Shown piece by piece: positions 1 to 41,804 of a stretch of DNA of 41,804 bases (positions are counted from its first letter, which is position 1; the number at the start of each line of letters is the position of its first letter). Below the pieces are notes generated by a model. The model did not search any database. It was not told the origin of the DNA and saw only the letters and a list, made by a program, of their open reading frames with translations. Where the stretch lies: contig JAFLUH010000009.1 of the NCBI GenBank assembly GCA_022508895.1, positions 1 through 41,804 on the forward strand. The letters are read 5' to 3'. This DNA comes from Oscillospiraceae bacterium. Lineage in GTDB: Bacteria; Bacillota; Clostridia; Oscillospirales; Ruminococcaceae. The translations under genes and the position numbers were made by a program.

Positions 1-62
1 GATTCGAACCCCCGACCTACTGGTTCGTAGCCAGTCACTCTATCCAGCTGAGCTATTGGCGC
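1..62 (-). tRNA. tRNA-Arg (ACG anticodon), 3' end cut by the window edge
   Basis: Read on the minus strand, the sequence starts GCGCCAA (acceptor 5' arm), then TA, a GCTC/GAGT D stem, and an ACTGG-CTACGAA-CCAGT anticodon arm with anticodon ACG. A variable loop and a GGGGG TTCGAAT T-arm follow, and the window ends inside the T arm. The remaining acceptor strand and 3' end lie to the left of the window. ACG (A34 normally deaminated to inosine) decodes CGU, CGC and CGA. Confidence 0.93.
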
Positions 63-98
63 ATACCGTATATTGAGTTGCAATTTGAACACTAATAT

Positions 99-127
99 AT
101 TATACTATTTTGCAATTTTCTTGTCAA
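99..127 (-). promoter_or_regulatory. sigma-A promoter of the tRNA-Arg gene
   Basis: On the minus strand TTGACA (122-127) and TATAAT (99-104) are separated by exactly 17 bases and lie about 37 bases upstream of the tRNA 5' end. Both hexamers match consensus fully, as expected for a strongly expressed stable-RNA gene. Confidence 0.85.
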
Positions 128-296
128 GGGGATTTTTAAATTTTTTCCCGTGCAATGAAAATTCTGCATACTCTGAAAAAAATTTCCTTACATATTGATT
201 TTTTGCCGAGCAATAATATTACCAACAAGGGCGATTGTCCTTGTGAATACCGTTAAGGAAAATATCTTACCTTATATCATACGGAGGAATACTAAA

Positions 297-485
297 ATGG
301 CTAACAAGAATGGCAATAGAAACAACGCAGCTCTCAACTCCATCAAGATGCAGGCTGCTAACGAAGTAGGCGTGCCTCTGAAGGACAAAGGCTACAACGG
401 CGACCTCACCGCAAGACAGGTTGGTTCTGTAGGCGGTCAGATGGTCAAGAAGATGATCGAGTCTTACGAAAACGGCGCTAAGTAA
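297..485 (+). CDS. small acid-soluble spore protein, alpha/beta type (62 aa)
   Basis: This is a DNA-binding alpha/beta-type SASP, a family that coats spore DNA and is degraded at germination. The C-terminal half has the family pattern: GVPL, a YNGDLTARQ stretch, and GSVGGQMVKKMIE. The start is ATG 297, with ACGGAGGAAT nine bases upstream; an ATG further upstream has no ribosome site. The usual GPR protease site (Lys-x-Glu-(Ile/Val)-Ala before the GV motif) reads KMQAANEVGV here, so the Glu is Gln. The usual GGEMVKRM is GGQMVKKM. The gene stands alone with its own terminator. The family call is firm; whether this organism makes spores cannot be told from the window. Confidence 0.88.
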   Translation: MANKNGNRNNAALNSIKMQAANEVGVPLKDKGYNGDLTARQVGSVGGQMVKKMIESYENGAK

Positions 486-500
486 CTGCTTGACGTCGGA

Positions 501-553
501 AAACAGCCCTCTGTTTCGGCAGGGGGCTGTTTGCTTTTCCTTTTTTTATTTTT
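501..553 (+). terminator. Rho-independent terminator after the SASP gene
   Basis: AAACAGCCC (501-509) pairs with GGGCTGTTT (524-532), and the stem extends inward through CTG/CAG. It is followed by a long T-rich run to about 553. Confidence 0.85.
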
Positions 554-566
554 TTGCTTTTGGGTA

Positions 567-621
567 TTGACAATTGATAAAAAATATGTTAATATATGAA
601 CAAGCAAACATACGTTTATAT
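567..621 (+). promoter_or_regulatory. promoter and probable ArsR-family operator of the metal-efflux operon
   Basis: TTGACA (567-572) and TAATAT (590-595) are 17 bases apart. An imperfect inverted repeat, ATATGAAC (594-601) and GTTTATAT (614-621), overlaps the -10 and the transcription start. That is where ArsR/SmtB repressors normally bind. The operator assignment is inferred from position and symmetry. Confidence 0.7.
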
Positions 622-635
622 GAAAGGACGAAAAT

Positions 636-980
636 ATGGCGGAAAATGAATACCTACGCGCGGAGGACAAAACCGTTAAAACCGTGCTGGAGCAGATGCC
701 GGCAGACGAAATGCTGTACGATCTCGCCGAGCTGTTCAAGGTCTTCGGGGATTCAACACGGATAAAAATGCTCTATGCGCTGTTTGAGTCGGAGCTTTGC
801 GTGAATGACATCGCCCTGCTGCTTGGTATTACTCAGACGGCGGCTTCGCATCAGCTTCGGGTGCTGAAGGTCAATAAGCTGGTCAAGGCTCGCAAGGAGG
901 GTAAACTCATATTTTATTCACTTGCCGACGACCACGTTTATAAAATAATCGCACAGGGAATGGAACATATAGAAGAATAA
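636..980 (+). CDS. ArsR/SmtB-family metal-sensing repressor (114 aa)
   Basis: This is a winged-helix metalloregulator. The recognition segment is ITQTAASHQLRVLK, followed by a beta-wing (ARKEGKLIFYSLAD). The last helix holds Asp-x-His-x10-His-x2-Glu (DDHVYKIIAQGMEHIEE), the spacing of the alpha-5 Zn/Co site of CzrA and SmtB, with Glu in place of the last His. The alpha-3 site of ArsR/CadC (ELCVCDL) reads ELCVND and so lacks its second Cys. Zn2+-type sensing is therefore more likely than arsenite or Cd/Pb sensing. Start is ATG 636 behind GAAAGGA. It is first in an operon with the HMA protein and P1B-ATPase and probably represses it. Confidence 0.9.
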   Translation: MAENEYLRAEDKTVKTVLEQMPADEMLYDLAELFKVFGDSTRIKMLYALFESELCVNDIALLLGITQTAASHQLRVLKVNKLVKARKEGKLIFYSLADDHVYKIIAQGMEHIEE

Positions 981-1000
981 TTTTTTGGGAGGAAATTTTT

Positions 1001-1216
1001 ATGAAAAAGACATTTAAAATGAAAGACCTGGAGTGCGCTAACTGTGCTTCCAAGATGGAGTGCGCTATCAATAAGCTGGAAGGCGTTGAGGCTACCGTCA
1101 ACTTTATGATGCAGAAGATCACTATCGACGCGCCGGACGACAGGTTCGACGACGTTATTAAGCAGGCTGCCAAAATTTGCAGAAAAATTGAGCCGGACTG
1201 TGAGATAGTGGTATGA
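1001..1216 (+). CDS. stand-alone heavy-metal-associated (HMA) domain protein (71 aa)
   Basis: This is a ferredoxin-fold metallochaperone-type domain with the Cys-x-x-Cys site in LECANCASKM (Cys12 and Cys15 by count), a GVEATVNF strand and a C-terminal EIVV strand. It starts behind GGGAGGAAA and its stop overlaps the ATPase start (ATGA at 1213-1216), so translation is probably coupled. The ATPase that follows has no N-terminal HMA domain, so this peptide is likely the same domain encoded separately, delivering metal to or regulating the pump. Confidence 0.9.
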   Translation: MKKTFKMKDLECANCASKMECAINKLEGVEATVNFMMQKITIDAPDDRFDDVIKQAAKICRKIEPDCEIVV

Positions 1217-3066
1217 CTAAAAGACAGAAAAGAACGCTGGTGCGGATAATCCTCAGCGGCGTTTTGCTCGTTGCGGCTTATCTGCTGCCTCTTGAGGGGT
1301 GGTGGAGGCTGCCCGCTTTCGCCGTTCCCTATTTGCTGGTGGGCTGGGACGTGCTGTGGGGCGCCGTGCGGAATATCGGTCACGGTCAGATTTTTGACGA
1401 AAACTTCCTTATGAGCATTGCCACAATCGGCGCATTCGCTTTGCAGGAGTTCCCCGAGGCAGTGTTCGTTATGCTGTTTTATCAGGTGGGAGAGCTGTTC
1501 CAGAGCTATGCCGTGGGAAAGTCACGGCGGTCTATCTCTCAGCTTATGGATATCTGTCCCGATTACGCCAACATAAGGCGTGAGGGGGAGCTTGTGCAGG
1601 TGGAGCCTGACGAGGTGCAGATAGGCGATATTATTGTGGTGAAGCCTGGGGAGAAGGTGCCGCTGGACGGCGTTGTCGTCAGCGGAAGCTCCTCCCTCGA
1701 TACTGCGGCGCTGACGGGAGAATCGCTGCCTCGGAGCATTGCCGAGGGCGACGACGTTGTCAGCGGGTGCGTCAATCTGGAGGGGCTGCTGGAGGTTCGG
1801 GTCACTAAAGAGTTCGGGCAGTCTACCGTGTCAAAGATACTGGAGCTGGTAGAAAATTCAGCGTCCAAAAAGGCTAAGACCGAGAATTTCATCACTAAAT
1901 TTGCGAGATTTTATACGCCCTGCGTTGTAGGCGCAGCGGTGCTGCTGGCGGTCCTGCCGCCGCTGCTGTTCGGCGGCGAGTGGAGCGAATGGATAGAGCG
2001 GGCGCTGATATTCCTTGTTATCTCCTGCCCCTGTGCGCTGGTCATCTCGGTGCCGCTGAGCTTTTTCGGAGGTATCGGCGGGGCTTCACGGCTGGGTATA
2101 CTTATCAAGGGCGGAAATTATTTCGAGGTGCTTGCCAAGGCGGAAACGGTGGTTTTCGATAAGACGGGGACGCTGACAAAGGGCGTGTTCAGAGTGACCG
2201 CTCTGCACCCCGAAAACTGCACCAAGGAGCAGCTTATCGAGACGGCGGCGCTGGCGGAGAGCTACTCCGACCACCCTATTGCACGGTCTGTGAAGGAGGC
2301 TTACGGCAAAACGACAGAGCAGAGCAGAGTAGCCGACGTCAAAGAGCTGGCGGGGAGAGGCATTTCTGCCGTTATCGACGGGAAAACGGTTCTTGCGGGG
2401 AACGATAAGCTGATGAAGGAGGCGGGGGTCGTCTGCCATGCCTGCCATAAAGTCGGCACCGCTGTTCATGTGGCGGCGGAGGGCGTTTATCTTGGACATA
2501 TCGTTATTTCCGATGAAGTTAAGGAAGATGCAAAGGCGGCTATCGGGCTGCTGAAGGCGGCAGGGGTCAATAAGACCGTTATGCTGACGGGAGACGAGAC
2601 TGCCGTTGGCGAGGCAGTGGCTCAGGAGCTGGGGCTGGACGAGGCGTATACAAAGCTGCTGCCTGCCGATAAGGTGGAGAGAGTCGAGGCGCTGCTGAAC
2701 GGGAAAAAGTCGGGCAGCCTGCTGTTCGTGGGAGACGGGATAAACGACGCTCCCGTGCTGTCACGGGCCGACGTGGGCGTCGCTATGGGCGGTATGGGCT
2801 CCGATGCCGCTATCGAGGCGGCGGACGTGGTATTGATGGACGATAAGCCGTCCAAGATAGCGGCGGCGGTGAAGATAGCCAAAAAGACAATGAGGATAGT
2901 GCGGCAGAATATCGTGTTTGCGCTGGTGGTTAAGTTTGTCGTGCTGGCGCTGGGTGCGCTGGGGCTTGCCAATATGTGGGCGGCGGTGTTCGCCGATGTG
3001 GGGGTGAGCGTGCTGGCGGTGCTTAACGCTATGAGGACGATGGCGGGAGTTAAAGCTGATAAATAA
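1213..3066 (+). CDS. P1B-type heavy-metal-translocating ATPase, Zn/Cd/Pb group (617 aa)
   Basis: This integral-membrane efflux ATPase shows the P1B motif series in order: TGES (about 168-171), transmembrane CPC in SCPCALVIS (about 271-279), phosphorylation site DKTGTLT (Asp316), the HP locus in SDHPIARSV, MLTGDE, and hinge GDGINDAP. The CPC motif, together with DVGVSVLAVLNAMR in the last helix, fits the P1B-2 (ZntA/CadA) group rather than Cu pumps. The usual N-terminal HMA domain is absent: the protein starts with a short basic stretch and goes straight into membrane helices. The upstream 71-aa gene supplies that domain. Substrate is inferred from family features and from the alpha-5-type sensor at the head of the operon. 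Confidence 0.93.
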   Translation: MTKRQKRTLVRIILSGVLLVAAYLLPLEGWWRLPAFAVPYLLVGWDVLWGAVRNIGHGQIFDENFLMSIATIGAFALQEFPEAVFVMLFYQVGELFQSYAVGKSRRSISQLMDICPDYANIRREGELVQVEPDEVQIGDIIVVKPGEKVPLDGVVVSGSSSLDTAALTGESLPRSIAEGDDVVSGCVNLEGLLEVRVTKEFGQSTVSKILELVENSASKKAKTENFITKFARFYTPCVVGAAVLLAVLPPLLFGGEWSEWIERALIFLVISCPCALVISVPLSFFGGIGGASRLGILIKGGNYFEVLAKAETVVFDKTGTLTKGVFRVTALHPENCTKEQLIETAALAESYSDHPIARSVKEAYGKTTEQSRVADVKELAGRGISAVIDGKTVLAGNDKLMKEAGVVCHACHKVGTAVHVAAEGVYLGHIVISDEVKEDAKAAIGLLKAAGVNKTVMLTGDETAVGEAVAQELGLDEAYTKLLPADKVERVEALLNGKKSGSLLFVGDGINDAPVLSRADVGVAMGGMGSDAAIEAADVVLMDDKPSKIAAAVKIAKKTMRIVRQNIVFALVVKFVVLALGALGLANMWAAVFADVGVSVLAVLNAMRTMAGVKADK

Positions 3067-3070
3067 AGGG

Positions 3071-3105
3071 AAACAGGGTATTGAGAGGTCAATACCCTGT
3101 TTATT
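3071..3105. terminator. terminator between converging metal operon and HTH gene
   Basis: There is a perfect 14-bp stem, 3071-3084 with 3089-3102, around a GAGG loop. A TTTATTTATT tail follows on the plus strand and CCCTTTATTT on the minus strand, so it may serve both genes. Confidence 0.75.
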
Positions 3106-3149
3106 TATTGAGATAAATCAGAATTTATATTATTGATATAATTAACAAT

Positions 3150-3590
3150 TCAAGTGTTTTTCGGCTGTTCTGCCGAGGAAATGCTTTTCAGTAATTCTTC
3201 GGCAGAAACCCCGTACAATTTTGCCAAGGCAAGCAGATTGGCGGTGCTCGGGTCTGACGAGCCTGTTTCCCACTTCGACACTGCCTGCCGACTTACACCT
3301 AGTGCTTCTGCCACAAACTCTTGTGTCATGTTGCACTGCATGCGATAATCTTTCAGCGTTTCTCCCAATGTTTTTCGGACAAGCACCTTTTCCGTCCTAA
3401 CTTCGGAAGAACGCAGATATCGCCGCAATGCCTTGATTACCAGAATAACAAGGTACACGGAGATAGCTGTCAAGCCAATGCCAAGGATAAGTAAAATGGG
3501 AAACACCACAGAAATGGACGAACTTCCTGTTTGCTCTCCCAGCATATCACCGTTTTCTGCTAAAGCTGCTGCTAAAATATTGAACCTCAT
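3150..3590 (-). CDS. membrane-tethered Cro/CI-type HTH protein (146 aa)
   Basis: Residues about 27-52 form one hydrophobic transmembrane helix (ISVVFPILLILGIGLTAISV), followed by a basic stretch. Residues about 73-129 form a helix-turn-helix of the XRE type: MTQEFVAEALGVSRQAVSKWETG, then LLALAKLYGVSAEELL. Normally the HTH is N-terminal; here it follows the membrane anchor, which places it at the inner face of the membrane. The ribosome site AAAGGAGGA sits just before ATG 3590. Target genes are unknown; an inverted repeat upstream suggests autoregulation. Confidence 0.82.
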   Translation of the reverse strand: MRFNILAAALAENGDMLGEQTGSSSISVVFPILLILGIGLTAISVYLVILVIKALRRYLRSSEVRTEKVLVRKTLGETLKDYRMQCNMTQEFVAEALGVSRQAVSKWETGSSDPSTANLLALAKLYGVSAEELLKSISSAEQPKNT

Positions 3591-3611
3591 ATATAGGTCC
3601 TCCTTTCTTTT

Positions 3612-3718
3612 TTTGTGCTTCTAGGTTAGCACAAACACGCAGTTGCTTCTAACAACTATTGCGATAATATTAGTTGCTTCCTCACTTATTCTGTTTTAAA
3701 CTGCTTTTATAGCACAAA
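3612..3718 (-). promoter_or_regulatory. inverted and direct repeats upstream of the HTH gene
   Basis: TTTGTGCT (3612-3619) and AGCACAAA (3628-3635) form an inverted repeat with perfect 8-bp arms. AGCACAAA recurs at 3711-3718. AGTTGCTTC is present twice (3641-3649 and 3672-3680). A repeated 8-mer close to the start of an HTH gene is a plausible operator; no clear -35/-10 pair stands out. Confidence 0.45.
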
Positions 3719-3744
3719 TTCCAATTTATCTTACTGACACTCAA

Positions 3745-4272
3745 TCAGCTTGCCGCTTCACTTTCAGGATAAGTCCAGTTCCCGTAATGCTCGTTCAGCA
3801 GCGTGCCCTTGGGCAGCACTGCCATATAGCAGAAGCCGTCCATCACATCAGGCTGGTAGGAATTCGGGTCAGGGATACGGCTGTCGACAGACCGCACAAA
3901 GAAAAGCGTGTCGGTGTCCACCAGCAAGGCGCCCGCCTTCAGGTCGTATCCGCCGGTGCTCACCGCAGTATACTCCACAACATAGCTGTAATGGCTTATG
4001 GGATATTCCTCTGACGTTCCACTGAGCAGGTCTGCGATCATACTGCCGTATTCGTTCATGGCGCAGTCAAGCTGCTGCTCGGTCTCAATTATAAGCTTAA
4101 ATCGAGTATCCCAGACATAGCCGCAGTTAAAGCTCATTAGATAAATGTCGTCAGCCGTCAGCAGCTTTGCGGCTTCGCTGTATTTGCTCATGTCTATCAT
4201 GTGACCCTTCTCATCGGTACAGGCAGTGAGAAGAAGGCACATTGCGCAAAGCAGCGATAATAGTTTTTTCAT
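3745..4272 (-). CDS. putative lipoprotein of unknown function (175 aa)
   Basis: The protein starts MKKLLSLLCAMCLLLTAC, a type II signal peptide with lipobox LTAC (Cys18), so it should be lipid-anchored outside the membrane. The mature part is acidic, contains Cys residues at about 50 and 69, and has no motif I recognise. The start follows GGAGGGACGGAAAGC. It lies downstream of mscL, but a terminator-like hairpin separates the two, so it may have its own promoter in 4273-4345. Confidence 0.7.
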   Translation of the reverse strand: MKKLLSLLCAMCLLLTACTDEKGHMIDMSKYSEAAKLLTADDIYLMSFNCGYVWDTRFKLIIETEQQLDCAMNEYGSMIADLLSGTSEEYPISHYSYVVEYTAVSTGGYDLKAGALLVDTDTLFFVRSVDSRIPDPNSYQPDVMDGFCYMAVLPKGTLLNEHYGNWTYPESEAAS

Positions 4273-4345
4273 GCTTTCCGTCCCTCCTCGAAATGCACTT
4301 CAATAAATAAACCCCGCATAACGCCGCAGGGTTACATTTCAGCGG

Positions 4346-4377
4346 GAAAAACCGACGCCCCCGTTTCCGAGAGCGTC
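4346..4377 (-). terminator. terminator after mscL
   Basis: On the minus strand GACGC (4373-4377) pairs with GCGTC (4354-4358), with further CCG/CGG pairing inside, followed by GGTTTTT. It starts just beyond the mscL stop codon. Confidence 0.6.
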
Positions 4378-4384
4378 TTTGATA

Positions 4385-4876
4385 TTATTTCTTTTCTTTC
4401 AGCAGGTCTCTGATCTCCTCCAACAGCACGAGCTGAGGGTCGGGTGCTGCGGGTTCCTCCGCTGCTGCTGCGGCTGCGGCTGCTTCCTCTTCCTTTTTCT
4501 TCTTCTCGGCTTTGTCACGGATAGTGTTGATGACCTTTACCAAAAGGAATACCGATATCGCTATCAGCAGGAAGTTGATTATGTACTGGATAAAGGAGCC
4601 GTAGTTCACCGAGATGGCGGCGGCTATTTCCTCGCCCTCCTCGTCAAGCACTGCCTCCTGCAGGATAACCTTCCACTCGGTAAAATCCACCTTGCCTGTC
4701 ACCATGCTGAGCAGAGGCATCAAAAGGTCGCTTACCAGAGAGTTCACTATCGCCGTGAATGCGGAGCCTATGATAAGACCTACCGCCATGTCCAGCACGT
4801 TGCCTCTGGAGATAAATGTCTTGAATTCGCCGATTATGCCAAGCTTTTTCTTTTTTTCTTTCTTTTCTTCTGCCAT
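4385..4876 (-). CDS. mscL: large-conductance mechanosensitive channel MscL (163 aa)
   Basis: This is a homopentameric channel that opens under hypo-osmotic membrane tension. The MscL signature is clear: FKTFISRGNVLDMAVGLIIG (N-terminal helix and TM1 start), then TAIVNSLVSDLLMPLLS, a periplasmic loop, and TM2 (YIINFLLIAISVFLLVKVIN). The C-terminal helix is present (LLEEIRDLLKEKK). Between TM2 and that helix is a KKKKEEE stretch followed by eight alanines and an AAPDP turn, longer than the usual MscL linker. The N-terminus is strongly Lys-rich. Start is behind GGAGGACAAC. Confidence 0.95.
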   Translation of the reverse strand: MAEEKKEKKKKLGIIGEFKTFISRGNVLDMAVGLIIGSAFTAIVNSLVSDLLMPLLSMVTGKVDFTEWKVILQEAVLDEEGEEIAAAISVNYGSFIQYIINFLLIAISVFLLVKVINTIRDKAEKKKKEEEAAAAAAAAEEPAAPDPQLVLLEEIRDLLKEKK

Positions 4877-4909
4877 GTTGTCCTCCTGCTTTCTTTTTTA
4901 ATTGCTTTT

Positions 4910-4938
4910 ATTTTAACTCTTTTGACCCATTTTGTCAA
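4910..4938 (-). promoter_or_regulatory. promoter of mscL
   Basis: On the minus strand TTGACA (4933-4938) and TAAAAT (4910-4915) have a 17-base spacer, about 34 bases upstream of the mscL start. The -35 lies only 11 bases past the xylanase stop. Confidence 0.8.
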
Positions 4939-4949
4939 TGCGTCTGTCG

Positions 4950-5918
4950 TCAGAAGTCGCAGATGGCATAAAATGCCTCCTTGGGCTGCTGGTTTTCATC
5001 GAACAGCAGACCGCCGTTCTTCCTGCCCTTGACGGGGCAGTAGTTGAGCCAGCTCACGTCGTCGGCTGCGCCCCAGAAGGTGACGGTCTCTATCTCGTTT
5101 TTGTACTGACGGAGTATCTTGAAAAATTCACGGTAAACGAGCACCTGCTTTTTGTATTGGTCAAAGGTGGGCTTCTGGTGCTTTTTCTTGTCGTCAAAGG
5201 AGTAGTTGGAAACGTCAAGCTCGGTGACGTGTATTTTGACGCCGAGAGCGGCATATTTCTCCAAACCCTTCTTCATCTCGTCAAACTGGGCTTCGTGGTT
5301 GAAGCCCAGGTGACACTGGAGTCCTACTCCCGAGACGGGAATGCCCGCCTTTTGCATGGACTTTATCTTTTTGATTATTTTGTCACGCTTTACGGGGTCG
5401 AATTCGTTGTAGTCGTTGTAGAAAAGGAGGTCGCCTGGCAGGTGCTTTGCGGCTATCTCATAGACACGCTCGAAATAGTCCTTGCCTACCGTTTCAAACC
5501 ACGGGGTCTTTTTTCTGAGAACGTCGTCACGGTCATCTATCCCCTCGTTTATAACGTCCCATGCGTAGATGTCGGGATAGCGGTCGGTGAGGGCTTTTAT
5601 GTGGGTATCGAGGCGGGCGAGAGCGGTTTTCCTGTCCGCTCCCTCAAAGAGCCATTTGGGTACCTCCCAGTGCCATACGAAGGTGTGACCTCTGAGCATG
5701 AGACCGTTTTTCTTTGCAAAATCGTAGACCTTGTCGGCGGGAGCGAAGTTGTATTTCTTTTCCTCGGGGTGAATGTTGCCGAACTTCATCTCGTTTTCGC
5801 AGGTGAGACTGTTGAAGTGCTTCAGGATAAGATCCTTGTGTGATTTTATGCTGGCGGGATTCACGGCGGCGCCGATGTTGAAATAGTCCTTGTATATCTC
5901 CTTTAAGCTGAACTGCAT
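4950..5918 (-). CDS. GH10 endo-1,4-beta-xylanase, cytoplasmic (322 aa)
   Basis: This is a glycoside hydrolase family 10 (beta/alpha)8 barrel that cleaves beta-1,4-xylan or xylo-oligosaccharides with retention. Conserved blocks are LTCENEMKFG, LRGHTFVWH, the acid/base Glu125 in AWDVINEG, YNDYNE, GLQCHLG and the nucleophile Glu233 in VTELDVS. The protein is a bare catalytic domain with no signal peptide, no carbohydrate-binding module and no dockerin. It most likely works inside the cell on imported oligosaccharides. Start is behind AAGGAGGAACCGTC. A terminator-like hairpin lies immediately upstream of this ribosome site. Confidence 0.95.
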   Translation of the reverse strand: MQFSLKEIYKDYFNIGAAVNPASIKSHKDLILKHFNSLTCENEMKFGNIHPEEKKYNFAPADKVYDFAKKNGLMLRGHTFVWHWEVPKWLFEGADRKTALARLDTHIKALTDRYPDIYAWDVINEGIDDRDDVLRKKTPWFETVGKDYFERVYEIAAKHLPGDLLFYNDYNEFDPVKRDKIIKKIKSMQKAGIPVSGVGLQCHLGFNHEAQFDEMKKGLEKYAALGVKIHVTELDVSNYSFDDKKKHQKPTFDQYKKQVLVYREFFKILRQYKNEIETVTFWGAADDVSWLNYCPVKGRKNGGLLFDENQQPKEAFYAICDF

Positions 5919-5935
5919 GACGGTTCCTCCTTAAT

Positions 5936-5971
5936 AAAAATAGCCCCAAAGGGTGTTCCTTTAAGGCTATT
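5936..5971 (-). terminator. hairpin with T-tract between nrdD and the xylanase gene
   Basis: On the minus strand AATAGCC (5965-5971) pairs with GGCTATT (5939-5945), and AAAGG (5958-5962) with CCTTT (5948-5952), around a five-base loop. TTTTTATTAAGGAGG follows directly. It should end nrdD transcription, and it also forms most of the short xylanase leader, so an attenuation role is possible. Confidence 0.7.
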
Positions 5972-5996
5972 GTATCATATTTCAGACATTTGGCAA
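5969..5996 (-). promoter_or_regulatory. probable xylanase promoter
   Basis: On the minus strand TTGCCA (5991-5996) and TACAAT (5969-5974) are 16 bases apart. The -10 overlaps the first arm of the hairpin at 5939-5971, so a transcript started here would lack part of that arm. Confidence 0.55.
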
Positions 5997-6047
5997 GGAC
6001 GGAATTATTAACAAATTATTTGCTCTGCATTTATTTAGCCTGCACAA

Positions 6048-8306
6048 TTACGCCTTTATCCTTGCTACTCTCTCGCTGGATACTGCATGCTCTTCCTCTC
6101 TGCGTCCGCACTTGGGGCAGATGTCGCCGATTATGCCTGTGTAGCAGCAGATAGGGTCACGGTCTACGGGGTGGTTGATGGAGCCGTAGCCTATGCCGCT
6201 TTCCTTCATGCAGCGGATCACCTGCTCGAAGGCGTCTAAGTTGCTGAGGGGGTCGCCGTCCAGCTCAATGTAGCTGATGTGACCTGCGTTTGTAAGAGCG
6301 TGGTAGGGTGCCTCTAACTTTATCTTGGAGAAGGCGTCGATGTTGTAGTATACGGGAATGTGGAAGGAGTTGGTGTAGTATTCACGGTCGGTTATGCCCT
6401 TTATCTCGCCGAAGCGCTTCTGGTCTTTTCTGATGAAGGTGCCTGACAGTCCCTCGGCGGGAGTGGCAAGCAGGGAGAAGTTCATGCCTGTTTTCTTGCT
6501 CTCCTCGTCCATGCGCTGGCGCATTCTGCCGATTATGCGAAGTCCAAGCTCCTGTGCTTCCTTGCTTTCGCCGTGGTGTACGCCGATAAGGGCTTTAAGG
6601 CACTCTGCAAGTCCGATGAAGCCCATGGAGAGCGTGCCGTGCTTCAGAATTTCGCTTACGCTGTCCTCGGCGCCTAACTTCTCGGAATCTATCCACACGC
6701 CCTGCCCCATAAGGAACGGGAAGTTGCGGACTTTCTTCTGGGACTGTATCTTGTAGCGGTATTTAAGCTGCTCGATGACAAGGTTCATCTTCTCCTCCAG
6801 CAGCTCGAAAAAGCGTACCACGTCTTTCTCTGCAAGGATACCCAAGCGGGGGAGATTTACGGAAGTGAAGCTCAGGTTGCCTCTGCCGCAGACTATCTCA
6901 CGGGTGGGGTCGTACACGTTGCCGATAACTCTGGTGCGGCAGCCCATGTAGGCTATCTCGGTGTTGTAGTCGCCCGGCTTGTAATATTGCAGGTTGTAGG
7001 GGGCGTCGATGAAGGAGAAGTTGGGGAACAATCTCTTGGCGCTTACCCGACAGGCGAGCTTGAAAAGCTGGTAGTTGGGGTCGCCCTCGTTGTAGTTGAT
7101 GCCTTCCTTTACCTTGAAGATGTGAATGGGGAAGATGGGGGTCTCGCCGTTGCCTAAGCCCGCCTCCTCTGCAAGGAGTATGTTCTTGGTGACCATCTGA
7201 CCCTCTATGCTCACGTCGGTGCCGTAGTTGATGGAGCTGAAGGGGGTCTGGGCGCCTGCACGGCTGTTCATGGTGTTCAGGTTATGTACAAGAGCCTCCA
7301 TCGCCTGATAGGTGGCTCTGTCAGTCTCCTTGAAGGTGAGCTTCTTGGTGTATTCCTGTATGCTCTGGGCTAATTTCTCATCGCCTACCATTTCGGTGAG
7401 GACTGCTTTTTCCTTTGCTTCAAAAGCGGGGTCGCCCGCTAAAACAGGGTGCAGATTTTCCTCGGCAAGAGAATCTATATAGGCGTTTACCTTCTTCTCT
7501 ATCTCGTCCATTTCGGTGCTGCCCGTTTTGAAGCCTATGCCTCTTACTATGTTCCTGCGGTAGAGCTGCTTGTAGGTCTTTTTCACGCCCTCCGCCATTG
7601 CGTAGTCGAAGTTGGGGATAGACTGTCCGCCGTGCTGGTCGTTCTGGTTGCTCTGGATAGCTATGCAGGCAAGGGCGGAGTAGCTTCCTATGTTATTCGG
7701 CTCACGGAGGTAGCCGTGGCCTGTGGAAAAGCCGTTGTTGAACAGCTTGATAAGGTCTATCTGGCAGCAGGTGGTGGTTAACGTGAAGAAGTCAAGGTCG
7801 TGGATATGTATGTCGCCGTCTATGTGCGCCTTGGACTGCTCGGGAGGGAGGACGTACATCTCGTTGAACTGCTTTGCGCCCTCGGAGCCGTATTTCAGCA
7901 TGGTGCCCATGGCGGTGTCGCCGTCTATGTTGGCGTTCTCGCGCTTCATGTCGCTGTCCTTGGCGGGCTTGAAGGTCAGGTCCTCGTAAATGCGCATAAG
8001 GGCAGTGTTCATCTCACGGATACGGGTCCTGTCGGCACGGTACAGGATATATGCCTTTGCGGTGCGGGCGTGTCCGTTCTCTACAAGCACCTTTTCCACG
8101 GTGTCCTGCACCTGCTCAACGGTGGGGGGATTGTTGCTGTCAAAGTCCTGCTTTTCCAGCATTTCGCAGACCTTTTCCGCAAGCTCCGAGGCGGAATCGT
8201 AATCGTTGCCTCCTACCGCTCTTGCCGCTTTGTAGATAGCGTCCGCTATCTTGTCCACACTGAAGGGTACCGTTCTTCCGTCACGCTTTTGTATCTTGGT
8301 TATCAT
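6048..8306 (-). CDS. nrdD: anaerobic (class III) ribonucleotide reductase NrdD, lacking the glycyl-radical motif (752 aa)
   Basis: This family reduces ribonucleoside triphosphates to dNTPs without oxygen, using a glycyl radical made by NrdG. Residues about 3-93 form an ATP-cone (ITKIQKRDGRTVPF). The catalytic barrel has TTTCCQIDL, QHGGQSIPNFDYAM, MGCRTRVIGNVYDP (likely thiyl Cys) and GNLSFTSVNLPRLG. Start is ATG 8306 behind AAAAGGAG, not the in-frame ATG 36 bases upstream. The zinc knuckle is altered: CPVCGYTG reads DPICCYTG (Asp717, Cys720), while CPKC at 730-733 is intact. The family then continues ERIRRITGYL with the radical Gly; here it is ERVARIKA and stop, so Ala752 sits at the Gly position. 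No other frame restores the tail. No nrdG is nearby. Confidence 0.93.
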   Translation of the reverse strand: MITKIQKRDGRTVPFSVDKIADAIYKAARAVGGNDYDSASELAEKVCEMLEKQDFDSNNPPTVEQVQDTVEKVLVENGHARTAKAYILYRADRTRIREMNTALMRIYEDLTFKPAKDSDMKRENANIDGDTAMGTMLKYGSEGAKQFNEMYVLPPEQSKAHIDGDIHIHDLDFFTLTTTCCQIDLIKLFNNGFSTGHGYLREPNNIGSYSALACIAIQSNQNDQHGGQSIPNFDYAMAEGVKKTYKQLYRRNIVRGIGFKTGSTEMDEIEKKVNAYIDSLAEENLHPVLAGDPAFEAKEKAVLTEMVGDEKLAQSIQEYTKKLTFKETDRATYQAMEALVHNLNTMNSRAGAQTPFSSINYGTDVSIEGQMVTKNILLAEEAGLGNGETPIFPIHIFKVKEGINYNEGDPNYQLFKLACRVSAKRLFPNFSFIDAPYNLQYYKPGDYNTEIAYMGCRTRVIGNVYDPTREIVCGRGNLSFTSVNLPRLGILAEKDVVRFFELLEEKMNLVIEQLKYRYKIQSQKKVRNFPFLMGQGVWIDSEKLGAEDSVSEILKHGTLSMGFIGLAECLKALIGVHHGESKEAQELGLRIIGRMRQRMDEESKKTGMNFSLLATPAEGLSGTFIRKDQKRFGEIKGITDREYYTNSFHIPVYYNIDAFSKIKLEAPYHALTNAGHISYIELDGDPLSNLDAFEQVIRCMKESGIGYGSINHPVDRDPICCYTGIIGDICPKCGRREEEHAVSSERVARIKA

Positions 8307-8319
8307 AGCTGCTCCTTTT

Positions 8320-8373
8320 ACAGTAAATAGTGTACAGTACACAGTAAAAAGTAGTGGAGTCTGCTTCGCAGAC
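8320..8373 (+). repeat. ACAGT-type hairpin repeat (family I, copy a)
   Basis: A run of degenerate ACAGT/TAGTGT units is followed by AGTAGTGG and a GTCTGC-TTC-GCAGAC hairpin (8359-8373). It lies in the nrdD 5' leader just upstream of the ribosome site. Copy b at 8542-8591 is the same element in the opposite direction. Confidence 0.65.
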
Positions 8374-8446
8374 GGATTTAAATGGCGGGTGCGAAATCGG
8401 CACGGGAATCAAAATCCGAAGTTAAGCGGCTTTTTACTTGTACAAA

Positions 8447-8488
8447 ACACAATATATAGTGTTTTTGTCTATGCACTATATATTATAT
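8447..8488 (-). promoter_or_regulatory. two NrdR boxes upstream of nrdD
   Basis: ACACAATATATAGTGT (8447-8462) matches the NrdR box consensus completely, and GCACTATATATTATAT (8473-8488) is a weaker second box. The centres are 26 bases apart. Box 2 overlaps the -10 of the nrdD promoter, and box 1 lies downstream of the start. Repression by the ATP/dATP-sensing NrdR is expected. Confidence 0.88.
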
Positions 8489-8510
8489 TGCGTTTTTTAC
8501 TGTTTGTCAA
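8482..8510 (-). promoter_or_regulatory. promoter of nrdD
   Basis: On the minus strand TTGACA (8505-8510) and TATAAT (8482-8487) are separated by 17 bases, a full consensus match. The transcript would carry a leader of about 170 bases containing repeat copy a. Confidence 0.85.
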
Positions 8511-8541
8511 TATGTAATGTGAAATTTTTACAAAAAAAGAT

Positions 8542-8591
8542 GTCTGCGGAGCAGACACCACTACTGTTTACTTTTTACTCATTACTGTCAA
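8542..8591 (-). repeat. ACAGT-type hairpin repeat (family I, copy b)
   Basis: Read on the minus strand this is GTTGACAGT, degenerate AGTAAA units, AGTAGTGG and a GTCTGC-TCC-GCAGAC hairpin (8542-8556). It begins directly after the stop codon of the 119-aa membrane protein. With copy a it forms an inverted pair enclosing the nrdD promoter. Confidence 0.65.
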
Positions 8592-8951
8592 CTATACAAG
8601 GGGCAGTTCCGCATAGTGATCCAGCAGCAATATCACCGCCAGAAGTATGTTGAAGGCGATGCAGCCCATGAAATAGGCAGTGCGCAGCTTCCTTTTCTGA
8701 AGGAGAGTGGCGGTGAGGAAGCCTATCCAGGTGCAGGAGACGACCATGGCGGTCATTATAACGACAAGTGACGCAAAAAAAGTGTAGTCTATGCCCAGCA
8801 GCTCCTTGCATATCATGTACGCCATGACGTTCACAAAGGGCACCACCGTAAGAGGCAGGGTGGCTATCGCCCACTTTCTGCGCTTGTATCTTATAAGTGC
8901 AAATGCCGCAAAAAGCAGCAGCACGGTTATTACAGCACATTCGCCTACCAT
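8592..8951 (-). CDS. small integral membrane protein of unknown function (119 aa)
   Basis: I do not recognise the family. The sequence is mostly hydrophobic, with about four predicted membrane helices: residues about 4-20, 28-47, 57-82 and 90-110. Short basic loops (RYKRRK, QKRKLR) are consistent with positive-inside topology. Start ATG 8951 follows a G-rich AAAGGGGGGG-TAGGAA site. Family I repeats flank it on both sides, so it is probably transcribed separately from nrdD and from the DUF4358 gene. Confidence 0.65.
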   Translation of the reverse strand: MVGECAVITVLLLFAAFALIRYKRRKWAIATLPLTVVPFVNVMAYMICKELLGIDYTFFASLVVIMTAMVVSCTWIGFLTATLLQKRKLRTAYFMGCIAFNILLAVILLLDHYAELPLV

Positions 8952-8966
8952 TTCCTACCCCCCCTT

Positions 8967-9030
8967 TTGACAGTGAACAGTGTATAGTGTAAAGTGTATG
9001 GTTGCGGTGTTTTTCGCCTGTGGCGAAAAA
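8967..9030 (+). repeat. ACAGT-type hairpin repeat (family I, copy c)
   Basis: TTGACAGT and several degenerate AGTGTA units are followed by GTTGCGG and a TTTTTCGCC-TGT-GGCGAAAAA hairpin (9010-9030). It is paired head-to-head with copy d, separated by about 14 bases. Confidence 0.65.
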
Positions 9031-9044
9031 TAATTTTAAAATTT

Positions 9045-9099
9045 GCGGCGAAGCCGCTCCTCAACTGTGCACTCTTAACTCTGCACTTTACACTGTCAA
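9045..9099 (-). repeat. ACAGT-type hairpin repeat (family I, copy d)
   Basis: Read on the minus strand it begins TTGACAGTGTAAAGTG, then GTTGAGG and a GCGGC-TTC-GCCGC hairpin (9045-9057). Its first bases encode the last residues and the stop codon of the DUF4358 gene. Confidence 0.65.
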
Positions 9100-9561
9100 T
9101 TTGCCGTCAACTATCTCCTTTGCCCTGTCATTGTCGGATACGGCGAGGAATATTGCGTAGTTTCCTGACGTGTATATCTTCGCAGTCTCCAGCTTGTACA
9201 TCTCGTCGGGGGTGTAGGTGGAAAACAGCTCGGTCTGGGACGCAAGGCGCTTTTCAAAGGCCGCTTTTACTGCATCGGCAGCGGCAGAGTCCGTGCACTT
9301 CATCACCGCCAGCTCATCGGGGTATGCACCCGAGGCGCATATCACGAAGGCTGCGCTTTCCACCTGCGATACGTCTATGTCGGAATAGAAATCGTGAATG
9401 TCCGACTTGCTCTTTTCAATGGCGGAGGTGATGGGTACCTCGGCAAGAACGGCGTTCACTATCTCGGTGGGCGGAACGTCGGCGATCGGCTTGTCAGTGC
9501 CGCAGCCTGCAAGGAGTATCACGGGGGCAAGCATGGCGGCAATAAGTTTTTTCAGCTTCAT
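9088..9561 (-). CDS. DUF4358-family lipoprotein (157 aa)
   Basis: The signal peptide is MKLKKLIAAMLAPVILLAGC with lipobox LAGC. The mature part has the DUF4358 pattern: SGAYPDELAVMKC, then a charged helix with KRLASQTELFSTYTPDEMYKLE, and a strand GNYAIFLAVSDN. The function of this family is not established; it is common in Clostridia next to SGNH or acyltransferase-type envelope genes. Here it follows an SGNH hydrolase with a 28-base gap and is probably co-transcribed. The final Leu-Thr-Val-stop is encoded by repeat copy d, so the original C-terminus may have been replaced. Confidence 0.82.
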   Translation of the reverse strand: MKLKKLIAAMLAPVILLAGCGTDKPIADVPPTEIVNAVLAEVPITSAIEKSKSDIHDFYSDIDVSQVESAAFVICASGAYPDELAVMKCTDSAAADAVKAAFEKRLASQTELFSTYTPDEMYKLETAKIYTSGNYAIFLAVSDNDRAKEIVDGKLTV

Positions 9562-9589
9562 TTTATATGTTCCTTTCCTTTATCATCTA

Positions 9590-10429
9590 TCATGATGCGC
9601 ACTGCTCAATGTAGCCGAGCATTGCGGTGTAAGCGTCGCCTAAGAAGTGCAGTCCGTCCGCTTCGGCGTACCGAGCGGCAAGGTAGCCGTTTCCGTCCTG
9701 AAGCAAAGAGCACAGGTCGATACAGCCGTAGCCGCCCATGGTGCATATCTCCTTTATCTTGGCGTTGTAGGCATTCACCATTGCCATCGTCTCCTGCCCT
9801 TCCGCTTCGTGAGCGGCAGTGACGGGAGGTATGGTGATAACGTATATGTGGGCAGTCGGGCACGCCATCTCCAGCTCGGCTATCAGCTCCACCAGCTTGT
9901 TTGCCATATATGAGGCGTCCATGAAGGCAAGACCGTTGGTGCCCAGCATAATGTATATGTTGCGGGGCTGCATGGAGGAGGTCTTTTCTATGCTGGTAAC
10001 TCCGTCTATGCGGTGGGTCACGGCGCTTTCGGGGTTCAGTCCCACCTCGGCGAAAACGTTGGACTTGTCTATAAAGCCGTAGAGATACAAGCCCGTGGAA
10101 ATGCTGTCGCCGATAAACAGGTCCTTGTCAAAGAAGCCTCTGTGGTAGCTCGTCACAGGAGGCATGGTGGTCGTAGTCGTGGTCTCCGTCGTCTCCTCCG
10201 TAGGAGTGGTCTCCTCGGTGGAGCTTCCCGTGGGCTGAGACTCGCTGCTCTGCGAAACCGTATCGGACTGGGAGACAGGGGGAGTGGTGGTGATATCGCC
10301 CCTTCCGTTGTCGGTATCCTCCTTCATGTGGAGATATACCAGCACTACAAGAAGTATCACTATTCCCACTATCACTATGTTCAGCGCTATTATTGCCACT
10401 GAGAGCCCGTTTATTTTCTTTTTTGCCAA
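9590..10429 (-). CDS. membrane-anchored SGNH/GDSL hydrolase (279 aa)
   Basis: Residues about 8-34 form an N-terminal membrane anchor. A Thr/Ser/Glu-rich linker (about 43-92) follows, then an SGNH esterase domain: block I FIGDSIS (nucleophile Ser in GDS), block III MLGTNG, block V ADGLHF (Asp-x-x-His). The substrate is likely an acyl or acetyl ester on a surface glycan, but this cannot be fixed from sequence. The start is TTG (10429) behind GGAGGTGGTCAGACC; no ATG is better placed. It probably forms a two-gene operon with the DUF4358 lipoprotein downstream. Confidence 0.87.
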   Translation of the reverse strand: MAKKKINGLSVAIIALNIVIVGIVILLVVLVYLHMKEDTDNGRGDITTTPPVSQSDTVSQSSESQPTGSSTEETTPTEETTETTTTTTMPPVTSYHRGFFDKDLFIGDSISTGLYLYGFIDKSNVFAEVGLNPESAVTHRIDGVTSIEKTSSMQPRNIYIMLGTNGLAFMDASYMANKLVELIAELEMACPTAHIYVITIPPVTAAHEAEGQETMAMVNAYNAKIKEICTMGGYGCIDLCSLLQDGNGYLAARYAEADGLHFLGDAYTAMLGYIEQCAS

Positions 10430-10520
10430 GGTCTGACCACCTCCGACTTTTGTCTTTGTGTATAATTATTGCGTATTATACTGTATGTAACGGATTTCCC
10501 GCTGTTCGACATATAGGTTT

Positions 10521-10549
10521 ATTATACACATAAAATCCGTTTTAGTCAA
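10521..10549 (-). promoter_or_regulatory. promoter of the SGNH hydrolase gene
   Basis: On the minus strand TTGACT (10544-10549) and TATAAT (10521-10526) have a 17-base spacer, about 92 bases upstream of the TTG start. Confidence 0.75.
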
Positions 10550-10611
10550 GAAAATTTTGTAAAAGCCGCAGGCGGCAGGTTCGCAGGGCGATAAATAATT
10601 TTAAAAAAACC

Positions 10612-10640
10612 TTGCATTTTTTCTCAAAATGGTGTATCAT
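10612..10640 (+). promoter_or_regulatory. promoter of the DUF896 gene
   Basis: TTGCAT (10612-10617) and TATCAT (10635-10640) are 17 bases apart, giving a leader of about 30 bases before the ACG start. Confidence 0.6.
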
Positions 10641-10678
10641 TATATAGTATATATAAAAGCGGCACGGGAGGTGTCTTT

Positions 10679-10876
10679 ACGGATAAGGAAAAGATAAAGA
10701 GAATAAATCAGCTTGCCGCCAAGGCTAAGTCCGAGGGGCTCACCGAGGAGGAAAAAGCCGAGCAGGAGGCGCTGAGGAACGAATACCGTGAAGGCTTCAG
10801 GAAAAACCTTATGGGACAGCTTGAAAACACCTACGTTGTCGATGAGCATGGGAAAAAAAGAAAATTGCTGAGCTGA
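10679..10876 (+). CDS. DUF896 (YnzC/YqgZ-type) protein with ACG start codon (65 aa)
   Basis: The reading frame encodes the short DUF896 two-helix hairpin: DKEKIKRINQLAAKAKSEG, then LTEEEKAEQEALRNEYREGF, then the conserved LENTYVVDEHGKKRKLLS end. Family members usually begin Met-(Leu)-Asp-Lys-x-Lys-Ile, and the residue before Asp here is ACG. There is no ATG, GTG or TTG in frame upstream without leaving the leader. GGGAGG ends seven to eight bases before the ACG, which is optimal. Either ACG is used as a weak start or ATG has mutated. Function in the family is unclear; the B. subtilis relative is a small cytoplasmic helical protein. Automated callers would miss this gene. Confidence 0.8.
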   Translation, partial: TDKEKIKRINQLAAKAKSEGLTEEEKAEQEALRNEYREGFRKNLMGQLENTYVVDEHGKKRKLLS

Positions 10877-10910
10877 TGCACGGCATCGGTTCAAGGGAGA
10901 GGTCAAAACT

Positions 10911-12032
10911 ATGGGCACATCAGTATCAACATCAGTATTAAAGGGAGTGACCACCTATCTGTCCGCACTGAACGCAAGCTCCGCAGTATACAGCGACGAC
11001 CTGAAGCTGTTGTGGACAAGCGAGGACGGGTTCTTCAAAACCGTGGACACCAAGTTTATCAGCGACGCTTTGCCTATAAAGGAGGAGCGGCACCTTTCAC
11101 TGACGGTGGATAACGAGCGGTTCGCCGTCGGCGTTACCCCGCTGTACAGAAGCAAAAGGCTGGTCAGCGGCTATGTGTGCGTAATGAGGGACAGCAACGG
11201 TATCTACATGATGGCAAACAGCTCCGCAGTGGCGGATTATGCCAGAATGTTCCTTGAGGATATCCAGCAGAAGGCTAACCGCATCATCAGCATAGGCAAG
11301 CTGCTGGACGGGCTTATCCCCGAGGGTGAAAGCAGGGAAAGGATACATGAGCTTATACGGGATCAGTATGTGCAGTCCATGAGGATATGCACCGAGGCTG
11401 CGGCAAACAGCGCCATCATACCGTCCCATAAGGGCGAGGACGACCGTCCCGCCGTCAACTGCCATGTTTCGGCGCTTATCTCGGTGCTTTGCAATGAGAC
11501 GAGCCAGTGCCTTGTGAAAACCAAGCGCAAGCTGGTAAAGGATATAGATATGAACAACTACTACGCAAGGGTCGATTACAGAGTGCTTGCGGTAGCGTTT
11601 ATGAGTATGTTCCGCTCCCATCTGTATATATCGCCGCTGAAAAGCGATATACAGGTGAGCACACGCTTTGAGGACGGGGCCTACCTCATTACCGTCGCCT
11701 CGGGGCTGATACCCGAAAAGGATATCGATTCGGTACAGCGCGGGAAGTCAAGGCAGGATCGGGGACTGGCAAGAAAAATAGTCACAACGGACTGCGGAGG
11801 CAGTCTTACCTTCACCGAAAAGAAAAATACGGCAGTGTCGGAAATGAAGCTGCCGGTCATCAAGAAAAACAGAGGCGCCTCCATTACCGGCACCAACTCG
11901 GGGTATCTTTCGGGTCAGTATAAGCCGGTGCACCCGTTTATCGACGAGATAACCTGCAGAGAGGAGCAGGCGGTCGCCGCGGCAAGAGAGCCCAAGGCTC
12001 CCAAAAAGGGACAGAAAAAGACGAAAAAGTGA
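10911..12032 (+). CDS. degenerate sensor-kinase-like protein (373 aa)
   Basis: The N-terminal ~100 residues look like a PAS-type sensor fold (SAVYSDDLKLLWTSEDGFF ... VGVTPLYRSKRLVSGYVCVM). A helical DHp-like segment (ADYARMFLEDIQQKANRI) follows without the phospho-accepting His. The C-terminal part has the outline of a HATPase domain: a helix where the N-box should be (LAVAFMSMFRSHLY, no Asn), no DxGxG box, and a G2-like end (DRGLARKIVTTDCGGSLTF ... EMKLPV). It has no signal peptide or membrane segment, and the C-terminus is very Lys-rich. It is probably catalytically inactive as a kinase and may act as a scaffold or ligand sensor. It sits upstream of the complete two-component system. The start follows AGGGAGAGG. 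Confidence 0.6.
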   Translation: MGTSVSTSVLKGVTTYLSALNASSAVYSDDLKLLWTSEDGFFKTVDTKFISDALPIKEERHLSLTVDNERFAVGVTPLYRSKRLVSGYVCVMRDSNGIYMMANSSAVADYARMFLEDIQQKANRIISIGKLLDGLIPEGESRERIHELIRDQYVQSMRICTEAAANSAIIPSHKGEDDRPAVNCHVSALISVLCNETSQCLVKTKRKLVKDIDMNNYYARVDYRVLAVAFMSMFRSHLYISPLKSDIQVSTRFEDGAYLITVASGLIPEKDIDSVQRGKSRQDRGLARKIVTTDCGGSLTFTEKKNTAVSEMKLPVIKKNRGASITGTNSGYLSGQYKPVHPFIDEITCREEQAVAAAREPKAPKKGQKKTKK

Positions 12033-12122
12033 TTTTTCCGTTTACAATTTAACATTGACGCTTTTGCAGGATTTTTTTCTTATTTTCACAAATCTATCAT
12101 ATTGGAGTGGTATCATAATATA

Positions 12123-12262
12123 CGTCAAGGGGAACCTTGACGGTGGTTAATGTAATGTTAATCATAATTTCCTCTCCCAACATTTTCATTATGATCTCAT
12201 TTGTTTAGCACCTTCAGGTGCAGGCGTTCGGTCAGGCAAAAGCCAAGCCGGACGATTTTTTT
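12123..12262 (+). promoter_or_regulatory. structured leader with terminator-like hairpin before the two-component operon
   Basis: The 251-base gap between 12032 and 12284 holds three hairpins: CGTCAAGG-GGAA-CCTTGACG (12123-12142), GCACCT-TC-AGGTGC (12208-12221), and CGTTCGG...CCGGACG (12225-12254) with an inner GGC/GCC. Seven T residues (12256-12262) follow the last one. It ends 21 bases before the response-regulator ATG, so it is either the upstream gene's terminator or an attenuator. No single promoter stands out. Confidence 0.65.
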
Positions 12263-12283
12263 AATTACACAAGGAGGAAAACC

Positions 12284-12958
12284 ATGTACAGAATACTTAT
12301 CGCAGACGACGAACAGAAAATACGGGAGGTGCTGAGAGAGTACGCCGAGTATGAGGGTCATCAGGTGGCGGAGGCAGTGGACGGTATGCAGGCGGTGGAG
12401 CTCGCTAAGCAGGAGGATTTCGATATTATCATACTGGACGTGATGATGCCCCGTCTGGACGGTTTTTCCGCCTGCAAGGAGATACGCAAGTTCAAGCAGA
12501 CGCCTGTGCTGATGCTGTCCGCAAGAGGCGAGGAGTACGACAAGCTGTTCGGCTTCGAGATCGGGGCGGACGATTATGTGGTGAAGCCCTTTTCCCCGAA
12601 AGAGGTATTGGCACGCATAAATGCGATAATAAAGCGGAATAAGGTGAACGATACCCCTGCGGAGATCGTCAGCTTCGAGGGGCTGGAGATAAACTTCACC
12701 TCAAGGGACGTTAAGATAGACGGAGTGAAGGCAAATCTTACGCCTAAGGAATACGACCTGCTGTTTTATCTGGTGAGAAACAAGAATATCGCCCTTACAA
12801 GAAACAAGCTGCTGGAGGAGGTCTGGGGCTACGACTTCTTCGGCGACGACAGGACGATAGATACCCATATCAAAATGCTGAGAAACAATCTCGGAGCCTA
12901 CAGGAAGTTTATTGTCACTCTGAGAGGCATGGGGTATAAATTCGAGACGGAGCTATGA
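12284..12958 (+). CDS. OmpR-family response regulator (224 aa)
   Basis: The receiver domain (about 1-120) has acidic Asp8/Asp9, the phospho-acceptor Asp52 in IIILDVMMP, Ser79 and Lys101 (VVKPF). The C-terminal winged helix is of OmpR/PhoB type: FEGLEINFTSRDVKIDG, LTPKEYDLLFYLVRN, RNKLLEEVWGYDFFGDDRTIDTHIKMLR, and a GMGYKFE end. The start is ATG 12284 behind AAGGAGGAAAACC; a longer frame upstream would run through the terminator hairpin. Its stop overlaps the kinase start (ATGA). Such regulators bind direct repeats with an 11-bp period; one such array lies at 15438-15476. Confidence 0.95.
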   Translation: MYRILIADDEQKIREVLREYAEYEGHQVAEAVDGMQAVELAKQEDFDIIILDVMMPRLDGFSACKEIRKFKQTPVLMLSARGEEYDKLFGFEIGADDYVVKPFSPKEVLARINAIIKRNKVNDTPAEIVSFEGLEINFTSRDVKIDGVKANLTPKEYDLLFYLVRNKNIALTRNKLLEEVWGYDFFGDDRTIDTHIKMLRNNLGAYRKFIVTLRGMGYKFETEL

Positions 12959-14406
12959 GACAGAGCGTTAAACAGTATTTCAGAAGCATACGCTTCAGGA
13001 TATGGATATCCTTCGTGGCTTTTACGCTGGGGACTATGGTCATCCTTTATATCACCCTGTCGGTGATAACCCCCGCCCTGTACTCCTTTATCAAAACCAA
13101 CGAGTGTACGGACGCTGCGCAGGCAATAAAGAATATGGTCTGTGAGAAGCAGTGGAGCGCCCGTGACCGTGAATCGGTGGACAGGCTGAACAGGCTGATA
13201 CGGGGACTGGCGGTGAGACACCAGTTCGATATAATCGTAAATCTGCCGGAAACAAGCTATAATCTGAGGGAGGAACGCTCGGGAAACGGCGAACCGCTTA
13301 TCGGACAGATAAACGACAATATCAAGAACAGCCTGCTGAAAAGCGAAAACGGTACCATCATCACCCGCACCAAGGCGGAGGAGGGGCAGAGCGGTATAAT
13401 ACTCGCCACCTACGCCGAGGCGGAGGACAGCGTAAGGGCTTATATTTTCATTTACAGCTACTCGGAGCCTATCGGCACCACGCTGAACATAGTGAACTCT
13501 CTGTTTTTCGTCAGCTCCAACGTCATTCTCATCGGCGCCTGCGTTATTTCCATCATGATATCCTCCCATATCGCAAATCCGCTGGTGAAGATATCCAGAA
13601 ACGCAGACCAGCTTATAAACGGCAATTTCAGCATGGAGCTGAAGGGCAACGAGTACGACGAGGTGGCTACGCTGACCGAAAACCTTAACGCCGCTTCGGG
13701 CGAGATAGCAAAGACCGAGACGCTGCGCAAGGATATCATGGCAAACGTTTCCCACGACCTGCGCACGCCCCTTACCATGATAAAGGCGTATGCGGAGATG
13801 ATACGGGACTTGTCGGGAGATAATCCCGAAAAGCGTGAGAAGCATTTGCAGGTCATTATCGACGAGACGGACAGGCTTACCTCGCTGGTAAGCGATATAC
13901 TCGACCTTTCCAAGCTGGAAAGCGGAGTCAGCACCCTGAACTGCTCCGTCTTTGACTTTTCCGGACATCTTGAGGATCTGATGAGCCGCTTCTCCATGCT
14001 GGACGATATGAAGGATTATCAGGTGCTGCCGGAAATCGAGCCGGGGATAATGATAAACGCCGACAGGCAGAAGCTGGAGCAGGTCGTGTACAACCTTGTC
14101 AACAATGCCATAAACTATATCGGCGACGACAGAGAGGTAAAGGTGCGGCTGTTCCGGAAGGAGGGCGGCGTCGCACGGTTCGAGGTGGCGGACAGAGGCG
14201 TCGGTATCCCCGAGGAGCAGCTGCCTTATATCTGGGACAGGTACTATAAAGTCGATCGGTCGGAAAATCATAAGAGAACGGTAAAGGGTACCGGCTTGGG
14301 TCTTTCCATCGTTAAGGGAATACTGATAAATCACGGGTTTGAGTACGGGTGCGACAGCGTTGTTGATAAGGGGAGCTGCTTCTGGTTTGAATTTGCCGTC
14401 GGTTGA
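12955..14406 (+). CDS. membrane sensor histidine kinase (483 aa)
   Basis: TM1 is at about 15-37 and TM2 at about 178-203, enclosing an extracellular sensor of about 140 residues. A HAMP segment follows (HIANPLVKISRNADQLINGNF). The DHp H-box is NVSHDLRTPLTMIKAYAEM (His267). The HATPase has an N-box (EQVVYNLVNNAINY), a G1 box (DRGVGIPEEQ), an F-box (WDRYYKVDRS) and a G2 box (GTGLGLSIVKGI). All catalytic residues are present. It is translationally coupled to the response regulator and ends at a strong terminator. The stimulus is unknown; the architecture is that of PhoR/ResE-like kinases. Confidence 0.95.
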   Translation: MRQSVKQYFRSIRFRIWISFVAFTLGTMVILYITLSVITPALYSFIKTNECTDAAQAIKNMVCEKQWSARDRESVDRLNRLIRGLAVRHQFDIIVNLPETSYNLREERSGNGEPLIGQINDNIKNSLLKSENGTIITRTKAEEGQSGIILATYAEAEDSVRAYIFIYSYSEPIGTTLNIVNSLFFVSSNVILIGACVISIMISSHIANPLVKISRNADQLINGNFSMELKGNEYDEVATLTENLNAASGEIAKTETLRKDIMANVSHDLRTPLTMIKAYAEMIRDLSGDNPEKREKHLQVIIDETDRLTSLVSDILDLSKLESGVSTLNCSVFDFSGHLEDLMSRFSMLDDMKDYQVLPEIEPGIMINADRQKLEQVVYNLVNNAINYIGDDREVKVRLFRKEGGVARFEVADRGVGIPEEQLPYIWDRYYKVDRSENHKRTVKGTGLGLSIVKGILINHGFEYGCDSVVDKGSCFWFEFAVG

Positions 14407-14420
14407 CGGAAAATTCAAGG

Positions 14421-14474
14421 TTGACAGTTGACAGTGTACAGTTGTGGCATGTTTTCTCCGCTTTGCGGAGAAAA
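14421..14474 (+). repeat. ACAGT-type hairpin repeat (family I, copy e)
   Basis: TTGACAGTTGACAGTGTACAG, GTTGTGG and a TTTTCTCCGC-TTT-GCGGAGAAAA hairpin (14452-14474) lie between the kinase stop and the operon terminator. Confidence 0.65.
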
Positions 14475-14518
14475 TATATGCTTTTGAACGGTATGTGCCG
14501 ATTTTTACAAATAATTAT

Positions 14519-14544
14519 CCCCGCAGGGCGCTGCGGGGATTTTT
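14519..14544 (+). terminator. terminator of the two-component operon
   Basis: CCCCGCAG (14519-14526) pairs with CTGCGGGG (14531-14538) around GGCG and is followed by ATTTTTG. The converging lipoprotein gene ends two bases further on. Confidence 0.85.
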
Positions 14545-14545
14545 G

Positions 14546-15376
14546 TTAATTTACGCTTATCTCAAAGCTGAGAATAGTGTTGAAGCGGCCTCTGGAGTTG
14601 CCGTCTATGCTCATGCCGTAATCGCTGTATTCCCAAAGGAAATTGTCCGTGGTTATGGTGAGGTTCACTTCCTCGCCCTCCAGAAGACGGTCGGTTATTT
14701 CGCTGCAGACGTCCTCGTAATCCTCATGGTAAAGGAGAAAGAACACGTTCCTGCAGCCGTTGTCGCTGTCACCGAAAACCGTGGGGAACACGGGCATTTC
14801 TGCCCCACATTCTTCGTCCAGCATAAGCACGGTGTATTCAGGGGTCTCGCCGTCCGCTGCACAAAGTATCTGAGCTTTTCCCGTGAAGGTCATCTCGCCC
14901 AGGAATTTTATGTACTGGTGGTGAGGAAGGGTGTAATTTGCGTAAGCGTATGTGTCTCCGCCGTCCCACCAGCCTGACTGAGCGAACTCCACCTGAAGGT
15001 CGTTCCATTCGTCGCCTATGCCGAGCCTTTGCCACTTAGCTTCACCGTCGGGGATATCGGCGTTTTCACGCACCATGGCAAATCCCAGCACGAACAGGCC
15101 ATCATCATTGGGGGCAGTGTAGATAGAACCGTCGGTAAGCCGGTAATACCGTGCGCCGGGAATAAACGGTTCCGGCGTTGTCGTTTCCTCGGGGTCAGGT
15201 TTGGCTGCTGATTCCGTGGGAGCGGCGGTTCCGGTAGTGGTCGATGATTCCGTGGGGGCGGCGGGTTCGGAGGTGGACTGCCGATAATCGGATCCCGGAT
15301 AGGTATCTGCGCTGTCCGAGCAGGCAGTGAGGGTAAGTGCAAGTATCAGGGCTGCTATAATATGTATCTTTTTCAT
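14546..15376 (-). CDS. secreted lipoprotein with Thr/Ser/Pro linker, unknown function (276 aa)
   Basis: The signal peptide MKKIHIIAALILALTLTAC ends in lipobox LTAC. Residues about 30-72 form a low-complexity Thr/Ser/Pro/Glu linker. The mature domain (about 75-276) is rich in aromatic and acidic residues and looks beta-rich; I do not recognise the family. Two Cys (in LCAADG and EECGAEM) and a third near CRNVFF could form disulfides. The gene is the only one in its unit, with an unusual four-fold direct-repeat array upstream of its promoter, so it is likely a regulated surface protein. Confidence 0.7.
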   Translation of the reverse strand: MKKIHIIAALILALTLTACSDSADTYPGSDYRQSTSEPAAPTESSTTTGTAAPTESAAKPDPEETTTPEPFIPGARYYRLTDGSIYTAPNDDGLFVLGFAMVRENADIPDGEAKWQRLGIGDEWNDLQVEFAQSGWWDGGDTYAYANYTLPHHQYIKFLGEMTFTGKAQILCAADGETPEYTVLMLDEECGAEMPVFPTVFGDSDNGCRNVFFLLYHEDYEDVCSEITDRLLEGEEVNLTITTDNFLWEYSDYGMSIDGNSRGRFNTILSFEISVN

Positions 15377-15437
15377 GCTTTTACCTCCTATGGATTTCCT
15401 GATATTCCTATTTTAGCAGAAAATCTGCGAAATGCAA

Positions 15438-15476
15438 TTACAAAACGGTTACAATCCGTTTACAATTCGGTAACAA
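15438..15476 (-). promoter_or_regulatory. four direct repeats of 11-bp period upstream of the lipoprotein gene
   Basis: On the plus strand TTACAA occurs at 15438, 15449 and 15460, with TAACAA at 15471, exactly 11 bases apart; on the coding strand they read TTGTAA. The 22 bases 15434-15455 are identical to 24039-24060 upstream of another lipoprotein gene. A TTGCAT-N16-TAAAAT promoter lies just downstream on the minus strand. The spacing is typical of OmpR/PhoB-type regulator sites. Confidence 0.65.
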
Positions 15477-15508
15477 AAAAATCGGCAGAGGATTATTCCT
15501 CTGCCGAT
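15474..15508 (-). terminator. terminator of rpmB
   Basis: A perfect 11-bp stem (15481-15491 with 15498-15508) surrounds a six-base loop and is followed on the minus strand by seven T residues. Confidence 0.88.
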
Positions 15509-15531
15509 GATTTTTACGGAATGTATCACAT

Positions 15532-15720
15532 TCAGACCGCTCTCTGTACCTTGCCGGAGCGCAGGCATCTGGTGCAGACGTTTACTCTGCAGGGAGTGCC
15601 GTTTACGATAGCCTTGACCTTCTGTACGTTGGGCTTGAAGGTCCTGTTGGAGCATCTGTGTGAGTGAGAAACCTTGATACCGAAAGTGACACCTTTTCCG
15701 CAGATATCGCATTTTGCCAT
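15532..15720 (-). CDS. rpmB: 50S ribosomal protein L28 (62 aa)
   Basis: The protein begins MAKCDICGKGVTFGIKVSHS, with HRCSNRTFKPNVQKV and VCTRCLRSGKV following: a full-length L28 of the zinc-binding (four-Cys, C+) type with CxxC pairs at both ends. The start is ATG 15720 behind GGGAGGTG; an in-frame codon 21 bases upstream overlaps the ribosome site and is rejected. It is a single-gene unit with a clear promoter and terminator. Confidence 0.97.
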   Translation of the reverse strand: MAKCDICGKGVTFGIKVSHSHRCSNRTFKPNVQKVKAIVNGTPCRVNVCTRCLRSGKVQRAV

Positions 15721-15765
15721 TGGTGAACACCTCCCTTTCAAAAAACTAAATTCAAAGACTTAGAT

Positions 15766-15794
15766 ATTATAGCAGATATTGATTGAAAAATCAA
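15766..15794 (-). promoter_or_regulatory. promoter of rpmB
   Basis: On the minus strand TTGATT (15789-15794) and TATAAT (15766-15771) are 17 bases apart, about 46 bases upstream of the start codon. Confidence 0.8.
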
Positions 15795-15819
15795 GTCTTT
15801 TTGTAAAAAATTTATTTTT

Positions 15820-16818
15820 TTATTTCCAGAACGGCTCCTTTTCCTCCTTTTTGGGGCGGGTCATAAGGCTTTTTACCGCATCGTAGGGGGCTACGCCGTT
15901 GAAGCAGACGTTGTAGAGCTGCTGGACTATGGGCATCTGCACGTTCATTTTTTCCGAGAGCATACAGGTTATTTTGCAGCAGCCATAGCCCTCGACTGTG
16001 CCTACCTGCTCCACCGCCTTCTCCACCTGCTCGCCCTTGCCTATCAGCAAGCCTGCGCGGTGGTTGCGGGAGTGGACGGAGGTGCAGGTGACTATCAGGT
16101 CGCCTACCCCTGCAAGTCCCGTGAAGGTCTCCCATTTTGCGCCCATGGCTACGCCTAAGCGGGTTATCTCGGTGAGTCCTCTGGTCATAAGGGCGGCAAG
16201 GGTGTTGTCACCTAAGCCCATTCCCTCGGCAATACCGCAGCAGAGAGCTATGGCATTTTTCAGGGCGGGAGCCGCCTCGCAGCCGATAACGTCGTCGCTG
16301 AGGTAAACACGGAAGGTGGGGCTCATTATCATTTCCTGAACGTAGGCGGCTTTTCCCGGGAAATCACTGGCTACCACCACGGAGGTGGGAACGCCTCTGG
16401 CTACCTCCTCGGCGTGGCAGGGACCTGCCATTACAACCACGGGGTTGTCCGGCAGCACGTCGGAAATGACCTGTGAAAGACGGTTGAAGGTGTTCTCCTC
16501 AAAGCCCTTGCCCACGTTCAGCAGCACCGTTTCGGGGGAAACGTGAGGGGCGATATTCGATACCGCTTCCCGTACATATTGGGACGGAATGGCGATTATC
16601 AGCAGGTCTGCGCCGGTCACGCAGGAAGGGTCAGAGGTGAAGGCTATGGTTTCGCTGAGCTTTACGCCGGGGAGCAGCTTTTTGTGCTCCTTGTCACGGA
16701 GGATCGCGTCTATCTCCTGCTGATATTTCGACCAGCAGGTGACCTTGTGACCGGCGGCGTCAAGCATTACCGCAAGAGCCGTGCCGAAGCCGCAGCCCAA
16801 TATCGCTATATTTGCCAT
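15820..16818 (-). CDS. gpsA: NAD(P)+-dependent glycerol-3-phosphate dehydrogenase GpsA (332 aa)
   Basis: This cytoplasmic enzyme reduces dihydroxyacetone phosphate to sn-glycerol-3-phosphate, the backbone for phospholipids. Recognised blocks are the Rossmann start (ILGCGFGTALA), NVGKGFE, VVMAGPCHAEEVARG, catalytic Lys in AALKNAIAL, and GLAGVGDLIVTC with HSRNHRAG. The dinucleotide loop is GCGFG, one residue shorter than the usual GxGxxG (GAGSWG). The C-terminus ends in a Lys-rich tail (RPKKEEKEPFWK). It is last in the der-plsY-gpsA cluster, and its product is the acceptor used by PlsY. Confidence 0.96.
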   Translation of the reverse strand: MANIAILGCGFGTALAVMLDAAGHKVTCWSKYQQEIDAILRDKEHKKLLPGVKLSETIAFTSDPSCVTGADLLIIAIPSQYVREAVSNIAPHVSPETVLLNVGKGFEENTFNRLSQVISDVLPDNPVVVMAGPCHAEEVARGVPTSVVVASDFPGKAAYVQEMIMSPTFRVYLSDDVIGCEAAPALKNAIALCCGIAEGMGLGDNTLAALMTRGLTEITRLGVAMGAKWETFTGLAGVGDLIVTCTSVHSRNHRAGLLIGKGEQVEKAVEQVGTVEGYGCCKITCMLSEKMNVQMPIVQQLYNVCFNGVAPYDAVKSLMTRPKKEEKEPFWK

Positions 16819-16837
16819 AACATCTCCTTCTTTCGGC

Positions 16838-17500
16838 TTATGTAGAGCTTTTCTGTCCTAACTTTTTCTCGGTGTGGTTTATCAGTCGTTTTATGTTCTC
16901 ACGGTGCATTATGATTATCATGGCGCCGATCACTGCGCTGAATATCACGTTCAGGACGATGGACGGATTGCTTTCGATGATGCCGAATATCAGCACCGCA
17001 AAGGGGTACAGGAAGGCGGCTATGCAGGAGCCTAAGGATACATAGCGGGTTATTGCAACTATCAAGGCAAACAGACCTAATAAGATAACGGCGGGAGGCC
17101 AGTCGATGGCAAGCAGGACGGATACCGTTACCAGCACGCCCTTGCCGCCCTTGAAGCCGTAGTATACGGGGAACATATGACCCAGCGTTGCGAAAACGCC
17201 TGCGGCGTAGAGTACCCATTCGTAGCCTATCTCCTTGGCGTGGGGGTCGATACCTGCAAGATACCTGAAGCAGAGCCAGACGCCGATAATGGACAGCACG
17301 CCCTTTGCCACGTCGCCGATAAGCACGAAAAGGGCGGCTATCTTGCCTTGGGTGCGCAGGGTGTTGGTAAGACCGGGATTGCCGCTTCCCAAGGTGCGTA
17401 TGTCCTTGCCGGATTTTATTCTGGTGACGATTATGGCGCTGTTTATGCTGCAAAGAAGGTAAGGCAGCAGCACCATGACTGCGAAGCAGAGATATATCAT
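16838..17500 (-). CDS. plsY: acyl-phosphate:glycerol-3-phosphate acyltransferase PlsY (220 aa)
   Basis: This membrane enzyme makes lysophosphatidic acid from acyl-phosphate and G3P. Motif 1 is GSGNPGLTNTLRTQG (usual SGNxGATN, with Leu for Ala), and motif 2 is GHMFPVYYGFKGGKGV. Several hydrophobic helices are present, with the first from residue about 3. The start is ATG 17500 behind GGGGAG; a longer in-frame version lacks a ribosome site. It lies 19 bases before gpsA and about 68 bases after der, so enzyme and substrate supplier are in one operon. Confidence 0.94.
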   Translation of the reverse strand: MIYLCFAVMVLLPYLLCSINSAIIVTRIKSGKDIRTLGSGNPGLTNTLRTQGKIAALFVLIGDVAKGVLSIIGVWLCFRYLAGIDPHAKEIGYEWVLYAAGVFATLGHMFPVYYGFKGGKGVLVTVSVLLAIDWPPAVILLGLFALIVAITRYVSLGSCIAAFLYPFAVLIFGIIESNPSIVLNVIFSAVIGAMIIIMHRENIKRLINHTEKKLGQKSST

Positions 17501-17568
17501 TACGTTTTCTCCCCAAATTTCCAAATTTTCATCAGCGCATAACAAGGATATACCACCGTATATCCCAA

Positions 17569-18888
17569 TCAGTTCTTTTCTTCACGTTCCCTTACTATAA
17601 AGCGTATCGGAGTGCCGTCCAGCCCGAATGTCTCCCTTATCTGATTTTCTATATATCTCTGATAGGAGAAGTGGAACAGGTCCTTTTTGTTGCAGAAGCA
17701 GACGAAGGTGGGGGGCTTCACCGAGGGCTGGGTCAGATAGAACAGCTTCAGGCGCTTGCCCTTGTCGGTGGGGGGCTGTACCCTCGCTACTGCGTAGCTG
17801 AGAAGCTCGTTGAGCTTGCCTGTGGTTATGCGGCGGGCGTTCTGCTCCACCGTGTAGTTTATCAGCTCAAAGAGCTTGTCAAGGCGTTGTCCCGTTTTTG
17901 CGGAGATAAAGACAAAGGGGGCGTAGGACATGAAGCTGAAATCCACCTCTAACTTTTTGGTGAACTCCTGCATGGTCTTGCCGTCTTTTTCTATCAAGTC
18001 CCATTTGTTTATTGCAATAACCGTAGCTTTGCCCTGTTCGTGGGCGTAGCCTGCTATCTTGCTGTCCTGCTCGGTGAAGCCCTCGGTGGCGTCTATCATC
18101 ATCACGCATACGTCGGCTCTGTCTACCGCCATGAAAGCACGCAGGACGCTGTACTTCTCCACGTCGTCGCTTACACGGGATTTTCTGCGGATACCGGCGG
18201 TGTCTATGAGAACGTATTTATTGCCGCCCTGCTGCACCACCGTGTCTACGGCGTCACGGGTGGTGCCCGCCTTGTCGGAGACTATCATGCGGTTCTCCCC
18301 CGCTATTTTGTTCACAAGGGAGGATTTTCCTGCGTTGGGCTTGCCGATTATTGCTACCTTGATGTAATCGTCGTCGTAATCGTCGTCGCTGTCCCAGTCC
18401 ATGTTGTCAACAACTGCGTCCAGCAGGTCGCCGGTGCCGTGACCGTGGACGGAGGAAACGGCGATAGGGTCACCTAAGCCTAAATTATAGAACTCGTATA
18501 TTTCGGGGGGAAGGTCGCCTACGGCGTCGCATTTGTTTACGCAGAGAACTATGGGCTTGCCGCTTTTTTGCAGCATTTGCGCTACGCTGATATCGGAGGC
18601 GGTAACGCCCGTGCGTATGTCCGCCACGAAGATTATCACGTCGGCGCTGTCTATGGCAAGCTGCGCCTGCTCTCGCATTTGCGACAGTATAACGTCCTTG
18701 CTCTCCGGTTCGATGCCGCCGGTGTCCACCAGCATGAACTCACGGCTGCCCCACTCGGCTTTGGAGTAGATACGGTCACGGGTCACGCCGGGAGTGTCGT
18801 CTACTATGCTCATGCGCTTGCCCACTATTTTATTGAAAAGAGTGGATTTGCCCACGTTGGGACGACCCACTATGGCTGCTAATTTCAT
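17569..18888 (-). CDS. der: ribosome-assembly GTPase Der/EngA (439 aa)
   Basis: The protein has two tandem G domains and a KH-like C-terminus. Domain 1 has GRPNVGKS, DTPG and NKCD; domain 2 has GKPNAGKS, DTAG and NKWD. A short acidic linker (SDDDYDDD) separates them. The C-terminal part (GKLNELLSYAVARVQPPTDKGKRLKLFY) is the KH-like domain. It acts in maturation of the 50S subunit. Length is normal. It is first in the der-plsY-gpsA cluster, downstream of the rpmF terminator. Confidence 0.97.
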   Translation of the reverse strand: MKLAAIVGRPNVGKSTLFNKIVGKRMSIVDDTPGVTRDRIYSKAEWGSREFMLVDTGGIEPESKDVILSQMREQAQLAIDSADVIIFVADIRTGVTASDISVAQMLQKSGKPIVLCVNKCDAVGDLPPEIYEFYNLGLGDPIAVSSVHGHGTGDLLDAVVDNMDWDSDDDYDDDYIKVAIIGKPNAGKSSLVNKIAGENRMIVSDKAGTTRDAVDTVVQQGGNKYVLIDTAGIRRKSRVSDDVEKYSVLRAFMAVDRADVCVMMIDATEGFTEQDSKIAGYAHEQGKATVIAINKWDLIEKDGKTMQEFTKKLEVDFSFMSYAPFVFISAKTGQRLDKLFELINYTVEQNARRITTGKLNELLSYAVARVQPPTDKGKRLKLFYLTQPSVKPPTFVCFCNKKDLFHFSYQRYIENQIRETFGLDGTPIRFIVREREEKN

Positions 18889-18977
18889 TGTTTTTTCCTT
18901 TGATAATGTTAAGCTTGTGTCGTATACAATTATTATACTATTATACTATTTTCTGAGTTGGATGTCAAATTTCTTCC

Positions 18978-19007
18978 CAAAAAAACAAGCGCCGAATGCT
19001 CGGCGCT
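18978..19007 (-). terminator. terminator of rpmF
   Basis: AGCGCCGA (18988-18995) pairs with TCGGCGCT (19000-19007); on the minus strand TG and a run of T residues follow. Confidence 0.88.
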
Positions 19008-19021
19008 CGTTATCAGCAGAA

Positions 19022-19204
19022 TTATGCTTCGTGGGGAATGACTTCCCTGCCCTTGTAGTAACCGCAGTTGCCGCAAACTCTGTGGGGAGCTTTCAGCTCG
19101 CCGCAGTTGGTGCAGCGGGAAAAAGCAGGTGCTTCCAGCTTCCATACCTGTCCACGTCTTTTGTCACGTCTCGCCTTGGAGACCTTTCTCTTTGGAACTG
19201 CCAT
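19022..19204 (-). CDS. rpmF: 50S ribosomal protein L32 (60 aa)
   Basis: The sequence MAVPKRKVSKARRDKRRG is the standard bL32 start, followed by the zinc ribbon CTNCGELKAPHRVCGNCGYY and GREVIPHEA. Four Cys are present (C+ form). The start is ATG 19204 behind GGGAGGTG; a codon 9 bases upstream is too close to that site. It is a single-gene unit with a strong promoter and a leader hairpin. Confidence 0.97.
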   Translation of the reverse strand: MAVPKRKVSKARRDKRRGQVWKLEAPAFSRCTNCGELKAPHRVCGNCGYYKGREVIPHEA

Positions 19205-19242
19205 TATTTGCACCTCCCTCTCAAAATCAAAATAGTATGGTT

Positions 19243-19273
19243 TTCAGTACGGTACGGACGCCGCAGTACTGAA
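19243..19273 (-). promoter_or_regulatory. hairpin in the rpmF leader
   Basis: TTCAGTAC (19243-19250) pairs with GTACTGAA (19266-19273) around a 15-base loop, between the promoter and the rpmF ribosome site. Feedback control of ribosomal protein synthesis is one possible role; this is inference. Confidence 0.45.
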
Positions 19274-19289
19274 TTTTTGCACGATTAGT

Positions 19290-19318
19290 ATTATATCATA
19301 GCTATTTTGATTTGTCAA
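19290..19318 (-). promoter_or_regulatory. promoter of rpmF
   Basis: On the minus strand TTGACA (19313-19318) and TATAAT (19290-19295) are 17 bases apart, a full consensus match. Confidence 0.85.
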
Positions 19319-19381
19319 TACCTGTAGGGGGAAAATTTTACAGATATTTTTAGGATACGGAAAAACGGAAAGAAAGGAGGC

Positions 19382-19463
19382 TTGGAGGAAAACCATCAGG
19401 GTTTTCCTCCAAATTCAAATCAGGTAAATCAAAAAATCCCGCAGTGCGGGATCTTTTGATTTA
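19382..19463. repeat. double-hairpin repeat (family II, copy A), also terminator of the P-loop gene
   Basis: Hairpin 1 is a 13-bp perfect stem (19382-19394 with 19400-19412) around ATCAG. After a short AAATTCAAATCA spacer, hairpin 2 pairs 19425-19434 with 19454-19463 and 19436-19443 with 19445-19452. The stop codon of the P-loop gene lies in the outer arm. On the minus strand the inner GC stem is followed by six T residues, so it can terminate. Copy B is at 41679-41760. The rest of the 19205-19460 gap holds only the rpmF promoter and leader. Confidence 0.75.
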
Positions 19464-19862
19464 CAGATATTTTTTTATTGAATCAGGCAGCGTGTCTGCA
19501 TCGGCGGAAATGGTGAACACAACGCTGGTGCTCTCGCTGATGGCAGCTATCCTGTCGAACATTGCTCCCACCTTGTCAAGGTCTCTGCCAACTATTCTCA
19601 GCACACCGTCAACAAAAATGTCGGTGCAGTCATAGTCGGAGGCAAGGATACCTGCTATAAAGCCGTACAGATCGTTGTAATCGGAGATCTTGAAGTCCTC
19701 GATGTTGACCAGTCGGATCTTGTGGTAGATGTCGATGTTCAGCGATGAGCCGATCTGGATCGCTACCACGTTGCCCTTGCTCTGCTTCTCCGCCGAATGA
19801 ATGGCGTCGATGAGGATCTTGGTCTTGCCTGAGCCTTTTTTGCCGGGAATAAGTTTTATCAT
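19461..19862 (-). CDS. small P-loop nucleotide-binding protein (133 aa)
   Basis: The N-terminus MIKLIPGKKGSGKTKILIDA holds a clear Walker A (GKKGSGKT). The segment TDIFVDGVLRIVG is a plausible Walker B strand (Asp after four hydrophobics). No other motif is recognisable. The start is ATG 19862 with GGAGG eight bases upstream; an in-frame ATG 15 bases earlier overlaps that site. It follows pgi by 51 bases and may be co-transcribed with it. Similar short P-loop proteins occur in Clostridia without assigned function. Confidence 0.72.
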   Translation of the reverse strand: MIKLIPGKKGSGKTKILIDAIHSAEKQSKGNVVAIQIGSSLNIDIYHKIRLVNIEDFKISDYNDLYGFIAGILASDYDCTDIFVDGVLRIVGRDLDKVGAMFDRIAAISESTSVVFTISADADTLPDSIKKYL

Positions 19863-19913
19863 GTGAGTGTCCTCCATGTTTATTTTAAAGGGGTATCCAC
19901 CCCGTATGTACGA

Positions 19914-21251
19914 TTAAGACAGCTTTGCCTCCAGCTCCGCCTTCTGAGCCTCGTAGCCGGGCTTGCCGAGCAAAGCGAACATATTCTTCTTGTAGCTCTC
20001 AACGCCGGGCTGGTCGAAGGGATTCACGCCCAATGTGTAGCCGGAAATCGCGCAGGCTTTCTCGAAGAAATAGATCATGTAGCCAAGCTCGTACTCGTTC
20101 AGAGTGGGTACCTCCAGCACGATGTTGGGAACGCCGCCCTCGGTGTGGGCGAGTATGGTGCCCTCAAAGGCTTTTTGGTTGACTACCGACATATTCTGGT
20201 TTGACAGGAAGTTCAGTCCGTCGCCGTTTTCGGGGTCGTCCTTGAGGAAAAATTCCTTCTGGGGTTTGTCAAAGTGCACTACCGTTTCAAAGAGTATGTT
20301 GGAGCCGTCCTGTATGAACTGTCCCAGAGAGTGCAGGTCGGTGGAGAAGGTGGCGGAGGTGGGGTAGATGCCCTTGCCGTCCTTGCCCTCGCTTTCGCCG
20401 TAAAGCTGCTTGAACCACTCGTTCATCATTGCGAAGCTGTTTTCGTAGGCTACCAGCATTTCCGCCTTGAAGCCCTTGCGGTAGAGTATGTTGCGTATCG
20501 CAGCGTATTTCAGGCAGTCGTTTTTGTCAAGGTCGGCAACCGAAAGCTCGTCCTGAGCCGCCTTGGCGCCCTGCATGAGAGCGTCGATGTCGCAGCCTGC
20601 GCAGGCGATGGGGAGTAAGCCCACTGCGGTGAGGACGCTGTATCTGCCGCCTACGTCGTCGGGGATAACAAAGGTCTCGTAGCAGCTGCGGTCGGAAAGC
20701 TCCTTGAGAGTGCCTCTCGCCTTGTCGGTGGTGGCGTATATCCTGCCCTTTGCACCGTCTGCGCCGTATTTCTGCTCCAGCAGCTCACGGAATACACGGA
20801 AGGCAAGTGCAGGCTCGGTGGTGGTGCCCGACTTGGAGATGACGTTTACTGAGAAGTCTCTGCCGTCAACAAGGGAGATCACCTCGTTTAAGTAAGTGGG
20901 GCTGATGGAGTTGCCCACAAAGTATATCTCGGGAGTGTCCTTTTTCAGGGAGTTGTAGAGAGTGGAGCGGAGCGCCTCGATAGCCGCTCTTGCACCTAAG
21001 TAGGAGCCGCCGATGCCTATTACGATAAGCACCTCGCTGTCGGACTTTATCTTCGCCGCCGCCTTTTTGATGCGGGCAAACTCCTCCCTGTCGTAGTCGG
21101 TGGGCAGGGTCGCCCAGCCGAGAAAGTCGTTGCCGAGTCCGGATCTTTCGTTGAAAAGCTTGTCAGCGGCAAGCACTGCGGGGGCAATGCCCTTGTATTC
21201 GTTCTCGCCGATGAAGGAAGAAAGGTATTTGTCGTTGAGTTTAAGCGCCAT
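19914..21251 (-). CDS. pgi: glucose-6-phosphate isomerase (445 aa)
   Basis: This enzyme interconverts glucose-6-phosphate and fructose-6-phosphate in glycolysis and gluconeogenesis. It has two SIS domains: [14 protein letters not shown] and [17 protein letters not shown], then [19 protein letters not shown] with the catalytic segments [20 protein letters not shown] and [14 protein letters not shown]. Length fits the short Firmicutes form. A consensus promoter lies about 73 bases upstream. Confidence 0.97.
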
Positions 21252-21323
21252 TTTTCTTATTCCTTTCGCTTTAGGCAGATTTCACACATTCGCATGAAAT
21301 GTTTGCTCTCTGTTTGTTATATA

Positions 21324-21352
21324 ATTATAACTTTTTTTTGTTCTTTTTTCAA
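21324..21352 (-). promoter_or_regulatory. promoter of pgi
   Basis: On the minus strand TTGAAA (21347-21352) and TATAAT (21324-21329) are 17 bases apart. Apart from this, the 170-base gap to the dacF stop shows no clear terminator. Confidence 0.75.
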
Positions 21353-21422
21353 GATGTTTCTGTTATGAAATATGTTTTTGAGCAGTTATTACAAAATTGG
21401 GTTTATTTTTTTGGAGCATTTG

Positions 21423-22580
21423 CTAAAAGAGGAAAAAGCCCCGCAATACTATGAGAAAGCTTTTGAAAAAAGTCTGCTCCTCTGCTCCCGTTGCTGCCGT
21501 CACGTTAGCTACGAAAAGAGTGTCAGAGCCGTGAAGGACTATTATTTTGCCTGCATAGTCGCCTACGCTGACGGGGGCTTTCAGCTCCTGCCTTATATCG
21601 TAAAGGTAGGTTATCTTACCCGACGTGCCTTTGGGGATAAGGCATTGGAGACCTTGCTGGGGGGTCACTGATACCGTTTTTTCCACGCCGCCTTTTACTG
21701 AGACGTCATGGAGCTGCGACCTGTCAAATTCAGGAGAGAAAAGCTCGAAGCCGTTGAAGCCGTAGTCTAAAAGCTGCTCGGCTATGTCGAAGCGGGAGTC
21801 GTCGGTCTTTGCGCCGAGGACTACCGCCACCAGCTCCATGTCGCCCCGCTTGGCGGTGGCAGTGAAGCAATAGCCTGCATTGTCGGTGGTGCCGGTCTTC
21901 AGTCCTGTTATGCCGTCGTAGCCGAGGAGCTTGTTGGTGTTGAGAAGCTGGGTGGCCCGGTCGGTGCCTTCACGGACGTAGGTGAGGCGGGTCATCAGAA
22001 ATTCGTCGTAATAATCATATTTGCGAAGCTCCGCCGCCATTTTTGCCACGTCTGCGGCGGTGGAATAATGGTTCTCTGCGTCCAAGCCGGTGCAGTTGAC
22101 AAAGTGGGTGTTTGTCATGTCAAGATCTTTGGCACGCTTGTTCATGCGGTTGACGAAGGCTTCCTCGGTGGCGGAAATATGCTCGGCAAGGGCTACGCAG
22201 GCGTCGTTGGCGCTGCTTATCACTACCGAGCGGAGAATGTCGTATACGCTCATTTTTTCGCCCTCGTTGAGCCATATCACCGAGCCGCCTGTGACAAAGG
22301 CGTTGTAGGAGGCTACTACCGTGTCCTCCATGCTCAGCCTGCCTGCTTTCATTTCCTCGGCGGCTATGAGGAGGGTCATTATTTTGGTGACGCTGGCAAT
22401 GGGGAGCTTTTGGTCGGGGTTCTGGGAGTACAGCACCTGACCTGTGGCGGATTCGGTGAGAATTACGGATACTGCGTCGTAGATCCCCGCTGCGTCTTCC
22501 TTCTGTTCCTCTGCAAAAACTGCGGTAAAGCTGCATATAAATAATGCAGCCGCAATCAAAAAAGATACCAGCCTTTTCAT
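21423..22580 (-). CDS. serine-type D-Ala-D-Ala carboxypeptidase, PBP5/DacF type (385 aa)
   Basis: This low-molecular-weight penicillin-binding protein trims the terminal D-Ala of peptidoglycan stem peptides. A signal peptide (MKRLVSFLIAAALFICSFTAVFA) is followed by the triad SVTK (SxxK), SAN in SSANDACVALAEH, and KTG in GLKTGTTDNAGYC. A C-terminal beta domain (PBP5_C) follows, and the last 16 residues (FFKSFLIVLRGFFLF) form an amphipathic membrane anchor. The start is ATG 22580 behind AAAGGAAGCG; a TTG 27 bases upstream is less likely. Wall remodelling is the expected role. Confidence 0.94.
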   Translation of the reverse strand: MKRLVSFLIAAALFICSFTAVFAEEQKEDAAGIYDAVSVILTESATGQVLYSQNPDQKLPIASVTKIMTLLIAAEEMKAGRLSMEDTVVASYNAFVTGGSVIWLNEGEKMSVYDILRSVVISSANDACVALAEHISATEEAFVNRMNKRAKDLDMTNTHFVNCTGLDAENHYSTAADVAKMAAELRKYDYYDEFLMTRLTYVREGTDRATQLLNTNKLLGYDGITGLKTGTTDNAGYCFTATAKRGDMELVAVVLGAKTDDSRFDIAEQLLDYGFNGFELFSPEFDRSQLHDVSVKGGVEKTVSVTPQQGLQCLIPKGTSGKITYLYDIRQELKAPVSVGDYAGKIIVLHGSDTLFVANVTAATGAEEQTFFKSFLIVLRGFFLF

Positions 22581-22611
22581 ATTCACGCTTCCTTTCCGTT
22601 CTTTCAATGAT

Positions 22612-22714
22612 TTGAACAGTGTTCAGCAAGTGGCGGCATAGCGTAAGCTTTCGATTTTTGTCTTTTGCTTTGCACCGCTCGCTGCGCTTGTACACTGTAC
22701 AATCTATGTATAAT
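22612..22714. promoter_or_regulatory. inverted repeat pair and promoter between dacF and the CmpB-like gene
   Basis: TGAACAGTGTTCAGC near 22613 resembles the start of a family I repeat, followed by AAGTGGCGG. The other end has the perfect palindrome TTGTACA-C-TGTACAA (22688-22702). TATAAT (22709-22714) is a likely -10 for the plus-strand gene, with TTGTAC 15 bases away as a poor -35. This may be a decayed repeat pair now serving as promoter. Confidence 0.4.
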
Positions 22715-22763
22715 ATTCCGCTTAAATGCGTATCATAAGGGAAAACGGAAAGGAAATACAATT

Positions 22764-23240
22764 ATGACAAAACCTGCTTCTCCCCTGCTGAGGGAGATGA
22801 TAAAGCTGTTTTTGCTCTTTCTCATGGGCGGAATGATCTATTTTGCCATTGAGATAGCTTTTAAGGGAGACAGCCACGTCTCCATGTTCATCGTGGGAGG
22901 AATGGCGTTCCTGCTTATCGGCGGGATAAACAACTACCTTGACTACGGTATGCCGCTGGTGTGGCAGATGCTGTGCAGCGCAGTGATTATCACGTTTTTG
23001 GAGCTGGTCAGCGGACTTGTCGTAAACGTCTGGCTGGGTCTGGGCGTGTGGGATTACAGCAATATACCGCTGAATTTCATGGGGCAGATATGTCCGAGAT
23101 TCTTTCTGATATGGTATTTCCTGTCGCTGGCAGGGATATTTCTGGACGATTTCTTCAGGTACAGAATGTTCGGGGAGAAAAAACCGCACTATGTGCTGCT
23201 GCGCAGAAGAAAGATAAGCGTAGCTGACGGTGTGCGGTAA
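22764..23240 (+). CDS. CmpB-like (putative ABC-transporter type IV) membrane protein (158 aa)
   Basis: Four to five hydrophobic helices are visible: about 10-29, 38-54, 66-90 and 105-125. The conserved block is WDYSNIPLNFMGQICPRFFLIWYFLSLAGIFLDDFFRY, followed by FGEKKPHY. This pattern is that of the PF06541 family, named after ABC-transporter CmpB although transport has not been shown for these short proteins. The start is ATG 22764 behind GGAAAGG. It is divergent from dacF, with its own terminator. Confidence 0.75.
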   Translation: MTKPASPLLREMIKLFLLFLMGGMIYFAIEIAFKGDSHVSMFIVGGMAFLLIGGINNYLDYGMPLVWQMLCSAVIITFLELVSGLVVNVWLGLGVWDYSNIPLNFMGQICPRFFLIWYFLSLAGIFLDDFFRYRMFGEKKPHYVLLRRRKISVADGVR

Positions 23241-23245
23241 AAAAT

Positions 23246-23285
23246 AAAAAGTATTGGCACACGCAGAGCAGTGCCAATACTTTTT
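23246..23285. terminator. bidirectional terminator
   Basis: AAAAAGTATTGGCAC (23246-23260) pairs with GTGCCAATACTTTTT (23271-23285) around a ten-base loop, with T runs on both strands. It separates converging genes. Confidence 0.88.
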
Positions 23286-23306
23286 TGTTTACCTGACTGA
23301 TAACTG

Positions 23307-23966
23307 TCAGGATAAGCTCACCCCGACAATAAATGCGTTTTTCCAGTAGTCGGAGGTTATGTCCGCTACCTTTACCGTTTGACCGGGCATGGGACAGTAT
23401 ATCATCTTGCCCTCGCCAATGTAAATGCCGCCGAAATCGGGATTGCCGCTGTCGTCCGTGGCGAAAAAGGCAAGGTCGCCGCTTTTCAGCTCGTCGTAGG
23501 CAATGTGAGTACCCATGGCAGCCTGCTCGCCGGTATTCCTCGGGCAGTTGATAAAGCCGTTTTCACGCAGTACATAGTAGATAAAGCCGGAGTTGTCGAA
23601 GCCGTCGGCAGGGGTGGTGCCGTTGTCGGCAAAGGGAATGCCTATAAGCGCCTCCGCCGTCTGCACGATGGGATTGTCGCTTTCTACGGGAATATAGGGG
23701 GGAGTTGTGGTGGTCTCCTCCGTCTGCTGGAGGGGAGTCGTGGTCGTAGTTTCCTCGGAGGCGGTGTCTGAGGCGGGGGGAGGAGTTTCCGAGGCGTCGG
23801 AGCTGTCGCTGCTTTCACTGACGTCCAGGCTGTCGCTGACGTCCGGACTGTCGCTGCTCCGGCTGCCGTCGGGAGCGTCAGGGTCCCCGTCATCTATGCT
23901 CTTGCAGGCGGCTGCATTCATCAGCACTGCCAATATCAGCGCAAGTATGCCAAGCTTTTTTTTCAT
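23307..23966 (-). CDS. NlpC/P60-fold lipoprotein, catalytic residues missing (219 aa)
   Basis: A lipoprotein signal peptide (LMNAAAC, Cys21) is followed by a Ser/Asp/Thr-rich linker to about residue 92. A C-terminal domain with the NlpC/P60 layout follows: AEALIGIPF, DGFDNSGFIYYVLRENG, PRNTGEQAA, LKSGDLAFF and GGIYIGEGKMIYC. Family enzymes are Cys-His-His endopeptidases. Here Asp-Cys-Ser-Gly-Phe is DNSGF (Asn125), the His of HVGIY is Phe178, and the third polar residue is Tyr190. All three are lost while the fold pattern is kept, so it probably binds cell-wall peptide without cutting. It shares a promoter element with the lipoprotein at 14546-15376. Confidence 0.82.
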   Translation of the reverse strand: MKKKLGILALILAVLMNAAACKSIDDGDPDAPDGSRSSDSPDVSDSLDVSESSDSSDASETPPPASDTASEETTTTTPLQQTEETTTTPPYIPVESDNPIVQTAEALIGIPFADNGTTPADGFDNSGFIYYVLRENGFINCPRNTGEQAAMGTHIAYDELKSGDLAFFATDDSGNPDFGGIYIGEGKMIYCPMPGQTVKVADITSDYWKNAFIVGVSLS

Positions 23967-24025
23967 CGTATTTCTCCTTTGCGGTCGTCCGCTCGGTTGT
24001 TCCTACACATTTCATTCTAATACAT

Positions 24026-24060
24026 ATTATACAAAAAAGCAATTACAAAACGGTTACAAT
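24026..24060 (-). promoter_or_regulatory. promoter with two 11-bp-phased repeats
   Basis: On the minus strand TATAAT (24026-24031) is preceded not by a -35 hexamer but by TTGTAA units at 24043-24048 and 24054-24059, 11 bases apart. The stretch 24039-24060 is identical to 15434-15455. A -10 without a good -35 suggests activator-dependent transcription. Confidence 0.6.
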
Positions 24061-24176
24061 TTTTTGATAAGGTTATTTTACGAATTTGTGAGATAAAAGT
24101 CAAGAGAAATTTGGCGGATTTTGCGTTTCTAACAAAATATTACTGTTTCCAAAATAAAAAGGGTGCGAAAATCAGC

Positions 24177-24206
24177 AAAAAGGGACTGCAAAAACAGTCC
24201 CTTTTT
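24177..24206 (-). terminator. terminator of ypeB
   Basis: AAAAAGGGACTG (24177-24188) pairs with CAGTCCCTTTTT (24195-24206), with T runs on both strands. Confidence 0.87.
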
Positions 24207-24224
24207 GTGCATTTTGACTATTTA

Positions 24225-25562
24225 TCAGACAGTAAGCCGTCCGTTGCCGCTTATCTGCAGCAAGAGTATCTGCTCCTCCTCGCCGCTGTCGGCGTTGATA
24301 TAAACCAGTATCTGTTTACCGTCCGTATCGGTGCAGAGAAATTCGTAGCAGTAGCGCTCGTTCAGTCCGTCAGAGGGAATAACGCACAGGTTGGTCTCCA
24401 TGATGTTCAGGGCAGAGGAGAGCTTGGCGGAGGCGTCCTCCTCGGACATTTTGGGCGTGCCTAAGCTGCGGGCGGTGTGGTTGGTGATATAGCCTCTTGC
24501 GTCAAAGCTGAGTATCTCGCCGTTGTCAAGGGCTACGCCTATCTTTATCAGGTCGGTGTACAGCACGACGCCGTTCTGAGTTCCCGCAAAGTTGCATATA
24601 CACATTCCGCCGTTCAGCTCGTAGTAGGTCTCGGTCATGTTTTCGATGCCGAGGGTCTTCATATAATCCTTTGCCACGGCAGTCGCCTGTGAAGCGCTGA
24701 GAGAGGGCTCGCCTACGCTGCGGTATTTCAGCATATAGCTGAACAAGCCGCCCTGCTTGGTAACGGAAACTACGGTGTTTGCGTTTTCAAAGACGTATGA
24801 GGGCATTTTGCCGCCTTCCTCGCTGCTGACGGTGAGGTCCTCCTCGCCGCTTGCCTGCCGTGCTTTTTCCGCTGCCTTATCCACAGTCACCTCCCGCTTG
24901 TCCTTCACCATAAGGGGCTCTTTTTCAAGAATATGGTCGGAGAAGGGACCGTCGTATATCAGGGTCGGGTAGTTGGAGAAGCCTTCCTCAAAATCGGTAA
25001 AGCCTTCGGTCACGCTGACGGACTGTGAGCCGCCTGCCGCACTTACGTCCGAGAAGGACAGCTCGCCCTTTTCGATGCGCTGCTCTACCTGCCACATTTT
25101 ATTGCTGAGGTCCTCGGCATAGCCGTAGAGGGTCTTTAAGTTCTCCTTTTCGTCGCCTGTCAGCTCCTCGCCTCCCGAAAACTTTTCGGAAAGGCTTTTG
25201 CTGTAGTTGCCTACCTGAGAGAGAAACTTGTAGGTCTGCTCAAGATTCAGCTCCTCCACGGGGAGCTGGGCAAGGGCTGCCTTGGCTGCTGCCGCTTCGC
25301 TCCAGAGCTTGGCGGAAAGCTGGCTCATCATGGTGGGAGAGTTGGAGTAGAAGCCCTTGCTGAGGGTCGTCTTGATGTTGTCAAGGCTCAGGGACAAGTC
25401 CTCCACTGCCCGCATATAGCCGTACTGGAGCTGAGTCTGGGTGGCTTCTGCCCTGTAGTTTTCCTTTACGGCAATGGCGGCAAGGGTAAGCACGCCTGCA
25501 AGCGAGAAGCTCACCAGTCTTACAAATGTTCGTGTGGTCATTGTGACCGTGTTTCTTTTCAT
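24225..25562 (-). CDS. ypeB: germination protein YpeB (445 aa)
   Basis: An N-terminal membrane anchor (residues about 12-33) is followed by a long helical region (RAVEDLSLSLDNIKTTLSKGFYSNSPTMM ... SNKMWQVEQRIEKGEL) and three PepSY-type repeats in the C-terminal half (EKARQASGEEDLTV, SQATAVAKDYMKTLG, EEDASAKLSSALNI). This matches YpeB, which in Bacillus is needed to localise and stabilise the germination lytic enzyme SleB in the spore inner layers. Normally sleB lies directly upstream in the same operon; here the upstream neighbour is a divergent cysteine desulfurase. The start is behind AAAGGATAG. Confidence 0.88.
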   Translation of the reverse strand: MKRNTVTMTTRTFVRLVSFSLAGVLTLAAIAVKENYRAEATQTQLQYGYMRAVEDLSLSLDNIKTTLSKGFYSNSPTMMSQLSAKLWSEAAAAKAALAQLPVEELNLEQTYKFLSQVGNYSKSLSEKFSGGEELTGDEKENLKTLYGYAEDLSNKMWQVEQRIEKGELSFSDVSAAGGSQSVSVTEGFTDFEEGFSNYPTLIYDGPFSDHILEKEPLMVKDKREVTVDKAAEKARQASGEEDLTVSSEEGGKMPSYVFENANTVVSVTKQGGLFSYMLKYRSVGEPSLSASQATAVAKDYMKTLGIENMTETYYELNGGMCICNFAGTQNGVVLYTDLIKIGVALDNGEILSFDARGYITNHTARSLGTPKMSEEDASAKLSSALNIMETNLCVIPSDGLNERYCYEFLCTDTDGKQILVYINADSGEEEQILLLQISGNGRLTV

Positions 25563-25645
25563 GGTTTTCTATCCTTTCGTAAAGCGCTCATATTCTTTGG
25601 GAATTATTTTTCGATAATTTTTCAAAAATATACTGATTATGGGTA

Positions 25646-25692
25646 TTCCAAAATTTAGATAATTGTGCTATAATATATAATTGGTGTATAAT
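25646..25692 (+). promoter_or_regulatory. promoter region of the cysteine desulfurase operon
   Basis: TATAAT at 25669-25674 has TTCCAA 17 bases upstream. A second TATAAT at 25687-25692 lacks a good -35. The first position gives a leader of about 35 bases. This would drive the eight-gene unit to 33601. Confidence 0.5.
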
Positions 25693-25715
25693 GAAAACAA
25701 TTATCGGAGCTTTTT

Positions 25716-26816
25716 ATGATATATTTAGACAATGCCGCCACCACCAAGCCCTGCGCCGAAGCGGTGAAGGCGGCGGCCGAATGTGCGGAGCTGTGCTTCG
25801 GAAATCCCTCGTCGCTGCATAAAATGGGCATTGAGGCGGAAAAGGTGCTTACGGGAGCAAAGAAGGTCATTTTGCAGCGGCTCGGCAAAGAAGGCGAGCT
25901 GTACTTCACCTCGGGGGCTACCGAAAGCAATAACCTCGCTGTCTTCGGGGCGGTCAATGCGCTGAAAAGGCGGGGAAACAGGATAGTTACCACTGCAATA
26001 GAGCACCCCAGCGTGGCTGAGCCGATGAAAAGGCTGCGGGAGCAGGGGTTTGAGGTGGCTGAGCTGAAGCCCTGCGAGCATGAGGATCTTGAGCAGGCTA
26101 TAATAGACGCCGTGGACGATAAGACTATTCTTGTAAGCTGTATGGCTGTCAATAATGAGACAGGATTTATTGTTGATACAAAAAGGGTTTATAATGGGGT
26201 GAAAAAGAAATCCCCCAAGTGCGTCGTTCATTCGGACGGGGTGCAGGGGTTCTGCAAGGTGCCCATTTCCGCCGACCTGATAAGTATTTCGGCGCATAAG
26301 ATACACGGAATGAAAGGCGTTGGGGCGCTTTATAAGGCTAAAGATACAAGGCTGCTGCCTGCGGTCTACGGCGGAGGACAGCAGGGCGGTCTGCGGTCGG
26401 GGACTGAGCCTGTGGAGCTTATTGCGGCGTTCGGGGCGGCTGTGAGGGCTTACCCCGAAAATTTCACACGCTTTTCAGAATTGAAGGAGCATTTGCTGAA
26501 ACCTTTGAGTGAGCTGTCGGGTGTTACAGTTAACACAAAAAACAGCCAAAATTCTGTGCCGAATATCGTGAATTTTTCGGTAAAAGGCGTGCGAAGCGAG
26601 ATCATGCTGCATTTTCTGGAGGAAAGAGGCATTTTCGTGTCCAGCGGCTCGGCTTGCTCAAGGGGCAAGGTCAGCACGGTGCTGTCGGCGCTGGGTTTTT
26701 CGGCTGCGGAGGCGGACAGCGCCATAAGAGTAAGCTTTTGCAGGGATAATACCAAGGAGGAAATAGATTTGCTTGCCGAGGGTATTTCCGATGGCATAAA
26801 GCGGTTCAGACGGTAA
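25716..26816 (+). CDS. cysteine desulfurase, NifS/IscS family (366 aa)
   Basis: This PLP enzyme mobilises sulfur from cysteine as a persulfide. It starts MIYLDNAATTKP and carries SGATESNNLA, IEHPSV, the PLP Lys195 in ISAHKIHG, GGQQGGLRSGT and the active-site Cys314 in SSGSACSRG. It is followed by thiI with a 43-base gap. In Bacillus the paired desulfurase (NifZ) feeds ThiI for 4-thiouridine in tRNA, and the same role is likely here. The start is behind ATCGGAGC. Confidence 0.95.
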   Translation: MIYLDNAATTKPCAEAVKAAAECAELCFGNPSSLHKMGIEAEKVLTGAKKVILQRLGKEGELYFTSGATESNNLAVFGAVNALKRRGNRIVTTAIEHPSVAEPMKRLREQGFEVAELKPCEHEDLEQAIIDAVDDKTILVSCMAVNNETGFIVDTKRVYNGVKKKSPKCVVHSDGVQGFCKVPISADLISISAHKIHGMKGVGALYKAKDTRLLPAVYGGGQQGGLRSGTEPVELIAAFGAAVRAYPENFTRFSELKEHLLKPLSELSGVTVNTKNSQNSVPNIVNFSVKGVRSEIMLHFLEERGIFVSSGSACSRGKVSTVLSALGFSAAEADSAIRVSFCRDNTKEEIDLLAEGISDGIKRFRR

Positions 26817-26859
26817 ATTTTCATATAATTTTCAGAAAAACGATAAAGGGATTTGACAG

Positions 26860-28032
26860 ATGGAAGTTATAATGGCTAAGTACGGCGAGATAGCTTTGAA
26901 GGGGCTCAATCGGAGCAGCTTCGAGGACTTGCTGGTCAGGAATGTGAGAAGAAGGCTGAAGCCGCTGGGGGAATTCGATATCACCCGCAGGCAGTCTACG
27001 ATATTTATTCAGCCGCTGTCCGAGGATATCGACATGGATATGGCGGTGAAAAAGGTCTGCAGCGTTTTCGGCATTGCGGCGGTGCAGCGCTCTGCGGTGC
27101 TGCCCAAGGATATGGACGAGATAATCAGGCAGGGGATACCGTACCTTGCAGACGCATTGGAAAGAGCGAAAAGCTTCAAGGTGGAGGCTAAGCGGTCGGA
27201 CAAGAAATTCCCGCTGACAAGCCCGCAGATACAGCAGGCGCTGGGTATCGCCATAGGCGAGGCTTACCCTGATTTGGAGGCGGATATGCACAGCCCCGAG
27301 CTTACCGTGATGGTGGAGATACGGGACAAGGCGGCTTACGTCAATGCAGAGAAGCTGCCCGCCGCAGGCGGTATGCCCGTGGGAAGCAACGGCAATGCGC
27401 TCTTGCTGCTGTCGGGCGGGATAGACAGCCCCGTGGCGGCGTTTATGATGGCGAAAAGAGGGCTGAGAGTTGACGCAGTGCATTTTCAGAGCCCTCCCTA
27501 CACCTCGGAAAGAGCGCTTATGAAGGTGGAGACGCTTTGCGAAAAGCTGACGGAGTATTGCGGAGATATACGGTTTTACTGCGTTCCGTTCACCGAGATA
27601 CAGGAAGCGCTGAGAGATAACTGCAGCGGGGATTACTTCACCGTTATCATGCGCAGGCTTATGCTGAAGATCGCTAACAGACTGTGCGAGCGGGGGAGCT
27701 ACGGGGCGCTGATAACGGGAGAAAGCGTGGGACAGGTGGCAAGCCAGACCCTTGCCGCCATAAGCTGCACCGATAAGGCGGCGGAATATCCCGTTCTGCG
27801 TCCGCTGGTGGGAATGGATAAGAAGGAGATAATCGAGATCGCAAGAAGGATAGATACCTTTGAAACGTCGATACTGCCTTATGAGGACTGCTGCACCGTG
27901 TTTACCCCGAAGCACCCCAAGACCAAGCCGCTTTTAAAGGACGTATTGGCTGAGGAGGAAAAATTTGACTTTTCGCCGCTTATTGAAAAGGCCATCGGCG
28001 GTATAACGGTGAAGGACTTTAAGCTTGGATAG
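26860..28032 (+). CDS. thiI: tRNA 4-thiouridine synthase ThiI (390 aa)
   Basis: ThiI adenylates U8 of tRNA and installs sulfur. The N-terminal NFLD/THUMP region (about 1-165) begins [18 protein letters not shown]. The PP-loop is SGGIDSP (185-191), followed by [28 protein letters not shown] and [18 protein letters not shown]. There is no C-terminal rhodanese domain, as usual in Firmicutes, where sulfur comes directly from the partner desulfurase encoded just upstream. It ends in TAG. Confidence 0.96.
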
Positions 28033-28051
28033 GAAAGGCAAATATTGTATA

Positions 28052-28564
28052 ATGAGCGAATCTATTGACAAAAGGGCGGCAAATGTAGTAAAATTATTGT
28101 CAGAAAAGGGCATGAAAGCTGCAACGGCAGAAAGCTGTACGGGAGGGCTGGCGTCGGCGGCGATAACGTCGGTGAGCGGCTCCTCGGAGGTGTTCGAGAT
28201 GGGTGTATGCAGCTATGCCAATCGGATAAAGCAGAATGTGCTGGGCGTGAGCAGCGAGGCGCTGGAAAAGTACGGCGCAGTGTCGGAGCAGGTGGCTAAG
28301 GAGATGGCGCAGGGCGTTATGAAGTGCGCCGACAGCGACTTCGGAGTGGCTACCACCGGCATTGCGGGACCTACGGGCGGTACGGAGGAAAAGCCTGTGG
28401 GGACCGTGTGGATAGGAGTATGCAGCAGGGAGTCCTGTCGGGCGGAAAGGTTTTTGTTCGGCACAGAGGGCTGCCCCGACAATTTGACCGAGCGTGAATA
28501 TATACGGCAGCAGGCGGCGTGTAAGGCGCTGGAAATGCTGCAGGGTGAAATAGAACGTTTTTGA
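28052..28564 (+). CDS. CinA C-terminal domain protein, nicotinamide-nucleotide amidase type (170 aa)
   Basis: This is the stand-alone PncC-type domain that deamidates NMN to nicotinate mononucleotide. Motifs are [41 protein letters not shown] and [21 protein letters not shown]. The N-terminal MoCF-like domain of full CinA is absent. The start is ATG 28052; GGAAAGG lies 13 bases upstream, a little far, but no better in-frame start exists. It is 20 bases after thiI. Confidence 0.92.
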
Positions 28565-28579
28565 GAAAGGAAGATAAGA

Positions 28580-29665
28580 ATGTCGGATTATACGGTAAGA
28601 CCGCCGCTCGCAAGGTGCAAGGGAAAACAGAAAACGGGATTTGTGCGCTTTCTGATGTCGATCTTCCCCGTCAAGGGAGACGAGGCGGTGGAAATAGTAC
28701 GGAAATTGGTCTTCATCACCGCTGTCGCCGCCTTCGTCATCACCGGCGGTTCCCTGCTGAGCGAAATATTCGGGCAGTTAAGACAGATCTATATCGTGGA
28801 AGGTCAGATAGAGCAGGATAAGATCAACGGCAGCCTGAATCTGTCAGCGGAGGAAATAGACAGGATAACGGAGGAACAGCCCTATATCCGTGACGAGATG
28901 ATGGGGCTTTACTCCGCCAACAGCGATCTGGTGGGCTGGATAAACATAGGCGGAGAGGATAAGCTCATCAACAACGCAGTGGTGCAGGGCACCGATAACG
29001 ATATGTACCTCGTCACCGACTTTTACGGCGGGCACAGCTCCTCCGGCACCATTTTTGCGGACTATCGGGCTCCCTTCGCCCATGACGGCAGCGCTCCCAA
29101 CTTTCTGGTGCTGTTCGGACACAATACCTCCGCTCAGATATCCTTCTCCAAGGTGACCAGATATTACTACGACAGGGATAATCTGGGCGACGGCACCAAT
29201 CCTGACGTCAGCTTCTACCGAAAGTACCCCACCATTTATTTTGACACGCTTAATCAGGAGGGTGAATACAAGGTGTTCGCCGTTTGCCTGTTCAACACCG
29301 AGGAGCAGTACGGCGAGACGTACAACTACTTAAGACGCGGTCAGCCCTTTATAAACAAAGAGGACTTCAACGCATATATTCTGGATATAATGGATAGGAG
29401 CCTGTTGTTTACCGATGTGGATCTGCAGTACGGAGACGATATCCTCTGCCTTTCCACCTGCTACTTCCCCTTCGGCATGGAGTATGAAAATGTACGCTGC
29501 GCCGTGTTCGCAAGAAAGATCAGAGAGGGAGAAAGCCGTGAGGTGAATATCGACGCCGCCAGAAGAAACTACGCATGGGTAGGCTGGCAGCAGGCAAAGG
29601 ACAGAGGTCTCTGCGGAAACGGGCAGAGAGTGTGGGATTACAGAAAATATCTGCTTTCTTATTGA
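28580..29665 (+). CDS. class B sortase 1 of a tandem set (361 aa)
   Basis: Sortases are membrane transpeptidases that cut a sorting signal and attach proteins to the wall or to each other. A cytoplasmic basic tail with FPVKGDEAVEIVRK leads into one TM helix (about 42-62). The sortase domain has the GWINIGGEDKLINNAVVQGTDN start, catalytic His181 (LFGHN), Cys294 (CLSTCYFP) and Arg306 (NVRCAVF). The pattern is that of SrtB with longer N-terminal helices. No protein with an obvious sorting motif is in the window. It is in an operon with two paralogs, 49 bases before the second. Confidence 0.9.
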   Translation: MSDYTVRPPLARCKGKQKTGFVRFLMSIFPVKGDEAVEIVRKLVFITAVAAFVITGGSLLSEIFGQLRQIYIVEGQIEQDKINGSLNLSAEEIDRITEEQPYIRDEMMGLYSANSDLVGWINIGGEDKLINNAVVQGTDNDMYLVTDFYGGHSSSGTIFADYRAPFAHDGSAPNFLVLFGHNTSAQISFSKVTRYYYDRDNLGDGTNPDVSFYRKYPTIYFDTLNQEGEYKVFAVCLFNTEEQYGETYNYLRRGQPFINKEDFNAYILDIMDRSLLFTDVDLQYGDDILCLSTCYFPFGMEYENVRCAVFARKIREGESREVNIDAARRNYAWVGWQQAKDRGLCGNGQRVWDYRKYLLSY

Positions 29666-29714
29666 TACATTAAAAAAACGCTTTCTCAAATTTTCAGTTA
29701 CGGAGGTAGAGGTC

Positions 29715-30806
29715 ATGTCCGAGAATACCGAGAAAAAACAAAACGTGCTTTTGAAAATGTTCGTTCCCATGTAGGGGGACAGCAGGGGCACGCTTATAAG
29801 AAAAATCTTCTCTATACTGTGCATCGTTGTGGCGATAGTGTGCGCCATCGTGGTGACGGTGGAATTTACCCGCAGAAGCGAAGACGAACAGATTATAGAC
29901 GGTCTGTCAAATCTTATGGCGGGGAGCGCCTCGGGAAGCTTTTCCATCAGCGATGAAAAGGTGGAGGAGATAAAGAAGGAAGAACCCGAAATACTGGATA
30001 AGTTTATCGACCTTTACGCCGAGAACAACGAGATCGTAGGCTGGATCACGGTGGGCGGCGGAGATATACTGATGAGCTATCCCGTTATGATGAACGAGGA
30101 GGACACCGAGTATTATCTGCACCGCAATTTCTACAAGGACTACAGCTACAGCGGCTCCATTTTCTGCGATAATCATGTGCTTCCCTTCACTGACGCGCAT
30201 AATCTGCTTATTTACGGTCATCACATGGCTTCAGGCGAATATTTCGGAAAGCTTACATACTATAACCCATACGCCGGCGGTACCCGTGCAAGCAGGTTCA
30301 TCGAAACCTATAAGGCTTACCCTACCTTGCAGTTCGACACCCTCTGGGAGGAGGGCACCTACAAGATATTCGCAGGCATATTCATAAACGTAAAGGAAAA
30401 GGACGGCTACGTTTACCCCTATCACAGAAAGAGACAGTTCAAAAACGAGCTGGAATTCATGGACTTCATGGGCAATATAATGGACAGAAGTATGTTCTAC
30501 ACCGATGTGGACGTGGAGTACGGCGATCGGATAATCTCGCTTTCCACCTGCTGGTACTATCCCGTTGAAACCGGCGAGGAAACACGCTTCGTGCTGTTTG
30601 CAAGAAAGGTCAGAGAGGGCGAGGATCCCGGCGTTGACGTGGACAAGATCGTGGTCAATCCCGACCCGCTGTTCTTCGATACATATTACAAACAGCTTGG
30701 CGGCTCATGGGGCGGACGTACATGGGATAAGGATTATCCTTGGCTCGTAAAGGATTTCGATAAGTATACCGATATAATCGACAGTACCGGAAAATCAGCG
30801 TCATAA
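29715..30806 (+). pseudogene. class B sortase 2, interrupted by an in-frame TAG
   Basis: ATG 29715, with GGAGG eight bases upstream, opens a frame that reads 19 codons (MSENTEKKQN...FVPM) to TAG at 29772-29774, then continues without interruption to 30806. The TAG falls at the Lys of the FPxKGD motif shared by sortases 1 and 3 (AAG there, TAG here). TM and catalytic domain follow with all key residues: His169 (IYGHHM), Cys279 (LSTCWYYP), Arg291 (TRFVLF), numbering the TAG as residue 20. There is no decay beyond the single change. In-frame GTG codons downstream lie inside the TM helix and lack a ribosome site. It may be a recent nonsense allele or be read through. Confidence 0.85.
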
Positions 30807-30837
30807 CGGACATTCATAAGGAAGGTGCAATTGAAAA

Positions 30838-31887
30838 ATGCCTGAGTTTGAACCTATAAGAAAAAAAGGCGGGAGAAAGAAAAAACAGACCGTCGCTCAG
30901 TCCCTTTTCCCCTGCAAGGGAGACAGCGTGGGCGAGGTTATCAGAAAGATAGTTTTCCTGCTCGCCATTCTGACGCTGATAGGCGCTACCGCCGTGATAA
31001 TATGGTTTTACTTCGTCCGCACGGATAACCTCAACAAGGAGGTCCAGGATATGCTGAGCCACCGCGGCGAGTCCTCCAACGACGTTATCTCGATAAAGAT
31101 AAACTATACCAACGAGGACGGCACAGTTGAGGAAAAAGAGGTCACCATTCTTGAGGAATATGCGGAGATGTATCAGGAATATCCCGATATGGTGGGCTTT
31201 ATCGAGATATATCCGTGGATACAGTATCCTGTGATGCAGACCACCGACAACGATTTCTACCTGCATCACAACTTCTATAAGGTCCCCACCGAGAACGGTA
31301 CAATATTCGCAGATTACGAGGTGCCCATAACGGCGGATTCGATGCCTGCAAATACCATTATTTACGGGCATAACCTTCTCACAAGAAATATGTTCGAGCC
31401 GCTGTCATACTACAGGAGACAGGGGATAGATTTCCTGAAGGAAAACTATCTGGTGACTTTCGATACCCTTTACGAGAAAAATAAGTACATTATTTTCGCA
31501 GTGTTCCTTGCCAACACCACCGAAAACTGGGGCGAGGTGTTCAATTATCAGAATTTTGTGACATTCGACTCCAAAAGCGAATTCGACGGCTTCGTCGCGG
31601 AATGTCTGGACAGGAGCTATTACTACACGGGTATAGACCTGGAGTACGGCGACGAGCTGCTTACGCTGTCTACCTGCGACTTCTCCTGCCTCAGCGACAT
31701 GAGAATGGTCGTTGTGGCAAGAAAGGTCCGTCCGGGCGAAAGCCCCGTTCTGGATACCGATACCTTTATCGACAACAGCGGCTATGACGAAAACTGGAAG
31801 CTGAAGCGCAAAATGTGCGAGGCTTACGGCGTCGCATGGGCGGGAAGACAGTGGGATACCTCATGGATAAAGGATTTTGAGGAGTAA
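30838..31887 (+). CDS. class B sortase 3 of a tandem set (349 aa)
   Basis: The tail (KKGGRKKKQ...LFPCKGDSVGEVIRK) is followed by a TM helix at about 39-60. The sortase domain has GFIEIYPWIQYPVMQTTDNDFYLHHNF, catalytic His178 (IIYGHNL), Cys280 (TLSTCDF) and Arg289 (DMRMVVVARK). The Thr-Leu-Ser-Thr-Cys box is the closest of the three to the canonical SrtB motif. A further conserved end, GVAWAGRQWDTSW, resembles the C-termini of the other two (VGWQQAKD, GGRTWDKDYPW). It lies 31 bases after sortase 2 and 19 before the SpoIID-like gene. Confidence 0.9.
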   Translation: MPEFEPIRKKGGRKKKQTVAQSLFPCKGDSVGEVIRKIVFLLAILTLIGATAVIIWFYFVRTDNLNKEVQDMLSHRGESSNDVISIKINYTNEDGTVEEKEVTILEEYAEMYQEYPDMVGFIEIYPWIQYPVMQTTDNDFYLHHNFYKVPTENGTIFADYEVPITADSMPANTIIYGHNLLTRNMFEPLSYYRRQGIDFLKENYLVTFDTLYEKNKYIIFAVFLANTTENWGEVFNYQNFVTFDSKSEFDGFVAECLDRSYYYTGIDLEYGDELLTLSTCDFSCLSDMRMVVVARKVRPGESPVLDTDTFIDNSGYDENWKLKRKMCEAYGVAWAGRQWDTSWIKDFEE

Positions 31888-31906
31888 TTGACAGGAAATT
31901 ATTTGT

Positions 31907-33202
31907 ATGAGAAAAGCTGCTTTTGTTGAAATAACCGTTTCTTTGCTGATAGCGCTGGCGTATGTGTATCTGTTCGGCGTTGTGGGGACGGTGGAAAGAA
32001 TGCCTCAGGTGATAGAGGAGGAGACGGCCTCCACCGACGAGACTACCACAACCACCACTGCCGCAACCGAGACTACTCCCGAGTATGCGGGGGAGACGGT
32101 GACCTTTCCAAGCTATACTTCGCTGGACGTGTCCAACCCCGACAAGCCTTTTACGGTAAATCAGGCGGTGACTTATCCGGCAGGACATACCGAGCCTCCC
32201 ATCGTGACTACGGACGAAAGCGCAGCCGCCACTACCACCACGGAGGACGACAGCTACGTTATAGGCGGCAATGAGGAGAGCACCACTACCACCACTGCTG
32301 CCACTACCACCACCGAGGCGACTACCACCACTCCCCAGACCACCACCGCTTCGGAGGAAGCGCCTCTTGACGACCCCAATGCGGGTACGGGAGAGCACGG
32401 TACCCTTACGGTCTACTATACCGGCAGCGGCGGTAATGTCACCGGCGACGCCGTGGATATACTGTCGCAGGTGGTGATGGGAGAGATAGGCGGCAGCTTT
32501 GACGAGGAGGCTATCAAGGCTCAGGCTATCGCCGCATACACCTACATAAAATATTACAACGATAACGGAAATGCGCCTTATGTGGCGGTGAGGACGCCTA
32601 ACGACAAGGTAAGACGCTGCGTAAGCGAGGTCATCGGTAAGGCGGTATACTACAACGGCACCATTATACAGGCGGTCTACGGCGCTTCTTCGGCAGGGTA
32701 CACCGCTTCGTCGCTGAATGTGTGGGGCGTGGATTACCCGTATCTTAAAAGCACAAAATGCGAGCTGGACGCGCTTTATGACCCCAACTACGGGGTAAAG
32801 ACCACCTTCACCTCCAACGAGATAAAGAATTATGTGAAGAATGCAACGGGGATAGTGCTGGAAGGCGACCCCGGAAACTGGTTCGCCATAAAGGAATATG
32901 TGGACAACGTTTATGTGGGGACGCTGAGCATCGGCGGGCATACGACCTACACCAACAGCAGCGGCAAGACCGTTAATATCACCGGCAGGGTGCTGAGAGA
33001 GCAGATAATGAACTACAATCTGCGCTCCGCCTGCTTTGAGATAACCTACAGTGCCGATACCGACAAGTTTACATTTACCACCTACGGGTACGGACACGGA
33101 GTGGGGCTGAGCCAGCACGGCGCCAATAATTTAGCTACCTACTGGGGGTACGATTATCGGCAGATATTGCAGTTTTATTATCCGGGGACGGAGATAAGAT
33201 GA
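31907..33202 (+). CDS. SpoIID/LytB-domain lytic transglycosylase, membrane-anchored (431 aa)
   Basis: An N-terminal membrane segment (about 4-26) is followed by a Thr/Glu-rich low-complexity region (about 38-160) and a SpoIID domain: VVMGEIGGSFDEEAIKAQAIAAYTY with the putative catalytic Glu193, a central VYGASSAGYTAS, and the C-terminal GYGHGVGLSQHGANNLATY...YYPGTEI. SpoIID enzymes cleave denuded glycan strands, in sporulation or in vegetative wall turnover (LytB). Placement directly after three sortases points to a wall-associated job. It lacks a sorting signal. Confidence 0.88.
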   Translation: MRKAAFVEITVSLLIALAYVYLFGVVGTVERMPQVIEEETASTDETTTTTTAATETTPEYAGETVTFPSYTSLDVSNPDKPFTVNQAVTYPAGHTEPPIVTTDESAAATTTTEDDSYVIGGNEESTTTTTAATTTTEATTTTPQTTTASEEAPLDDPNAGTGEHGTLTVYYTGSGGNVTGDAVDILSQVVMGEIGGSFDEEAIKAQAIAAYTYIKYYNDNGNAPYVAVRTPNDKVRRCVSEVIGKAVYYNGTIIQAVYGASSAGYTASSLNVWGVDYPYLKSTKCELDALYDPNYGVKTTFTSNEIKNYVKNATGIVLEGDPGNWFAIKEYVDNVYVGTLSIGGHTTYTNSSGKTVNITGRVLREQIMNYNLRSACFEITYSADTDKFTFTTYGYGHGVGLSQHGANNLATYWGYDYRQILQFYYPGTEIR

Positions 33203-33259
33203 TAAGCTATAGCGCTCTGCAAGTGCGGGGCGCTATTAAAATGCACGAATGGAGGACGT

Positions 33260-33601
33260 ATGGAAAAGACATTTACGGAAATGATAACCTTTCAGGTGAA
33301 GCCTGATAAGCTGGAGGAATTTGAGGAGCTTGCGGGAAAGCTCAAAGCGGAGCAGGCTAAGCAGGAGGGCTGTGTTGGAATACGGTACTTTAAACGGTTC
33401 TATACCTTTGATGACAAAGTTCATGAGCCTCCAAGAGAGCTTACAAGGATAGTCAAGTGCGTCAAGTACTACGCTTACTGGGAGTTCGATACCATTGAAA
33501 ACTGCGGTAAGGGGACGGGGTGGCTGTTCGATAATTATTATAAGGAGCTCAGCAGGCTGCTGATAATGCCCTTTGATCTGAACAGCGGGTATTCGTTGTG
33601 A
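33260..33601 (+). CDS. ABM-fold (dimeric alpha/beta barrel) protein (113 aa)
   Basis: The start MEKTFTEMITFQVKPDKLEEFEELAGKLKAEQAKQEGCVGIRYFKR has the beta-strand, helix and GCVG...Y pattern of antibiotic-biosynthesis-monooxygenase-like domains. The middle (YAYWEFDTIENC) fits the family's third strand. Many such proteins are heme or quinol-related or of unknown function, so no reaction is assigned. GGAGG lies four bases before ATG 33260. It is last in the long operon, before a terminator. Confidence 0.7.
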   Translation: MEKTFTEMITFQVKPDKLEEFEELAGKLKAEQAKQEGCVGIRYFKRFYTFDDKVHEPPRELTRIVKCVKYYAYWEFDTIENCGKGTGWLFDNYYKELSRLLIMPFDLNSGYSL

Positions 33602-33646
33602 TCTGCTTCGGGGCGCTGCGAGAAAGAAATTTTGAAAGCGACGGAT

Positions 33647-33675
33647 AAAAGCCTGAGAACACGTTCTCAGGCTTT
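33647..33675. terminator. bidirectional terminator between the sortase operon and GH5 gene
   Basis: AAAAGCCTGAGAAC (33647-33660) pairs with GTTCTCAGGCTTT (33663-33675), with T-rich sequence on both sides. Confidence 0.85.
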
Positions 33676-33698
33676 CGCTTTATTCCGTTTACAGATCG

Positions 33699-34910
33699 TC
33701 AGGGCGCTTTTGTCACCTCGTAATCCTCTCCCGAAACGGCTCTGTTCAGGCCGTCGATAAGTCCCGACACTCTCCACACATAGGTGCTGCGGTCAAGGAT
33801 ACCGCCGTTGTCCCACAGGAAGCAGGCTGCGTGCATATCGGTGCAGAGCTTCACAAGGTACTCGCAGTAATAGGTCTGCTCCCTGTTCACGCCGCCGCCT
33901 GCGTATTCGCCGATTATCACGGGGATACCCTTGTCAACAAAGGTGGTTTTGAGCTGGTTCATCTTGCTTGTCATAAGCCTGATGTCGGCGTCGCTGCCCC
34001 ATGTCTTCTGCTGACCTGCGATAAACTCCCAAGGGGTGTAGTAGTGCACCGAAAGGATAAGGTGGTCGGCTATCGTGTCGGTGGGCATCTTGAACAGAGG
34101 CTTGCAGGTCTCGGCAACGTCCGTCCAGTAGCCTGCGATAAGCAGGTGGCGCTTCTCGTTGTTGCCGCCGCTGGCTCTGATAAGGTCTACGAAGTCCTGA
34201 TTTATCCTGTTCAGCAGGGCGAAGGCGTCGGACTGAGGGAGCGAGTCAAAGCCTACCTCGTTCATGGACTCGAAAATCAGATAGTCGGAATAGTCCCGGA
34301 AGCGGTCGGCTATCTGGTTCCACATTTTGCTGTAGCGGGCGTAGAATTTGTCGTAGTCTTCGAGAGCGTACTGGCGGAGCCATGCGCCGAACTTTGCGTC
34401 GTCGCCGCCGTCGTGGTGCATATTGATTATCACATAGAAGCCGCGGTCGATGGCGTAGTCAACTATCTCCTGCACTCTGTCCATCCACTCCGTCTTTATG
34501 CTGTCGTCCTCATTAAGATGGTCACGCCATGTCACGGGGATACGAACGGCGTTTATGCCGAAATCCTTCAGATGGTCGAAAAGCTCGGGGGTGGTCATTA
34601 TGTTGCCCCATAGTGTTTCGTCAACCTCCTCTCCTTCTTCGACGTGCTCGTTTATCTTGCCGTCGCCGTCACGGTCTGCCTGACATACGTCAAGGGTGTT
34701 GCCTAAGTTCCAGCCGATGGTCATGTCGTCTACAAGCTGGGCAGAGGTGAAGTTGTCACGCATTATGCCTGTGTTGGGAGTGTTTTCGGTGCTGCCGTCA
34801 CTGCTGCCCGTGTTGTCGCCGTTTTCGCTGCCGCTGCCGTTATTGCAGGCGGTCAGGGTGAGTATTGAGGCAGCCGCAAGCAGGGCGGCAAGGGTTTTTC
34901 TGAATTTCAT
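33699..34910 (-). CDS. GH5 endoglucanase-type lipoprotein with an EF-hand-like insert (403 aa)
   Basis: The signal peptide ends in lipobox LTAC (Cys22), then comes a Gly/Ser/Asn-rich linker and a GH5 barrel: GWNLGNTLD, AVRIPVTWRDH, IINMHHDGG, acid/base Glu218 in FESMNEVG, LSVHYYTPWEF, nucleophile Glu335 in IIGEYAGG, and CFLWDNGG. The barrel resembles GH5 endo-beta-glucanases (cellulase or related beta-glucan/xyloglucan activity). Between NTLD and the conserved TLWGN is an insert of about 20 residues with a calcium-loop pattern, DRDGDGKINEHV (79-90). There is no dockerin or CBM. Lipid anchoring keeps it on the cell surface. Promoter with paired operators upstream. Confidence 0.93.
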   Translation of the reverse strand: MKFRKTLAALLAAASILTLTACNNGSGSENGDNTGSSDGSTENTPNTGIMRDNFTSAQLVDDMTIGWNLGNTLDVCQADRDGDGKINEHVEEGEEVDETLWGNIMTTPELFDHLKDFGINAVRIPVTWRDHLNEDDSIKTEWMDRVQEIVDYAIDRGFYVIINMHHDGGDDAKFGAWLRQYALEDYDKFYARYSKMWNQIADRFRDYSDYLIFESMNEVGFDSLPQSDAFALLNRINQDFVDLIRASGGNNEKRHLLIAGYWTDVAETCKPLFKMPTDTIADHLILSVHYYTPWEFIAGQQKTWGSDADIRLMTSKMNQLKTTFVDKGIPVIIGEYAGGGVNREQTYYCEYLVKLCTDMHAACFLWDNGGILDRSTYVWRVSGLIDGLNRAVSGEDYEVTKAP

Positions 34911-34939
34911 TGCTGTTCCCCTTTCGTTTCTTTAATTAT

Positions 34940-34993
34940 TGTAAACGATTACAATTCTGTACTTATTATAGTGTAAACGTTTACATTTGTCAA
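34940..34993 (-). promoter_or_regulatory. GH5 promoter with two LacI/CcpA-family operators
   Basis: On the minus strand TTGACA (34988-34993) and TATAAT (34965-34970) are 17 bases apart. The spacer contains the perfect palindrome TGTAAACGTTTACA (34972-34985), which fits the cre consensus. A second site, TGTAAACGATTACA (34940-34953), lies downstream with centres 32 bases apart. Repression by a LacI/GalR-type regulator or CcpA is expected. Confidence 0.85.
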
Positions 34994-35066
34994 TAGGGAA
35001 AATTATTTTTGTATGAATAGACAAAATTATGTGGTGGTTATTGTGGGTGTTGACCGCATAAAAAGA

Positions 35067-35091
35067 AGCCCTGAGCGTATAACTCAGGGCT
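35067..35091 (-). terminator. terminator of htpG
   Basis: AGCCCTGAG (35067-35075) pairs with CTCAGGGCT (35083-35091); on the minus strand TCTTTTT follows. Confidence 0.85.
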
Positions 35092-35098
35092 TTTGTGT

Positions 35099-37018
35099 TT
35101 ACTTCGCCATCACCTTGCTCAGCTCCTCGCTGAACTTTACGGGGTCGTCTATCGTCATGCCCTCTATCAGCATTGCCTGCGTGAAAAGCAGCTCGGCGTA
35201 GGTGCTGAGCATTTCCCTGTCGTTGTCGAACAGGTATTGCAGCTTGTCGAAGATGGGGTGGTTGGGGTTTATCTCAAGTGCCTTGTCCGCCTTTGCCTTG
35301 CGGTCGGTGGGCATGGAGTTCAGCACCTTCTCCATCTCAACTGACAGCGCACCGTCGCTGGTTATGCAGACGGGGTGGGTCTTCAGCTTGTTGGTGAGAC
35401 GCACTGCGGCTACCTTGTCGCCGAGTGCTTCCTTGATAGCGTCGCAAAGCTCTTTGCTGTCAGCGTTCTTTTCCTTTATCTCCTTCTTCTCTTCCTCGGT
35501 TTCGAGATCGAGGTCGCCGCCCTGCACGGACTTGAACTTCTTGTCGCTGTAGTCCACCATCATCTGTATGCAGAACTCGTCTACGTTTTCGGTGAGGTAG
35601 AGTATTTCGTAGCCCTTGTCCTTTACGCTTTCCACGACGGGGAGGGCATCTATGCGGTCTACGCTGTCGCCTGCGGCGTAGTAGATGCAGTCCTGCCCCT
35701 CCTTCATGCCTGCTACATATTCTTCCAAGGTCACGTTTTTCTTGTCCTTGCTGGAGGGGAACAGGAGCAGGTCTTGCAGCAGCTCCTTGTTCATGCCGTA
35801 GCCGTTGTAAATGCCGAATTTTATCTGTAAGCCGAAGGCCTTCCAGAACTCCTCGTACTTCTCACGCTCGTTGTTAAGGAGCTTTTTCAGCTCGTTTTTG
35901 ATAGTCCTTTCAAGGGAGCGGGCGATTATTTTCAGCTGGCGGTCGTGCTGGAGCATTTCACGGCTGATATTGAGAGATAAGTCCTCGCTGTCAACCAAGC
36001 CTTTCACGAAGCTGAAATGGTCGGGGAGCAGATCGGAGCACTTGTCCATTATGAGAACGCCGTTGGAGTAGAGCTGAAGTCCCTTTTCGTACTCCTTGGA
36101 GTAGTAGTCGAAGGGGGCTTTCTTGGGAATGAACATGAGGGAGGAGTAGGTGGCGTTGCCCTCGGTCTTGCTGTGGATATGGGCTAAGGGCTCGGTGTAG
36201 TCGAAAAATTTTTCCTGATAGAAGCTGTTGTAGTCCTCGTCCTTCAGCTCGCTCTTGTTCTTTTTCCAAAGGGGTATCATGCTGTTAAGGGTCTCGTCGT
36301 GGACGTGGGTCTCGTACTTCTCCTCCTCGGGCGCGTCCTCGGGGGCGTCCTCCTTGGGGTGGCGGTGGGTCACCTCCATCTTGATGGGGTAGCGGATGTA
36401 GTCGGAGTACTTCTTTACAAGACCTCTCAGGCGGTAATCCGCAAGGAATTCGTCGTAGTCCTCGTCGTCGGTGTTTTCCTTCATGTAAAGGGTTATTTCG
36501 GTGCCGTGACCTTCTTTTTCACATTCCTCGATCGTGTAGCCCTCTACGCCTTCGCTGCTCCACAGGTAGGCGGTGTCTGAGCCGTAAGCCTTGGATTTTA
36601 CGGTCACCTTGGAGGCTACCATGAAGGCGGAATAGAAGCCTACGCCGAACTGTCCGATGACTGAGATGTCCTCGGTGTTTTCGGAGCTTTCGTCGGCTTT
36701 TACCGATTCCTTGAATTTCAGGGAGCCTGACTGGGCGATAACGCCTAAGTTGTTTTCCAGCTCGTCTGCGGTCATGCCGATACCGTTGTCGGTTATTGTT
36801 AGGGTGCGGGCTTCCCTGTCGGGGATGATGCGGATGTGGAAGTCGCTGCGGTCAAGTCCTAAATTCTCGTTCAGGGACTTGAAGTACAGCTTGTCCATTG
36901 CGTCGCTGGCGTTGGAGATAAGCTCACGAATGAATATCTCCTTGTGAGTGTAGATGGAGTTGATCATCATTTCCAGCAGGCGCTTGGATTCGGCTTTGAA
37001 GGCTTTTTTTCTTGACAT
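35099..37018 (-). CDS. htpG: HSP90-family chaperone HtpG (639 aa)
   Basis: This is an ATP-dependent dimeric cytoplasmic chaperone. The N-terminal GHKL domain has ELISNASDAMDKL, DNGIGMTADEL and GQFGVGFYSAF. The middle domain has the LFIPKKAPFDYY-type segment (here SLMFIPKKAPFDYYSKEYEKG) and GLVDSEDLSLNISREMLQ. The C-terminal dimerisation domain ends KFSEELSKVMAK. Length is normal. The start is behind AAAGGACGACCGAC. A promoter and CIRCE element lie directly upstream. Confidence 0.97.
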   Translation of the reverse strand: MSRKKAFKAESKRLLEMMINSIYTHKEIFIRELISNASDAMDKLYFKSLNENLGLDRSDFHIRIIPDREARTLTITDNGIGMTADELENNLGVIAQSGSLKFKESVKADESSENTEDISVIGQFGVGFYSAFMVASKVTVKSKAYGSDTAYLWSSEGVEGYTIEECEKEGHGTEITLYMKENTDDEDYDEFLADYRLRGLVKKYSDYIRYPIKMEVTHRHPKEDAPEDAPEEEKYETHVHDETLNSMIPLWKKNKSELKDEDYNSFYQEKFFDYTEPLAHIHSKTEGNATYSSLMFIPKKAPFDYYSKEYEKGLQLYSNGVLIMDKCSDLLPDHFSFVKGLVDSEDLSLNISREMLQHDRQLKIIARSLERTIKNELKKLLNNEREKYEEFWKAFGLQIKFGIYNGYGMNKELLQDLLLFPSSKDKKNVTLEEYVAGMKEGQDCIYYAAGDSVDRIDALPVVESVKDKGYEILYLTENVDEFCIQMMVDYSDKKFKSVQGGDLDLETEEEKKEIKEKNADSKELCDAIKEALGDKVAAVRLTNKLKTHPVCITSDGALSVEMEKVLNSMPTDRKAKADKALEINPNHPIFDKLQYLFDNDREMLSTYAELLFTQAMLIEGMTIDDPVKFSEELSKVMAK

Positions 37019-37062
37019 TGTCGGTCGTCCTTTCTTTTTATATCAATCTTTGTTTAACGTTT

Positions 37063-37089
37063 TTAGCACTCTATCAGTTGGAGTGCTAA
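37063..37089 (-). promoter_or_regulatory. CIRCE element (HrcA operator) of htpG
   Basis: TTAGCACTC (37063-37071), nine bases, GAGTGCTAA (37081-37089) is a perfect match to the HrcA operator. It sits just downstream of the -10, where binding blocks transcription until heat stress. Confidence 0.95.
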
Positions 37090-37093
37090 ATTT

Positions 37094-37121
37094 ATTATAG
37101 CACTTTTTCGGGGGTTGTCAA
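37094..37121 (-). promoter_or_regulatory. promoter of htpG
   Basis: On the minus strand TTGACA (37116-37121) and TATAAT (37094-37099) are 16 bases apart, with CIRCE starting five bases downstream. Confidence 0.85.
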
Positions 37122-37153
37122 TGGGTTTTTATAAAAATTGTGTGAAAAAAGCA

Positions 37154-37178
37154 AAAAAGCCGTTGTGGAACGGCTTTT
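37154..37178 (-). terminator. terminator of the sigma-fusion gene
   Basis: AAAAAGCCGTT (37154-37164) pairs with AACGGCTTTT (37169-37178) around GTGG; T-rich sequence follows on the minus strand. Confidence 0.85.
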
Positions 37179-37190
37179 GCGGGGAAAAGT

Positions 37191-38756
37191 TTATTTGTGC
37201 TGTATGAGTATTTCGCAGTAGGGGGTCTCAGGCGGGGACAGCTGACCGCTTTCCTCGGCGTAGCTGAACAGAACTGCAAGCAGACCGTGGAAGAAGTTGC
37301 TGCCGAAACGCTTAGCGTCGTCTGAAAGACGTTTGGGGAAAAGGGCTTGGTAGCCTTCGGAAACACGCTCTACTATGGCGGTGTATTCAGCCATGAGTGG
37401 ATCAATGTGCTTTTCCGCTGCCTTTACAAACGCTGTCATCTGCTCCTTTGTGAAAGCGGGGATATTTACGGATAATCTGCCGTCCTCAGACCTGCTCAAA
37501 TAGCCTTCCTCTATCATTTTTGCGGCAAGATACTGGTCGTCGGTATCTCCCTTTGTCAGAATGTCCTCGCAGACATTTATCTGCTTGTCATATATCAGTA
37601 TTGGATGGTATTTGTATTTGTTGTAGGTGAATTCACGGTATTCAAAGGTACCTCTTGAACCTCTGTTGCCGCTTATGTTCTGAGAGATACCGAGGTTTAT
37701 CCTTGAAATATCCGTTTCATTGGCTGAATAGCGCCAGCAGTTGCCGTCGTAGTTGGGCGGTATTTCCGGATACATGGGGTGGTCACGCAGAGCGAGAGCA
37801 AGCACGGAATAGAGGTAGAAAAGCTCGTTTTCGCTTTTTCCGCCTTTGTAGTGGTCTGTGCTGTAAATTTCGGCTGTGAGATTTTTAAAAGCGGCTATCA
37901 TTCGGTCGGCAATTGGTGCAATAGCAGACATTGCATTTTGAATTAAATATTCATGGTGCTTTTTTGAGAAAATGACAAAGTCGGTGAGGTATTTGCCCTT
38001 TGGCTGTTCTATCAGGGCGTTGCGGTATGTGAGATTGCCTATCCTGTCCTCGATATAATAGGCGGGAACGCCAATCAGCTTTGCCAGATCTTCTACCGTT
38101 CTTGCCTCCTCGTAGCAATGATAGCAGATGTTCTGGGAGAGAGCGTCGTTGATGTAGGTACCCGGAAAAGGCTTTCCTGCATCGAAATCACCGCTGCCGT
38201 ATATGCCTATGCTGAGCTGCACAGGTCTTAATGCACTTTCATTCATATTGCTATTTCCTTTCTCAGGTGGAGCCTGATAGGGCTCCAGCTCCTGCTTCAG
38301 CTTGCTCCGTCCTGCCGATAAACGCCATGTGACTGTCCCCTCGGGGATATTCAGCTTTTCGGAGATCTGCTTCGTTGAAAGACCGTCGTAATAGTAGAGA
38401 ATGATGATGTCACGGTAGATAGCCGAGAGCATTGATATCTGCGTTCTGAGACGGTCGTACAGCTCCTCGGTCTCGGCGGTGTACTCGTCGAAAATGCTAA
38501 GGTCCTCGGGTATGTCATAGGAATACATCGCGCGCTGTTTTCCCATGCGGCGGCGAAAGACCTTGGTGACGTTGTTGGCAACGCCCCAGAGCCACGGCTC
38601 GAACTTGTCCTCCTCACGGAGCTTTGGCAACTTCTGAAGTGCGGTCAGCAGTATCTCCTGCGACAGCTCGTCGGCTTCGTCTCTTGAATATGTGCGGTTC
38701 ACTGCGTAGCCGTAGACGCGTTCGGCGTAGGCTTCAAGTATTTTCGGGTCCATCAT
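37191..38756 (-). CDS. ECF-type sigma factor fused to a large C-terminal domain (521 aa)
   Basis: Residues 1-170 form a normal ECF sigma factor: region 2 (YGYAVNRTYSRDEADELSQE ... EPWLWGVANNVTKVFRRR) and region 4 (MLSAIYRDIIILYYYDGLSTKQISEKL, IPEGTVTWRLSAGRSKLKQEL). Residues 171-521 form a second module starting MNESALRPVQLSIGIYGSG, with NICYHCYEEARTVEDLAKLIG (HTH-like) and a long alpha-rich part; I do not recognise it. At the junction the DNA reads AGAAAGGAAATAGCAAT then ATG (38246), a plausible ribosome site and start. The main start is ATG 38756 (or 38753) behind AGGTGAG. It is probably a regulator with a built-in sensor, or two fused genes. Confidence 0.82.
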   Translation of the reverse strand: MMDPKILEAYAERVYGYAVNRTYSRDEADELSQEILLTALQKLPKLREEDKFEPWLWGVANNVTKVFRRRMGKQRAMYSYDIPEDLSIFDEYTAETEELYDRLRTQISMLSAIYRDIIILYYYDGLSTKQISEKLNIPEGTVTWRLSAGRSKLKQELEPYQAPPEKGNSNMNESALRPVQLSIGIYGSGDFDAGKPFPGTYINDALSQNICYHCYEEARTVEDLAKLIGVPAYYIEDRIGNLTYRNALIEQPKGKYLTDFVIFSKKHHEYLIQNAMSAIAPIADRMIAAFKNLTAEIYSTDHYKGGKSENELFYLYSVLALALRDHPMYPEIPPNYDGNCWRYSANETDISRINLGISQNISGNRGSRGTFEYREFTYNKYKYHPILIYDKQINVCEDILTKGDTDDQYLAAKMIEEGYLSRSEDGRLSVNIPAFTKEQMTAFVKAAEKHIDPLMAEYTAIVERVSEGYQALFPKRLSDDAKRFGSNFFHGLLAVLFSYAEESGQLSPPETPYCEILIQHK

Positions 38757-38846
38757 TCTCACCTGCCTTTCGACTGTAAAGTGCATTTTTTTAGTCGTTC
38801 ATTGGGTGGGTCGAAAAAAATTTTACTTTTTATGGGTGGATAATGC

Positions 38847-38878
38847 AAAAATAACCGACCTTTCAGTCGGTTATTTTT
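38847..38878 (-). terminator. terminator of gdhA
   Basis: AAAAATAACCGAC (38847-38859) pairs with GTCGGTTATTTTT (38866-38878), with T runs on both strands. Confidence 0.87.
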
Positions 38879-38894
38879 ATCGTGTCAGCTATGA

Positions 38895-40374
<1,480 letters not shown>

Positions 40375-40440
40375 TAGGTAAATGCAAAATTTTTGCAAGT
40401 TTTGGAAAATTTTCTTGCAGGATTTAAGGCAAATTTCCCC

Positions 40441-40469
40441 TTGCAACTGCAATAAAAATAGTGTATAAT
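40441..40469 (+). promoter_or_regulatory. promoter of smpB
   Basis: TTGCAA (40441-40446) and TATAAT (40464-40469) are 17 bases apart; the start codon is 33 bases downstream behind ACGGAGGAA. Confidence 0.8.
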
Positions 40470-40501
40470 TAACTGCGAACGCATATTACGGAGGAACTCC
40501 C

Positions 40502-40963
40502 ATGGCTGAAAACATAAAGACTATCGCAGAAAACAGACAGGCTCGCCACGAATACTTCATTCTTGAAAGCATCGAGGCGGGGATAGAGCTGTTCGGCACC
40601 GAAGTCAAGTCCATAAGAGCAGGCGGCGTCAGCCTGAAGGAGGCGTGGATCGCCATCGAAAACGGAGAGGCTTGGGTCAAGCAGATGCATATTGCTCCCT
40701 ATGAAAAGGGGAATATTTTTAACCGCAATCCGCTGAGAGAGCGGAAGCTGCTGATGCACAAGCGGGAGATAATGCGGCTGCTGGGACAGGTGAAGCAGGG
40801 AGGACTGACACTTATCCCCATTTCCATGTACTTCAAGGGAAGTAAAGTGAAGGTACAGGTGGGGCTGTGCAAGGGCAAGAAGCTGTACGACAAGCGGGAG
40901 GATTCCGCAAGGCGGGACGCCGACCGAATGATAAGACGGACGATAAAGGAAAGGAACGGCTGA
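40502..40963 (+). CDS. smpB: SsrA-binding protein SmpB (153 aa)
   Basis: SmpB carries tmRNA into stalled ribosomes for trans-translation. Motifs are NRQARHEYFILESIEAGIEL, GTEVKSIRAGGVSLKEA, MHIAPYEKGN, and the basic end KLYDKREDSARRDADRMIRR. Length is standard. Its stop overlaps the next start by one base (TGATG), so the following gene is translationally coupled. Confidence 0.97.
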   Translation: MAENIKTIAENRQARHEYFILESIEAGIELFGTEVKSIRAGGVSLKEAWIAIENGEAWVKQMHIAPYEKGNIFNRNPLRERKLLMHKREIMRLLGQVKQGGLTLIPISMYFKGSKVKVQVGLCKGKKLYDKREDSARRDADRMIRRTIKERNG

Positions 40964-41682
40964 TGAAGCTTGTGGGAATTGCAGCGGCGGCTGCGGCGGC
41001 TTGTGTGATGGCGGCGGCTGCTTTTGCAGAGGAAGTTAATCTGCTGGCAAGCTACGGCAGCGCTAATTGGCAGGGAGACAGCCTTGCTCTTGACAGCGCA
41101 AGCGGAGCGGTCTACTTTGGCAGCGGCAGCGGGGCTGAGCAGTCGGCAGTGCTGGAGATAAAGGCAGAGGGCGTCGGGATATATTTTTATGTGGACGCAG
41201 GAAACGGCGTGAATACAAACGACAGCGGGTACTGTACGGTGGAGTTTTGCGGAGAGGACGGCGAGGCACTGTTTCTGGCGTCTACGGGCAGTATAAGAGG
41301 GCTGGAGAATTATTCGCGGTTTTATTTCGGCTCGGAGGAGAAGTACTACCCGCTGCCGGAGGGGACCGAGAAAATAGTCGTCAGTCTCCACGCTGAGGGA
41401 AATTCGGACAGGGCGAATGTATATTTCAGGAATTTTACGCTGTTTATGAGCAGCGATAAGCCGCTTATGGAGCCTGAGAACTTTTTGAACATCGAGGAGC
41501 CTGTTTATTATATGAGCAGCGTCGCAGGGCTTACCAGAGTGGAGGCGGGAATAAATCCGTGGGTAAGATGGGTGTGGATAGGCGTGGTTTTTGCGGTGTC
41601 TATGGTGTTCTATTTTGTCAGGATTATGAAGGATAAGTATAAGACGGCGGAGGTCATGAAGGCGGGGAAAAGGAAGAATTGA
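40963..41682 (+). CDS. secreted/membrane protein of unknown function (239 aa)
   Basis: An Ala-rich signal peptide (MKLVGIAAAAAAACVMAAAAFA) is followed by an extracellular beta-rich domain (about 25-190) with many Gly/Ser/aromatic residues, resembling a carbohydrate-binding or jelly-roll fold in composition only. One C-terminal TM helix (WVWIGVVFAVSMVFYFV, about 204-222) and a basic cytoplasmic tail complete it, giving type I topology. I do not recognise the family. The start ATG 40963 overlaps the smpB stop; GGAAAGGAA lies upstream inside smpB. Confidence 0.68.
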   Translation: MKLVGIAAAAAAACVMAAAAFAEEVNLLASYGSANWQGDSLALDSASGAVYFGSGSGAEQSAVLEIKAEGVGIYFYVDAGNGVNTNDSGYCTVEFCGEDGEALFLASTGSIRGLENYSRFYFGSEEKYYPLPEGTEKIVVSLHAEGNSDRANVYFRNFTLFMSSDKPLMEPENFLNIEEPVYYMSSVAGLTRVEAGINPWVRWVWIGVVFAVSMVFYFVRIMKDKYKTAEVMKAGKRKN

Positions 41683-41760
41683 AAGAAAAACCATCAGGGT
41701 TTTTCCTTCAAATTCAAATCATAAAATCGAAAAAGTCCGCAAAGCGGAGTTTCCGATTTT
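41679..41760. repeat. double-hairpin repeat (family II, copy B)
   Basis: Hairpin 1 pairs 41679-41692 with 41698-41711 (one A/C mismatch) around ATCAG. The same AAATTCAAATCA spacer as copy A follows. Hairpin 2 pairs AAAATCG (41723-41729) with CGATTTT (41754-41760) and TCCGC (41736-41740) with GCGGA (41744-41748). The upstream stop codon TGA lies in the first arm. Confidence 0.72.
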
Positions 41761-41763
41761 CGC

Positions 41764-41804
41764 CTTTCCGTCAGTCCCGACCGAAGGGAGGGAGTGGCGG
41801 AAAG
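41764..41804. repeat. third long hairpin at the window edge
   Basis: CTTTCCGTCAGTCCC (41764-41778) pairs with GGGAGTGGCGGAAAG (41790-41804) with one wobble and one mismatch. It directly follows family II copy B and may be part of a larger repeat cut by the window. Confidence 0.5.

Follow-up and report, generated by a model that had tools for sequence, protein, structure and literature searches.

A class III ribonucleotide reductase that ends at the glycyl-radical position, and a candidate partner protein that carries the missing tail

Class III ribonucleotide reductases are described in a fused form, with the radical glycine and the C-terminal tail on the same chain as the catalytic domains of NrdD. 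For another glycyl radical enzyme, pyruvate formate-lyase (PFL), PMC8683613 reports that oxygen cuts the chain at the radical glycine, that the remaining chain (up to residue 733) binds the small protein YfiD, that this binding depends on PFL residues 696-733 and on the N-terminal part of YfiD, and that YfiD is charged well only when damaged PFL is present. Spare parts for glycyl radical enzymes other than PFL are a matter of speculation in that paper. In the openly licensed PubMed Central literature we found no description of a split NrdD; one may exist elsewhere.

Here we analyze nrdD in a window of 41,804 nucleotides (the whole stretch of DNA under study; contig JAFLUH010000009.1 of assembly GCA_022508895.1) from an Oscillospiraceae bacterium. 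An earlier note, made from the letters of the window, had seen this gene stop where the radical glycine should be, and proposed either that it is newly inactivated while another reductase serves the cell, or that the radical is supplied in trans, as YfiD/GrcA does for PFL. Our data are best explained, with a probability of about 0.88, by a split class III reductase: a tail-less NrdD that works with a separate glycyl-radical protein charged by NrdG.

The window nrdD and its C-terminal end

The minus-strand ORF of nrdD runs from an ATG at 8306 to a TAA stop at 6048-6050 and terminates in ...GIIGDICPKCGRREEEHAVSSERVARIKA-TAA; the last residues of the chain are ...CPKCGRREEEHAVSSERVARIKA (Table 1). 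Its domains are those of a class III reductase, with 630.9 bits for PF13597 (NRDD) and 83.8 bits for PF03477 (ATP-cone), both well above the curated cut-offs, and 1096.9 bits for NF005497 (cut-off 764). Both catalytic cysteines, Cys456 and Cys180, are in columns that are invariant across 22 aligned sequences, an Asn occupies the place of Asn435 of the Prevotella copri NrdD (formate type), and NrdG is encoded in the same genome. Upstream are two NrdR-type boxes, one of them a perfect match to the NrdR consensus. These parts are intact, as had been claimed from the letters alone; the radical Gly and the tail are absent from the NrdD chain itself.

Table 1. Positions of the features discussed, in the window unless a genome (G000) and contig (C) are given.
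Feature	Position	Strand	Basis
nrdD, 752-residue class III reductase catalytic chain without glycyl-radical tail	6048..8306	-	ORF translation, domain matches
Last codon GCG (Ala752) and TAA stop; Ala752 in the radical-Gly column of fused NrdDs	6048..6053	-	alignment
ERVARIK segment retained before the break	6054..6074	-	ER[IVL]-like segment <=16 residues from the end in 43/47 tail-less NrdDs (count without L077, whose match is due to chance)
Metal-site region RDPICCYTGIIGDICPKC; Asp717, Cys720, Cys730 and Cys733 in invariant columns	6108..6161	-	alignment
Codon of Cys456, the counterpart of thiyl-radical Cys416 in P. copri NrdD (8P23_A residue 420)	6939..6941	-	alignment
Codon of Cys180, the counterpart of Cys171 in P. 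copri NrdD (8P23_A residue 175)	7767..7769	-	alignment
NrdR-type box ACACTATATATTGTGT, 16/16 to the consensus	8447..8462	-	box scoring upstream of nrdD
Second NrdR-type box ATATAATATATAGTGC, 13/16	8473..8488	-	box scoring upstream of nrdD
nrdG (outside the window)	G000:C115:3252-3692	+	137.8 bits, cut-off 126.1
Small glycyl protein gene, L171 (outside the window)	G000:C150:1866-2171	+	tail query and ORF inspection

The place of the break was determined by counting from the CPxC motif. Counted from this motif plus two residues, the radical Gly of fused homologues comes after 15-21 residues, most often 17 (16 of 32 measured homologues). The end of the window chain falls at exactly 17, so that Ala752 aligns with the radical Gly, in agreement with the earlier note. 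Tail-less homologues, the window NrdD included, end at 15-22 residues in 43 of 47 cases, with the remaining four at 24, 29, 31 and 42. The glycyl-radical tail is absent from every frame downstream of the window nrdD, again as claimed. One downstream frame reads GVIVQAK and then a stop; we rejected this candidate tail as a chance match, since relatives that are 93% identical have no such tail.

The first cysteine expected at the metal site was reported to be replaced by Asp717. The Asp is indeed there, but it is no sign of decay: the column holds Asp in 22/22 aligned NrdDs of this family, and because several of these are fused, we do not regard Asp717 as a defect of the window gene. Remoter NrdDs (8P23 and an Eggerthella phage NrdD) have Cys in this column.

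The alignment of Ala752 with the glycine raises the possibility that the chain-terminal alanine itself bears the radical, as happens in the aminoacyl radical enzymes; PFL-like enzymes with a radical on Ala, Ser or Thr are known (PMC11528403). The position is, however, occupied by Ala, Leu, Glu, Val, Tyr, Asp, Pro and other residues in relatives, and the loop that should follow is missing, so we give an alanyl radical practically no chance. A conserved Ala, Ser or Thr in a complete loop, the mark of an aminoacyl radical enzyme, is not seen in the window NrdD.

Loss of the tail through an assembly or sequencing error, conceivable in a draft assembly of 175 contigs, has a negligible probability and is refuted by the relatives. 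The same stop region is found in separately assembled genomes, including that of an isolate with one long scaffold (Merdimmobilis hominis, L077, NZ_LT629939.1), and a single-contig genome (G234) has an NrdD of this type and a tail only in a short frame.

Genome records yielded 242 homologues; among the best 80 (L031-L110), the tail is missing from 46 and fused to the chain in 34. The truncation is thus common to many relatives rather than unique to the window gene. A FastTree phylogeny of 79 NrdD cores, cut before the tail and built without two fused homologues (L099 and L104), contains at least seven changes of state, four of which are forced by well-supported branches. The tree gives these changes no direction; we read them mainly as repeated losses, because class III reductases are described in the fused form. 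The nrdD gene is under purifying selection, with dN/dS of 0.04-0.07 in five of six comparisons and dS saturated in the sixth; these ratios, like those of the small gene below, are rough because the dS values are high (0.95-2.55).

These results bear on the first proposal of the earlier note, a dying or newly broken nrdD with deoxynucleotides supplied by another reductase or by salvage. The essential Gly is missing from the NrdD chain, as this proposal has it, and three near-complete congeners (G008, G013 and G029), in which neither NRDD nor a class I/II large subunit was seen, make salvage or undetected enzymes conceivable in the genus. Against it stand the conserved truncation, the purifying selection and the NrdR-type boxes in the promoter, as well as the lack of a substitute. 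The window genome is rated 100% complete; within it, PF13597 matched only the window NrdD, which is the single full one, and the small protein described below, and neither a second nrdD nor a class I/II large subunit was found. PF02867, which covers the large subunits of both classes, was matched in 0/71 genomes of the genus, while the same search was positive in 11/14 control genomes. We consider a dying gene very improbable.

A small protein with the missing tail

A 37-residue tail query matched one place in the bacterium's own genome (G000:C150:2031-2132). It lies in an ORF (L171) whose ATG is preceded by a GAAAGGGAGAC ribosome-binding site and whose product, MIKVNVIGGTLSDAEKEAYVQRARTLYPEKRINEMNITVVDDDFVDIEYHYDTTPFQRIRRVTGYLAGTLDRFNNAKKAEVRDRVKHDVTVSDFEDVYLEA, has 101 residues: 56 N-terminal residues of no known family, followed by QRIRRVTGYLAGTLDRFNNAKKAEVRDRVKH, with the radical loop RVTGY. 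Residues 55 to 87 match the end of the NRDD model (PF13597). A short protein with an RxxGY motif and an nrdG gene were both suggested by the earlier note as things to look for in the genome, and both are present. Its likening of the case to YfiD/GrcA holds in that a separate small tail protein exists, but not as to kind, the tail being of the NrdD type and not PF01228; even at E <= 1, PF01228 matched two places in this genome, and L171 was not among them.

Fifty-eight small ORFs were collected with a pattern that contains the Gly, and three of them lacked a start codon within the length range and were excluded from the alignment. In the 55 aligned relatives the N-terminal domain is recognizable throughout and the radical loop is nearly identical. 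When conservation of the Gly was re-checked by alignment without requiring it, it was present in 59/59 bacterial loci with a short tail frame, a number that includes a few places fetched twice. The small gene, too, is under purifying selection, with dN/dS of 0.02-0.06 in five of eight comparisons, dS being saturated in the other three.

No Pfam or NCBIfam family was matched over its cut-off by the first 54-56 residues. In a Foldseek search with an AlphaFold model of the small protein (pLDDT 68), the top rows pointed to the ribosome hibernation factors HPF/YfiA, with E 0.019 and TM-scores of 0.32-0.46 in the first six rows, and a profile comparison of the domain with 21 HPF sequences of the genus gave a probability of 0.1%; given these weak scores, we do not claim HPF homology. 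A search by hhalign for a common origin with NrdD found nothing. An AlphaFold model of the window NrdD (pLDDT 69.6), with most of the end past residue 712 below 50, was not used. As the N-terminal domain has no identified family, docking of the small protein on NrdD is not backed by homology.

NrdR-type boxes (at least 13/16 to the consensus) precede 33 of 54 small genes and 15 of 208 control ORFs (Fisher P = 1.5e-16, related sequences being treated as independent). The controls were mechanical ORFs of at least 150 codons from the same loci, and at least one of their 15 positives is nrdD itself (L077). The best box upstream of L171 is weak (12/16, equalled in 10/100 shuffles). Its TATTGCA-TATAAT promoter region aligns with that of several congeners that keep a better box; the promoter regions of other congeners of the subclade did not align with it.

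Mapped onto the P. copri structure (8P23_A), alignment with the window NrdD extends to residue 705, and that with the small protein of L107 spans 707-740 and places its radical Gly at 715 (the chain numbering is that of the paper plus 4, so that Gly715 is Gly711 of P. copri NrdD). Because the coverage is complementary, the window NrdD and the small protein would together make up one known enzyme. Two chains that jointly cover one fused chain with little overlap might also be ligated or trans-spliced into a single polypeptide after translation. This we regard as extremely unlikely: the small protein has its own start and ribosome-binding site, its conserved N-terminal domain would come to lie between the two halves, and a splicing domain was matched in neither protein.

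Co-occurrence in bacteria and phages

A search of 71 genomes of the genus with the window NrdD found an NrdD of this type in 52. The tail is exclusively fused in 16 of them, exclusively separate in 28 and present in both forms in 5; the other 3 (G003, G018 and G054, which are 72-76% complete) show neither. The small gene occurs without a complete NrdD of this type in five congeners that are 58-86% complete, one of which (G056) has a piece of this NrdD and four of which (G023, G028, G039 and G048) have a remote NrdD. In 20 further genomes with a tail-less NrdD, on other branches of the tree, the small gene was found in 19 (the miss being G072) and a fused tail in none. Cultured species with the split form include Merdimmobilis hominis (L077) and Gallibacter intestinalis (L106).

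For the order, we used an even sample of 247 genomes with completeness of at least 90%, in which NrdD of this type was defined by E <= 1e-100 and a ‘separate’ tail by an open frame of fewer than 300 residues in the search output, start codons being inspected only in the fetched loci. This NrdD is present in 107 genomes and the tail in 108. Only a fused tail occurs in 30 of the 107 and only a separate one in 52; both forms are present in 24, and the remaining genome (G159), with neither, has a second, full-length NrdD. A short-frame tail was found in only 2 of the 140 genomes that do not have this NrdD; one of these tails is an NrdD fragment at a contig start (G195), and the other genome has a remote NrdD (G317). 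Linkage is common among the 52 split-only genomes: in 42, the two genes share a strand, with 90-514 bp between the nrdD match and a downstream small gene; the bacterium studied here is among the 10 unlinked cases, with the small gene on another contig than nrdD. A sample of the phylum (398 genomes), searched for the tail alone, yielded 147 genomes with a tail and, among the matches listed, 21 with a short frame only and at least 8 with both forms.

This distribution also bears on the role of the small protein, which might be a mere spare for oxygen damage or a regulator, with the tail-less NrdD started otherwise, e.g., directly by the deoxyadenosyl radical of NrdG. The 24 order genomes with both forms suggest that the small protein can exist as a spare part. 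The separate tail is nevertheless the only one in 52 genomes, tail-less NrdD rarely occurs without the small gene, and the tail is conserved around the Gly, all of which leaves this alternative little probability. The tight co-occurrence, together with the tail protein in the same genome, argues for the other proposal of the earlier note, supply of the radical in trans, and from the co-occurrence we infer that the small protein restores the glycyl radical to its tail-less partner.

The small protein is probably also carried by phages. When the small protein of L107 was used to scan IMG/VR, a collection of predicted viral contigs, 107 loci were found and 80 of them kept; in L301-L315 the match extends over most of this protein. 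A short tail frame occurs in 66 of the 80 viral loci, and all 66 have the radical Gly. Simple motifs detected an nrdD ORF in 21 of the 80 loci, fused in 14 and tail-less with a separate tail in seven. Six of the seven have the tail-less nrdD adjacent to the tail gene (L308, L309, L310, L313, L337 and L356; L308 and L309 are near-copies).

A probable split reductase and its known counterparts

The split, the partner, the co-occurrence, the selection on both genes, the NrdR-type boxes that precede most small genes and the lack of any class I/II large subunit are read from the sequences, while docking, installation of the radical on the small protein, its transfer and any advantage in repair are what we infer from them. 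In the split enzyme, NrdD would supply the ATP-cone, the catalytic barrel, the thiyl cysteine and the zinc knuckle, and the small protein would supply the radical loop RVTGY and the C-terminal tail behind its 56-residue N-terminal domain. The small protein would dock at the ERVARIK end of NrdD, with its loop entering the barrel; NrdG would abstract the hydrogen from the Gly of the small protein, either on or off NrdD; and the radical would move to Cys456, where reduction would begin, with formate. After damage by oxygen, only the small protein would need replacing. The end of NrdD resembles the state into which oxygen would cut a fused enzyme, known from PFL/YfiD, except that here it is permanent; the retained ERVARIK segment may be compared with residues 696-733 of cleaved PFL, on which binding of YfiD depends.

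Since 24 sampled genomes of the order have both forms, a spare tail beside a fused enzyme is a plausible forerunner of the split. The tail was likely duplicated as a spare part, with the fused copy then lost several times.

A more far-reaching proposal, which we offer tentatively and hold to be rather doubtful, is that of an obligate three-component class III reductase. Here the glycyl radical would sit on a freely exchangeable subunit that NrdG charges and that moves from one NrdD dimer to another, much as class I enzymes work with NrdB; the N-terminal domain would serve as both dock and safety catch, and phages might bring the same cartridge for their own tail-less NrdD or for that of the host.

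If the radical domain is separable, it could be added, removed, labelled or exchanged at will, and installation of the radical by NrdG, its transfer and allosteric control by dATP could then be measured separately. The small proteins would be a candidate spare-part family in many gut anaerobes and phages, and the intermediates (fused, both, separate) suggest how a repair part could turn obligatory. Annotators should not take a tail-less NrdD for a pseudogene, and they can easily overlook the short partner genes.

With the P. copri NrdD (8P23), the window NrdD shares the ATP-cone, the NRDD barrel, the equivalents of Cys416 and Cys171, and the Asn at the place of Asn435. As in other class III NrdD/NrdG systems, NrdG is encoded in the genome and the promoter has NrdR-type boxes; unlike in those systems, a second polypeptide, encoded elsewhere, bears the radical Gly and C-terminal tail.

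The PFL spare parts GrcA/YfiD and phage T4 Y06I are likewise small separate proteins in which a glycyl-radical tail follows an N-terminal extension of ~55-60 residues, and their partner enzyme also ends just before the Gly. L171 resembles them as a stand-alone small protein with a radical-Gly loop. It differs in that its tail is of the NrdD type (PF13597 end) instead of the PFL type (PF01228), in that its family would serve a reductase and provides the sole tail found in 52 sampled genomes instead of repairing a damaged enzyme, and in that its N-terminal domain matches no Pfam or NCBIfam family. Neither protein is therefore an ordinary member of its group: the small protein is without PF01228, and the NrdD does not carry the radical Gly and tail on its own chain.

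The split class II reductase NrdJa/NrdJb of Pseudomonas aeruginosa is, like the pair described here, a ribonucleotide reductase of two chains. The radical subunit of class I and the small glycyl protein are not known to be related. Class I NrdA and NrdB generate the radical in a separate subunit (PMC9669993), as this pair would, the class I radical being metal-based or tyrosyl and that of the small protein, by its loop, presumably glycyl.

C-terminal end of the small tail proteins

The small proteins of the window's genus, which carry an NrdD-type radical tail behind a separate N-terminal domain, recurrently close on an acidic stretch of 8-10 residues (FEDVYLEA, CEDVYVDAV, EEDIYISA). This acidic end was not found in the aligned small proteins from other branches, nor among the inspected fused tails of NrdD homologues taken from genome records.

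Reductase and tail gene content across genomes

One genome (G037) encodes two NrdDs, one fused and the other tail-less, together with a pair of small tail genes (loci L179 and L180), and this combination offers a good natural test of how NrdD and the small proteins pair. Two small tail genes are also present in G033 (locus L153). Genome searches of three congeners that are 95-99% complete (G008, G013 and G029) found neither NRDD, the class III catalytic domain (PF13597), nor a class I/II large subunit (PF02867); either the gene was dropped from these bins or the reductase is too divergent for detection.

Coordinates of features in the window and at fetched loci
Feature	Location	Strand	Remark
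Second tail gene of G068	L174:4738-5583		Long open frame, 281 residues scanned
Small ORF with the first part of a radical tail	L381:3870-4085		Eggerthella phage EL753P1, OP172808.1
Three consecutive ORFs resembling paralogous class B type sortases	window 28580-31887	+	Judged by eye
Consecutive ArsR-type regulator, heavy-metal-associated domain and P-type metal ATPase	window 636-3066		Judged by eye

Radical tails in a possible prophage and in an isolated phage

At locus L174 of G068, which is perhaps a prophage, an NrdD-type radical tail shares one open frame with an upstream part that gives a sub-threshold match to the anti-CRISPR family AcrIC5 in the family profile search (24.8 bits against a cut-off of 27). 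The isolated Eggerthella phage EL753P1 has a radical tail that carries no annotation in its record; the small ORF stops after FERIRRI, and the remainder of the tail runs on in another frame. Its nrdD is tail-less and, judged by eye, contains an intein-like insert after YMGC.
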